Both the position numbers and the translations under genes were made by a program. A stretch of DNA of 39,835 bases, taken from positions 1-39,835 of the IMG/VR virus record IMGVR_UViG_3300027902_000018, one strand, 5' to 3'. Origin of the DNA: a virus. Shown here one piece after another: positions 1 to 39,835 of this stretch. Each line of letters begins with the position of its first letter. Within the stretch, counting starts at the first letter, position 1. Below the pieces are notes generated by a model. That model was not told the DNA's origin. It was given only the letters and a program-made list of their open reading frames with translations, and made no database searches.

Positions 1-1
1 T

Positions 2-272
2 CCAAAACTCAAGAATAGGTTCGATTCTACAAGTTTGCCTATCATATCAGTTGAAACTGATGATTTAGAATTAATCGAGGACATGTTTTCAAGACTGAAC
101 TTGCATTTCAGGATCAGAATCATTTAGAAGCATATCCTATTTCTTATCAGAAGCTCAAAACTTAACTAAGAAAGAAATATATGAATATTTCCTTTTGTTG
201 AATGTTGCCGGTGTTCCTCAGTCCCAGGAACATTTAAATAACGTTAAACAATTATTGAAAGAAATCAGTTAA
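2..272 (+). pseudogene. 3' end of a gene entering from the left, apparently frameshifted
   Basis: One frame is open from base 2 and ends at a TAG at 125-127 (it contains ETDDLELIEDMFSRLNLHF). A second frame, one base on, is open from base 99 to a TAA at 270-272 and reads like ordinary protein (KKEIYEYFLLLNVAGVPQSQ). Neither frame has a start in the window and the second has no ATG of its own. The simplest reading is the C-terminal end of one protein broken by a one-base shift between 99 and 127. I do not recognise the family. A programmed +1 shift at ATT-TAG is possible but has no other support. Confidence 0.35.
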
Positions 273-284
273 GGAGAATAGAAA

Positions 285-632
285 ATGAAAAGCAATAGCG
301 TGATTACGGAAGAAGATGGTTATGATGTATGTCCTAACTGTTTTAGACCCGTCATGCCGGGGGATAAAAATTGCCCCTTCTGTAAAACCCATATGGGAAT
401 GATGATTAATGAACATCTACTTGATCAAACTGTAGCGGAAGTAATGGATGCAAATGATTATTTTGAATATATGATAGAGGAAGATTTTAAATCGAATCAT
501 CCTATTTGTGCACAATGCGGTAGTATATTATTTCCAGGAGAAGAAAAAATTTGTTCAAATTGCCAAGAAGAGAATCTAATATGGAATTATGACCTATCCT
601 ATGATTATTATTCGATGGAGGATATGATATGA
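285..632 (+). CDS. Double zinc-ribbon protein, function unknown
   Basis: Acidic 115-residue protein with two C-x2-C pairs separated by short turns: CPNC/CPFC near residues 16-33 and CAQC/CSNC near 76-93. Each set would bind one zinc, so this is a double zinc ribbon, a fold used for protein or nucleic-acid contacts. An AAGGAG site lies 9 bases before the ATG. The 3' end overlaps the next gene in an ATGA. There is no catalytic motif, so the role is unknown. Confidence 0.75.
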   Translation: MKSNSVITEEDGYDVCPNCFRPVMPGDKNCPFCKTHMGMMINEHLLDQTVAEVMDANDYFEYMIEEDFKSNHPICAQCGSILFPGEEKICSNCQEENLIWNYDLSYDYYSMEDMI

Positions 633-910
633 CACAGAAAGAAGCAATAAAACTATATGAAAGTAAGTTTTGGGAAACAATGACATTGAAAGATCGAGCA
701 ATGTTTCAGTTATTTGAACCCCTATTAATGCCATTCGATATCTTTCATGAGGCTGTGGAAAAAACCTTAGGACGTCCAGTATATACACATGAATTTGGAT
801 TGAATGTTGACGGACTTAAAAAAGAACTTCTTGGTGAATCTCCATCACCTTCTATGAATGATATTATACAACTCCTAATGGAAATTTTAGGAAACAAGTA
901 TGGGTTTTAA
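629..910 (+). CDS. Conserved phage protein (DUF7736-like) with a displaced C-terminus
   Basis: 93 residues, coupled to the gene before it by an ATGA overlap. The run FHEAVEKTLGRPVYTHEFGL matches my memory of a small phage domain of unknown function (DUF7736); the match is from memory only. After SPSMNDII the reading frame enters a 98-nt segment that is an exact inverted copy of 15707-15804 and stops. A natural-looking ending, NLIPSDKRIIIKI, sits just beyond it at 961-1003. Removing the 92 bases between the two copies of AATGATATTATA (857-868 and 949-960) joins SMNDII to that ending in frame. The present C-terminus therefore looks like the result of an insertion. Confidence 0.7.
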   Translation: MTQKEAIKLYESKFWETMTLKDRAMFQLFEPLLMPFDIFHEAVEKTLGRPVYTHEFGLNVDGLKKELLGESPSPSMNDIIQLLMEILGNKYGF

Positions 911-960
911 GAAAAAATGGAGATGTAATAGATTATGATAAATACCGTAATGATATTATA
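863..960 (+). repeat. 98-nt perfect inverted copy of 15707-15804
   Basis: By eye all 98 bases match the reverse complement of 15707-15804, some 15 kb away. Here the segment interrupts the 3' end of the DUF7736-like gene. At the other locus the same bases code the natural-looking sequence QVWVLRKNGDVIDYDKYRND. The copy here is flanked by the 12-nt direct repeat AATGATATTATA, a likely microhomology at which it was joined. The 15.7-kb locus is probably the donor. Confidence 0.85.
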
Positions 961-1014
961 AATTTGATTCCATCAGATAAACGAATAATTATAAAAATAT
1001 AGGAGGGAATTTCA

Positions 1015-1683
1015 ATGTCACGTAAATCAAATAAAGTACCAGGTGCACCTAAAACATTTCCATGTTCTATCTGTGGGGAGCAAGTAACAAAACCAAAGTC
1101 GTATGCAATGCTTAATGGTTCTCGAGCATGCCGTACTCACCCTGAAGCGATTGAGGCAAACCAAAAACGAGAGCTGATTAGGCGTGATGAACTTCAGAAA
1201 TCTCAAAAAAGGACTAAGTCACAAAATCAACAATTTACTATTATTCCTAAGGTGGAATGTTGGCATTGTCTTAAAGAAGGAGTAAATGAAAAAGAGGTAT
1301 TTGAAAGAATTTTAATCAACTCAGCAAAGCAAGAGTTGTTCGGACAAACTATGAATTTCTTTGATCCTAACGATCCAGTATACAAGAAAACAAGAGAAGA
1401 TTTGAATGGAAAATCAGTAGTTAAAGTTTTTCCTATTGATCATTTGGAAGAATGGCAAATTCGTCAGTTGGCAAAAGGGCAATTCGAGGCAGCAAACCTT
1501 GGCAAACTTATTATGCTTTGCCCTGAATGTGCAAAGAATTTTGGTTTTGATTGGACTTATGATGTTCCCAAGTTAACGACAGATCAGGTAGCAAATTGGT
1601 CAGTTGCATATAGTATGATGAAACCTACTATACAGGAAATAGCACAAAAAGAAATGGATAATAAGATAATTCAAAAGGTGTAA
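1015..1683 (+). CDS. Cysteine-rich zinc-binding protein, function unknown
   Basis: 222 residues after a strong AGGAGGG site. Three cysteine pairs are visible: CSIC near residue 17, CWHC near 82 and CPEC near 171, with the chain between them rich in Lys and Gln. The N-terminus (RKSNKVPGAPKTFPCSICGE) resembles a small zinc-finger head on a basic tail. No enzyme motif is seen. It lies 15 bases before the next gene and is probably co-transcribed with it. Confidence 0.7.
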   Translation: MSRKSNKVPGAPKTFPCSICGEQVTKPKSYAMLNGSRACRTHPEAIEANQKRELIRRDELQKSQKRTKSQNQQFTIIPKVECWHCLKEGVNEKEVFERILINSAKQELFGQTMNFFDPNDPVYKKTREDLNGKSVVKVFPIDHLEEWQIRQLAKGQFEAANLGKLIMLCPECAKNFGFDWTYDVPKLTTDQVANWSVAYSMMKPTIQEIAQKEMDNKIIQKV

Positions 1684-1697
1684 AAAGGAGAAATATT

Positions 1698-1919
1698 ATG
1701 CCAATGGACTTTCCAGATTTAAGAAGTTTAGAATTTGCGGCAGAAGTTCATAATTTTAGAAAAATAAAAAAAGGCGAAACAGAGGATGAATTTAGATCTG
1801 CTTTAGCTGATCACGTACAATCCATAGATTATATTGAATCTCTTGAGATACGTAATAAGGTAGGATGGGATAAGTTTACTGATGCTCAGAAAAGAGATAT
1901 GATTATTCGAAGATTATAA
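1698..1919 (+). CDS. Small conserved phage protein, function unknown
   Basis: 73 residues with an AAGGAG site. The pattern ALADHV...IRNKVGWDKFTDAQ resembles a short protein common in phages and mobile elements, but I know no function for it. Codons for HVQSIDYIESLE lie inside a 40-nt stretch repeated exactly, in reverse orientation, at 36163-36202. The sequence seems at home here and is the likelier donor. Confidence 0.65.
   Translation: MPMDFPDLRSLEFAAEVHNFRKIKKGETEDEFRSALADHVQSIDYIESLEIRNKVGWDKFTDAQKRDMIIRRL
1810..1849 (+). repeat. 40-nt perfect inverted copy of 36163-36202
   Basis: Forty bases match exactly the reverse complement of 36163-36202, 34 kb away. Both copies are read in the same frame and give HVQSIDYIESLE in two otherwise unrelated proteins. 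At 40 of 40 bases, including silent positions, this is recent copying rather than protein convergence. Confidence 0.85.
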
Positions 1920-1937
1920 AATTTTTTAAAATAATAC

Positions 1938-1966
1938 TTGACTTTTTATGGTAATTACTTTATAAT
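1938..1966 (+). promoter_or_regulatory. Consensus sigma70-type promoter for the ligase gene
   Basis: TTGACT (1938-1943) and TATAAT (1961-1966) are separated by exactly 17 bases in the gap between two genes, 29 bases before the ligase start. This is close to the bacterial housekeeping consensus and suggests early expression by host polymerase. The same two hexamers with the same spacing occur at 34904-34932. Confidence 0.85.
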
Positions 1967-1994
1967 TAAGGCAATAATAAAAAGGAGCTTTTAT

Positions 1995-3875
1995 ATGAAT
2001 ATGAAAGAAATCATACAGCTCAAGGCAACATTACGGGAAGAGAATAAAGCTTATCGTCTAACATCTAAACCTATTGTTCCAGATGCAGTTTTTGATTCAC
2101 AAATGGAGATGTTAGAAAAAGCAATTGATGAAGAAGAGTTCATCGAATTCCTTGAAGTCCTCAAAGAAGACGTCATTATTTATGGAAGTGAAAGAAAAGA
2201 AAAACTTCCACACATCATGGCGTCGTTAGATAAAGTTAAAACCCTTGCAGAAATACAAAAATGGTATACAAAATATAATATTTCAGAAACTGAAGAAATT
2301 GTACTCACACCAAAATATGATGGTCTTTCATTATTGGTGAATGAGAACAACCATAAAGCATGGACCTCAGGCGACGGTACCGTGGGTCAAAGGTCACATG
2401 ATCACTTCAAGGCTATGAGGCACGGAGAAACCGGTAGAGGGGTTACCTACGGCGAGGCAATTATGCTTCGTTCAATCTTTGCAAAGAAATATTCTAAGGA
2501 AATATTGGGAGAAGACGGTTATGAGAATCCTCGTAATTTGGTATCCGGACAATTGAATTCACCTGACCCTACCAAGATATTGAAGGATATGTACTACGTT
2601 AGATACTCCGTCATTAATTCTCAGGCTAATAAGGAACAACAGTTAGAATATTGTAACTCGCTTAATGAATTGAAGGTTCCATTTAAGGTGACACGGCTTT
2701 GTGACCTTACAGAAAAAGGTTTACTGGATCTTTATAAGGAATGGAGAAAAGATGTCCTTATTGATGGAATTGTAATCGATATCAATAGGCATAGTATTCG
2801 AGAAGAGCTTGGTAGACATGCTTCCACAGATAATCCGCAATATGCCAGAGCCTATAAAAGCAAAGATTTTGAGGAAGTAAAGCAAGCCACGGTAGTTGAT
2901 CTTATTATCAAGGTTTCAAAACAAGGTTATGTCATTCCAGTAATTCAAATCACACCTACAAGGCTTGATGAAGTCACCGTGACAAGATCATCCGTTTACA
3001 ATTATAAAACGGTAGTTGATCTTGGTATTGGAAAAGGTGCCGTGGTTATGATTAAGAGAAGCGGCCAGGTAATTCCCAAAGTGGTGGATGTTATAAAGAA
3101 AGTAAAAACGATAATTCCTACCATTTGTCCTTCATGTGGGGAAAAATTGGATTGGAATGAGACTGAGGTTCATCTTGAATGTATTAATCCAAATTGTGAA
3201 GCTCAACGATATCAAAATATCGTTTCTTTTTTCAAGATCATGGATGTGGAAGAGGTTGGTGAAGGAACACTTAAAGCTTGTTATGCGGCAGGATATGATA
3301 CCGTGGGAAAGATTTTAAAAATGAGACAGTCAGATTTTAGAAAGTTGGATGGGTTTGGTGATAGAAGCGCCGAGATTGCCTATACGAATATTCATTCAAA
3401 GATGTCCGAGGTGTCCTTACCACAACTGATGCATGCCAGCGGGTGTTTCCGTATCCTTGGTTCTACGAAATTGGCATTAGTATCCCACCTGGCGGACGAG
3501 AATCCTACCGTGGGAGAGTTGAATAGTATCAAAGGATTTTCCGATACAAGCTCGAAATCATTTATTACAGGTTTGAAAAAGTTCAAGGAGTTTGTGAAAG
3601 ATCTTCCTATCACGATTAAGAAAAAAGAGGAGGTCAAAATGCCTACTTCCAATAAATGTGAAGGAAAAGTATTTGTATTTACCGGCTTCAGAAGTGAAGA
3701 ACTTGAAGAAAAGATCAGGAGCTGTAATGGAGAGGTTGGGAGTGGAGTAAATAAGAGAACGACCCATTTGGTGATGAAGAAAAAGGGAAGCGGTTCTGGA
3801 AAGGAACAGAAAGCAATTGACCTTGGAATTACCATTTGGGATAAGGATGAAATTGAAAAATTCTTAGGAAAGTAA
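1995..3875 (+). CDS. ligA: NAD-dependent DNA ligase
   Basis: 626-residue ligase that seals nicks using NAD+ and releases NMN. The adenylation lysine is K107 in TPKYDGLS. Then come the nucleotidyltransferase core, an OB-like region (TVVDLIIKVSKQGYVIPVIQ), a four-cysteine zinc finger (CPSC...CINPNC near residue 380), helix-hairpin-helix repeats and a C-terminal BRCT domain (GKVFVFTGFR). It is a little shorter than bacterial LigA (about 670). I use the ATG preceded by AGGAG; an in-frame TTG at 1938 is the promoter -35 box. T4 itself uses an ATP-dependent ligase, so this phage adds to its own demand for NAD+. Confidence 0.95.
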   Translation: MNMKEIIQLKATLREENKAYRLTSKPIVPDAVFDSQMEMLEKAIDEEEFIEFLEVLKEDVIIYGSERKEKLPHIMASLDKVKTLAEIQKWYTKYNISETEEIVLTPKYDGLSLLVNENNHKAWTSGDGTVGQRSHDHFKAMRHGETGRGVTYGEAIMLRSIFAKKYSKEILGEDGYENPRNLVSGQLNSPDPTKILKDMYYVRYSVINSQANKEQQLEYCNSLNELKVPFKVTRLCDLTEKGLLDLYKEWRKDVLIDGIVIDINRHSIREELGRHASTDNPQYARAYKSKDFEEVKQATVVDLIIKVSKQGYVIPVIQITPTRLDEVTVTRSSVYNYKTVVDLGIGKGAVVMIKRSGQVIPKVVDVIKKVKTIIPTICPSCGEKLDWNETEVHLECINPNCEAQRYQNIVSFFKIMDVEEVGEGTLKACYAAGYDTVGKILKMRQSDFRKLDGFGDRSAEIAYTNIHSKMSEVSLPQLMHASGCFRILGSTKLALVSHLADENPTVGELNSIKGFSDTSSKSFITGLKKFKEFVKDLPITIKKKEEVKMPTSNKCEGKVFVFTGFRSEELEEKIRSCNGEVGSGVNKRTTHLVMKKKGSGSGKEQKAIDLGITIWDKDEIEKFLGK

Positions 3876-3905
3876 ACACAAAAGATGCTAAGAGGAGATA
3901 AAATA

Positions 3906-4262
3906 ATGTCAACCAAAATTAAAAGACTTGCAAAAGGAACTCCTATAGAGTATATGATGTATCATCGAGGAATAGAAAGCATAAATGGTCTTACTTTTGA
4001 AAGAAAAGGTGAATTTTTTATTATTCAAGGGTTTGTTGTGGGTGATACTGAAGAGTTAGGAATTTCTGTAGTAGCGGAGGATGATGAAAATTGTTGTTTA
4101 ACTAAATCAGAACCTAACAAAAAGTATGAGAATAAAATATTAAGAAACAAAAACACCAATAAACATAGGCGATTATTGCGTCGAGGGTACTATATAGAAG
4201 GAGAGCAAAGAGGTAGAATAAGCAAGGAAGGCAATACTCCTGTTTGTCCATATAATAAATGA
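3906..4262 (+). CDS. Hypothetical protein
   Basis: 118 residues. The ATG follows GAGGAG at a good distance; an upstream in-frame ATG at 3885 lies before that site and is unlikely. The N-terminal half looks like a small beta-rich domain (FERKGEFFIIQGFVVGDTEE) and the C-terminal third is strongly basic (NKNTNKHRRLLRRGYY). It follows the ligase by 30 bases and may share its transcript. No family recognised. Confidence 0.6.
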   Translation: MSTKIKRLAKGTPIEYMMYHRGIESINGLTFERKGEFFIIQGFVVGDTEELGISVVAEDDENCCLTKSEPNKKYENKILRNKNTNKHRRLLRRGYYIEGEQRGRISKEGNTPVCPYNK

Positions 4263-4329
4263 TAATAGAGGAAAATTTTTATATGGAATGCGTAATGCAT
4301 AATCAATTTTTCGTAACAGGAATAGGGTA

Positions 4330-4539
4330 ATGATTCTAACATCAGATGAAAGAAAGAAATTCAAAGAATATTGTATTAACCAAGCGCTAGAAAATGAAGA
4401 ATTTGCTACTCAACTTGAAAAAATAAAGAAACCAGTAAAGGCTAAAACATATAAAATAAAAGCTGCGGCGTATGCAATTGTGGTTAAAGATTTTAATTTG
4501 ATTGATGAATATTTAATGCAAGTATATAAGGAGAAATAG
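4330..4539 (+). CDS. Small hypothetical protein
   Basis: 69 residues, Lys-rich and mostly helical by composition (DERKKFKEYCINQALENEEF). The ribosome site is weak (AGG, then AGGG, within 20 bases). The gene stops one base before the next start. No recognised domain. Confidence 0.55.
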   Translation: MILTSDERKKFKEYCINQALENEEFATQLEKIKKPVKAKTYKIKAAAYAIVVKDFNLIDEYLMQVYKEK

Positions 4540-4540
4540 A

Positions 4541-4699
4541 ATGGGACTTCTAAATTTTATAATTTGTTTGATAATTGGTTTGCTTATGTGTAAAGGTTGT
4601 ATTTGCTTATGCAAAAAGTTTCTTAAAGTGATTGGAGAAAGAAATGAGAAAAGGATTGCTATGGATAGCCGTTCCAATTTTACTGCTAATTGGATGTAA
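4541..4699 (+). CDS. 52-residue single-span membrane protein
   Basis: Begins at an ATG after AAGGAG. The first 24 residues (MGLLNFIICLIIGLLMCKGC) form a hydrophobic span rich in Cys, followed by a basic tail. The last 56 bases overlap the lipoprotein gene that follows in another frame. A small membrane protein overlapped by a lipoprotein gene is the layout of some phage spanin pairs, but this protein is far shorter than a usual i-spanin. Confidence 0.5.
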   Translation: MGLLNFIICLIIGLLMCKGCICLCKKFLKVIGERNEKRIAMDSRSNFTANWM

Positions 4700-4877
4700 A
4701 TATGAAGCTGATCTATGGGATTGGGAAAAAGCTCCAAAGGAATATAAATGCACTAAGGAACAAATGATTAAAGTTCAGGAAGAATCTAAATGGTGTACTG
4801 ACCATACAGGTTACCCCAGTTCTTACTGTTATGGAACAGCAATAATGAGGAATTGTACTAAGGAGGAGAAAAAGTGA
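4644..4877 (+). CDS. Small lipoprotein
   Basis: 77 residues. MRKGLLWIAVPILLLIGCKY is a typical lipoprotein signal with lipobox LLIGC; cleavage before C18 would leave a lipid-anchored, Cys-rich chain of about 60 residues. I choose the ATG after GGAG; a TTG 12 bases upstream overlaps that site. It ends in a GTGA overlap with the next gene. It could be an outer-membrane exclusion protein or an o-spanin; neither is proven. Confidence 0.65.
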   Translation: MRKGLLWIAVPILLLIGCKYEADLWDWEKAPKEYKCTKEQMIKVQEESKWCTDHTGYPSSYCYGTAIMRNCTKEEKK

Positions 4878-5359
4878 ACGAACAGGAACGTGATAAATAT
4901 TTAATGAAAGTTATATTTGGCATATCCAATATTGAAGAGATGAAATGGACTGATTTTTACCCCACATGTGTACATTACCGTTATCCATATTTGCACAATT
5001 ATTACAAGAAATGTTTACATTTCTCCAATTGGGTAGGTTTTGGTATACTTTGGGAATGGTCTATGAAACAAAGATGGTTTAGTAAATTTGTAGCAAATAA
5101 CTTCTTTGATTTGACAAGCGGAATCAATAATACCATTCTTTTTATCAATCCAGATTTATTTGCAAACACCGTATATATGTTCTTGAAAGAGTATAGAACT
5201 TGTAATAACTGTGGGCTTGCGGGTGAAGGAACTTGTAATAATTGTGCTGGACAAAATTACGGACATGCAACAGAAATAACTGGTAAAGGAACCTGTGATA
5301 ATTGGTGTGACCATAAGTTATGTGATAAGACTTGTGATAATTGTATTCGACGGTACTGA
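4874..5359 (+). CDS. Cys-repeat protein, function unknown
   Basis: 161 residues starting at GTG, overlapped with the previous stop (GTGA) and preceded by AGGAGG. The N-terminal 110 residues are aromatic-rich and globular. The last 50 hold imperfect repeats of CNNC/CDNC (near residues 110-158) with about ten cysteines, a possible metal-binding tail. Family not recognised. Confidence 0.6.
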   Translation: MNEQERDKYLMKVIFGISNIEEMKWTDFYPTCVHYRYPYLHNYYKKCLHFSNWVGFGILWEWSMKQRWFSKFVANNFFDLTSGINNTILFINPDLFANTVYMFLKEYRTCNNCGLAGEGTCNNCAGQNYGHATEITGKGTCDNWCDHKLCDKTCDNCIRRY

Positions 5360-5361
5360 AA

Positions 5362-5679
5362 ATGGAAATTAGTTGGGTAAAATTTGAGAAACAGATTCTA
5401 AAAAAGATAAATGAAGTTTATCCTTGCATTCCAATAATGGATAAAGGACAAATAATAACTAAAGTTTCAGAAGAAATCAAAAAGGATATGAATCGTTTGG
5501 CAGAAGCAAAATTGGAAGGTTGTATAACCACAATTACCGTGGCTCATATACGGCATAAGTACACCGATTATGATAAAAGAATTAGACCATTTAATAAAAC
5601 AGAAGCCAGAAGAGAAATATCACCTAAGGTGAAAGAAATTATTGGAAAATGGAGAGGACACTTAAACATGCGGCAATAG
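5362..5679 (+). CDS. DUF2293-like protein
   Basis: 105 residues. The C-terminal half, HIRHKYTDYDKR...EARREI...IIGKWRG, resembles DUF2293, a domain of unknown function with a conserved HxRHxxTxYD...EAR pattern, though the match is from memory. The ATG lies 2 bases after the previous stop with no strong ribosome site, so translation may depend on coupling. An in-frame TTG at 5341 is less likely. Confidence 0.55.
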   Translation: MEISWVKFEKQILKKINEVYPCIPIMDKGQIITKVSEEIKKDMNRLAEAKLEGCITTITVAHIRHKYTDYDKRIRPFNKTEARREISPKVKEIIGKWRGHLNMRQ

Positions 5680-5690
5680 GAGGTAAATAT

Positions 5691-6134
5691 ATGTTGAAAA
5701 TAGTTTATTATAAGTTTGATGAAAATGATCAAGAAATGAAAGAAGTATTGCACCAAATTTCTCACAATAGTCATGGAGCAAATTGTTCAGACGAAGAAAG
5801 AGCTTCACTCAATCATATTCTTTCTGGAAATGAATTTAAAGAAATTCATTTATACAATACAGCAAGATATGTTGAGAAAGCAATTGAGTATCAGACTAAA
5901 CTAATGAATAATCCAGCGTTGGTTTCATTAGCTGATACAAGGAAACAATTCCTTAGTGGTTGGAAATGGGTTTTACGAAATTTATGGAAAGTTTATTTAA
6001 CCAAAAATGATTGTAAATTTTATCGTAAAGATACTGAATCTTGCTCTAAAGGATGTTCAAAAGAAGACGTAAAACCTGGCGGGTACTGCAAGTTCGAAGA
6101 TCATCAAAAAGATTGTAATTGTTTTAATACGTGA
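5691..6134 (+). CDS. Hypothetical protein with Cys-rich tail
   Basis: 147 residues beginning at an ATG after a strong TAGGAGG site. The N-terminal 110 residues are mixed helical; the tail has seven cysteines (residues about 107-144) and may bind metal. This is the last + strand gene; the - strand block converges on it 10 bases away. No family recognised. Confidence 0.6.
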   Translation: MLKIVYYKFDENDQEMKEVLHQISHNSHGANCSDEERASLNHILSGNEFKEIHLYNTARYVEKAIEYQTKLMNNPALVSLADTRKQFLSGWKWVLRNLWKVYLTKNDCKFYRKDTESCSKGCSKEDVKPGGYCKFEDHQKDCNCFNT

Positions 6135-6144
6135 AAAATTTATG

Positions 6145-6459
6145 TCAGCAGGATATGATGGAATACGTACTAATCACAATAATGGTGACACTTTTCAATC
6201 TCTCAGAAAAGTATGGATTATCTATAAATGCAAACTTGGATAAATCCACAACTACATGAAGAATAGTTCCATCACCAACATACTTAGCAACATACTTATT
6301 TAATGTAACATAAATCCCTTCACCAAAATCCCCTGGATCAGAACGGCTGCCTACCTTTTCTATTTTGAATCCTTCTTTTAAAATTTGTTCGGCAGAAGAT
6401 TTAGTTGTTCCATGATAAAAGGTTTTTACTTCTTCTGTTATGAAATTTCTAAAATTCAT
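6145..6459 (-). CDS. Tagged ADP-ribosyltransferase-like protein, C-terminus apparently lost
   Basis: Begins with the tag MNFRNFITE, then FYHGTTKSSAEQILKEGFK and GDFGEGIYVT, the N-terminal strand and NAD-binding pattern of ADP-ribosyltransferase folds (HGT, then G-x-G-I-Y). At 104 residues it is shorter than a full domain and ends in an implausible VTIIVISTYSIISC. The opposite strand at 6124-6195 reads EKFMSAGYDGIRTNHNNGDT, which resembles the missing C-terminal part of such folds. A hairpin at 6190-6212 lies at the switch, so a small inversion may have destroyed the end. Activity is doubtful in this form. Confidence 0.6.
   Translation of the reverse strand: MNFRNFITEEVKTFYHGTTKSSAEQILKEGFKIEKVGSRSDPGDFGEGIYVTLNKYVAKYVGDGTILHVVVDLSKFAFIDNPYFSERLKSVTIIVISTYSIISC
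6190..6212. repeat. Short hairpin near the convergent gene ends
   Basis: ACTTTTC (6190-6196) and GAAAAGT (6206-6212) are perfect 7-base arms around a 9-base loop, inside the 3' part of the truncated ADP-ribosyltransferase gene. There is no T-run making it a good terminator. It coincides with the point where the protein stops looking like its family. Confidence 0.5.
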
Positions 6460-6465
6460 CCTATT

Positions 6466-6856
6466 CTATTTTGGTTTAATGGCGCTCATCTTCATAAATA
6501 AATCAGAACTAGCTTTCTCATAATTTTCTATAGCTTCAGCTAATTGATTTAATGAATCATTCAAGCTAGCACGAATCTTATCTAAATCTTGTAAGTCCTT
6601 TATAGGGTAATAAGCTCCCCCACGGTTCATATTGATAATCTGTATCATACATAAAGCCACAGTACCTGCCGATCCACCATCTTTTACAGATAGCCATACT
6701 TTATCTCTACCAATACCAGAACTAGGCTCTATAATTTTTGCATCTCTATTTTCAGAACCTTTGATAAAATATGATTTTTAAGTTATCATACTTATCCCTA
6801 AGTTCTTTAAATGTATCTTCATTCAAATATGCTGTTAGTCTCTTTAAAATTTTCAT
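6466..6856 (-). pseudogene. Tagged protein gene broken by a one-base shift
   Basis: The ATG overlaps the papain-like gene's stop (ATGA) and starts MKILKRLTAYLNED, a clear B-type tag. The frame runs to ...KYDNLK and then goes wrong at a run of five A (T5 at 6775-6779 on +). Taking one A out gives a continuous chain: SYFIKGSENRDAKIIEP, then GIGRDKVWLSVKDGGSAGTV and a helical C-terminus ending SAIKPK, about 129 residues. It is either a sequencing indel or a recent null. The intact product would be another small head-targeted protein of unknown function. Confidence 0.65.
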
Positions 6857-7617
6857 ATATTTTCTCCCATCTTAATCGTCCAAAAATCATCTGAAAGGTT
6901 CCTATTTTCTATATACTCGTAAGGAAGCCAAAAGTAACCACCTATCCCCCAATCAGCTCCCCAAGAGTTCTTTACTAAAACCATTTTTGTTTTATCGTCA
7001 TAACCCACGGCAAGTACCGCATGACCGCCTATCATCCTTTCCGTAGGACCTGGTACTCGGACGATACCCGTTTTAGCACATTCTTCTCCCTCAAAGTTCT
7101 CATATACCGAGAAACCAAAGGCTACAGGGTATCCAGATGCTAAACAATTACGCATATCACCCAAAGACCCTATCCTATAATAGGAAGTTATCCTGTGGTT
7201 AGATGCTTCCACATAAGCTTCATTTGAAGGTTTAATTGTTAGGTTATCTAAATTGTATGGCCAAGTTGATTCATGACAAGCTCCAATTGTTGCTAATGTT
7301 TTAATTCCATCACGAATAAAGGCTCCGCCGTCAGCATTTATATTTCCTTCAGCTTCTCTTTCATTATAGTAAATGAATAGACGAGAAAAAGTATCGCTTC
7401 CTTTTTTATCTTTGATTTCTAGGTACTCAAGAGCATTACCCAAAGCATTTCCAGTACAAGAACTAGCATCGCCTTGATCTTTTACTGGAGAACAATTAGG
7501 CCTCAAATCTATACTAGAAGGTAAGAGTAATCTCCATGGTTTGATTAAACTATAACCAAAGTCTCTGATATCCGGAATGTCCGGTTTCCAGCCATAACGA
7601 CGAGTTAAATTTGTCAT
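6853..7617 (-). CDS. Papain-like (C1A) cysteine protease
   Basis: 254 residues with all the papain landmarks: oxyanion Gln48 and nucleophile Cys54 in VKDQGDASSCTG, His199 in GGHAVLAVGYDD and Asn217 in VKNSWGADWGIGGYFWLP. There is no long inhibitory propeptide and no signal peptide. Unlike its neighbours it has no capsid tag; it starts MTNLTRRYGWKPD. It overlaps the upstream gene by one base (TAATG) and the downstream one by four. It may digest host proteins or process tagged cargo; the target is unknown. Confidence 0.85.
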   Translation of the reverse strand: MTNLTRRYGWKPDIPDIRDFGYSLIKPWRLLLPSSIDLRPNCSPVKDQGDASSCTGNALGNALEYLEIKDKKGSDTFSRLFIYYNEREAEGNINADGGAFIRDGIKTLATIGACHESTWPYNLDNLTIKPSNEAYVEASNHRITSYYRIGSLGDMRNCLASGYPVAFGFSVYENFEGEECAKTGIVRVPGPTERMIGGHAVLAVGYDDKTKMVLVKNSWGADWGIGGYFWLPYEYIENRNLSDDFWTIKMGENI

Positions 7618-8459
7618 TATTCTTTATCTCCTTCATATGAAAATTCATATAGAATTCCATTTTCATCTTTAAAATATCTATTACTCATGTACTTATTCAA
7701 ATACTGTTTGAAAGAAGTAGATTCTAAAGATAATTCTTTATCTTTTATTTTCCGCAGATAATCACTCAATTTTTGTATGTATCCATCATTTCTGAGTTCT
7801 TTGAATAAAAGATTTTCTACACTATATTCTCCAAACTTTTCTATAGCTGCACCGCGCATACTTTTTAGCTTATCTTTCAAGTTTTGTAAGGCGGTTTCGT
7901 CTGTTGTTTTATTGTTAATTAGATCTTCGATCTTCTTTTTGTATACATCCACTTTATGTTGTAGAATAAAATTTTTGCTGAAATCCAATTTTTCATTGGT
8001 AGCTGATATAATCCATCTATCGAATAGAACAGAATAGATACCTTGTCCTGGGTGAGGGTGATCTTTTGAATCTTGAGCAAAGAGCTCTACTGGGTATCCT
8101 TTGATTCTGATATCAGGATGATTTACTGACCAAATCAATTTCTTATCCATCATATACTCAAGTATGAAGTTATCATTACTTGATAATTTACTATAATCAA
8201 TTACAAGATGAATATCTATATCTGAAAATTTGGTATAGTTGTAGTTTGCATTTCCACCAGTTAATATGACATCTTTGATTAAACCAACATCTATCTTCGC
8301 AAATTCTTGCCAACTTTTAGCCAATTCCAACAATTTAGTTCGTACTTCAGACCACATAACAGGTTCTGCATTATCTGATCCCAAATCAAATATTTTTGGA
8401 TTTAGTTCCTTATGATATTCTAGACTAAGATTTTCTGATAAAAATTGTTTTAGTTTCAT
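7617..8459 (-). CDS. Tagged nucleotidyltransferase-fold protein
   Basis: 280 residues. The tag MKLKQFLSEN is followed by about 50 linker residues and then LTGGNANYNYTKFSDIDIHL, the G-G...S-D-x-D signature of the polymerase-beta/MNT nucleotidyltransferase superfamily; the two Asp would bind Mg2+ (near residues 80-82). Such enzymes add nucleotides to proteins, RNA or small molecules. The C-terminal 120 residues are helical and Lys-rich. ATGA and TAATG overlaps bind it into the tagged operon. Injected nucleotidyltransferase is my inference; the substrate is unknown. Confidence 0.75.
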   Translation of the reverse strand: MKLKQFLSENLSLEYHKELNPKIFDLGSDNAEPVMWSEVRTKLLELAKSWQEFAKIDVGLIKDVILTGGNANYNYTKFSDIDIHLVIDYSKLSSNDNFILEYMMDKKLIWSVNHPDIRIKGYPVELFAQDSKDHPHPGQGIYSVLFDRWIISATNEKLDFSKNFILQHKVDVYKKKIEDLINNKTTDETALQNLKDKLKSMRGAAIEKFGEYSVENLLFKELRNDGYIQKLSDYLRKIKDKELSLESTSFKQYLNKYMSNRYFKDENGILYEFSYEGDKE

Positions 8460-8752
8460 TTTTTACCTAATCTTTTTGTTTCCACATCTAACACTGGATT
8501 GAATATTTTCTTTTTTGCTTCCTCTTTTGTCCAACCATTCAACCTACTAAAAGCATATTGTTCTGCTTTTGTAGCATCCGGATTATCTCCTGCTTTTGCA
8601 GGAGGAAGCCCACGAAAAGATCTTAATCTCATTTTAAATCCTGCCCAACTTCCCATGCGAAACTCTGGTCGTTCTTTCAATTCTCTGTAAAGGTTTTCTC
8701 CTTCTTTAATTTGTTCATCCATATCTTCATTTAGAAATTGTTTAAAGTTCAT
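8456..8752 (-). CDS. Small tagged protein
   Basis: 98 residues. Tag MNFKQFLNE with a predicted cut after E9. The mature part is charged and probably helical (GENLYRELKERPEFRMGSWA, then SRLNGWTKEEAKKKI). It overlaps both neighbours by four bases. No recognised fold. Confidence 0.7.
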   Translation of the reverse strand: MNFKQFLNEDMDEQIKEGENLYRELKERPEFRMGSWAGFKMRLRSFRGLPPAKAGDNPDATKAEQYAFSRLNGWTKEEAKKKIFNPVLDVETKRLGKK

Positions 8753-9120
8753 TTTTCTTGAATTATAAATCCATCTTCAATTTCTGTAACTTTGAAAAAA
8801 TTATCATTCTTTAATTTTTCTATAACCTTATACACATTGGGATTAATAATTCTACCTTTAGCGATCCAAATATTACCATGTTTCTGATGTAATAAAGATT
8901 TGATCATTTTTACAGCTAATCCTTTTCCTTGATTTTCTGGAGAAATATCTATATGCAGTTCCATAAGAAGTGCATCATTTAGAATATCTTTCCAATGTTT
9001 ACCTCTCCAACGTAAAGCATCTGCTCCATTATTAAAATAGGCGGCGTTAAACATTCCTTCATATTTCATTTTGAAAGGCAAAAATTCTTCTTTTTCATTT
9101 ATGAATTGTTTGAAGTTCAT
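8749..9120 (-). CDS. Tagged GNAT-like acetyltransferase
   Basis: 123 residues. After the tag MNFKQFINE the chain shows a GNAT core: strand LLMELHIDISPE, then NQGKGLAVKMIKSLL, the Q-x-x-G-x-G/A acetyl-CoA pyrophosphate loop followed by its helix, then NVYKVIEKLKNDNFF. It would acetylate a host protein or small molecule from acetyl-CoA. It is shorter than most GNATs (about 150), so part of the N-terminal region may be reduced. Overlaps both neighbours. Confidence 0.65.
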   Translation of the reverse strand: MNFKQFINEKEEFLPFKMKYEGMFNAAYFNNGADALRWRGKHWKDILNDALLMELHIDISPENQGKGLAVKMIKSLLHQKHGNIWIAKGRIINPNVYKVIEKLKNDNFFKVTEIEDGFIIQEK

Positions 9121-9629
9121 TCTAACTTTTCACCAGGCCATTTGATAATATCTGCTCCCCAAGTTCTATAGAACTGATTGGCAGTAGCTTTATCTTTGAA
9201 ATAAAAGGTTGCATTGTTTGGTAAATATATCTGTTGTCCATACTCACCATCTAATTTGACAGGTCCACCTATATGATATGCCGGTGCACCTATCCATGGT
9301 AAGTAGACAGAAGCTCCCCAAGTTTTTGTATAACTTTTACCCCATGGTGAATATTCGTTTCGTACTAAACCAGTTACCTTTTTCTTTGGAACTTCATCAA
9401 TTATAGTTGGACTATTGGTCTTATAATTTTGTTGTTTTCCTTTTTCTACTTTAGGTGTTATTATGTTAGGTGACCCTGTGGGTCTAATATTGTTGATATT
9501 TGCTACTGCTGTTTTGGTATCTATAGAATGTTTGATAAAAGTTAGCCAAACCCCATCACTAAAATAAACGGTATCCTCTTCTGCCTTTTCTACTTTGAAT
9601 GATTCATTTATGAATTCTTTGAATTTCAT
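9117..9629 (-). CDS. Tagged protein of unknown function
   Basis: 170 residues starting at the ATG that gives MKFKEFINES; an upstream in-frame ATG at 9659 lies inside the previous gene and would bury the tag. The middle is Lys/Pro/Thr-rich linker. The C-terminal 70 residues are Trp/Tyr-rich and beta-like (WGASVYLPWIGAPAYHIGGP). No family recognised. Confidence 0.65.
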   Translation of the reverse strand: MKFKEFINESFKVEKAEEDTVYFSDGVWLTFIKHSIDTKTAVANINNIRPTGSPNIITPKVEKGKQQNYKTNSPTIIDEVPKKKVTGLVRNEYSPWGKSYTKTWGASVYLPWIGAPAYHIGGPVKLDGEYGQQIYLPNNATFYFKDKATANQFYRTWGADIIKWPGEKLE

Positions 9630-9630
9630 T

Positions 9631-10035
9631 TTATTCGAAACCAAATATGATATCAACAACTCTTTTGTCTGGTTTCAAGTTAAGGGTTATCATTGAACCT
9701 AACTCTATATCATCTCCAGATTCTATACCCATTACATCTGGATGTTTCTTGAATTCCGAAACTAAAATTCCATAAGAAAATTGATTTTTCATATGAGTAA
9801 CTAACAAATCTAAATCATGGGTAGAATCTCTAACTGCTGCACTTCCAACTATTTCAACTTTTACTCCTGCTTTATCAAATAAAGCTTTATACTTCTTGAT
9901 AAATTCAAGTCCTGTCTTTTCATTCCATACAAACTTTACCTCATTTAGAAAATTGTTTATCCTATCTATAATTGATTCTTCTTGTTTAGAAGTATTTTTA
10001 TCTTGTGCAATTTTTAAAAGTTTTTGAAAAGTCAT
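9631..10035 (-). CDS. Nucleotidyltransferase-like protein with an extended capsid tag
   Basis: 134 residues. The B-type tag ESIIDRINNFLNE is not at the N-terminus but at residues 20-32, after a Lys-rich leader (MTFQKLLKIAQDKNTSKQ). Beyond it, VEIVGSAAVRDSTHDLDLLV is a minimal nucleotidyltransferase signature with the D-x-D pair. If cut after E32, a 102-residue domain would be released. It is the second nucleotidyltransferase-like cargo in this block. ATGA overlap upstream. Confidence 0.65.
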   Translation of the reverse strand: MTFQKLLKIAQDKNTSKQEESIIDRINNFLNEVKFVWNEKTGLEFIKKYKALFDKAGVKVEIVGSAAVRDSTHDLDLLVTHMKNQFSYGILVSEFKKHPDVMGIESGDDIELGSMITLNLKPDKRVVDIIFGFE

Positions 10036-10592
10036 CTGTTGTTACCATCAAGTTTTTCTAAACCTTCTATTTCTACATTTATTCTTTCAGCTTGAATACG
10101 TAAATCATAATTACTAAATGCGCTTTTATCTATAGCAGGCCAATTCTTAACACTATCAAACATCACATCAGCTAACTTATTTAACATATCAAAACATAAT
10201 TTGGCAACTCGTTTTACTTCATTTGGTAATTTTGTATACTCATTAGATACTCCGGAATCAACACGTGCTTTTAATTTATCTCTATTACTACGAATACTTT
10301 CTACTGAATCTTTCATATATTGAACCCAATTTCTTTGTAATTGTTCAGTATATATAGATCTTGAATACTCTGAAAGAGTCTTTTTGATTATACCAATTTC
10401 TTCTTTCATATGTGCAACTTCACCACGACCATAACCTATTTTATACATTTGTGCAGAACCAAGAATACAATGTAGAGCTTCAGCGATAGTGGCAGCTCCT
10501 ATCTCATATTCAGAGTTACAACTATAACCTCCAGAAGTAGGTATACCACAATAACCACGATCTTCATTTATTATGAATTGTTTGAAGTTCAT
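10032..10592 (-). CDS. Tagged helical protein
   Basis: 186 residues from the ATG giving MNFKQFIINED (one residue longer than the standard tag); an in-frame ATG 27 bases upstream is less likely. The mature part begins RGYCGIPTSGGYSC and is otherwise long helices (AEALHCILG, LKARVDSGVSNEYTKL). No catalytic motif recognised. Four-base overlap with the next gene. Confidence 0.65.
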   Translation of the reverse strand: MNFKQFIINEDRGYCGIPTSGGYSCNSEYEIGAATIAEALHCILGSAQMYKIGYGRGEVAHMKEEIGIIKKTLSEYSRSIYTEQLQRNWVQYMKDSVESIRSNRDKLKARVDSGVSNEYTKLPNEVKRVAKLCFDMLNKLADVMFDSVKNWPAIDKSAFSNYDLRIQAERINVEIEGLEKLDGNNR

Positions 10593-10596
10593 TACT

Positions 10597-10833
10597 TTAT
10601 GCAGAAACTGGTTTACCACCTAGTTTATTTACATGCTTGCAGAATCTTTTACCATCCTTTGCATGAGTCCATCCTGGACAATTACAGCTATAAGTGCCAT
10701 CAGACCATCTGATAGTTGTATAATCTACATCTGGATTGCTTTTACTTCTGAATGTGTGATTCTCAGTTTCATGACCATGAGCATTTGCTGCCCATTCACC
10801 AAGATATTGCTGAATCTTTTCCAAAATTGTCAT
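10597..10833 (-). CDS. Tagged SWIM zinc-finger protein
   Basis: 78 residues with a good AAGGAG site. Tag-like start MTILEKIQQYLGE, then YSCNCPGWTHAKDGKRFCKH, the C-x-C...C-x-H pattern of a SWIM zinc finger (residues about 49-68). SWIM domains bind nucleic acids or proteins. With the tag removed it would be a 65-residue finger that could act on host DNA after injection. That role is inferred. Confidence 0.7.
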   Translation of the reverse strand: MTILEKIQQYLGEWAANAHGHETENHTFRSKSNPDVDYTTIRWSDGTYSCNCPGWTHAKDGKRFCKHVNKLGGKPVSA

Positions 10834-10847
10834 TTCTATTTCTCCTT

Positions 10848-11273
10848 CTATTCTTTATTTAAGAAAGTTATTACTTCGTGTATGGATTGAAACCAATTAC
10901 CACCATTCTTATCAACCATTTTGCCTACGGCATCTAATGACTTTACTTGACCTGAACTAAATTCTTGTTTTCCGTCATTTTTCAAATAACAAAATATTGT
11001 TTTCTTCGGTCTCTTGTTGCTATCATCTATAACTTCTGCAATTGAATAAACTCCTATCATCTTCGGTGTAATAACATAGAGAACAAAATCGGATTCTTCT
11101 CGTTCTTTCAATTCTCTCTTATGTGCTTCGTCATTCCAATCTTCTACTACAGGATTGAAATAATCAATTTTCAGTTTAGGAATTAGTTCATCTCTCCAAG
11201 TTGATTCATTACATGTTCCTCCAAGAAAGACTTTCATTTTCTTATCTTCTGCTATGAATTGTTTGAAACTCAT
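10848..11273 (-). CDS. Tagged nucleoside 2-deoxyribosyltransferase-like protein
   Basis: 141 residues. Tag MSFKQFIAED, then a compact Rossmann-like domain: MKVFLGGTCNESTWRDELIP, FNPVVEDWND, ESDFVLYVITPK and GVYSIAEVIDDS. These match the nucleoside 2-deoxyribosyltransferase-like family (Nuc_deoxyri_tr2), whose members cleave or transfer N-glycosidic bonds. The substrate could be a nucleotide or an NAD-like compound. The last residues form a helix, WFQSIHEVITFLNKE. Confidence 0.7.
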   Translation of the reverse strand: MSFKQFIAEDKKMKVFLGGTCNESTWRDELIPKLKIDYFNPVVEDWNDEAHKRELKEREESDFVLYVITPKMIGVYSIAEVIDDSNKRPKKTIFCYLKNDGKQEFSSGQVKSLDAVGKMVDKNGGNWFQSIHEVITFLNKE

Positions 11274-11274
11274 T

Positions 11275-11913
11275 TTAACCTTTTAAGCTACGTAGTTTGT
11301 ATAAATCCATTTTCATATCTATTCTTGCATTTTTACCATCAATTGTTAAAGCATTTGATTGAGTTAGTAATTTTTTATTTTTTAAAGATTCCCTTGCAGT
11401 TTCATAATCAGAACTAGAAATTCCTGCTTGTGACATAGCTTCTGATTTTCTGTAATCACTTATTCCTGCATATGATGATTTAAAACTGAAAGATGCTAAT
11501 ACCACTTTTTCAGACCATGATAATTCTTGAGCTACATTATGAGTTATCATTTTGTTGAAATTTTCGGGGTTGACATAGATTGCTATACCTTCTTTACTAC
11601 CAGAGAATGTATGTTTGACAAGAGCTATTCCTTCTGGCAATGTGCTAATCATATTAGGTTGACCTTTTTCAAAATATGGATGATTTGTATGAACTTCTTT
11701 AGTTTTACCAGTGGCAAGATCATAAAATACATATTCATCTTTATGGCCACCTTCCCAATATGAATCTAATTGTTTAGGACCTTGAAAAACGTTTATACCA
11801 ATTTGGCGTCCTTTATAACTAGGAAAACAAGCATCAATAATTTTTTTAGTAAATTGATCTTGTTTTGCTATCATTTCATTCAAATACTTATCTATCTTGT
11901 TTATAATTTCCAT
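11275..11913 (-). CDS. Tagged protein with a winged-helix-like tail
   Basis: 212 residues. B-type tag MEIINKIDKYLNE. The centre is an alpha/beta domain I do not recognise. The C-terminal 50 residues (YETARESLKNKKLLTQSNAL, then TIDGKNARI) look like a winged helix-turn-helix with a beta wing, so DNA binding is possible. Two-base gap to the next tagged gene. Function unknown. Confidence 0.65.
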   Translation of the reverse strand: MEIINKIDKYLNEMIAKQDQFTKKIIDACFPSYKGRQIGINVFQGPKQLDSYWEGGHKDEYVFYDLATGKTKEVHTNHPYFEKGQPNMISTLPEGIALVKHTFSGSKEGIAIYVNPENFNKMITHNVAQELSWSEKVVLASFSFKSSYAGISDYRKSEAMSQAGISSSDYETARESLKNKKLLTQSNALTIDGKNARIDMKMDLYKLRSLKG

Positions 11914-11914
11914 T

Positions 11915-12142
11915 CTACTCTATTCTCCACATAAATTGATGATAGACTAATCTTACTGTATCACCAACTGTTAGATTTTTTGGAAGTTGAAATTGTTTAT
12001 CAAGTTTATGAGTTATACCACGGTCATCAAGAACCCAAACAAATGTAATATGACCTAGTTTATAAGGTTCCTGTAAAATAGCGGTTATTGTTCCAGTTCT
12101 AACTGAATTATCTGTTTCAACTATGAATTGTTTGAATTTCAT
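11915..12142 (-). CDS. Small tagged beta-rich protein
   Basis: 75 residues. Tag MKFKQFIVE, then a beta-barrel-like chain (TGTITAILQEPYKLGHITFV, then LTVGDTVRLVYH). The size and pattern suggest an OB or SH3-like fold, unconfirmed. Its ATG overlaps the stop of the gene before it (ATGA). Confidence 0.65.
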   Translation of the reverse strand: MKFKQFIVETDNSVRTGTITAILQEPYKLGHITFVWVLDDRGITHKLDKQFQLPKNLTVGDTVRLVYHQFMWRIE

Positions 12143-12297
12143 GTATTCATATCCCTTAGAACTCTCAACATTTCTTCTTCTTTCAACTTATCACGAAGAG
12201 GTTTTTGTAGTTTCCAGATTTTGAATGCATTAAAGATGATAATTTTTGGATTATCATCATACCAGCAATCCTTTTTTGAAATAAAAGGTTGTTCCAT
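12139..12297 (-). CDS. 52-residue hypothetical protein without a tag
   Basis: ATG to TGA, 52 codons. It begins MEQPFISKKDCWYDDNPKII, is Trp/Lys-rich and ends in a helix (RDKLKEEEMLRVLRDMNT). The ribosome site is weak. The end overlaps the next gene in ATGA, which supports it as a real gene. No capsid tag and no recognised fold. Confidence 0.5.
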   Translation of the reverse strand: MEQPFISKKDCWYDDNPKIIIFNAFKIWKLQKPLRDKLKEEEMLRVLRDMNT

Positions 12298-12306
12298 AAT
12301 TTAAAA

Positions 12307-12486
12307 TTACTTCTTTATTGAAATTTTTTCTATCTGATCAATTAATTCAGAAAGACTGGCGCCACGATAGATTCTATTATTCAAACCTACCTTATATTGG
12401 TTCTCTCTTTGTGAAAATTCATGAGTTTCTACAACAAACTTTCTAACTTCTTCTTTTGTGATAAGAACTTTTTGATGATTTATCAT
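12307..12486 (-). CDS. 59-residue hypothetical protein without a tag
   Basis: Preceded by AAGGAG at good spacing. It reads MINHQKVLITKEEVRKFVVE at the start and ends in a helix, LSELIDQIEKISIKK. It lies among tagged genes but carries no (L/I)-x-E propeptide. The good ribosome site and protein-like composition support it as a gene. Confidence 0.55.
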   Translation of the reverse strand: MINHQKVLITKEEVRKFVVETHEFSQRENQYKVGLNNRIYRGASLSELIDQIEKISIKK

Positions 12487-12508
12487 TTGTTTCTCCTTAT
12501 TATTGTTT

Positions 12509-12904
12509 TCATAATTTTAAGATTCCTTTGGCAATTAGAATTAATTTTACTTGTTCGAAGCTTTCTTCTGATTTTGTACCTAACAATCCTGTCATATGTT
12601 TCATCCAAGAAAGACCAGTTCCATTCAACATATATACACCAACTTTTCCATCTGAATAGAACTTTTCAACTGTCTTTTGTGTCTTTGATTTGTTCCAATC
12701 AATAGTATTTGAATCTACCAAAGGTAAATTTAATGCTTTTACAATTGTTGTTGGAAGTTGCGCCTGATACTCCATTGTATGTCTAAAATGAAAAACATCT
12801 TCAATGTAAGAAAAAGAATTTCTGAACTTTTCTCTGATGCTTGTATTGCCAGAAAGAAGTTCATTCTGCTTAGCAGTTTCTATCAGATAGTTTCGTAAGT
12901 TCAT
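12509..12904 (-). CDS. Tagged protein of unknown function
   Basis: 131 residues from the ATG giving MNLRNYLIETAK, an A-type tag variant with cut site LIE. An in-frame ATG 24 bases upstream lies in the previous gene. The body has IEDVFHFRHTMEYQAQLPTT and KVGVYMLNGTGLSWMKHMTG; no family is recognised. Confidence 0.6.
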   Translation of the reverse strand: MNLRNYLIETAKQNELLSGNTSIREKFRNSFSYIEDVFHFRHTMEYQAQLPTTIVKALNLPLVDSNTIDWNKSKTQKTVEKFYSDGKVGVYMLNGTGLSWMKHMTGLLGTKSEESFEQVKLILIAKGILKL

Positions 12905-12909
12905 TAAAA

Positions 12910-13152
12910 TTAATCCGCCTGCCACCATTTCTTCTTTTTAACACCATTTACTAAAAATATAAATAGTTCTTCGGCATCCTTTTTACTTGCACATTCTATA
13001 GTACCAGGTAATATGATATTATATACATGAGAACTATCTGATAATGTTTCCTCTTCCATTTTAATATCTTCAGTTGAATCAATTATTTTTTTGCTCTCAA
13101 CAATTACTTCTTTATCATCCAAGCCACTTGGATAGCCGCCATATACTCTCAT
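12910..13152 (-). CDS. Small acidic protein with a YPSGL motif
   Basis: 80 residues after AAGGAG. It begins MRVYGGYPSGLDDKEVIVES. The YPSGL(D/E) motif recurs three times (one as YPTGL) in the modular protein at 22481-23116, so it may be a third kind of targeting or processing element. The rest is acidic, then basic at the end (KKKKWWQAD). No other recognisable domain. Confidence 0.6.
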   Translation of the reverse strand: MRVYGGYPSGLDDKEVIVESKKIIDSTEDIKMEEETLSDSSHVYNIILPGTIECASKKDAEELFIFLVNGVKKKKWWQAD

Positions 13153-13164
13153 TTCTATTCTCCT

Positions 13165-13635
13165 TTATGTTAGTTCCTTCTTTTTGTTTAGTATCATTTC
13201 TATAAGATCTACAGTAGAAACAATCAAATTATTTTGAATATTTTGAACTGGTGGTTTAGTTTCCCCCTGTTGTCTATTTTCCAATTCTCTTATTTTGATT
13301 TCTTTATCACTCTCTTTACTGTTCAATTCAATCAACGTTTTGAGTGAAGTGGCAAGAGTAGTCGCAAGTTTCGCAACCGCTTCTGCTGCTTTTGGATCGG
13401 AATCATTTACTTGAGTTGCGATTGCAAGATCAAGAGCATCTTTTGTAGTTTGCACAAGTTCTTTTAATTCAGTTCTAATGTAGTCAGAATCTTCAATTCT
13501 TGGGGATAATTCTTTATTTCCAAGAATTGTAATATCTTTTGATTCAACAATAGTAACTTCCACATCCATAGGTTTAGGAGCTTCTATCTGTGGAAGATCA
13601 AAAACTTGTGCTAATTGACCTTGTTGATTACTCAT
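13165..13635 (-). CDS. Terminase small subunit, T4 gp16-like
   Basis: 156 residues. The layout matches small terminases of the T4 superfamily: a variable N-terminal tail, DSDYIRTELKELVQTTKDAL, a second helix built on AVAKLATTLATSLKTLIEL (coiled-coil hairpin that forms the ring), and the conserved C-terminal strand NNLIVSTVDLIEMILNKK. It recognises DNA for packaging and stimulates the large subunit. In T4 the gene lies directly after gp15; here about 10 kb of tagged genes separate the two. No capsid tag, as expected. Confidence 0.75.
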   Translation of the reverse strand: MSNQQGQLAQVFDLPQIEAPKPMDVEVTIVESKDITILGNKELSPRIEDSDYIRTELKELVQTTKDALDLAIATQVNDSDPKAAEAVAKLATTLATSLKTLIELNSKESDKEIKIRELENRQQGETKPPVQNIQNNLIVSTVDLIEMILNKKKELT

Positions 13636-13646
13636 TTTATTTCCGT

Positions 13647-13988
13647 TTACTTATCTGCCGCAGGAAGATTTGGAAACTCACCATCCCCATTTGGTATTGG
13701 GTTCAACATCACATCAGATAATTTAGTATTTCTTGTTGGTGTATCTGATGGTATTGGAACTGGTTGCAAATTGACAGCACTAACCACGATTGAAGTGGTT
13801 GTTCCATCCACTATTACTCTAAGCATCTTTCCGGCATTAGAAGGAACTTCGGATATGATTTTGGCATGTCTTCCTTCAAAATCTCTCAAGTTAACAATCC
13901 TATAAGTAACACCAACTTGAAAGTTGAAACTGTTAGGATCGATGTTAGAATTTTCATTATCCTCTTTTAAAAATTTTTTGAATCTCAT
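13647..13988 (-). CDS. Tagged beta-rich protein
   Basis: 113 residues. Tag MRFKKFLKED. The mature part holds a KOW/SH3-like pattern (VGVTYRIVNLRDFEGRHAKI, then SNAGKMLRVIVDGTTTSIVV) and a Pro-rich C-terminal tail. Such small barrels bind RNA or proteins, but the function is unknown. Confidence 0.6.
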   Translation of the reverse strand: MRFKKFLKEDNENSNIDPNSFNFQVGVTYRIVNLRDFEGRHAKIISEVPSNAGKMLRVIVDGTTTSIVVSAVNLQPVPIPSDTPTRNTKLSDVMLNPIPNGDGEFPNLPAADK

Positions 13989-14020
13989 AATATTTAAAGC
14001 TCCTTCTTTTAAGATTGATT

Positions 14021-14440
14021 TTACTCAGAACCTCTACATACGATATTGGAAATTTTACCACCACCACTTGAATAGAATCCAAGTACATTAGCTCGTAAAT
14101 AATTGAATACAGCATTGGCAGAAATGCCTTGACAAATTCCTGCTGTCAATTCACCAGCAGTACAAGTAATAGTCATTACACCAGTAGGACTAAATATAGT
14201 AGGCCATTCACTTCCTTCAATTCTAACAGATGCAGATGTAACAGAACCATTCAATACAAGAAAACAAGTCCAGAATTTATGTTGAGTTCCAACATGAGCT
14301 TGTGTCAATTGTGCTGTTTGAGCACCTGCTGTACTTGTGATATTGGTTGCCAATGTATAAACATCACTAAAAGCATTAACAGAACTTGCAGAAAGCAAGA
14401 TAGTTAAGAAAACAACCATCATTAAACAGAGTTTTTTCAT
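14021..14440 (-). CDS. Secreted or periplasmic protein
   Basis: 139 residues from the ATG after AAAGGAGAT; an earlier in-frame ATG at 14494 lies before the late promoter. MKKLCLMMVVFLTILLSASS followed by VNA-FSD is a clear signal peptide with a type I cleavage site. The mature part is Thr/Ser/Ala-rich and beta-like with two Cys pairs that could form disulfides. A late-promoter octamer at 14467-14474 serves it. It may be a decoration or surface protein; unproven. Confidence 0.65.
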   Translation of the reverse strand: MKKLCLMMVVFLTILLSASSVNAFSDVYTLATNITSTAGAQTAQLTQAHVGTQHKFWTCFLVLNGSVTSASVRIEGSEWPTIFSPTGVMTITCTAGELTAGICQGISANAVFNYLRANVLGFYSSGGGKISNIVCRGSE

Positions 14441-14466
14441 ATTTAATATCTCCTTTATATATGTAT

Positions 14467-14474
14467 TATTTATA
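14467..14474 (-). promoter_or_regulatory. T4-type late promoter TATAAATA
   Basis: On the - strand the octamer TATAAATA lies 26 bases before the signal-peptide gene's ATG, upstream of its AAAGGAG. It is identical to the T4 late -10 element used with the sliding-clamp-activated sigma factor. The same octamer occurs at 23138 and 26930 before other late-type genes. Confidence 0.6.
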
Positions 14475-14742
14475 TTTGTTTCCATGTAGCCCAAAAATCG
14501 TCTGAATTATTTGTTACATATTTTTTTCTTAGAAGAAATATAACATTCCTATGACTGGTATATCCAGAAACATCTTTCCCACTTAAACCAGGATGATGTT
14601 CAAAACTTCCTTTTATATTCAAAGATCCTTGATACCAATTTTCATCTTCTTTTGTTACAGTAAATGTATCACCTATTCGAACATCTGCGCTTCTGGCATC
14701 TGTTCCAGAATATATTTCAATTCTGCCCTCACCAATTTCCAT
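14470..14742 (-). CDS. Hypothetical protein
   Basis: 90 residues preceded by AGGAAG. It begins MEIGEGRIEIYSGTDARSAD and continues GDTFTVTKEDENWYQGSLNI, a small beta-barrel-like pattern. No tag. Its end contains the late promoter of the next gene. A second small frame overlaps its start. Family not recognised. Confidence 0.5.
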   Translation of the reverse strand: MEIGEGRIEIYSGTDARSADVRIGDTFTVTKEDENWYQGSLNIKGSFEHHPGLSGKDVSGYTSHRNVIFLLRKKYVTNNSDDFWATWKQI

Positions 14743-14795
14743 TCTTCCTGAGTGTATTCACGACCGCAGGAACAGGTTTTAAAAGGGCTTTTCAT
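14673..14795 (-). CDS. Possible 40-residue zinc-knuckle protein overlapping its neighbours
   Basis: ATG to TAG in a frame that overlaps the ends of both adjacent genes. It starts MKSPFKTCSCGREYTQEEWK. The CxCGRxYTxxEW pattern is typical of short phage zinc proteins, usually followed by a second Cys pair that is missing here. There is no strong ribosome site. It is either a truncated gene or coincidence; moderate to low confidence. Confidence 0.35.
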   Translation of the reverse strand: MKSPFKTCSCGREYTQEEWKLVRAELKYILEQMPEAQMFE

Positions 14796-15264
14796 GTATT
14801 GGACATGGCTTTGGTAATTTTCCTGTTCTCCATGCTGTCTTAGAATTATAAGAGGCGTTTATGTAGCATCGACATTTCATCTTTTTCTCAGTGGTTCTCT
14901 TTTTGATTTCTTGAGGTAAAACTTTGATTCTTTCTTTTTCATCAGGTGAAATGATAATTACCATTTTACCTTCAATTCCATACACTTCATAATTCTTACC
15001 TTGATATGTAACTTTATCGCCTTCTGACCAACCTTCATTCAAATACTTATTTATTCTGTTTATGATTTCCATTTCTGCTGTACCTCTCTTCTCCAACCAT
15101 TCTTTATTTGTTATTACTGATAATCCTTTATCTTCAGCACAAGATTTATGACAAGGTTTTTCTTCATGTCTATAGATATCACTCTTCTTTAAGATTCTAT
15201 AACCACAATATCTACAACGTATTGAAGGATGAATTACATCTGGTTTCCAATTACCTCTGGCCAT
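14779..15264 (-). CDS. Zinc finger fused in frame to a tagged domain; likely two starts
   Basis: 161 residues from the ATG (a GTG two codons upstream is also possible). Residues 1-64 hold a four-Cys finger (CRYC...CHKSC). Then comes MEIINRINKYLNEG, a complete B-type tag with its own ATG at 15072 and an upstream GAGAGG. Behind it is a small beta domain (GDKVTYQGKNYEVYGIEGK) and a C-terminal CRC/CPIH motif. Translation from 15072 would give an ordinary tagged protein of 97 residues; translation from 15264 would place a zinc finger ahead of the cut site. The start overlaps the previous gene by 14 bases. Confidence 0.65.
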   Translation of the reverse strand: MARGNWKPDVIHPSIRCRYCGYRILKKSDIYRHEEKPCHKSCAEDKGLSVITNKEWLEKRGTAEMEIINRINKYLNEGWSEGDKVTYQGKNYEVYGIEGKMVIIISPDEKERIKVLPQEIKKRTTEKKMKCRCYINASYNSKTAWRTGKLPKPCPIHEKPF

Positions 15265-22480: not shown

Positions 22481-23116
22481 TCAACTTCTTCTTTTCCAAT
22501 GTTTTAATGAAGCCCGTTCCGCAGCCGAAAGGGATTTGAAAGGCCCGATTAATTTTCCCTCTTTCACTCCTTTTGTAGCTTCTTTTGCATTAAGAAAACC
22601 AGCATCTGTTTTAGATGCAAAGTAACCTGCGGTAATCTTACCTCCAGTAGCGGGAATAACCCCCGCAAATAATTCTGATTTCTTAACTAACTTCATATCA
22701 CCTGTTTCTTCATCATATATTTCAATAAAATCTTTATCAGTGGTTTTACGACTACCTACTGGACGCTCTACCATCGTTACCTTTTTACCTTTGTAAAAAT
22801 AAATTTCTTTTTCTTCTAATCCACTTGGATATTCTGAATCTAATTCCAAACCAGTAAATACACTTACTGATTCATTTAGTTTGCCACAATGATCACAACC
22901 TAATTTTTCTTTACCATCTTTAACAATCTTTTTGAAAGTACCTTTATTACAAGTATGACAAGTCTTTCCTTCTTTTCCATCTTGTTCATCTAAACCACTT
23001 GGGTATTCTGAATCTAATTCCAAACCAGTAAATACACTTACTGATTCGTCTAATTTGGTTTCTAACCCGGTTGGGTATCCTAAACTTTCCACCATTGTAT
23101 CTGAAATTTTTTCCAT
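22481..23116 (-). CDS. Modular protein with repeated SVSVFTGLELDSEYPSGL units and a zinc ribbon
   Basis: 211 residues after AAGGAG and a late promoter. Order: MEKISDTMVESLGYPTGLET; KLDE followed by SVSVFTGLELDSEYPSGL; a four-Cys zinc ribbon (CHTCNKG...CDHCGK); KLNE followed by the same 18 residues; then a basic beta domain (YFYKGKKVTMVERPVGSRKT) and a helical C-terminus. LDE-S and LNE-S fit the (L/I)-x-E prohead-protease site, so it may be a polyprotein cut into three pieces. The repeats are also near identical in DNA. No known family. Confidence 0.65.
   Translation of the reverse strand: MEKISDTMVESLGYPTGLETKLDESVSVFTGLELDSEYPSGLDEQDGKEGKTCHTCNKGTFKKIVKDGKEKLGCDHCGKLNESVSVFTGLELDSEYPSGLEEKEIYFYKGKKVTMVERPVGSRKTTDKDFIEIYDEETGDMKLVKKSELFAGVIPATGGKITAGYFASKTDAGFLNAKEATKGVKEGKLIGPFKSLSAAERASLKHWKRRS
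22821..22873. repeat. 53-nt direct repeat, copy 1
   Basis: Matches 22995-23047 with one difference in 53 bases. On the - strand it codes ESVSVFTGLELDSEYPSG. Two copies flank a zinc ribbon and indicate a recent duplication or a unit maintained by recombination. Confidence 0.8.
22995..23047. repeat. 53-nt direct repeat, copy 2
   Basis: Partner of 22821-22873. It codes the first ESVSVFTGLELDSEYPSG unit of the modular protein. Confidence 0.8.
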
Positions 23117-23137
23117 TTTTTACTCTCCTTATTGAAA

Positions 23138-23145
23138 TATTTATA
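23138..23145 (-). promoter_or_regulatory. T4-type late promoter TATAAATA
   Basis: The octamer TATAAATA on the - strand lies 21 bases before the start of the modular protein and just upstream of AAGGAG. It would drive late transcription into the tagged block. Confidence 0.6.
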
Positions 23146-23146
23146 T

Positions 23147-23377
23147 TTATTTCAATTCTTTTTCATAATTTTCGAATTTAGCATTTGCTTCTTCAAATGT
23201 ATCATAAATATCTGAACTTTTGGTATCATCTGAACCTTTTAAAACTACAACAAATTTCTTACCTTTATTTTCTAAAGTTAAAGTATGATTGGTTAAAATT
23301 CTTAATTTTAAGATTTTACGCTTACCATGAGTTGAAGCACTAAACCAATCTTCTTTTATGAATTGTTTAAATCTCAT
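23147..23377 (-). CDS. Small tagged protein
   Basis: 76 residues from the ATG giving MRFKQFIKED; the in-frame ATG 18 bases upstream lies in the previous gene and would add MERLLR before the tag. The body is basic (THGKRKILKLRILTNHTLTL), then a short beta/alpha unit (YDTFEEANAKFENYEKELK). It is the first tagged gene after gp15 in transcription order. Confidence 0.65.
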   Translation of the reverse strand: MRFKQFIKEDWFSASTHGKRKILKLRILTNHTLTLENKGKKFVVVLKGSDDTKSSDIYDTFEEANAKFENYEKELK

Positions 23378-23379
23378 TC

Positions 23380-23616
23380 TTAACAATCTCTCCAAATACC
23401 ATGTTCTAAAAAACCATGTATATCAGGATTCTTACCATCTCTTACTAAGATAGACGGCGTAACAGTAATGGTTCCATCTTTGTTTTCTATCACTTTATGT
23501 AATTTTAAGTTACCTAATCTACCATCTAGAAAACATATCATCCAATTTCCTTGAATATCTTTTCCATACGACCCAGGTACAAAAATATCAAAATTTTCAA
23601 CTCTTTTAAACTTCAT
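23380..23616 (-). CDS. Small conserved-looking protein
   Basis: 78 residues from the ATG after GGAG. It starts MKFKRVENFDIFVPG without a cut-site E, so I do not call a tag. The ending TITVTPSILV...IHGFLEHGIWRDC follows a pattern (TPSI...W/HGF...GxW) common in small phage proteins of unknown function. It sits between gp15 and the tagged block. Confidence 0.55.
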   Translation of the reverse strand: MKFKRVENFDIFVPGSYGKDIQGNWMICFLDGRLGNLKLHKVIENKDGTITVTPSILVRDGKNPDIHGFLEHGIWRDC

Positions 23617-23626
23617 CAATTTCTCC

Positions 23627-23824
23627 TTATTTTAGACTGAGACATGCATAACTTGGATTCCATACGGCAATTGTTGTTTCATACAAAAAGAATACAATAT
23701 CACTACCTTTGTAATCGGTATGAGTCCAACACAATCCTAACATTCTAAGTTTTTCTTCTGCTTCTTCTTTAGAATTGATTAAGCTGTGATGAGTGCAAGG
23801 AGTTTCTTTTTTCCTAGCTCGCAT
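23627..23824 (-). CDS. Small hypothetical protein
   Basis: 65 residues, overlapping the end of the gp15-like gene by 11 bases. Begins MRARKKETPCTHHSLINSKE, with a likely beta-strand end (VFFLYETTIAVWNPSYACLS). No ribosome site or domain is evident. Confidence 0.45.
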   Translation of the reverse strand: MRARKKETPCTHHSLINSKEEAEEKLRMLGLCWTHTDYKGSDIVFFLYETTIAVWNPSYACLSLK

Positions 23825-24569
23825 CTATCCACACATCTTGTAATTCGACAAAATTATTCGAATCATTACCAGAAACAGTATATGTGTAAGCTGTTTCTAA
23901 ATTAGAAGTAACTTCATCAATAATATCCACATTAACACTTTTAATAATTGCACTAGTGAGAAGAGGTCTGTAAATCCAGACATTCATCGTAAATGTTAAG
24001 TTAAATTCTATTCTTGCGATGTTATTTTCTAATATCTCGGTAGGAAAAGATGGTGCACAACTAGTTAATTGAACTTTAATATCTCTTGTGAAATCAGGTA
24101 AGAAATCAAATTCTTTGATTGTAATATTTTTGAATGGATTAAATTCAGGAAGGATCTGTTCTAACATCATAGATATTTCTGCCATATGTTGTGATAACAA
24201 AGAAACACTAAAAGTTATTTCATATGGGTTTGCAGCAAATAACTTTTGACCAGAACCAGTATTATCTACATATTGATAAAGTGGAAGTAAATGTCCTCCT
24301 CTATTAAATTCAGGTATTGGTCTAAATCCTGTAATTGTTATACCTATATGAGGAAGCATCAAAGACCAGTTACTATTATTATTTTGTTCTTTCATCATTC
24401 TGGCAATGTACTTATCTTTATGACCAAATGTCAAACTAACATTTCTCATTTGAAAAATATTTCCATTAGCATCCAAGTTTGCTACTTGGATATCAGTAAA
24501 AATATTCATAAATGCGATAGTGGCCTTCTTTATAACATTAGGAAAATAAAATTGGCGTATATTAGACAT
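23814..24569 (-). CDS. Tail sheath stabilizer/tail completion protein, T4 gp15-like
   Basis: 251 residues. The order of motifs follows T4 gp15: FYFPNVIKKATIAFMNIFTD near the N-terminus, then LTFGHKDKYIARM, MLPHIGITITGF, NPYEITFSVSLLSQHMAEIS, LEQILPEFNPFKNITI, RDIKVQLTS and RIEFNLTFTMNVWIYRP. gp15 caps the tail tube and sheath and joins the tail to the head neck. Length is close to T4's 272. It lies downstream of gp14 with a homing endonuclease between. Confidence 0.85.
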   Translation of the reverse strand: MSNIRQFYFPNVIKKATIAFMNIFTDIQVANLDANGNIFQMRNVSLTFGHKDKYIARMMKEQNNNSNWSLMLPHIGITITGFRPIPEFNRGGHLLPLYQYVDNTGSGQKLFAANPYEITFSVSLLSQHMAEISMMLEQILPEFNPFKNITIKEFDFLPDFTRDIKVQLTSCAPSFPTEILENNIARIEFNLTFTMNVWIYRPLLTSAIIKSVNVDIIDEVTSNLETAYTYTVSGNDSNNFVELQDVWIDAS

Positions 24570-25440
24570 TCTTTTTTATCCTTCCTGTTATTTTTGCTCT
24601 AACAGAGGGCAATCTTCCAAGTAACCAATCTTTTTTAATATAATTTCCTAATTCACCACATTTGATTTTCTTTTCTTGTATTAACTCTAAATTATAAATT
24701 CCTATTCTATTTTTATTTGATGTTTTATTAGAAGTAACATATATTTTTTGTACTTTATCACAATGACCTATTTTCCATCCTTCTAATAAATATAAGGGTA
24801 ACTTATCTAATTTTATAGTTTTATTTATTGTGTTTTTACTTATCCCAATCCTATCTTTCATAGATTCTCTTTGTTTTTCTTTTTGTGTATCAAAAACTAT
24901 CTTATTTTTATGTTTATATCCAATTTTTCTTTTAGATTCCTCTGTTAACCAATAACCTCTGTCAATAGCATTCTTTTTTCTTGTTTCCTCCCTTTGTTTT
25001 ATAACCTCTAACTTTCTTACCATTCCTGTTTGACATTTACTTATTTTATCTCTAGATTCTTGTGACCATATTCTATTGGTGCATCCTTCTCCACCATCTG
25101 TTAAATTAGTTAAAGGACCTAAATTCAAATCATCACGTCCAATGATTGAAATTAAATTCTTTTCATAACAAAAAGAACAAGTTTCATTTATATTACTCTC
25201 AATTTTAATAGAAATTGGTTCTTTTCCTGTTTCTTTTTTTATTTTTTGAATAGTATAAAATTTATGAGGATTATACATATCTTCCTCTATTTCTTTTAAA
25301 TGACTATTTATTCTATCTTTACATCCTTTTCCAACATAAAAAGGTTCAAAAGGAAAAGATATACAAAAATTATCATAACTATAAGTGTAGTTACCAGGTT
25401 TTAAAGTATTTAAGAAAACATAAGTATAAAATTCTGGCAT
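24562..25440 (-). CDS. GIY-YIG homing endonuclease
   Basis: 292 residues. The nuclease domain begins FYTYVFLNTLKPG and includes PFYVGKGCKDRINSHL, the GIY-YIG fold in the variant YTYVF...FYVGKG, with catalytic Arg in KDRI. Behind it are NUMOD-type DNA-binding motifs (TDGGEGCTN, WSQESRDKISKCQTG, TEESKRKIGYKHKN, GISKNTINKTIK). The ATG overlaps the gp14 stop (TAATG) and its end overlaps gp15. Free-standing homing enzymes in late-gene junctions are typical of T4-like phages. Confidence 0.85.
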   Translation of the reverse strand: MPEFYTYVFLNTLKPGNYTYSYDNFCISFPFEPFYVGKGCKDRINSHLKEIEEDMYNPHKFYTIQKIKKETGKEPISIKIESNINETCSFCYEKNLISIIGRDDLNLGPLTNLTDGGEGCTNRIWSQESRDKISKCQTGMVRKLEVIKQREETRKKNAIDRGYWLTEESKRKIGYKHKNKIVFDTQKEKQRESMKDRIGISKNTINKTIKLDKLPLYLLEGWKIGHCDKVQKIYVTSNKTSNKNRIGIYNLELIQEKKIKCGELGNYIKKDWLLGRLPSVRAKITGRIKKNV

Positions 25441-26039
25441 TATTCCCATTCCCCGAATACATTTTGATCATCAGGTTTGCTTACTACAATATCACTTGCA
25501 CAAGTTGTAACAGTAAATGTATCTTCAAGAGTATCTGTTCCTGATGCAGTCCAAGCATTGATTGCATCATTATCAAGTCCAGTATTATCAACAATGGCAT
25601 CTTTATCAGCCGCATTCAATATGAACTTATAGGACATCTTTTCCCATAAGAATACATTTTCTTCATGATGAATATTTGCTATAACAAACGTTCTTTGCAT
25701 AAAAGGAATATAAATTAAATCTCCCCAAAGAGGTTCTACATTATCACCTAAAACTTCATGGAACTCTTTTTTACTAATCATAAACTCAATCACATCTGGG
25801 CTTTGAAAACCAAATTTAGAAAGGGTAAAATACTCAGTTATTGGTTGACCATAACCTTTGATATTGTACTTTCCAGTTATAATAGGAAGAGTATCATCAG
25901 CATAAAGAGTGTCTTTTGTTGTGTCTCTGGATATAGTCCAATATTCTAGATCAGTACCATAGAGCTGAACTTGTTCTTGGCCTAATCTTTCATATAAATC
26001 TTTGTCTTTTGTATTATTTACTAAGCTGAATGTTCCCAT
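25440..26039 (-). CDS. Neck protein, T4 gp14-like
   Basis: 199 residues. KDLYERLGQEQVQLYGTDLE near the N-terminus, ITEYFTLSKFGFQSPDVIEF in the middle and EPLWGDLIYIPFMQRTFVIA follow the gp14 family, which with gp13 closes the filled head and receives the tail. The gene order gp13-gp14-gp15 supports the call. Its C-terminal 50 residues are Thr/Asp-rich and variable. Confidence 0.75.
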   Translation of the reverse strand: MGTFSLVNNTKDKDLYERLGQEQVQLYGTDLEYWTISRDTTKDTLYADDTLPIITGKYNIKGYGQPITEYFTLSKFGFQSPDVIEFMISKKEFHEVLGDNVEPLWGDLIYIPFMQRTFVIANIHHEENVFLWEKMSYKFILNAADKDAIVDNTGLDNDAINAWTASGTDTLEDTFTVTTCASDIVVSKPDDQNVFGEWE

Positions 26040-26154
26040 TTATTCTTTTCTTAAACTGTTGGATAATAATATCTAATCTTTTCGTACTTTGTAATATTTC
26101 TTTTTCTAAAATATCTGCAGTCTTCATCTTATTATCTATCTCAGTTTTGGTCAT
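26014..26154 (-). CDS. 46-residue hypothetical protein between gp13 and gp14
   Basis: Preceded by AAGGAG. It reads MTKTEIDNKMKTADILEKEI and LQSTKRLDIIIQQFKKRI, a single long helix. It overlaps the gp14 start by 26 bases. Small helical proteins in this position are not known to me from T4. Real gene likely from the ribosome site and packing. Confidence 0.55.
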   Translation of the reverse strand: MTKTEIDNKMKTADILEKEILQSTKRLDIIIQQFKKRINGNIQLSK

Positions 26155-26172
26155 AATACGCAATCTCCTTGA

Positions 26173-26913
26173 TTATGCAATAATGAATTCTAATGGTTCC
26201 GCTTCATCTTTAATTAGCTTATTTTCTAAAGCTTCTTTTTCTTTTAGTCCATCACCAATTATTTGTGCAGCATTGATAGTTCCACCACCTGGTAGAGATA
26301 CCCCACTATATTTGCCCCAAATATAACCTAAGTTAATTTTAGATAGTGCCAAAGCATATTCTTTAACCCAAATTTCATTATATATATCAGATTGCCCTGC
26401 CCCTGGATCATATTTTGTGTAGACTTCACATACACCAATTGTGTCGTAGTATGGTATAGGAGTAACTTTTAAGATATGAGTGTATTTATTGAAATCTAAG
26501 AAGAATTTAGCTCCTAAGATATCTTGAGCTGTTTGAAGGTACTCCATACCCATTTCATACGATACCAACGAACCTCCAGAGTCACCTTTGAATAAGAAGT
26601 CAAAAAATCCTTGTTGATACATCTGATTCATTGGACTAAATAGTATGTTTATACCATCTGTGGCGGATTGTACAACATTTAAAGATAGAACAGTTTTGAC
26701 AGAAGAATCCAATTGATAACTTTGTTGATTAGCACAAAGCGGCAAAACTAGAGCATTTCTGAAGGAAGCATCTCCAGAATATTTTGTAAATCTCTGTATA
26801 GAATCATCTATATTATCGGTGATTTGTTTATCAGCGATTTCTAGATTGATTATAGGGTCACCAAGTTTTGTTTTTATCCAGACAGAAAGATCTTTGCGGG
26901 TTTGAATGGGCAT
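26173..26913 (-). CDS. Neck protein, T4 gp13-like
   Basis: 246 residues. KTKLGDPIINLEIADKQITD at the start, MEYLQTAQDILGAKFFLDFN in the middle, and WVKEYALALSKINLGYIWGK followed by YSGVSLPGGGTINAAQIIGD near the end are the landmarks of gp13, the protein that with gp14 closes the head portal for tail joining. It is served by a TATAAATA late promoter 17 bases upstream and AGGAG. Confidence 0.8.
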   Translation of the reverse strand: MPIQTRKDLSVWIKTKLGDPIINLEIADKQITDNIDDSIQRFTKYSGDASFRNALVLPLCANQQSYQLDSSVKTVLSLNVVQSATDGINILFSPMNQMYQQGFFDFLFKGDSGGSLVSYEMGMEYLQTAQDILGAKFFLDFNKYTHILKVTPIPYYDTIGVCEVYTKYDPGAGQSDIYNEIWVKEYALALSKINLGYIWGKYSGVSLPGGGTINAAQIIGDGLKEKEALENKLIKDEAEPLEFIIA

Positions 26914-26929
26914 TATTCTTCTCCTACTA

Positions 26930-26937
26930 TATTTATA
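26930..26937 (-). promoter_or_regulatory. T4-type late promoter TATAAATA before gp13
   Basis: The octamer lies just after the NAD-operon terminator and 17 bases before the gp13 ATG, so it would open the neck and tail-completion operon late in infection. The match to the T4 late consensus is exact. Confidence 0.7.
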
Positions 26938-26948
26938 TAAACAATAAA

Positions 26949-26978
26949 AAAGGAAGGCTAATTATAAAGCCTTCCTTT
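26949..26978 (-). terminator. Rho-independent terminator of the NAD operon
   Basis: On the - strand, GGAAGGCT pairs with AGCCTTCC around the 8-base loop TTATAATT; flanking A/T pairs extend the stem to 11. Six T follow. It lies 24 bases after the NAMPT stop and separates the NAD operon from the late neck genes. The symmetric A/T flanks could also stop transcription from the other side. Confidence 0.85.
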
Positions 26979-27002
26979 CAATATAGTAAAAGAATTTGTT
27001 AA

Positions 27003-28430
27003 TTATTTATTTGAATTATCTCTTACTTCATCAAAGGTATACTCCTTTTTTAATCTCGGATTGTGACTGTAAGCAATCCTTTCATTATCTAACCATGTTC
27101 CGTCATATACTATATTCAATACTTCTATTGTATTATCATCCCATTGTTTCATAATATCACTAGTGAAGTATTTTCCATTTTTTCTATAAAGAGTGAGTCT
27201 TCCACCTTTACTATTTTTGCCTGGGTCTGTTACTGGACTTTTTGACACATCTTTCCATTCACCATTGATCCTAATTGCGGAACATTTCATAGCGAATTGG
27301 AAAGTATCACGATCCAGCTTTTGTAGAAGAGCGCCTCCCATTCCAAATGCTATATTATCAGCTGACCATTGATGAACGATAAGAGTTGATAAGATAAGCC
27401 TAATAGATTCTTGGTTGATACCATCCCCTTGAATTACTCGAACATTGTTAAGGACTTTAAAGTCCTTTTTGTTATATGTAAATCCGAATCTCTCTCCAAG
27501 AATTTCTATAACTTTTAAAACTACTGTAGCAGGATCGCCACTATCAGGACGGATAATAACAAGAGCCCCTGAATCAATTACCTCCTGCTTGAGTTTATCA
27601 CCCCAAAGGTTTTCACAGGCATTGAATATATCATAACTGTCAGATACTATGGCAAGGAGTGCATTCGGCTTACCGTATTGTTTAAGCATATTCCTGTAAG
27701 CATCTTCTTCCCTATCTTTACCCCAGGCAGTAATAGTACTATGTTCTGCCGCAGGAATAGAGAATGCCGCCATTGAATGATTGTAATAGTAATTTGCGGC
27801 TCTGACTCCTTCTATTGTATCCGAACCCATGAAATTAACCAAATGAGCTGCACCACCTAACATTGCCGATTCATGGGAACTTACTCCACGACCACCAAAA
27901 TCATGTAATTTGAATGGTAATTGTCCGGCAGGATCATCGGATGATATTTCTAAATACTTTTTAATTACCTGTTTGCATTCGTAGCTATTGGTTGCTACTG
28001 TGGTTGGATACCAAACGGCCCTATGAAGCATCGTTTCAATATATGAACCAACCCAGAAACATTTTGGGTCAGTACATTCGACGGTAACTAGCGCATTAGA
28101 AAGAGGTATGAGTGAACCTTCAGGCGCTGCTTTAATTACTACTGGGATATAACCTTTGTATGCATCAAGGATATACTGCCAACCTTCTCTATTGAAAGGT
28201 TCACCATGTGCCTTTGCGAAACCAACAGCTTCATAAATATCTTCTTGGGTGAATGGAGTCAAAAGATATTCCTTAATGAACATTTGAAGTCCGAAGAAAA
28301 GTGTCTTTTCAGTTCCATTAGTACTTCCTCGAGCTTCAATATATCCAAAATATCCATCCGAACCTGGTGGATATTGTACCCAATGAGACATCTTATATGA
28401 ATCACATTGTAGTAAAATATTTCTTTTCAT
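27003..28430 (-). CDS. nadV: Nicotinamide phosphoribosyltransferase (NAMPT)
   Basis: 475 residues, the usual NAMPT length. It makes NMN from nicotinamide and PRPP, the first step of NAD+ salvage. Landmarks: MKRNILLQCDSYKMSHWVQY at the N-terminus; HDFGGRGVSSHESAMLGGAA with R181; MGSDTIEG with D204; PAAEHSTITAWG with catalytic His230; VIIRPDSGDP with R294 and D296; and IQGDGIN. It is the last gene before the terminator and is preceded by a two-hairpin leader nearly the same in plan as that of the NMN adenylyltransferase gene. Confidence 0.95.
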   Translation of the reverse strand: MKRNILLQCDSYKMSHWVQYPPGSDGYFGYIEARGSTNGTEKTLFFGLQMFIKEYLLTPFTQEDIYEAVGFAKAHGEPFNREGWQYILDAYKGYIPVVIKAAPEGSLIPLSNALVTVECTDPKCFWVGSYIETMLHRAVWYPTTVATNSYECKQVIKKYLEISSDDPAGQLPFKLHDFGGRGVSSHESAMLGGAAHLVNFMGSDTIEGVRAANYYYNHSMAAFSIPAAEHSTITAWGKDREEDAYRNMLKQYGKPNALLAIVSDSYDIFNACENLWGDKLKQEVIDSGALVIIRPDSGDPATVVLKVIEILGERFGFTYNKKDFKVLNNVRVIQGDGINQESIRLILSTLIVHQWSADNIAFGMGGALLQKLDRDTFQFAMKCSAIRINGEWKDVSKSPVTDPGKNSKGGRLTLYRKNGKYFTSDIMKQWDDNTIEVLNIVYDGTWLDNERIAYSHNPRLKKEYTFDEVRDNSNK

Positions 28431-28482
28431 TTTTAGGAACCCCCTAATTTTTGGAATTTACCTTAGAATCTGTTTCTAAGGT
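28431..28482 (-). promoter_or_regulatory. Two-hairpin RNA leader of the NAMPT gene
   Basis: Read on the - strand: hairpin 1 has 9-bp arms ACCTTAGAA/TTCTAAGGT around the loop ACAGA; a 12-base spacer follows; hairpin 2 is TTAGG-GGGTT-CCTAA; two bases later comes the ATG. The only ribosome site, the G-run, is inside hairpin 2. The leader at 34839-34884 has the same loop GGGTT, stem length, spacer length and distance to ATG but different paired bases, which indicates a conserved RNA structure. Ligand or protein unknown. Confidence 0.75.
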
Positions 28483-28498
28483 TTGAATTATGCTTTTT

Positions 28499-28738
28499 TC
28501 ATAATGCTACCTTGTCACATGGAACAGAAGTAAATAGATATATGTAATGTCCTCGTACCCATTGTTCACTTACAGCATAACATATACCATATCTATCTTT
28601 GAAGTAATCCAGTTTTATAGACAACTCTTGTTTAGAGTTAATTAAAGTTATTTCTTTTATTGATGGTTCTTCTCTTTTCTTACAACCGATCACTAGAAAC
28701 ATCAAACAACATATACTGATTATTAAAAAGTTTTTCAA
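28499..28738 (-). CDS. Small lipoprotein
   Basis: 79 residues. MKNFLIISICCLMFLVIGCK is a lipoprotein signal with lipobox LVIGC (C19). The mature part ends YGICYAVSEQWVRGHYIY...VPCD, like the short phage proteins with the pattern CYAV...VPCEKV. It lies just before the NAMPT leader. Membrane-anchored; function unknown. Confidence 0.65.
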   Translation of the reverse strand: MKNFLIISICCLMFLVIGCKKREEPSIKEITLINSKQELSIKLDYFKDRYGICYAVSEQWVRGHYIYLFTSVPCDKVAL

Positions 28739-28740
28739 TT

Positions 28741-28851
28741 TTATTCCTCCGTTATGATTGAAGCAGCACCGGCAGAGATTTCAGCTTTGGTTGCGATTGC
28801 TACTGCACAATCATAACCTGCTTCTTTTAATTCTTCTTTAATCTTTTCCAT
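28741..28851 (-). CDS. 36-residue protein with a near-perfect ribosome site
   Basis: ATG to TAA. Preceded by AAGGAGGTGAT, an 11-base complement to the 16S rRNA 3' end, which would give very strong translation. The protein is MEKIKEELKEAGYDCAVAIA and TKAEISAGAASIITEE: one charged helix and an Ala-rich helix. It overlaps the previous gene by 14 bases. Possibly a regulatory micro-protein; family unknown. Confidence 0.55.
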   Translation of the reverse strand: MEKIKEELKEAGYDCAVAIATKAEISAGAASIITEE

Positions 28852-29023
28852 CTGGTATCACCTCCTTTTCTATATCTGGATGTGCAACTTCAATCGTATG
28901 TCGTGATCCACATAAAGTATCAACAGTAATTGTCACCTGTACTCGATATATGCGGGCAATCCAGTCCGCAATTTGATTTATAATTTCCTGTAAAGAAGGT
29001 GGTTGAATATACAGTTTTGCCAT
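28838..29023 (-). CDS. Small hypothetical protein
   Basis: 61 residues from the ATG giving MAKLYIQPPSLQEIINQIAD; longer in-frame starts run into the lipoprotein gene. The chain is one amphipathic helix followed by beta strands (IYRVQVTITVDTLCGSRHTI). It starts within two bases of the previous stop, so it is translated by coupling. No family recognised. Confidence 0.5.
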   Translation of the reverse strand: MAKLYIQPPSLQEIINQIADWIARIYRVQVTITVDTLCGSRHTIEVAHPDIEKEVIPDGKD

Positions 29024-29024
29024 A

Positions 29025-29243
29025 TTAATAATGATCCAATTTTTGACACCTTTCAAAACGAGGATATTTGTCATAAAACGAATTTGTAAAAATAGGAATA
29101 CCACCAGCTTGAATACATAAATCTGAGGACATTCTCTCTATTTCAATAACTTCTCTTATTCTTTTCTGTTCTGGACTTTCTCCACAACTGATTAAAGCTC
29201 CAAATAATATTCCTACCAAGAGTATCATTATTTTCCATCTCAT
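29025..29243 (-). CDS. Small lipoprotein
   Basis: 72 residues. MRWKIMILLVGILFGALISC followed by GES gives lipobox LISC (C20). The mature part is acidic (EQKRIREVIEIERMSSDLC). It overlaps the methyltransferase gene by four bases. Probably on the inner or outer membrane; an exclusion role is only a guess. Confidence 0.65.
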   Translation of the reverse strand: MRWKIMILLVGILFGALISCGESPEQKRIREVIEIERMSSDLCIQAGGIPIFTNSFYDKYPRFERCQKLDHY

Positions 29244-29734
29244 ACAAACTCCTTTAAGCTATATTTCAATTTTGGTGTTATTTCTATTGGTTTCAATTTG
29301 AAACATCTGATCTCTTCCAGATATTCATCTTTTCTATACCCAAAATTTTGGAAGATATTCAAAATTACTAAATGTAAATCCCGATATTCTTTTGAAAACC
29401 AAATTTCATATGTAGGAATGACAAATCTATACCAAAGAAGATCTAAAATGAGATTTCTTTGATAAGAAGATTTATTTGAATCTATTATAATGAGTTGCCC
29501 TCCAAAAGTCAATTTATTTTTTAGGTAATTTAAAAGCTTTTCTACGTCTTCAACATGGTGTAGTACATTTTTGCAATGAATTTCTTCGAAGGTATTGTCC
29601 CTAACTTCAGAACCTGTTTCTCTTGATATAATCTTTTCACCATCAAATAGAAAATCCAAGTATGGTGAACTTGTTACATCACAAGTCGAATATCCTTTTT
29701 GAGGATTATATCCTGAACCAAAATCAAGTTTCAT
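29240..29734 (-). CDS. SAM-dependent methyltransferase-like protein
   Basis: 164 residues from the ATG giving MKLDFGSGYNPQKG, which is motif I of class I methyltransferases (D/E-x-G-x-G variant). EEIHCKNVLHHVEDVEKLLN and LTFGGQLIIIDSNK match motifs III-V of the small-molecule/lipid type (Methyltransf_11-like). The substrate cannot be told. The start overlaps the YopX-like gene by 11 bases. Confidence 0.75.
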   Translation of the reverse strand: MKLDFGSGYNPQKGYSTCDVTSSPYLDFLFDGEKIISRETGSEVRDNTFEEIHCKNVLHHVEDVEKLLNYLKNKLTFGGQLIIIDSNKSSYQRNLILDLLWYRFVIPTYEIWFSKEYRDLHLVILNIFQNFGYRKDEYLEEIRCFKLKPIEITPKLKYSLKEFV

Positions 29735-30104
29735 AAATGTTACCAACAACTGTAAGTGTCATTCTATCGATTAATCTTAGTGGATAGTCACCACAACCAA
29801 AACAACTATTTATGAATATAATATCTTGCTTTACTCTTACATCATTGGGTGCACCAGGGAACCATGCTGTTACGGTGTCACCTTCATAAACTTCTGTTCC
29901 GTCCTGATCTTTGAGTCCAGTATATTGCATAAGAATAAAATTTTCTTCACCATTATAGCCATTTGATAGTACAACGCTTTCTATTTCAGACAGGCAACAA
30001 TGTGCCCGTATTACTTCGCCTGATAAGAGCCAATCTATACGATCAACATAGTCATACATTTTTTTATTGAGTTTATCCCATGCGCGAAATTTTATCTCTC
30101 TCAT
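29724..30104 (-). CDS. YopX-family protein
   Basis: 126 residues. MREIKFRAWDKLNKKMYD, then LMQYTGLKDQDGTEVYEGD and a terminal beta strand, VVGNIYET, are the hallmarks of YopX, a family very common in phages with unknown function. Full length. Four-base overlap with the radical-SAM gene. Confidence 0.9.
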   Translation of the reverse strand: MREIKFRAWDKLNKKMYDYVDRIDWLLSGEVIRAHCCLSEIESVVLSNGYNGEENFILMQYTGLKDQDGTEVYEGDTVTAWFPGAPNDVRVKQDIIFINSCFGCGDYPLRLIDRMTLTVVGNIYET

Positions 30105-30862
30105 GTTCTTCTCCTTATTCCAACTGCTTCACAATATCCTCCCCAATTGATAAATGTACCAAGAGGAGATACAACCAAATCTGTTTCATTATAGTTGCCG
30201 TCTTTATGTGTATAATAACCGATTCTTCTTCCTCTATACTCTAAGAAAATTAAACCATAGTTTGTTTTTTTAAGTTCTTTGAATCCAAATTCTTCAAATC
30301 TATCTAATAAGGAATATGTGCCTAATATATCCTCACATATCGTAATATTCTCTTCTTTGAAGAAATCTACAATCCATCTTACTCCTTGTCCTTCTCCCAT
30401 ATTTTCTTTACATAATGGGATATTGATTCTTATATTTTCTACACCAAAAATTTCCTCTGCTTCTCTTAACTTTTTAATGATCCTTACAATTGAATTAGGA
30501 TATGTACCTGTTAATTCGGAATATCCACTGATAACTGCAATGGAAATATTGATTCCTTCCAACCCACAACTTTTCCAAAGTAACATTATATCTTTGTCAA
30601 GTAAAGAACCATTTGTTGTTAATCTCACTCGTTTAGATGCTCTTTTAGATGTTCTGATATAAGATGAAAGATCAGGTAAAAGCGTCGATTCCCCTCCCAT
30701 AATAGTACAATAGTTAAAATATTGTTTAGGATATAAATTTATAATATCATTTAATTGAGAAAGATTTAGAACCTTATCACTTTTATCTTTCTGATAACAG
30801 AATTTGCATTTGTAGTTACAATATAAATTTGTTATGACTCGTAAACCTTCAAGTGGTTTCAT
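30101..30862 (-). CDS. Radical-SAM enzyme (MoaA/SPASM-like)
   Basis: 253 residues from the ATG that overlaps the previous stop (ATGA); an in-frame ATG five codons earlier is inside that gene. CNYKCKFC (C15, C19, C22) binds the 4Fe-4S cluster, IMGGESTLLPDL is the GGE-type SAM-binding motif and RLTTNGSLLD the next strand. It is shorter than MoaA, and the C-terminal Cys (GGYCEAVG) is single, so there is no full second cluster. Substrate unknown; placement in the NAD operon is suggestive only. Confidence 0.8.
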   Translation of the reverse strand: MKPLEGLRVITNLYCNYKCKFCYQKDKSDKVLNLSQLNDIINLYPKQYFNYCTIMGGESTLLPDLSSYIRTSKRASKRVRLTTNGSLLDKDIMLLWKSCGLEGINISIAVISGYSELTGTYPNSIVRIIKKLREAEEIFGVENIRINIPLCKENMGEGQGVRWIVDFFKEENITICEDILGTYSLLDRFEEFGFKELKKTNYGLIFLEYRGRRIGYYTHKDGNYNETDLVVSPLGTFINWGGYCEAVGIRRRT

Positions 30863-31047
30863 AGACCTCTCATCCATTTTTCAAATAGTACATCATCATG
30901 TACTATTGTATTGAAAAATAATTCCCTTTCTTTTTCAAATTGCACTTTACATTCCTCAGAACACACAATATCTCCATCTTCATCTAAAATGATACCATCC
31001 TCAATTATTTTTCCACATTGATAGCATTTCATACTTTCTTCTTTCAT
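30859..31047 (-). CDS. Small zinc-finger protein
   Basis: 62 residues. CYQCGKIIEDG...CSEEC (residues 8-33) is a four-Cys zinc finger of the MYM/TRASH-like kind. The C-terminal half is an acidic helix. Overlaps both neighbours by four bases. A second in-frame ATG just before CYQCG is an alternative start. Confidence 0.65.
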   Translation of the reverse strand: MKEESMKCYQCGKIIEDGIILDEDGDIVCSEECKVQFEKERELFFNTIVHDDVLFEKWMRGL

Positions 31048-31520
31048 ATCTTTTCTTTCAAATCATAAACACTTACATTGATATCGCTAAGAGTTTCATT
31101 GATAATGATTTCTACTTCTTCCCAAATACCTCCAGCTAATCCACAACCAATTCTGGGCATATGAATTGAAGCTATTCGAGCCTTTGCTTCTAAGGCTACT
31201 GTCATCAAGCATCTTCTAAGTGCATCATAACGAATAGGTGGTACACCATTTTCTTTCCATACCTTATGTTGTGCTATCATATTGGCGATCCATATTCTAT
31301 CAGTTACTCTAACCATTTGAACTTTACCAAGTGCAAACTTATCATAAATAAGAGTACCTTTATACCAATTCTTATACATTATTTCAGGTTCTCTCCATTT
31401 TTTAGAAATCGCTAAAACAAAACCTCGACCCCATAGACCAAGATCGTTACAGATATGACATACGACCTTACTACCATCTCCAACTGGGGCTGTAGCATCA
31501 CCTTTTAAGTAGGTAATCAT
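31044..31520 (-). CDS. Macro-domain protein (ADP-ribose binding/hydrolase)
   Basis: 158 residues. MITYLKGDATAP followed by VVCHICNDLGLWGRGFVLAI, MIAQHKVWKENGVPPIRYDA, and SIHMPRIGCGLAGGIWEEVE form a complete macro fold of the Poa1p/TARG-like type. Members bind ADP-ribose and remove it from phosphate, protein or DNA ends. The conserved GCGLAGG loop that holds the diphosphate is intact. In this operon it probably recycles or reverses ADP-ribosylation. Confidence 0.88.
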   Translation of the reverse strand: MITYLKGDATAPVGDGSKVVCHICNDLGLWGRGFVLAISKKWREPEIMYKNWYKGTLIYDKFALGKVQMVRVTDRIWIANMIAQHKVWKENGVPPIRYDALRRCLMTVALEAKARIASIHMPRIGCGLAGGIWEEVEIIINETLSDINVSVYDLKEKI

Positions 31521-31535
31521 TATTTTTCTTTTACA

Positions 31536-31733
31536 TCAATCTCCCTTGACCTCTTTGGCCTTGACTTCTATAGTAATAACATTTTCTGCATAATTGAAAG
31601 TACGGCATAAAACTATACATAATTGATCTTTTAGTATTATCAAATCATTTTCACTTGGTAAAACTTGATAGTATGAAATATCTATTTCTGTTTCCAAATG
31701 TGGGGATGAAAGTGAATTAACTCTTAATTTCAT
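31536..31733 (-). CDS. Small beta-rich hypothetical protein
   Basis: 65 residues from the ATG after GGAGG; an upstream in-frame ATG precedes that site. Begins MKLRVNSLSSPHLETEIDIS and ends ITIEVKAKEVKGD, probably a small beta barrel. No recognised family. Confidence 0.55.
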   Translation of the reverse strand: MKLRVNSLSSPHLETEIDISYYQVLPSENDLIILKDQLCIVLCRTFNYAENVITIEVKAKEVKGD

Positions 31734-31789
31734 TTTTCCTCCGATACCAATTCGCATTCAAAGCATCCTTCATATTTTTAGCTCTTAAC

Positions 31790-32188
31790 TTAATAACTCC
31801 TTGGTTTTAGCTTCAATATTTTATCTATAGTCTCCCAAGTTATATGATTACATCCTATATTGAAACCTTCTTCGTTGATATCAGTAACATGATATTTGTT
31901 ATTTCCTATTATAATACGATCATCGAAAACATTGAAATCTTTTTTGAAATATTCATCAACAGATAAGATAGTAAATCCTTGTTTACGAAAATAATCAAGA
32001 TTTCCATATGTTAACTGTTCATCATCATCTATTCTGATACAAGCGTTTTCACCATACGTCAGAACAGCAGCTATATTAAAATTAAATGATTTTCTACCCA
32101 TTGTTGAACCCCATTTTTTCCCTAAAGAAAATTGGTGTTCTTGTACGGCTCTACTTAAAAATTGATTTGGAACATGAACTACTATCAT
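31790..32188 (-). CDS. Hypothetical protein
   Basis: 132 residues, with a start that overlaps the RlmN-like stop (ATGA). The N-terminus (FLSRAVQEHQFSLGKKWGST) is helical, followed by an alpha/beta region (YGENACIRIDDDEQLTYGNL) and a repeat-like C-terminus. No known motif. Located between the RlmN-like and macro-domain genes. Confidence 0.55.
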   Translation of the reverse strand: MIVVHVPNQFLSRAVQEHQFSLGKKWGSTMGRKSFNFNIAAVLTYGENACIRIDDDEQLTYGNLDYFRKQGFTILSVDEYFKKDFNVFDDRIIIGNNKYHVTDINEEGFNIGCNHITWETIDKILKLKPRSY

Positions 32189-33012
32189 AGTATATTCTCC
32201 TGTTCAATTATACCTTTTCCAAGGTGATTTTTCTCCGAAATTTCATTTTTGTTAATTGGAGACAATTTGATAAAGAAATATTTTGGATCAAAATATTTTT
32301 TCAATTTTTCAATATCGAAATCTTTTTCATCTACCAATGTTAGATTTAAAGTTGTTTTTAAATCACTATTTGTTCTAATTTGTCCCAACTCTTTAAGAGT
32401 CATTTTTTTACTCCAAGGTATTAACCAATCACGTCTTTTTTCATCCAAAGAATGTAAAGAAATTTGTAGAGTGATGTTTCCTCTTATCCAACTGAAATCA
32501 GAACCTTTGATTCCAATTGTTGATACATAATGATGAACTGGTAACTTTAACTCTTCAGCTTCATGATAAACAAAATCATTAACTTTTTTTATCGCTTTCT
32601 TCACATTATCAATATTTAGAAAAGGTTCACCCATTCTTGTATAGTTGATCTTGAACTCTTTTGATTTGCTTGGAACATAAGTTGGACTTCCGTCTTGTAT
32701 TTGATTTTGTCTCAAGATGAAGATAATTTGGTCTATGATTTCTCTATCTGTTAAATTTCTCCATTTAGGAAGTTTTGCTGTTGCACAAAATTTACAACCA
32801 ACAGGGCAACCACTCATCGTGGAAACACCAACCATCCACCGTTCATTACGGTCACCAATTTCACAATTCTGTAGTTGATTAGAACCTTGATTCTTAGCAT
32901 CCTTTGTATAGTAGGGGAGAAAGGTATCTGTTACTTCAATAGGATATTCATCACCTAATTGAAGAGAATATACACAACCATTCTTAAATGATTTACTTTT
33001 GATTATTTTCAT
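32185..33012 (-). CDS. RlmN-like radical-SAM methyltransferase, short form
   Basis: 275 residues. VGVSTMSGCPVGCKFCATAK holds the cluster Cys69, Cys73 and Cys76; NYTRMGEPFLNIDNV is the GEP motif; HHYVSTIGI and LQISLHSLDEKRRDWLIPW are further RlmN landmarks. RlmN methylates C2 of adenine in 23S rRNA and some tRNA. E. coli RlmN has 384 residues and needs a C-terminal Cys that carries the methyl group; this protein ends before that region and has no Cys near its end, so the chemistry may differ. Confidence 0.8.
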   Translation of the reverse strand: MKIIKSKSFKNGCVYSLQLGDEYPIEVTDTFLPYYTKDAKNQGSNQLQNCEIGDRNERWMVGVSTMSGCPVGCKFCATAKLPKWRNLTDREIIDQIIFILRQNQIQDGSPTYVPSKSKEFKINYTRMGEPFLNIDNVKKAIKKVNDFVYHEAEELKLPVHHYVSTIGIKGSDFSWIRGNITLQISLHSLDEKRRDWLIPWSKKMTLKELGQIRTNSDLKTTLNLTLVDEKDFDIEKLKKYFDPKYFFIKLSPINKNEISEKNHLGKGIIEQENIL

Positions 33013-33640
33013 TATTTTTTAAATGCTCCTCATAAGTTATAGATTTATGTCCAGCTTCACAAATAGGACATTTAGGTCCTTCACATTTCACATTATGCAC
33101 AGGAAAACGAACTTCGTTTTTTACATTAAGTGCAGGGATCACATGCGCAGGTGAACAAAAGAATAAATCTTTATGAATAATATCACTTCTTACTCTCATC
33201 AAAATTTTTCCTAAAAGGTTTTGACCTTTCCATTTTGTTTCACTATAAGCATCAGGATTATCTTCATTCAATCCTATACCCCAAATTCTATCATATGGGG
33301 AAGCTTCAGCAAGAGTTTTATCACCAGTTTCAATCAATATTTTTTTCAAAGATTCATTTTGATCGAATTTGTTATAACATGCTATATACATGAATCCTTC
33401 TCTTACTTGTATCCAATCTGCCTCAATATATTCTTTTACTTTTCTACCTGCTCGTTTGCAAGCTAATGGATCACTATCATTCAAAATAATTGTGGCAGCA
33501 TCTTTATCTTCGAAATACATAGCTTTCAGATACATAAAGTATTGCTCAGAACTTGACCATTCATGATTGCTTGCTTTGAATTTACATTTATGGAAATTGG
33601 AAAAAGGACCACCCCAAAATAGAATCATACTATCTTTCAT
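32993..33640 (-). CDS. NADAR-domain protein (ADP-ribose/N-glycosidase family)
   Basis: 215 residues. FWGGPFSNFHKCKFKASNHE followed by SSEQYFMYLKAMYF, ACKRAGRKVKEY, and IWGIGLNEDNPDAYSETKWK followed by GQNLLGKILMRVR are the YbiA/NADAR fold. NADAR proteins cleave N-glycosidic bonds in riboflavin precursors, and some remove ADP-ribose from guanine in DNA. The last 55 residues add a Cys cluster (KCEGPKCPICEAGH), a likely zinc site. In an NAD operon, reversal of DNA ADP-ribosylation by host DarT-type toxins is an attractive role. Confidence 0.85.
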   Translation of the reverse strand: MKDSMILFWGGPFSNFHKCKFKASNHEWSSSEQYFMYLKAMYFEDKDAATIILNDSDPLACKRAGRKVKEYIEADWIQVREGFMYIACYNKFDQNESLKKILIETGDKTLAEASPYDRIWGIGLNEDNPDAYSETKWKGQNLLGKILMRVRSDIIHKDLFFCSPAHVIPALNVKNEVRFPVHNVKCEGPKCPICEAGHKSITYEEHLKNNENNQK

Positions 33641-33810
33641 TTATTATTCTCCTTCGTATACTCATAAGTTAAAAGACTTTCATGTACAACAAAACTTTTA
33701 CCACTATTTAAATATATTAGAAAGTATTCATTAGGATACTTACTTATAATTTTACCTCTTTCAGAATCTTTTGTCCCAAACCTAAATATTATTCTATCCC
33801 CTATTTTCAT
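33637..33810 (-). CDS. 57-residue beta-barrel-like protein
   Basis: ATG and TGA both overlap neighbours in ATGA, so it is locked between the NMNAT and NADAR genes. Reads MKIGDRIIFRFGTKDSERGK, then SKYPNEYFLIYLNSGKSFVV, a KOW/SH3-like pattern. Function unknown. Confidence 0.65.
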   Translation of the reverse strand: MKIGDRIIFRFGTKDSERGKIISKYPNEYFLIYLNSGKSFVVHESLLTYEYTKENNK

Positions 33811-34838
33811 ACCCTACCTTTGAAGTAATTGATAATATCAAAATGATCTTCAAATAAAACATCTGACATCTTTTCTACTTGTTGAAATGAAATCCATTTG
33901 GCTTGCGCTGCATCATCTTGACCTTTTAGTTTCATAAGAGGCCCAGGTTTCAATACAATCATATAAGCCATTGTAAAAGTTCTACCACGTAAGGATCTTG
34001 TAGGATAGTCAAACTCATTCTTGTCTCTGATAAGAGACTTGAGTGTTTCTTTTGATAATTTAATAGAAGTTTCTTCCATCAATTCTCTTATTGCGGCATC
34101 CACCCAAAACTCATTTTCTTTAACAAAACCTCCAGGTAATGCCCATAAGCCTTTACCAGGTTCCTTTTTTCTTTTTACAAGTGCTACATTATCTGATTGA
34201 AATACTACAACATCCGCTGTTACATGCTGAGCTGGATATGGTAGTACCGAATATTTTTTCTTGTAATTTTTTACAAAATCAAACCAATCTTTGATATTCA
34301 AATAACCAGATGTATGAAAAAAATGATTCAAATAACTTTTTGTTGATAAAGGAATATCATCATCGTGCAGATGCATTATACCTTGATTGAAATAAGTTTC
34401 TCGAAGTTCAGTTGCATGAACATCATATATCGATCCTGTTTCAATATGTTCCCATTGCGGAAAAAGATTGAAGTAATTAGTGTCTTCACTTTTATGACCA
34501 ATTATACCAATTTTCATACCATATTCAAAAATATAGGCATTCACATGAGTGGAAACTTCTTGAGCCCATTGTATATCGTTGTAGTAGTAATCTCGAGCAT
34601 GAGTGAATGAAACTCTTGGTCTTTCTTCTTCAGTCAGAGCAAGCAAAATCATTTCTCTTCGTTCAGGCATAGTAAATGGGTTTTTTGGATCTCTTGGACG
34701 AAATGCAGAACCGATAACGATAATTAACTTTTCAGAAATTTGAAGGGCTTTTTTGATAATTACTAGATGTGAATTATGGAAGATTTGAAACCGTCCAATA
34801 AATACGAGATAATCAAATTTTTTATTTTCCTTTAACAT
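33807..34838 (-). CDS. nadM: Bifunctional NMN adenylyltransferase/Nudix hydrolase
   Basis: 343 residues. Residues 8-180 are a nucleotidyltransferase: FIGRFQIFHNSHL carries the HxxH ATP site (H21, H24), and HATELRETYF the C-terminal T/S-x-x-R-type motif. It joins NMN and ATP to NAD+. Residues 205-343 are a Nudix domain with a near-perfect box from G237 to I259 (G-x5-E243-x7-R251-E-L-M-E-E), which usually hydrolyses ADP-ribose. This fusion is known from cyanobacteria and large myophages such as KVP40. First gene of the operon; its leader matches that of NAMPT. Confidence 0.93.
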   Translation of the reverse strand: MLKENKKFDYLVFIGRFQIFHNSHLVIIKKALQISEKLIIVIGSAFRPRDPKNPFTMPERREMILLALTEEERPRVSFTHARDYYYNDIQWAQEVSTHVNAYIFEYGMKIGIIGHKSEDTNYFNLFPQWEHIETGSIYDVHATELRETYFNQGIMHLHDDDIPLSTKSYLNHFFHTSGYLNIKDWFDFVKNYKKKYSVLPYPAQHVTADVVVFQSDNVALVKRKKEPGKGLWALPGGFVKENEFWVDAAIRELMEETSIKLSKETLKSLIRDKNEFDYPTRSLRGRTFTMAYMIVLKPGPLMKLKGQDDAAQAKWISFQQVEKMSDVLFEDHFDIINYFKGRV

Positions 34839-34884
34839 ATAGAAGAACCCCTTCTAATAAAATGATTGAAGACTCTATGTCTTC
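34839..34884 (-). promoter_or_regulatory. Two-hairpin RNA leader of the NMN adenylyltransferase gene
   Basis: Read on the - strand: hairpin 1 is GAAGAC-ATAGA-GTCTTC; a 12-base spacer follows; hairpin 2 is AGAAG-GGGTT-CTTCT; two bases later comes the ATG. The leader at 28431-28482 has the same plan: hairpin-1 loop AYAGA, 12-base spacer, 5-bp hairpin 2 with loop GGGTT, 2 bases to ATG. All five base pairs of hairpin 2 are kept although most bases differ. It would hide the ribosome site and regulate translation. Confidence 0.75.
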
Positions 34885-34889
34885 TAAAT

Positions 34890-34897
34890 TATTTATA
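34890..34897 (-). promoter_or_regulatory. Possible late-promoter octamer TATAAATA
   Basis: An exact TATAAATA lies 6 bases downstream of the -10 box of the sigma70-type promoter. It could let the NAD operon be transcribed late as well as early. In DNA this AT-rich an 8-base match can also be chance. Confidence 0.35.
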
Positions 34898-34903
34898 TGG
34901 GAC

Positions 34904-34932
34904 ATTATATGTTATTTTTATAAAAAAGTCAA
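34904..34932 (-). promoter_or_regulatory. Consensus sigma70-type promoter of the NAD operon
   Basis: On the - strand TTGACT and TATAAT are separated by 17 bases, 66 bases before the NMN adenylyltransferase ATG. The hexamers and spacing are identical to those of the ligase promoter at 1938-1966, so host polymerase should express both early. Confidence 0.85.
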
Positions 34933-34937
34933 GTGAA

Positions 34938-35198
34938 TTAATCATTTCCCTTCTCTACCGATTGTTCAACCTCCATCCAAAGATGCTCGGTGACAATGCA
35001 TCCAACCATGTCTGTACCCATTACATATTCTGCTTCATATTGTGCATCAAATTTCCGACCTTTGTTTGGGTCGGTTGTCCATCTATGGGGACTATCCCAA
35101 TATCCAAATGGAGCTTGTTCGTTCGCACTCATCCACCAATGCGGAACCCCATCTATTATTTTTTCAATCATCCAAAAACTTTGAGTTATTTCATCCAT
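34938..35198 (-). CDS. Small phage protein
   Basis: 86 residues, Trp-rich: FWMIEKIIDGVPHWWMSANE, PFGYWDSPHRWTTDPNKGRK. It has the pattern of a protein group common in phages (GxPxWW...W..DPNKA..F) with no known function. It ends six bases before the NAD-operon promoter. The ribosome site is weak. Confidence 0.6.
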   Translation of the reverse strand: MDEITQSFWMIEKIIDGVPHWWMSANEQAPFGYWDSPHRWTTDPNKGRKFDAQYEAEYVMGTDMVGCIVTEHLWMEVEQSVEKGND

Positions 35199-35204
35199 TT
35201 TAAT

Positions 35205-35375
35205 TTATTTCTTACAGCAGAATTTGAATTTTTTACCGCTACCACAGGCGCACGGTGAATATAGTTTAAGCGTGATCAAACGAAAATTGTGTACCATGAG
35301 GGTTAGATCAACATGTATTGGAAGGACAGAAAAAATATTTCGTCGAGGTTGCTGTGATAAAATTCTAGTATTCAT
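35205..35375 (-). CDS. 56-residue SEC-C zinc-motif protein
   Basis: Preceded by AAGGAGG and joined to the gene before it by an ATGA. The C-terminus, SPCACGSGKKFKFCCKK, is a SEC-C zinc-binding motif like that of SecA and many small proteins. The N-terminal 38 residues are basic and without clear fold. SEC-C motifs mediate ribosome or chaperone contacts; here the role is unknown. Confidence 0.7.
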   Translation of the reverse strand: MNTRILSQQPRRNIFSVLPIHVDLTLMVHNFRLITLKLYSPCACGSGKKFKFCCKK

Positions 35376-35689
35376 AACTTCCTCCTTAATTCAAAACTCT
35401 TCATGTATTTTTTAAAAATTTTTGTATTTTCATAATCGAAATCGAAACCAAACAGTATGAAAATAAAGAATAGAAATTCATTAATAGTCCAAATGATAGA
35501 TTTGATAATGTATATAAGCAGGAATATTGGCCATATTAAAGATTTTCTGGCTACTTTTGGAGTAAGTTTTTCATAATAATCATACATTTCTCCTTCATAA
35601 AATTTGATTTTTGATGTTTTATCTACAATATAACACCAAATTCCAAGAAGATAAGTAATTATTCCCAACACTATAAAATATAAAGTCAT
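35372..35689 (-). CDS. Membrane protein
   Basis: 105 residues with AGGAG. A hydrophobic span at residues 2-22 (YFIVLGIITYLLGIWCYIV) and one or two more at 52-82 (WPIFLLIYIIKSIIW, FLFFIFILFGF). The C-terminal tail is basic. Probably an inner-membrane protein of two or three spans. Function unknown. Confidence 0.6.
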   Translation of the reverse strand: MTLYFIVLGIITYLLGIWCYIVDKTSKIKFYEGEMYDYYEKLTPKVARKSLIWPIFLLIYIIKSIIWTINEFLFFIFILFGFDFDYENTKIFKKYMKSFELRRKL

Positions 35690-35774
35690 CCTTTTCTCCT
35701 CATAAAAAGGGAGGTGACGGCTCGGTTCGGATTAAATCAATTTCGTTCCGATACTCACACCGCCACCGATGAAG

Positions 35775-36428
35775 CTATTCTAATCTATGCATATTTGCTA
35801 TCTTCAAAAAATCTTCTTCACTATATTTCAAGTGAAGCATTTGTGCTAACATCGTGTCATAATCAGGTACTTCAACTGCAGGATGAGCACAAAGACGATG
35901 TTTGATTGAACCGTCTGCATTTAATACATTAATATTTGCTACCCTTCCTTTCTTGATAAGATATTTATTTCCAGCTTTGGTATCAATGGGAATACATTCA
36001 TCTTTTAAGAAACGTTCCAATTGAGGAGCAGTTAAGGCATCTATAAGAAGACTTCTTGCTCTTGATTCTGCTTCCGCCTTCTCTTTTTTCTCTTTTTCAT
36101 ATCTGGCTGTTGCTTCAAGATTTCGACGATGATGTTCTGCCGCGGCTTCAATATTTCTTATCATCTCAAGAGATTCAATATAATCTATGGATTGTACGTG
36201 ATTAGCAGTGCCACCGGTGATCGTTCCGGTGATGCATTGATTCACCGTTCCATTCATAATGGGAACAGTTATTGCGCTAGTAGGATTTCCGGGTATAGTA
36301 ATAGTTCCACTATTGTTTGAAACACTAAACTCATAATGATTAGGATATTCTTGAGCAGTAGGCAAAGCTACATTTGCCCAAACACTCAAGTTACTAAGAT
36401 ATGAAGTAACTGCATTTGGTATTGGCAT
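35775..36428 (-). CDS. Chimeric protein: beta-rich N-terminus, copied 40-nt segment, conserved C-terminal domain
   Basis: 217 residues. Residues 1-76 are Thr/Ile/Gly-rich and beta-like (SVSNNSGTITIPGNPTSAIT), as in virion fibres. Then come HVQSIDYIESLE, encoded by the 40 nt shared with 1810-1849, and MIRNIEAAAEHHRRNLEATA, which looks like a natural N-terminus. The last 100 residues (TAPQLERFL...RVANINVLNADGSIKHRLCA, VPDYDTMLAQMLHLKYSEED) are a conserved phage domain of unknown role. I infer fusion of two genes through a copied piece. The 85 bases downstream hold no gene. Confidence 0.6.
   Translation of the reverse strand: MPIPNAVTSYLSNLSVWANVALPTAQEYPNHYEFSVSNNSGTITIPGNPTSAITVPIMNGTVNQCITGTITGGTANHVQSIDYIESLEMIRNIEAAAEHHRRNLEATARYEKEKKEKAEAESRARSLLIDALTAPQLERFLKDECIPIDTKAGNKYLIKKGRVANINVLNADGSIKHRLCAHPAVEVPDYDTMLAQMLHLKYSEEDFLKIANMHRLE
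36163..36202 (-). repeat. 40-nt perfect inverted copy of 1810-1849
   Basis: Joins the beta-rich N-terminal part to the conserved C-terminal part of the chimeric gene. The four bases before it also match except for one, so the crossover lies near GCT(A/G)ATCACG. Confidence 0.85.
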
Positions 36429-36713
36429 CTATCCTCCAGCCATTTGAGGAACAAGAATAATTTTTTCTAATGTTGCGTCAAATCTTTTCACCTTATCACT
36501 GGCTTCCCCTCTTTTATCTACGGAGAAAGCAGTAAATCCTTTTCTGATAAGTTTGTCAAAGGCTTCTCTTGCAGCTTCTACTTCATCTTTGTTATCTACA
36601 TTCCATACAAGTTTAGTATCTCCTCCTACCACTACTATTTTCATTCCGAGTTCTTTTTCAATTTCTTTTCGGTGTGCTTCGGAATGCGCCACCATAATTG
36701 CCATCTCAGACAT
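36429..36713 (-). CDS. Conserved phage protein ending MAGG
   Basis: 94 residues after AGGAGG. The pattern VEAAREAFDKLIRKGFTAFS...FDATLEKIILVPQMAGG matches a small protein common in phages and plasmids (xxFDPxxExIxxxPPMxGG), function unknown. It is followed without a gap by the chimeric gene whose C-terminal domain often occurs with it. Its 5' leader contains a long inverted repeat. Confidence 0.7.
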   Translation of the reverse strand: MSEMAIMVAHSEAHRKEIEKELGMKIVVVGGDTKLVWNVDNKDEVEAAREAFDKLIRKGFTAFSVDKRGEASDKVKRFDATLEKIILVPQMAGG

Positions 36714-36742
36714 ATTATTTCCTCCTTTTTAAATTGAACTAC

Positions 36743-36816
36743 TGGCGTATTGATAATCGGATTGGGCCGTGTCTTAAAACCGTTGCTCTTCTTTCTCTGA
36801 CATTATCAATACGCCA
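36743..36816. repeat. 74-bp element with perfect 15-bp terminal inverted repeats
   Basis: TGGCGTATTGATAAT (36743-36757) and ATTATCAATACGCCA (36802-36816) are perfect complements around 44 bases. The loop holds a smaller CGG/CCG pairing. It lies in the leader of the MAGG-ending gene, between it and a broken gene. It may be an RNA stem, a small insertion element or the scar of a rearrangement; no target duplication is evident. Confidence 0.7.
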
Positions 36817-36822
36817 TGAAAA

Positions 36823-37210
36823 TTATTCTTTATGACCTTTCAAACTATCTAAATTCAAAATCATTCCTGAACCACTTGATACCAAAGGAAGTTCACCTTT
36901 CCATTTTTCAATGGCAAGTTTTTGATTTTCAAGTAGCAATAATTGCTATAACAATCAACATTTCAATTAATGTGAATCCTGCTTCTTTTTTAACAGTTAT
37001 CTTAGTACATAATTTACAAATCGGGGCAACCAAAGCCAATGATCCAATAATGAGCATTAATTGAAGAATTACCCCTAACCAAAAATCAAAATCTGATTTC
37101 TGGTTCATCATTCCCATAACTATAGTTTCACTCCAACCACAAATAATTAAGAATAGTAAAGCTAAAGCTATGGAAACTCCTACTCCTGTTAAATTAATTT
37201 TCTTTTCCAT
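36823..37210 (-). pseudogene. Membrane protein running into a pilin motif and a band-7-like tail in another frame
   Basis: The intact frame (94 codons, AGGAG start) codes two or three membrane spans (VGVSIALALLFLIICGW, LGVILQLMLIIGSLALVAPI), then KKEAGFTLIEMLIVIAIIA, a classical type IV prepilin cleavage/methylation motif, and stops. In the next frame the DNA continues LENQKLAIEKWKGELPLVSS and GSGMILNLDSLKGHKE to a TAA at 36823. That tail resembles the C-terminus of SPFH/prohibitin proteins. This looks like pieces of up to three genes joined, with a shift near 36930. Confidence 0.5.
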
Positions 37211-37212
37211 AT

Positions 37213-37539
37213 TTAAAAATCTCCTGATGAACCGCCACCACTTGAATCTCCACCACCCCCATTGAAAGAGTCAGAAGAAGATTCTATATTAGGAGAAGGT
37301 TCAATACTGAATGATGGACTTATTGAAGAAGATTCCTCTTCTATTTTACGAGAAGAAGGAATAGGTAAATCCTCACCTCGTGATAAAAAGAGATCTTCTA
37401 CTATTCCAACCATAAGAATTGTCCTAAAGGCAGAAGTAGAAGTCTTACCGGTATATTTCATGGCCGCTTTTTGATATGCACTTTCTGTAACTTCTCTTTT
37501 CTTTCCGAAATTACCCTCTCTAAGATAAAACTTTTTCAT
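37213..37539 (-). CDS. Basic protein with Ser/Gly-rich tail
   Basis: 108 residues after AAGGAGG. The first 55 are basic and helical (EVTESAYQKAAMKYTGKTST); the rest is low-complexity Ser/Pro/Glu and ends GGGGDSSGGGSSGDF. That ending is very like the tail of the YgcG-type gene just upstream, so the tail was probably copied from it. Function unknown. Confidence 0.55.
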   Translation of the reverse strand: MKKFYLREGNFGKKREVTESAYQKAAMKYTGKTSTSAFRTILMVGIVEDLFLSRGEDLPIPSSRKIEEESSSISPSFSIEPSPNIESSSDSFNGGGGDSSGGGSSGDF

Positions 37540-37556
37540 TTGATTTTCCTCCTTTT

Positions 37557-38266
37557 TTAAAAATTTCCGGACGAACCGCCTCCGCTGGAACCTCCTCCAC
37601 CACCTCCGAAACTATCTCCTCCATCACTACCACCAAATGGTATAAGTAATAACCAAAGGGTGTTTGTTATTGCCATAATAATTACAACTATGATGATAAA
37701 AATTATTAGTAATCCTATTTTGAGTGGAGTCCAGAATGTAGTTCCAGCTGATTTTTTGGGACGAATTCCCCTTTCACTCTTTTCGACATCGCGGACATTG
37801 CGGCTACTAAACCTTCACCAAACTTACCTTGCTTGGCGAGTGGCACAAAATATTCCTGCATAATTTCTTTTGATTTGATATCAGGTAGTATTCCTTCAAG
37901 TCCGCGGCCGACTTCTACTCCCCATTTCCTATCATTTTTAGCGATCGTGATAAGAATTCCATTATCATAGGTTTTAGTAGAAGTAGTTTTCTGACCCAAT
38001 TTCCAGCTTCTGAATACTTTCAATCCAAAGTTTCTAATATCATCACCCTGAAGACTGGATATTGTCAGAATAGCAATTTGTGTCGAATCAGTCATTTCCA
38101 ATTGTTTTGAAACTGCTTCTGCCTGCTTAGTTGAATCCGCAGACATAATTCCTGCATAATCATTTACTCGACCTTTAAGTGCAGGAACGTCAAGTGCAAA
38201 TGCAAGAACAGTAATTACACCGACTATAAACCCAATAACGGATGATCCTATCAAAAATTTCTTCAT
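37557..38266 (-). CDS. YgcG/TPM-domain membrane protein with a frameshift
   Basis: Residues 1-24 are a signal peptide (FLIGSSVIGFIVGVITVLAF). Residues 27-165 are a TPM domain (GRVNDYAGIMS, STQIAILTISSLQGDDI, DNGILITIAKNDRKWGVEVG). At an A6 run (37751-37756) the frame breaks and the open frame ends 16 codons later. The -1 frame continues naturally: WTPLKIGLLIIFIIIVVIIM as a membrane span, then a Gly/Ser tail ending GGGSSGNF, as in full YgcG proteins. The run reads A-AAA-AAT, a possible programmed -1 site, or one A is missing. Partner of LemA. Confidence 0.75.
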
Positions 38267-38448
38267 TTTTCCTCCTTTCTTTCTTTTTCTCTTTTATGAA
38301 TTGCACTCAATACTTCTTCATGGTTTAACCATTTGACATAAAGATGTTCACATTTAGGGCAAACTATTGGTCCAGGTTTTTCTCGTTCGAAATATTGTTT
38401 ACAACGAATATTCAAACATTTATACTTGCTTTTTGGAATATTCGTCAC
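38263..38448 (-). CDS. Small zinc-ribbon protein
   Basis: 61 residues. CLNIRC and CPKC (residues 11-33) form a zinc ribbon, followed by a charged helix (SAIHKREKERKEEK). It overlaps the YgcG-like gene by four bases and lies between it and LemA. Confidence 0.65.
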   Translation of the reverse strand: MTNIPKSKYKCLNIRCKQYFEREKPGPIVCPKCEHLYVKWLNHEEVLSAIHKREKERKEEK

Positions 38449-38452
38449 TTAA

Positions 38453-39079
38453 TTAGCTTGTCATATTTAGTTTAGGAGCAGTCTTAGAACCTTCATCAGC
38501 CTTGAACATATTCCTGCGAACCTTATGATTGAGCATTCCATTAATGATAGAACCTGGGAACGTTTCAACCAAGTTATTCAATTCCATAGCAACTTGGTTG
38601 TAATCATCACGAGCAACCTTAATACGATTCTCAGTTCCTTCTAATTCAGTCATCATCTCAGAAAAATGCTTATCTGCTTTAAGTTGTGGATATGCCTCTT
38701 GAATCATAAGCAGTCGACTAACTAAACCAGATATACCCTGTTGCATTTGTTGAAATTTTTGAAATTCCTGAGGGTTTGTGGTGAGTGTTTTTGCATCTAC
38801 ATGAACTGAACCAAGTTGTGCCCGGGCATCGGCGATAGCCTTAAAAGTAGAATTTTCATGTTTGGCATATCCCTTTGCCGTTTCTGCAAGATTAGGAAGA
38901 AGATCTGCCCTTCGTTGATAGGAAGTTTCTACATCTCCCCATCTTTTATCCACAGCATTATCTGCTACTTGGATACCATTGTAACGAGATACTCCCCATG
39001 AAAAAACGCTTATCGAGAAAAATAATACTACCGCAACAAAAATCGCAATTCCAATCAATACCTTTGTGCCTGTTTTCAT
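38453..39079 (-). CDS. LemA-family membrane protein
   Basis: 208 residues from the ATG after AGGAGG; longer in-frame starts lie in the previous gene. A membrane span at residues 5-27 (VLIGIAIFVAVVLFFSISVF) is followed by the LemA core: YNGIQVADNAVDKRWGDVET, RRADLLPNLAETAKGYAKHE, LLMIQEAYPQLKADKHFSEM, ELEGTENRIKVARDDYNQVA. LemA proteins are helical bundles anchored in the membrane, often next to TPM proteins; the role is not settled. Finding the pair in a phage is unusual. Confidence 0.9.
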   Translation of the reverse strand: MKTGTKVLIGIAIFVAVVLFFSISVFSWGVSRYNGIQVADNAVDKRWGDVETSYQRRADLLPNLAETAKGYAKHENSTFKAIADARAQLGSVHVDAKTLTTNPQEFQKFQQMQQGISGLVSRLLMIQEAYPQLKADKHFSEMMTELEGTENRIKVARDDYNQVAMELNNLVETFPGSIINGMLNHKVRRNMFKADEGSKTAPKLNMTS

Positions 39080-39093
39080 TTTAATTCCTCCTA

Positions 39094-39672
39094 TTAGAAT
39101 GTGAATATTGTAAAAATTCCTACTGCGATACCAATAATGAGTGAAAACCAAAACATTGCTCGTAGACCACCCATATCGCTTGAAACATCAGCATTATTGT
39201 AATACTTTATTTCCTTTTTCCTGCGACTTGATCCTTCAATAGGTGTGTATGTGATAGATTGAACAACACACATTTTACGAAAGAAATAAATCCAACCTAT
39301 TAAAAATAATGTTGTCCACATAACGCCTAATATGATATGAACAAGGGCACCACCCATCATCTTCCATACAATTATTACAGCCACCATTTTACCAGTATCT
39401 GATTTCATAAACTGATCACCTGCTACTCCAAGTTTACTAGCAGCGGTAATAAGGGCATCTCCGATATGGGCACCAACATTCACCCATTCATCAACTTTTT
39501 TTGGTGTTGAAGGAGAAGATTCTTCCTTTTTCATATCTCCAATTAAACTGGCAATTTTTGCTTTTTGTTCGTCGGTTAAACCACTTGTATTGATTTGAAT
39601 TGAATCCGCGGCGGCATACGATAAGGAACTCATTAAAACCATAAACATTAAGAATAGTATAATCTTTTTCAT
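39094..39672 (-). CDS. Exported multi-span membrane protein
   Basis: 192 residues after AAGGAG. Signal peptide FLMFMVLMSSLSYAAA, a periplasmic segment with a helix and Ser/Pro/Lys linker (EESSPSTPKKVDEW), a hydrophobic pair (VAVIIVWKMMGGALVHIILG, MWTTLFLIGWIYFF) and a last span (FWFSLIIGIAVGIFTIFTF). First gene after a consensus promoter and upstream of LemA, YgcG and a zinc ribbon, so these probably form one membrane complex. Family not recognised. Confidence 0.65.
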   Translation of the reverse strand: MKKIILFLMFMVLMSSLSYAAADSIQINTSGLTDEQKAKIASLIGDMKKEESSPSTPKKVDEWVNVGAHIGDALITAASKLGVAGDQFMKSDTGKMVAVIIVWKMMGGALVHIILGVMWTTLFLIGWIYFFRKMCVVQSITYTPIEGSSRRKKEIKYYNNADVSSDMGGLRAMFWFSLIIGIAVGIFTIFTF

Positions 39673-39700
39673 AATTTTTCTCCTTATTCAATTTTTCAGC

Positions 39701-39729
39701 ATTATATATTAATTAGAAAGAAAAATCAA
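39701..39729 (-). promoter_or_regulatory. Sigma70-type promoter of the LemA-YgcG operon
   Basis: On the - strand TTGATT and TATAAT are spaced by 17 bases, 28 bases before the ATG of the exported membrane protein. It is the third early-type promoter in the window with this spacing. Confidence 0.8.
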
Positions 39730-39753
39730 GATAAATGTGGTAGTCACGATGAA

Positions 39754-39834
39754 TTATAGTATTTCCATTTTTTGTTGAATTTCCGTTATTATACCATCCG
39801 TACCATCATCAATAATAGTACCTTGAATCACTTG
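39754..39834 (-). CDS. C-terminal end of a gene entering from the right
   Basis: Twenty-six codons in one frame (QVIQGTIIDDGTDGIITEIQ, ending QKMEIL) to a TAA, 25 bases before the promoter. Too short to identify. Confidence 0.4.
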   Translation of the reverse strand, partial: QVIQGTIIDDGTDGIITEIQQKMEIL

Positions 39835-39835
39835 C

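Follow-up and report, generated by a model that had tools for sequence, protein, structure and literature searches.

Among the principal means by which bacteria resist phages is the depletion of NAD+, to which phages respond by restoring NAD+. The reconstitution of NAD+ in phages by NadV and NadM, called NARP2, is the pathway whose genes appear to be controlled by the RNA element described here. We found no description in the literature of the timing of this rebuilding, and no report of RNA control of the NadV and NadM pathway. The NAD+-I riboswitch (nadA motif, RF03013), which has a two-domain architecture and binds the ADP part of NAD+ (PMC10085692), resembles the present element in being a leader of NAD+ synthesis genes with translational control. 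The NAD+-II riboswitch (pnuC motif), a pseudoknot with an A5 strand found on the Streptococcus pnuC gene (PMC7749635, PMC10085692), resembles it in being a short leader directly before a nicotinamide-pathway gene with a structure that overlaps the ribosome site, whereas the present element consists of two independent hairpins and an ANAGA loop. Phages that encode NadM also possess NadV (PMC9503650), and NadM was encoded by 45 of the 45 viral records with nadV that we analyzed, motif-less records included.

The window (the whole analyzed stretch of viral DNA, 39,835 nucleotides) encodes both enzymes on the minus strand, namely the nicotinamide phosphoribosyltransferase NadV of 475 aa (27003..28430; Pfam PF18127 and PF04095, NAMPT_N and NAPRTase) and the 343-aa NadM-NUDIX, an NMN adenylyltransferase fused to a NUDIX hydrolase (33807..34838; PF01467 and PF00293, CTP_transf_like and NUDIX). 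Read from 5' to 3', the nadV leader is composed of hairpin P1 with the 5' arm ACCTTAGAA (28474..28482), the pentaloop ACAGA (28469..28473) and the 3' arm TTCTAAGGT (28460..28468), a 12-nt linker (28448..28459), and hairpin P2, TTAGG[GGGTT]CCTAA (28433..28447, loop in brackets), which is followed by AA and the ATG. The nadM leader has the same layout on the same strand: the P1 arms GAAGAC (34879..34884) and GTCTTC (34868..34873) enclose the pentaloop ATAGA (34874..34878), and a linker, also of 12 nt (34856..34867), leads to the P2 hairpin AGAAG[GGGTT]CTTCT (34841..34855), AT and the ATG. P2 thus ends 2 nt upstream of the start codon in both leaders, and the initial annotation, which had proposed an identical two-hairpin anatomy before the two genes, was correct base for base. 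The arms and P2 were assigned from the sequence and the fold, the 5' arms of P1 in addition by a match to the covariance model R3, and the pentaloops with the support of alignments (A4 and A5 for nadV).

The two hairpins of each leader are exactly those of the minimum-energy folds, and folding energy by itself is only mildly unusual (z of -2.2 and -0.9 for the two leaders). The arrangement had also been said to precede no other gene of the window, and this holds: the window contains two hairpins of at least 5 bp with a GGGTT loop, which are those of the nadV and nadM leaders, and the complete arrangement is observed twice, compared with a mean of 0.005 in 200 dinucleotide shuffles. A chance origin of the paired leaders is ruled out by the shuffles together with the homologues.

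The same two-hairpin element was found in ~115 phage and ~100 bacterial nadM and nadV leaders, with a common layout of P1 with an ANAGA pentaloop, a free linker of ~12-20 nt, P2, and the start codon. The P2 loop, GGANN or GGGTT across the family, holds the Shine-Dalgarno (SD) sequence. Positions A13, A15, G16 and A17 of the P1 loop are invariant (alignments A4 and A5), so that the ACAGA and ATAGA loops reported initially, both of which are present, are refined to a constant ANAGA. The constant parts of the element are this loop and GG; neither the sequence nor the length of the linker is kept. Related nadV and nadM genes had been expected to retain the GGGTT hairpin; the hairpins are indeed kept in phages and bacteria, but GGGTT itself is not conserved, being the local version of a GGANN consensus. 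The covariation anticipated in homologues proved to be strong, with double changes in 13 of 13 base pairs and a score of 0.843, compared with 0.218 for shuffled alignments (reached in 0 of 500) and at most 0.192 for slid columns. It was unchanged when the window was left out of the alignment, and was also strong in 44 phage leaders alone. Since the aligned leaders were partly chosen for having stems, the percentage of paired positions is inflated; the contrast with slid columns is unaffected. The conserved, covarying leader structure overlaps the putative expression platform, by which a general criterion for riboswitches is met.

A first covariance model, R1, in which every loop was ATAGA and every closing pair G-C, recovered the nadM leader of the window only, and the broader models R2 and R3 were therefore built. 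With the window held out and filters switched off, R3 ranked the nadV leader (28433-28485, 28.7 bits) first and the nadM leader (34841-34890, 17.8 bits) second in the 39.8 kb, the next-best match scoring 12.1 bits. With default filters R3 misses the nadV leader, which becomes the top match once they are off.

Nearly all significant matches in whole phage and bacterial genomes are located on nadV or nadM themselves or on the small gene that comes first in the nadM operon, and a genome typically has exactly two. The strong matches checked in 45 whole viral records lie before nadM or nadV, or before a small gene heading the nadM operon, and the phages RcXuper, DSS3_MAL1, LucasX, B23 and BUCT-ZZ01 have exactly two matches each, one on nadM and one on nadV. 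In the Luteimonas family 22 of 119 genomes match, 20 of them with exactly two matches ~1.1 kb apart. A pattern scan of IMG/VR that imposed no condition on the gene or the P1 stem yielded 79 sites whose P1 stem has four or more pairs; by tblastn, 72 of these lie on nadV, nadM or their operon, and five more were assigned by reading to apparently truncated nadV or nadM genes. A looser pattern, GGATAGACCN{12,40}GGAGN{3,12}ATG, was discarded, since nadV or nadM follows only four of its sites. The P2 hairpin occurs before 81 of 92 nadV and 50 of 68 nadM genes, compared with 49 of 834 other genes on the same contigs. Loci bearing the element come from Xanthomonadaceae, Burkholderiaceae, Caulobacter, and phages of cyanobacteria, alpha- and gammaproteobacteria. 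It was not found on the distant nadV genes of Sb-1, P61, momo, PaP1 and Enceladus, which as far as seen have no adjacent nadM. In raw sequence, the element flags operons of nadM and nadV with very few false positives.

Although no experiment supports it yet, we consider it highly likely that this is a conserved translation-control element of nadM and nadV, an assessment that does not extend to its sensor; it very probably serves to control NAD+ salvage, and we know of no earlier description. The initial proposal that a riboswitch or translational operator coordinates NAD+ salvage is supported by the covariation, the conserved hairpins and the near-exclusive gene association. Each cistron within one operon bears its own copy of the element, which on sequence grounds points to an action at translation initiation, so that the output of the pathway from nicotinamide to NAD+ (NadV, then NadM) would be set gene by gene. 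P2, with the SD in its loop and stem just before the start codon, would serve as the expression platform, and P1 with its invariant pentaloop as the recognition hairpin. Because the SD is held in P2, a stable P2 should exclude ribosomes; repression as such is inferred. The claim that the ribosome site is buried is a fair one, since the SD is split between stem (the inner stem in nadV) and loop of P2, but the loop Gs are predicted to be unpaired, for which reason P2 alone may repress only weakly. A signal of NAD+ status would act on P1 and P2 of both mRNAs and, in the direction that we infer for the switch, P2 would be stabilized (OFF) as long as there is enough salvage enzyme or NAD+ and released once NAD+ has been drained, for example through NADase defenses of the host.

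The sensor can likewise only be inferred. The candidate that we rank highest, tentatively and without binding data, is NadM-NUDIX itself, which would bind the ANAGA and SD hairpins of the nadM and nadV mRNAs and repress both. It is supported by the observed link between the nadV element and the presence of nadM: the motif was found at 51 of 54 bacterial nadV loci with nadM nearby, compared with one of 26 without it. Among motif-less strains, 14 of the 16 genomes searched have no NadM-NUDIX gene. Of the two nadV genes of Pseudoxanthomonas 3HH-4, only the copy behind nadM carries the motif. The NadV tree yields no more than five independent pairs, almost always with every one of them pointing the expected way (p 0.06), and the link may just reflect a motif that travels with the nadM-nadV intergenic region. 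Autoregulation by NadM would also suit the small constant sequence (A-N-A-G-A and the SD), as in protein-bound hairpins, and the alternative P1 loops that by eye are common to both genes in SCTP-2 (GGC[GATAGA]GCC), BcepSauron (GC[AAGA]GC) and SNUABM_19 (GC[GNTGTA]GC), as expected from co-evolution with a protein. It is less easily reconciled with Lysobacter pythonis, which retains the nadV element and lacks nadM, and with many phages, KVP40, phiM12, Lacusarx and XM05 among them, that encode NadM and NadV and have no P1, from which it follows that NadM is not sufficient for the element.

A new class of metabolite riboswitch, in which NAD+, NMN, nicotinamide or ADP-ribose stabilizes P2 and hides the SD, is a close second possibility, also without binding data. 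It would account for the near confinement of the element to NAD+ synthesis genes in bacteria and in phages of very different hosts, for the translational placement and for the absence of any obligatory additional gene, and the guanidine-II riboswitch offers a precedent of two hairpins with very few constant bases. However, the element was not seen on other NAD+ genes of the scanned bacterial genomes, nadV lacks it in the absence of nadM, and the variable linker leaves few constant bases for a pocket. The nadM link speaks for an operator that depends on NadM rather than for a plain NAD+ riboswitch, but does not settle the choice. Another trans-acting factor, encoded by phage or host, is an improbable recogniser: the size and sparse conservation of P1 would fit a protein-binding hairpin, but the factor would have to be common to all the bacterial and phage groups named above. 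It is similarly improbable that the leaders are not regulatory, P2 merely tuning basal initiation or giving translational coupling and P1 being a stabilizing 5' hairpin. Leaders with P2 and no recognised P1 do exist, several of them directly after an upstream stop codon; the invariant ANAGA, the strict gene specificity and the duplicate copies in one operon nevertheless suggest a specific recogniser.

The element does not belong to a known NAD+ riboswitch class, as had been suspected, and we found no paper describing it. No family of Rfam 15 matches it; scans of the window and of the phage and bacterial loci at gathering thresholds returned only tRNAs and one permuted-tmRNA match, and the two leaders, when scanned permissively, produced nothing beyond chance matches (e.g. 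SmY and cow-rumen-4), by which identity with a known RNA family was rejected. The NAD+-I model RF03013 matches nothing in the window, and its cut-off was not exceeded anywhere in the eight genomes and virus records scanned. The constant NAD+-II strands GCGUUGCGUCC, GACACGGC and UUAAAAACAAAAGGAG (construct of PMC10085692) were present in none of 53 leaders, and element matches precede nadM, nadV and their operon, not pnuC, so that the location criterion for NAD+-II is unmet. For the window, pairing of the GGGTT loop with the linker into a pseudoknot (AAUUCC or AAUC with GGGGUU) can be sketched by eye; this was dropped, the linker not being conserved. Cleavage sites of T4 RegB have GGAG in loops; a reading of P2 as such sites was rejected, since P2 often has a GGAAC or GGATT loop and the element also occurs on chromosomes.

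The guanidine-II riboswitch (mini-ykkC) likewise consists of two small hairpins with covarying stems, few constant loop bases and a variable linker beside the SD, whereas both of its hairpins have ACGR loops, compared with ANAGA and GGANN here, and its genes differ. Threonyl-tRNA synthetase of E. coli recognises an SD-adjacent structure of its own mRNA as a translational operator; here a second gene, nadV, also bears the site, and there are no data on RNA binding by NadM. That the element sits on the genes of exactly these two enzymes, in phages as well as on bacterial chromosomes, provides a direct experimental handle. We think it probable that it represents a mobile and hitherto undescribed class of switch for NAD+ status, shared by phages and bacteria, by which phages start NAD+ reconstitution only after host defenses have drained NAD+. 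As a riboswitch, it would be the third NAD+-related class, joining the only two known; as an operator, it would be the first such RNA site for an NMN adenylyltransferase, and a central enzyme of NAD+ metabolism would then regulate by binding mRNA.

The window, a virus record of 39,835 bases, has two NAD+ salvage genes on its minus strand, separated by 5.4 kb: nadV (nicotinamide phosphoribosyltransferase; 27003-28430), with NAMPT_N and NAPRTase domains, and nadM-NUDIX (NMN adenylyltransferase-NUDIX; 33807-34838), with CTP_transf_like and NUDIX domains. Both carry the two-hairpin leader proposed for them in the initial annotation. By sequence reading, the minus-strand leaders are ACCTTAGAA[ACAGA]TTCTAAGGT-12-TTAGG[GGGTT]CCTAA-AA-ATG for nadV and GAAGAC[ATAGA]GTCTTC-12-AGAAG[GGGTT]CTTCT-AT-ATG for nadM, and ViennaRNA folds each into a first hairpin with an ANAGA pentaloop (P1) and a second with the Shine-Dalgarno (SD) sequence in its loop, beside the start codon (P2). 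The arrangement is indeed confined to these two genes, as no further GGGTT hairpin of at least 5 bp occurs in the window; shuffling gives a chance expectation of 0.005 per window for the full arrangement. Both copies are divergent, with A-U and C-G closing pairs versus G-C in most members of the family, and the A-U pair recurs before nadM of Synechococcus phage B23, as does the GGGTT loop in one IMG/VR locus (L137).

The virus has a wider NAD+/ADP-ribose gene set, i.e. an NAD-dependent DNA ligase (1938-3875), a weak Macro-domain match (31044-31520) and a NADAR protein (32993-33640). The window also encodes adjoining TPM-domain and LemA-family proteins (37715-38266 and 38453-39151), a pair unexpected for a phage, and a protein in which a RimK-type ATP-grasp domain precedes a putative ATP-dependent Zn protease domain (20641-22116).

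Relatives of nadV and nadM in IMG/VR are preceded by an ATAGA-loop hairpin, usually closed by G-C, and then by a hairpin whose five-base loop is the SD, as in GATAA[GGAGT]TTATC-ATG, TAAA[GGAAC]TTTA or CAAA[GGATT]TTTG, both at a near-constant distance upstream of the start codon. P2 could be parsed in 74 of 88 distinct leaders, with the loops GGAGT, GGAAC, GGATT, GGAGA, GGAGC, GGGTT or GGAAA. The paired changes noted between the two window leaders extend to homologues: covariation in 44 phage leaders, window excluded, is 0.733, compared with 0.176 for shuffled and at most 0.154 for slid columns. Since the leaders were partly selected for having stems, the slid-column contrast is the fair measure, and the percentage paired is not. 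When named phages and bacterial chromosomes join the alignment, each of the 13 pairs shows changes in both partners, the sole invariant positions being A-N-A-G-A and the two SD Gs. Counted more loosely (ANAGA loop, at least three pairs, 27-62 nt upstream of the start), P1 precedes 115 phage and 102 bacterial nadM/nadV genes. An SD-loop P2 is found on 81/92 nadV and 50/68 nadM starts versus 49/834 of the remaining starts on those contigs, the latter including some nadM-operon heads or alternative starts. Searched without filters, a model built from 51 sequences without the window (R3) gave its best score to the nadV leader (28.7 bits, E 0.0005), followed by the nadM leader (17.8 bits, E 0.064), with the third-ranked site at 12.1 bits.

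The association with the two genes holds in phages. The narrow model R1 (ATAGA loops and G-C closing pairs only) gave ~60 matches with E<0.01 on 45 whole viral records; those within the fetched loci, and those outside them where fetched, lie upstream of nadM, of nadV or of a small ORF heading the nadM operon, not every match having been re-read singly. The broader model R2 found exactly two matches, at nadM and nadV, in each of the whole phages RcXuper, LucasX, DSS3_MAL1, B23 and BUCT-ZZ01. An IMG/VR pattern scan without gene or P1-stem condition, GATAGACN{12,28}AAAGGANNTTTN{0,5}ATG, returned 123 distinct sites, 79 of them with a P1 stem of at least four pairs. By tblastn, 72 of the 79 lie on nadV/nadM or their operon; by reading, two are NadV cut by a contig end (L305, L276), three begin like small nadM-operon ORFs (L379, L291, L269) and two are other. 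Among 24 pattern sites without a nadV/nadM match, 17 have fewer than four P1 pairs and look like chance.

Small ORFs of unknown family that head phage nadM operons (Pfam-negative where tested) have their own element copy (L012:7132-7539, L209:879-927, L222:2559-2606, L168:1527-1577, L178:1532-1580, L165:2560-2607), and several of these families (KKAYALSAIDKAGKRVYYDTDSHSGG, LHGMLCTWNHTDGCGW) recur on different contigs. One R1 match (E 0.0085) lies away from nadM/nadV, in Erwinia phage pEa_SNUABM_19 (MW879342.1, 240676-240725). A viral contig carries a permuted tmRNA match (L176:1-227; RF04321, 47.6 bits, barely above cut-off) ~1.3 kb upstream of nadV.

In bacteria, 80 chromosomal nadV loci gave 40 R1 matches, each on the coding strand. 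Of these, 33 sites were read out, and every one stands before nadM or nadV (in two cases through an alternative upstream start), in groups including Lysobacter, Xanthomonas, Stenotrophomonas, Burkholderia, Paraburkholderia, Achromobacter, Caulobacter and Methylococcaceae. Broad draws from two classes (274 and 190 genomes) yielded matches in three genomes only, all at nadM-nadV loci; the filters in these scans were stricter and miss weak matches. Within the Luteimonas family 22 of 119 genomes match, 20 of these with exactly two matches ~1.1 kb apart.

Within one operon, each cistron carries a separate copy of the element immediately upstream of its start codon, and from this position we infer that translation initiation is the most likely point of action. 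Several lineages have P2 without a recognised P1 (RB43, AACGT[GGAGC]ACGTT; IME-SM1; X1), and in SCTP-2, BcepSauron and SNUABM_19 ANAGA is replaced, as judged by eye, by other P1 loops common to both genes of a genome; this makes P2 look like the platform, with P1 in the recognition role. In some phages P1 before nadM is replaced by a sister hairpin whose loop is GYAGT or GTGGT, as in AGGACAG[GTAGT]CTGTCCT (L145, L159, L163, L166, L171, L172, L184, L186), and their nadV has P2 only.

The sensor may be NadM itself, a reading we hold tentatively and with somewhat less than even confidence, or a metabolite, which remains possible at a lower level of confidence. The distribution of the nadV motif follows the presence of nadM: the ANAGA hairpin stands before nadV in 51 of 54 bacterial loci with nadM within 3 kb versus 1 of 26 without (Fisher p 2e-16, uncorrected for kinship). 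The NadM-NUDIX gene is absent from 14 of 16 whole-searched genomes of strains with nadV alone and no motif. Of the two exceptions, Pseudoxanthomonas 3HH-4 has a second nadV behind nadM; the motif is found on nadM and on this second nadV, but not on the other nadV. In the other (G646:C1:77500-83400), nadM bears the motif, and a second copy, 1.1 kb further along, leads a 37-aa ORF and a Band_7 gene; nadV seems to have been lost from behind that copy, and the nadV of this genome sits elsewhere without the element. Nevertheless, Lysobacter pythonis retains the element on nadV although it lacks nadM, and NadM occurs without P1 in KVP40 and others.

Operon-bound inheritance could also lie behind much of the nadM-motif pattern. 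The NadV tree requires 10 changes, five of them forced by supported branches, and its five independent pairs agree in direction in nearly all pairings (p 0.0625, with significance unreachable). The evidence as a whole leans to NadM over a metabolite as the sensor.

The element has no match in Rfam 15, and no nadV/nadM leader RNA was found in the open-access literature, subscription papers and preprints being outside the scope. The initial view that it belongs to no known NAD+ riboswitch class is borne out: NAD+-I (RF03013) gives no match, and NAD+-II differs from the element in structure, constant sequence and gene. We call the element a new family of translational leader RNA, itself a known kind.
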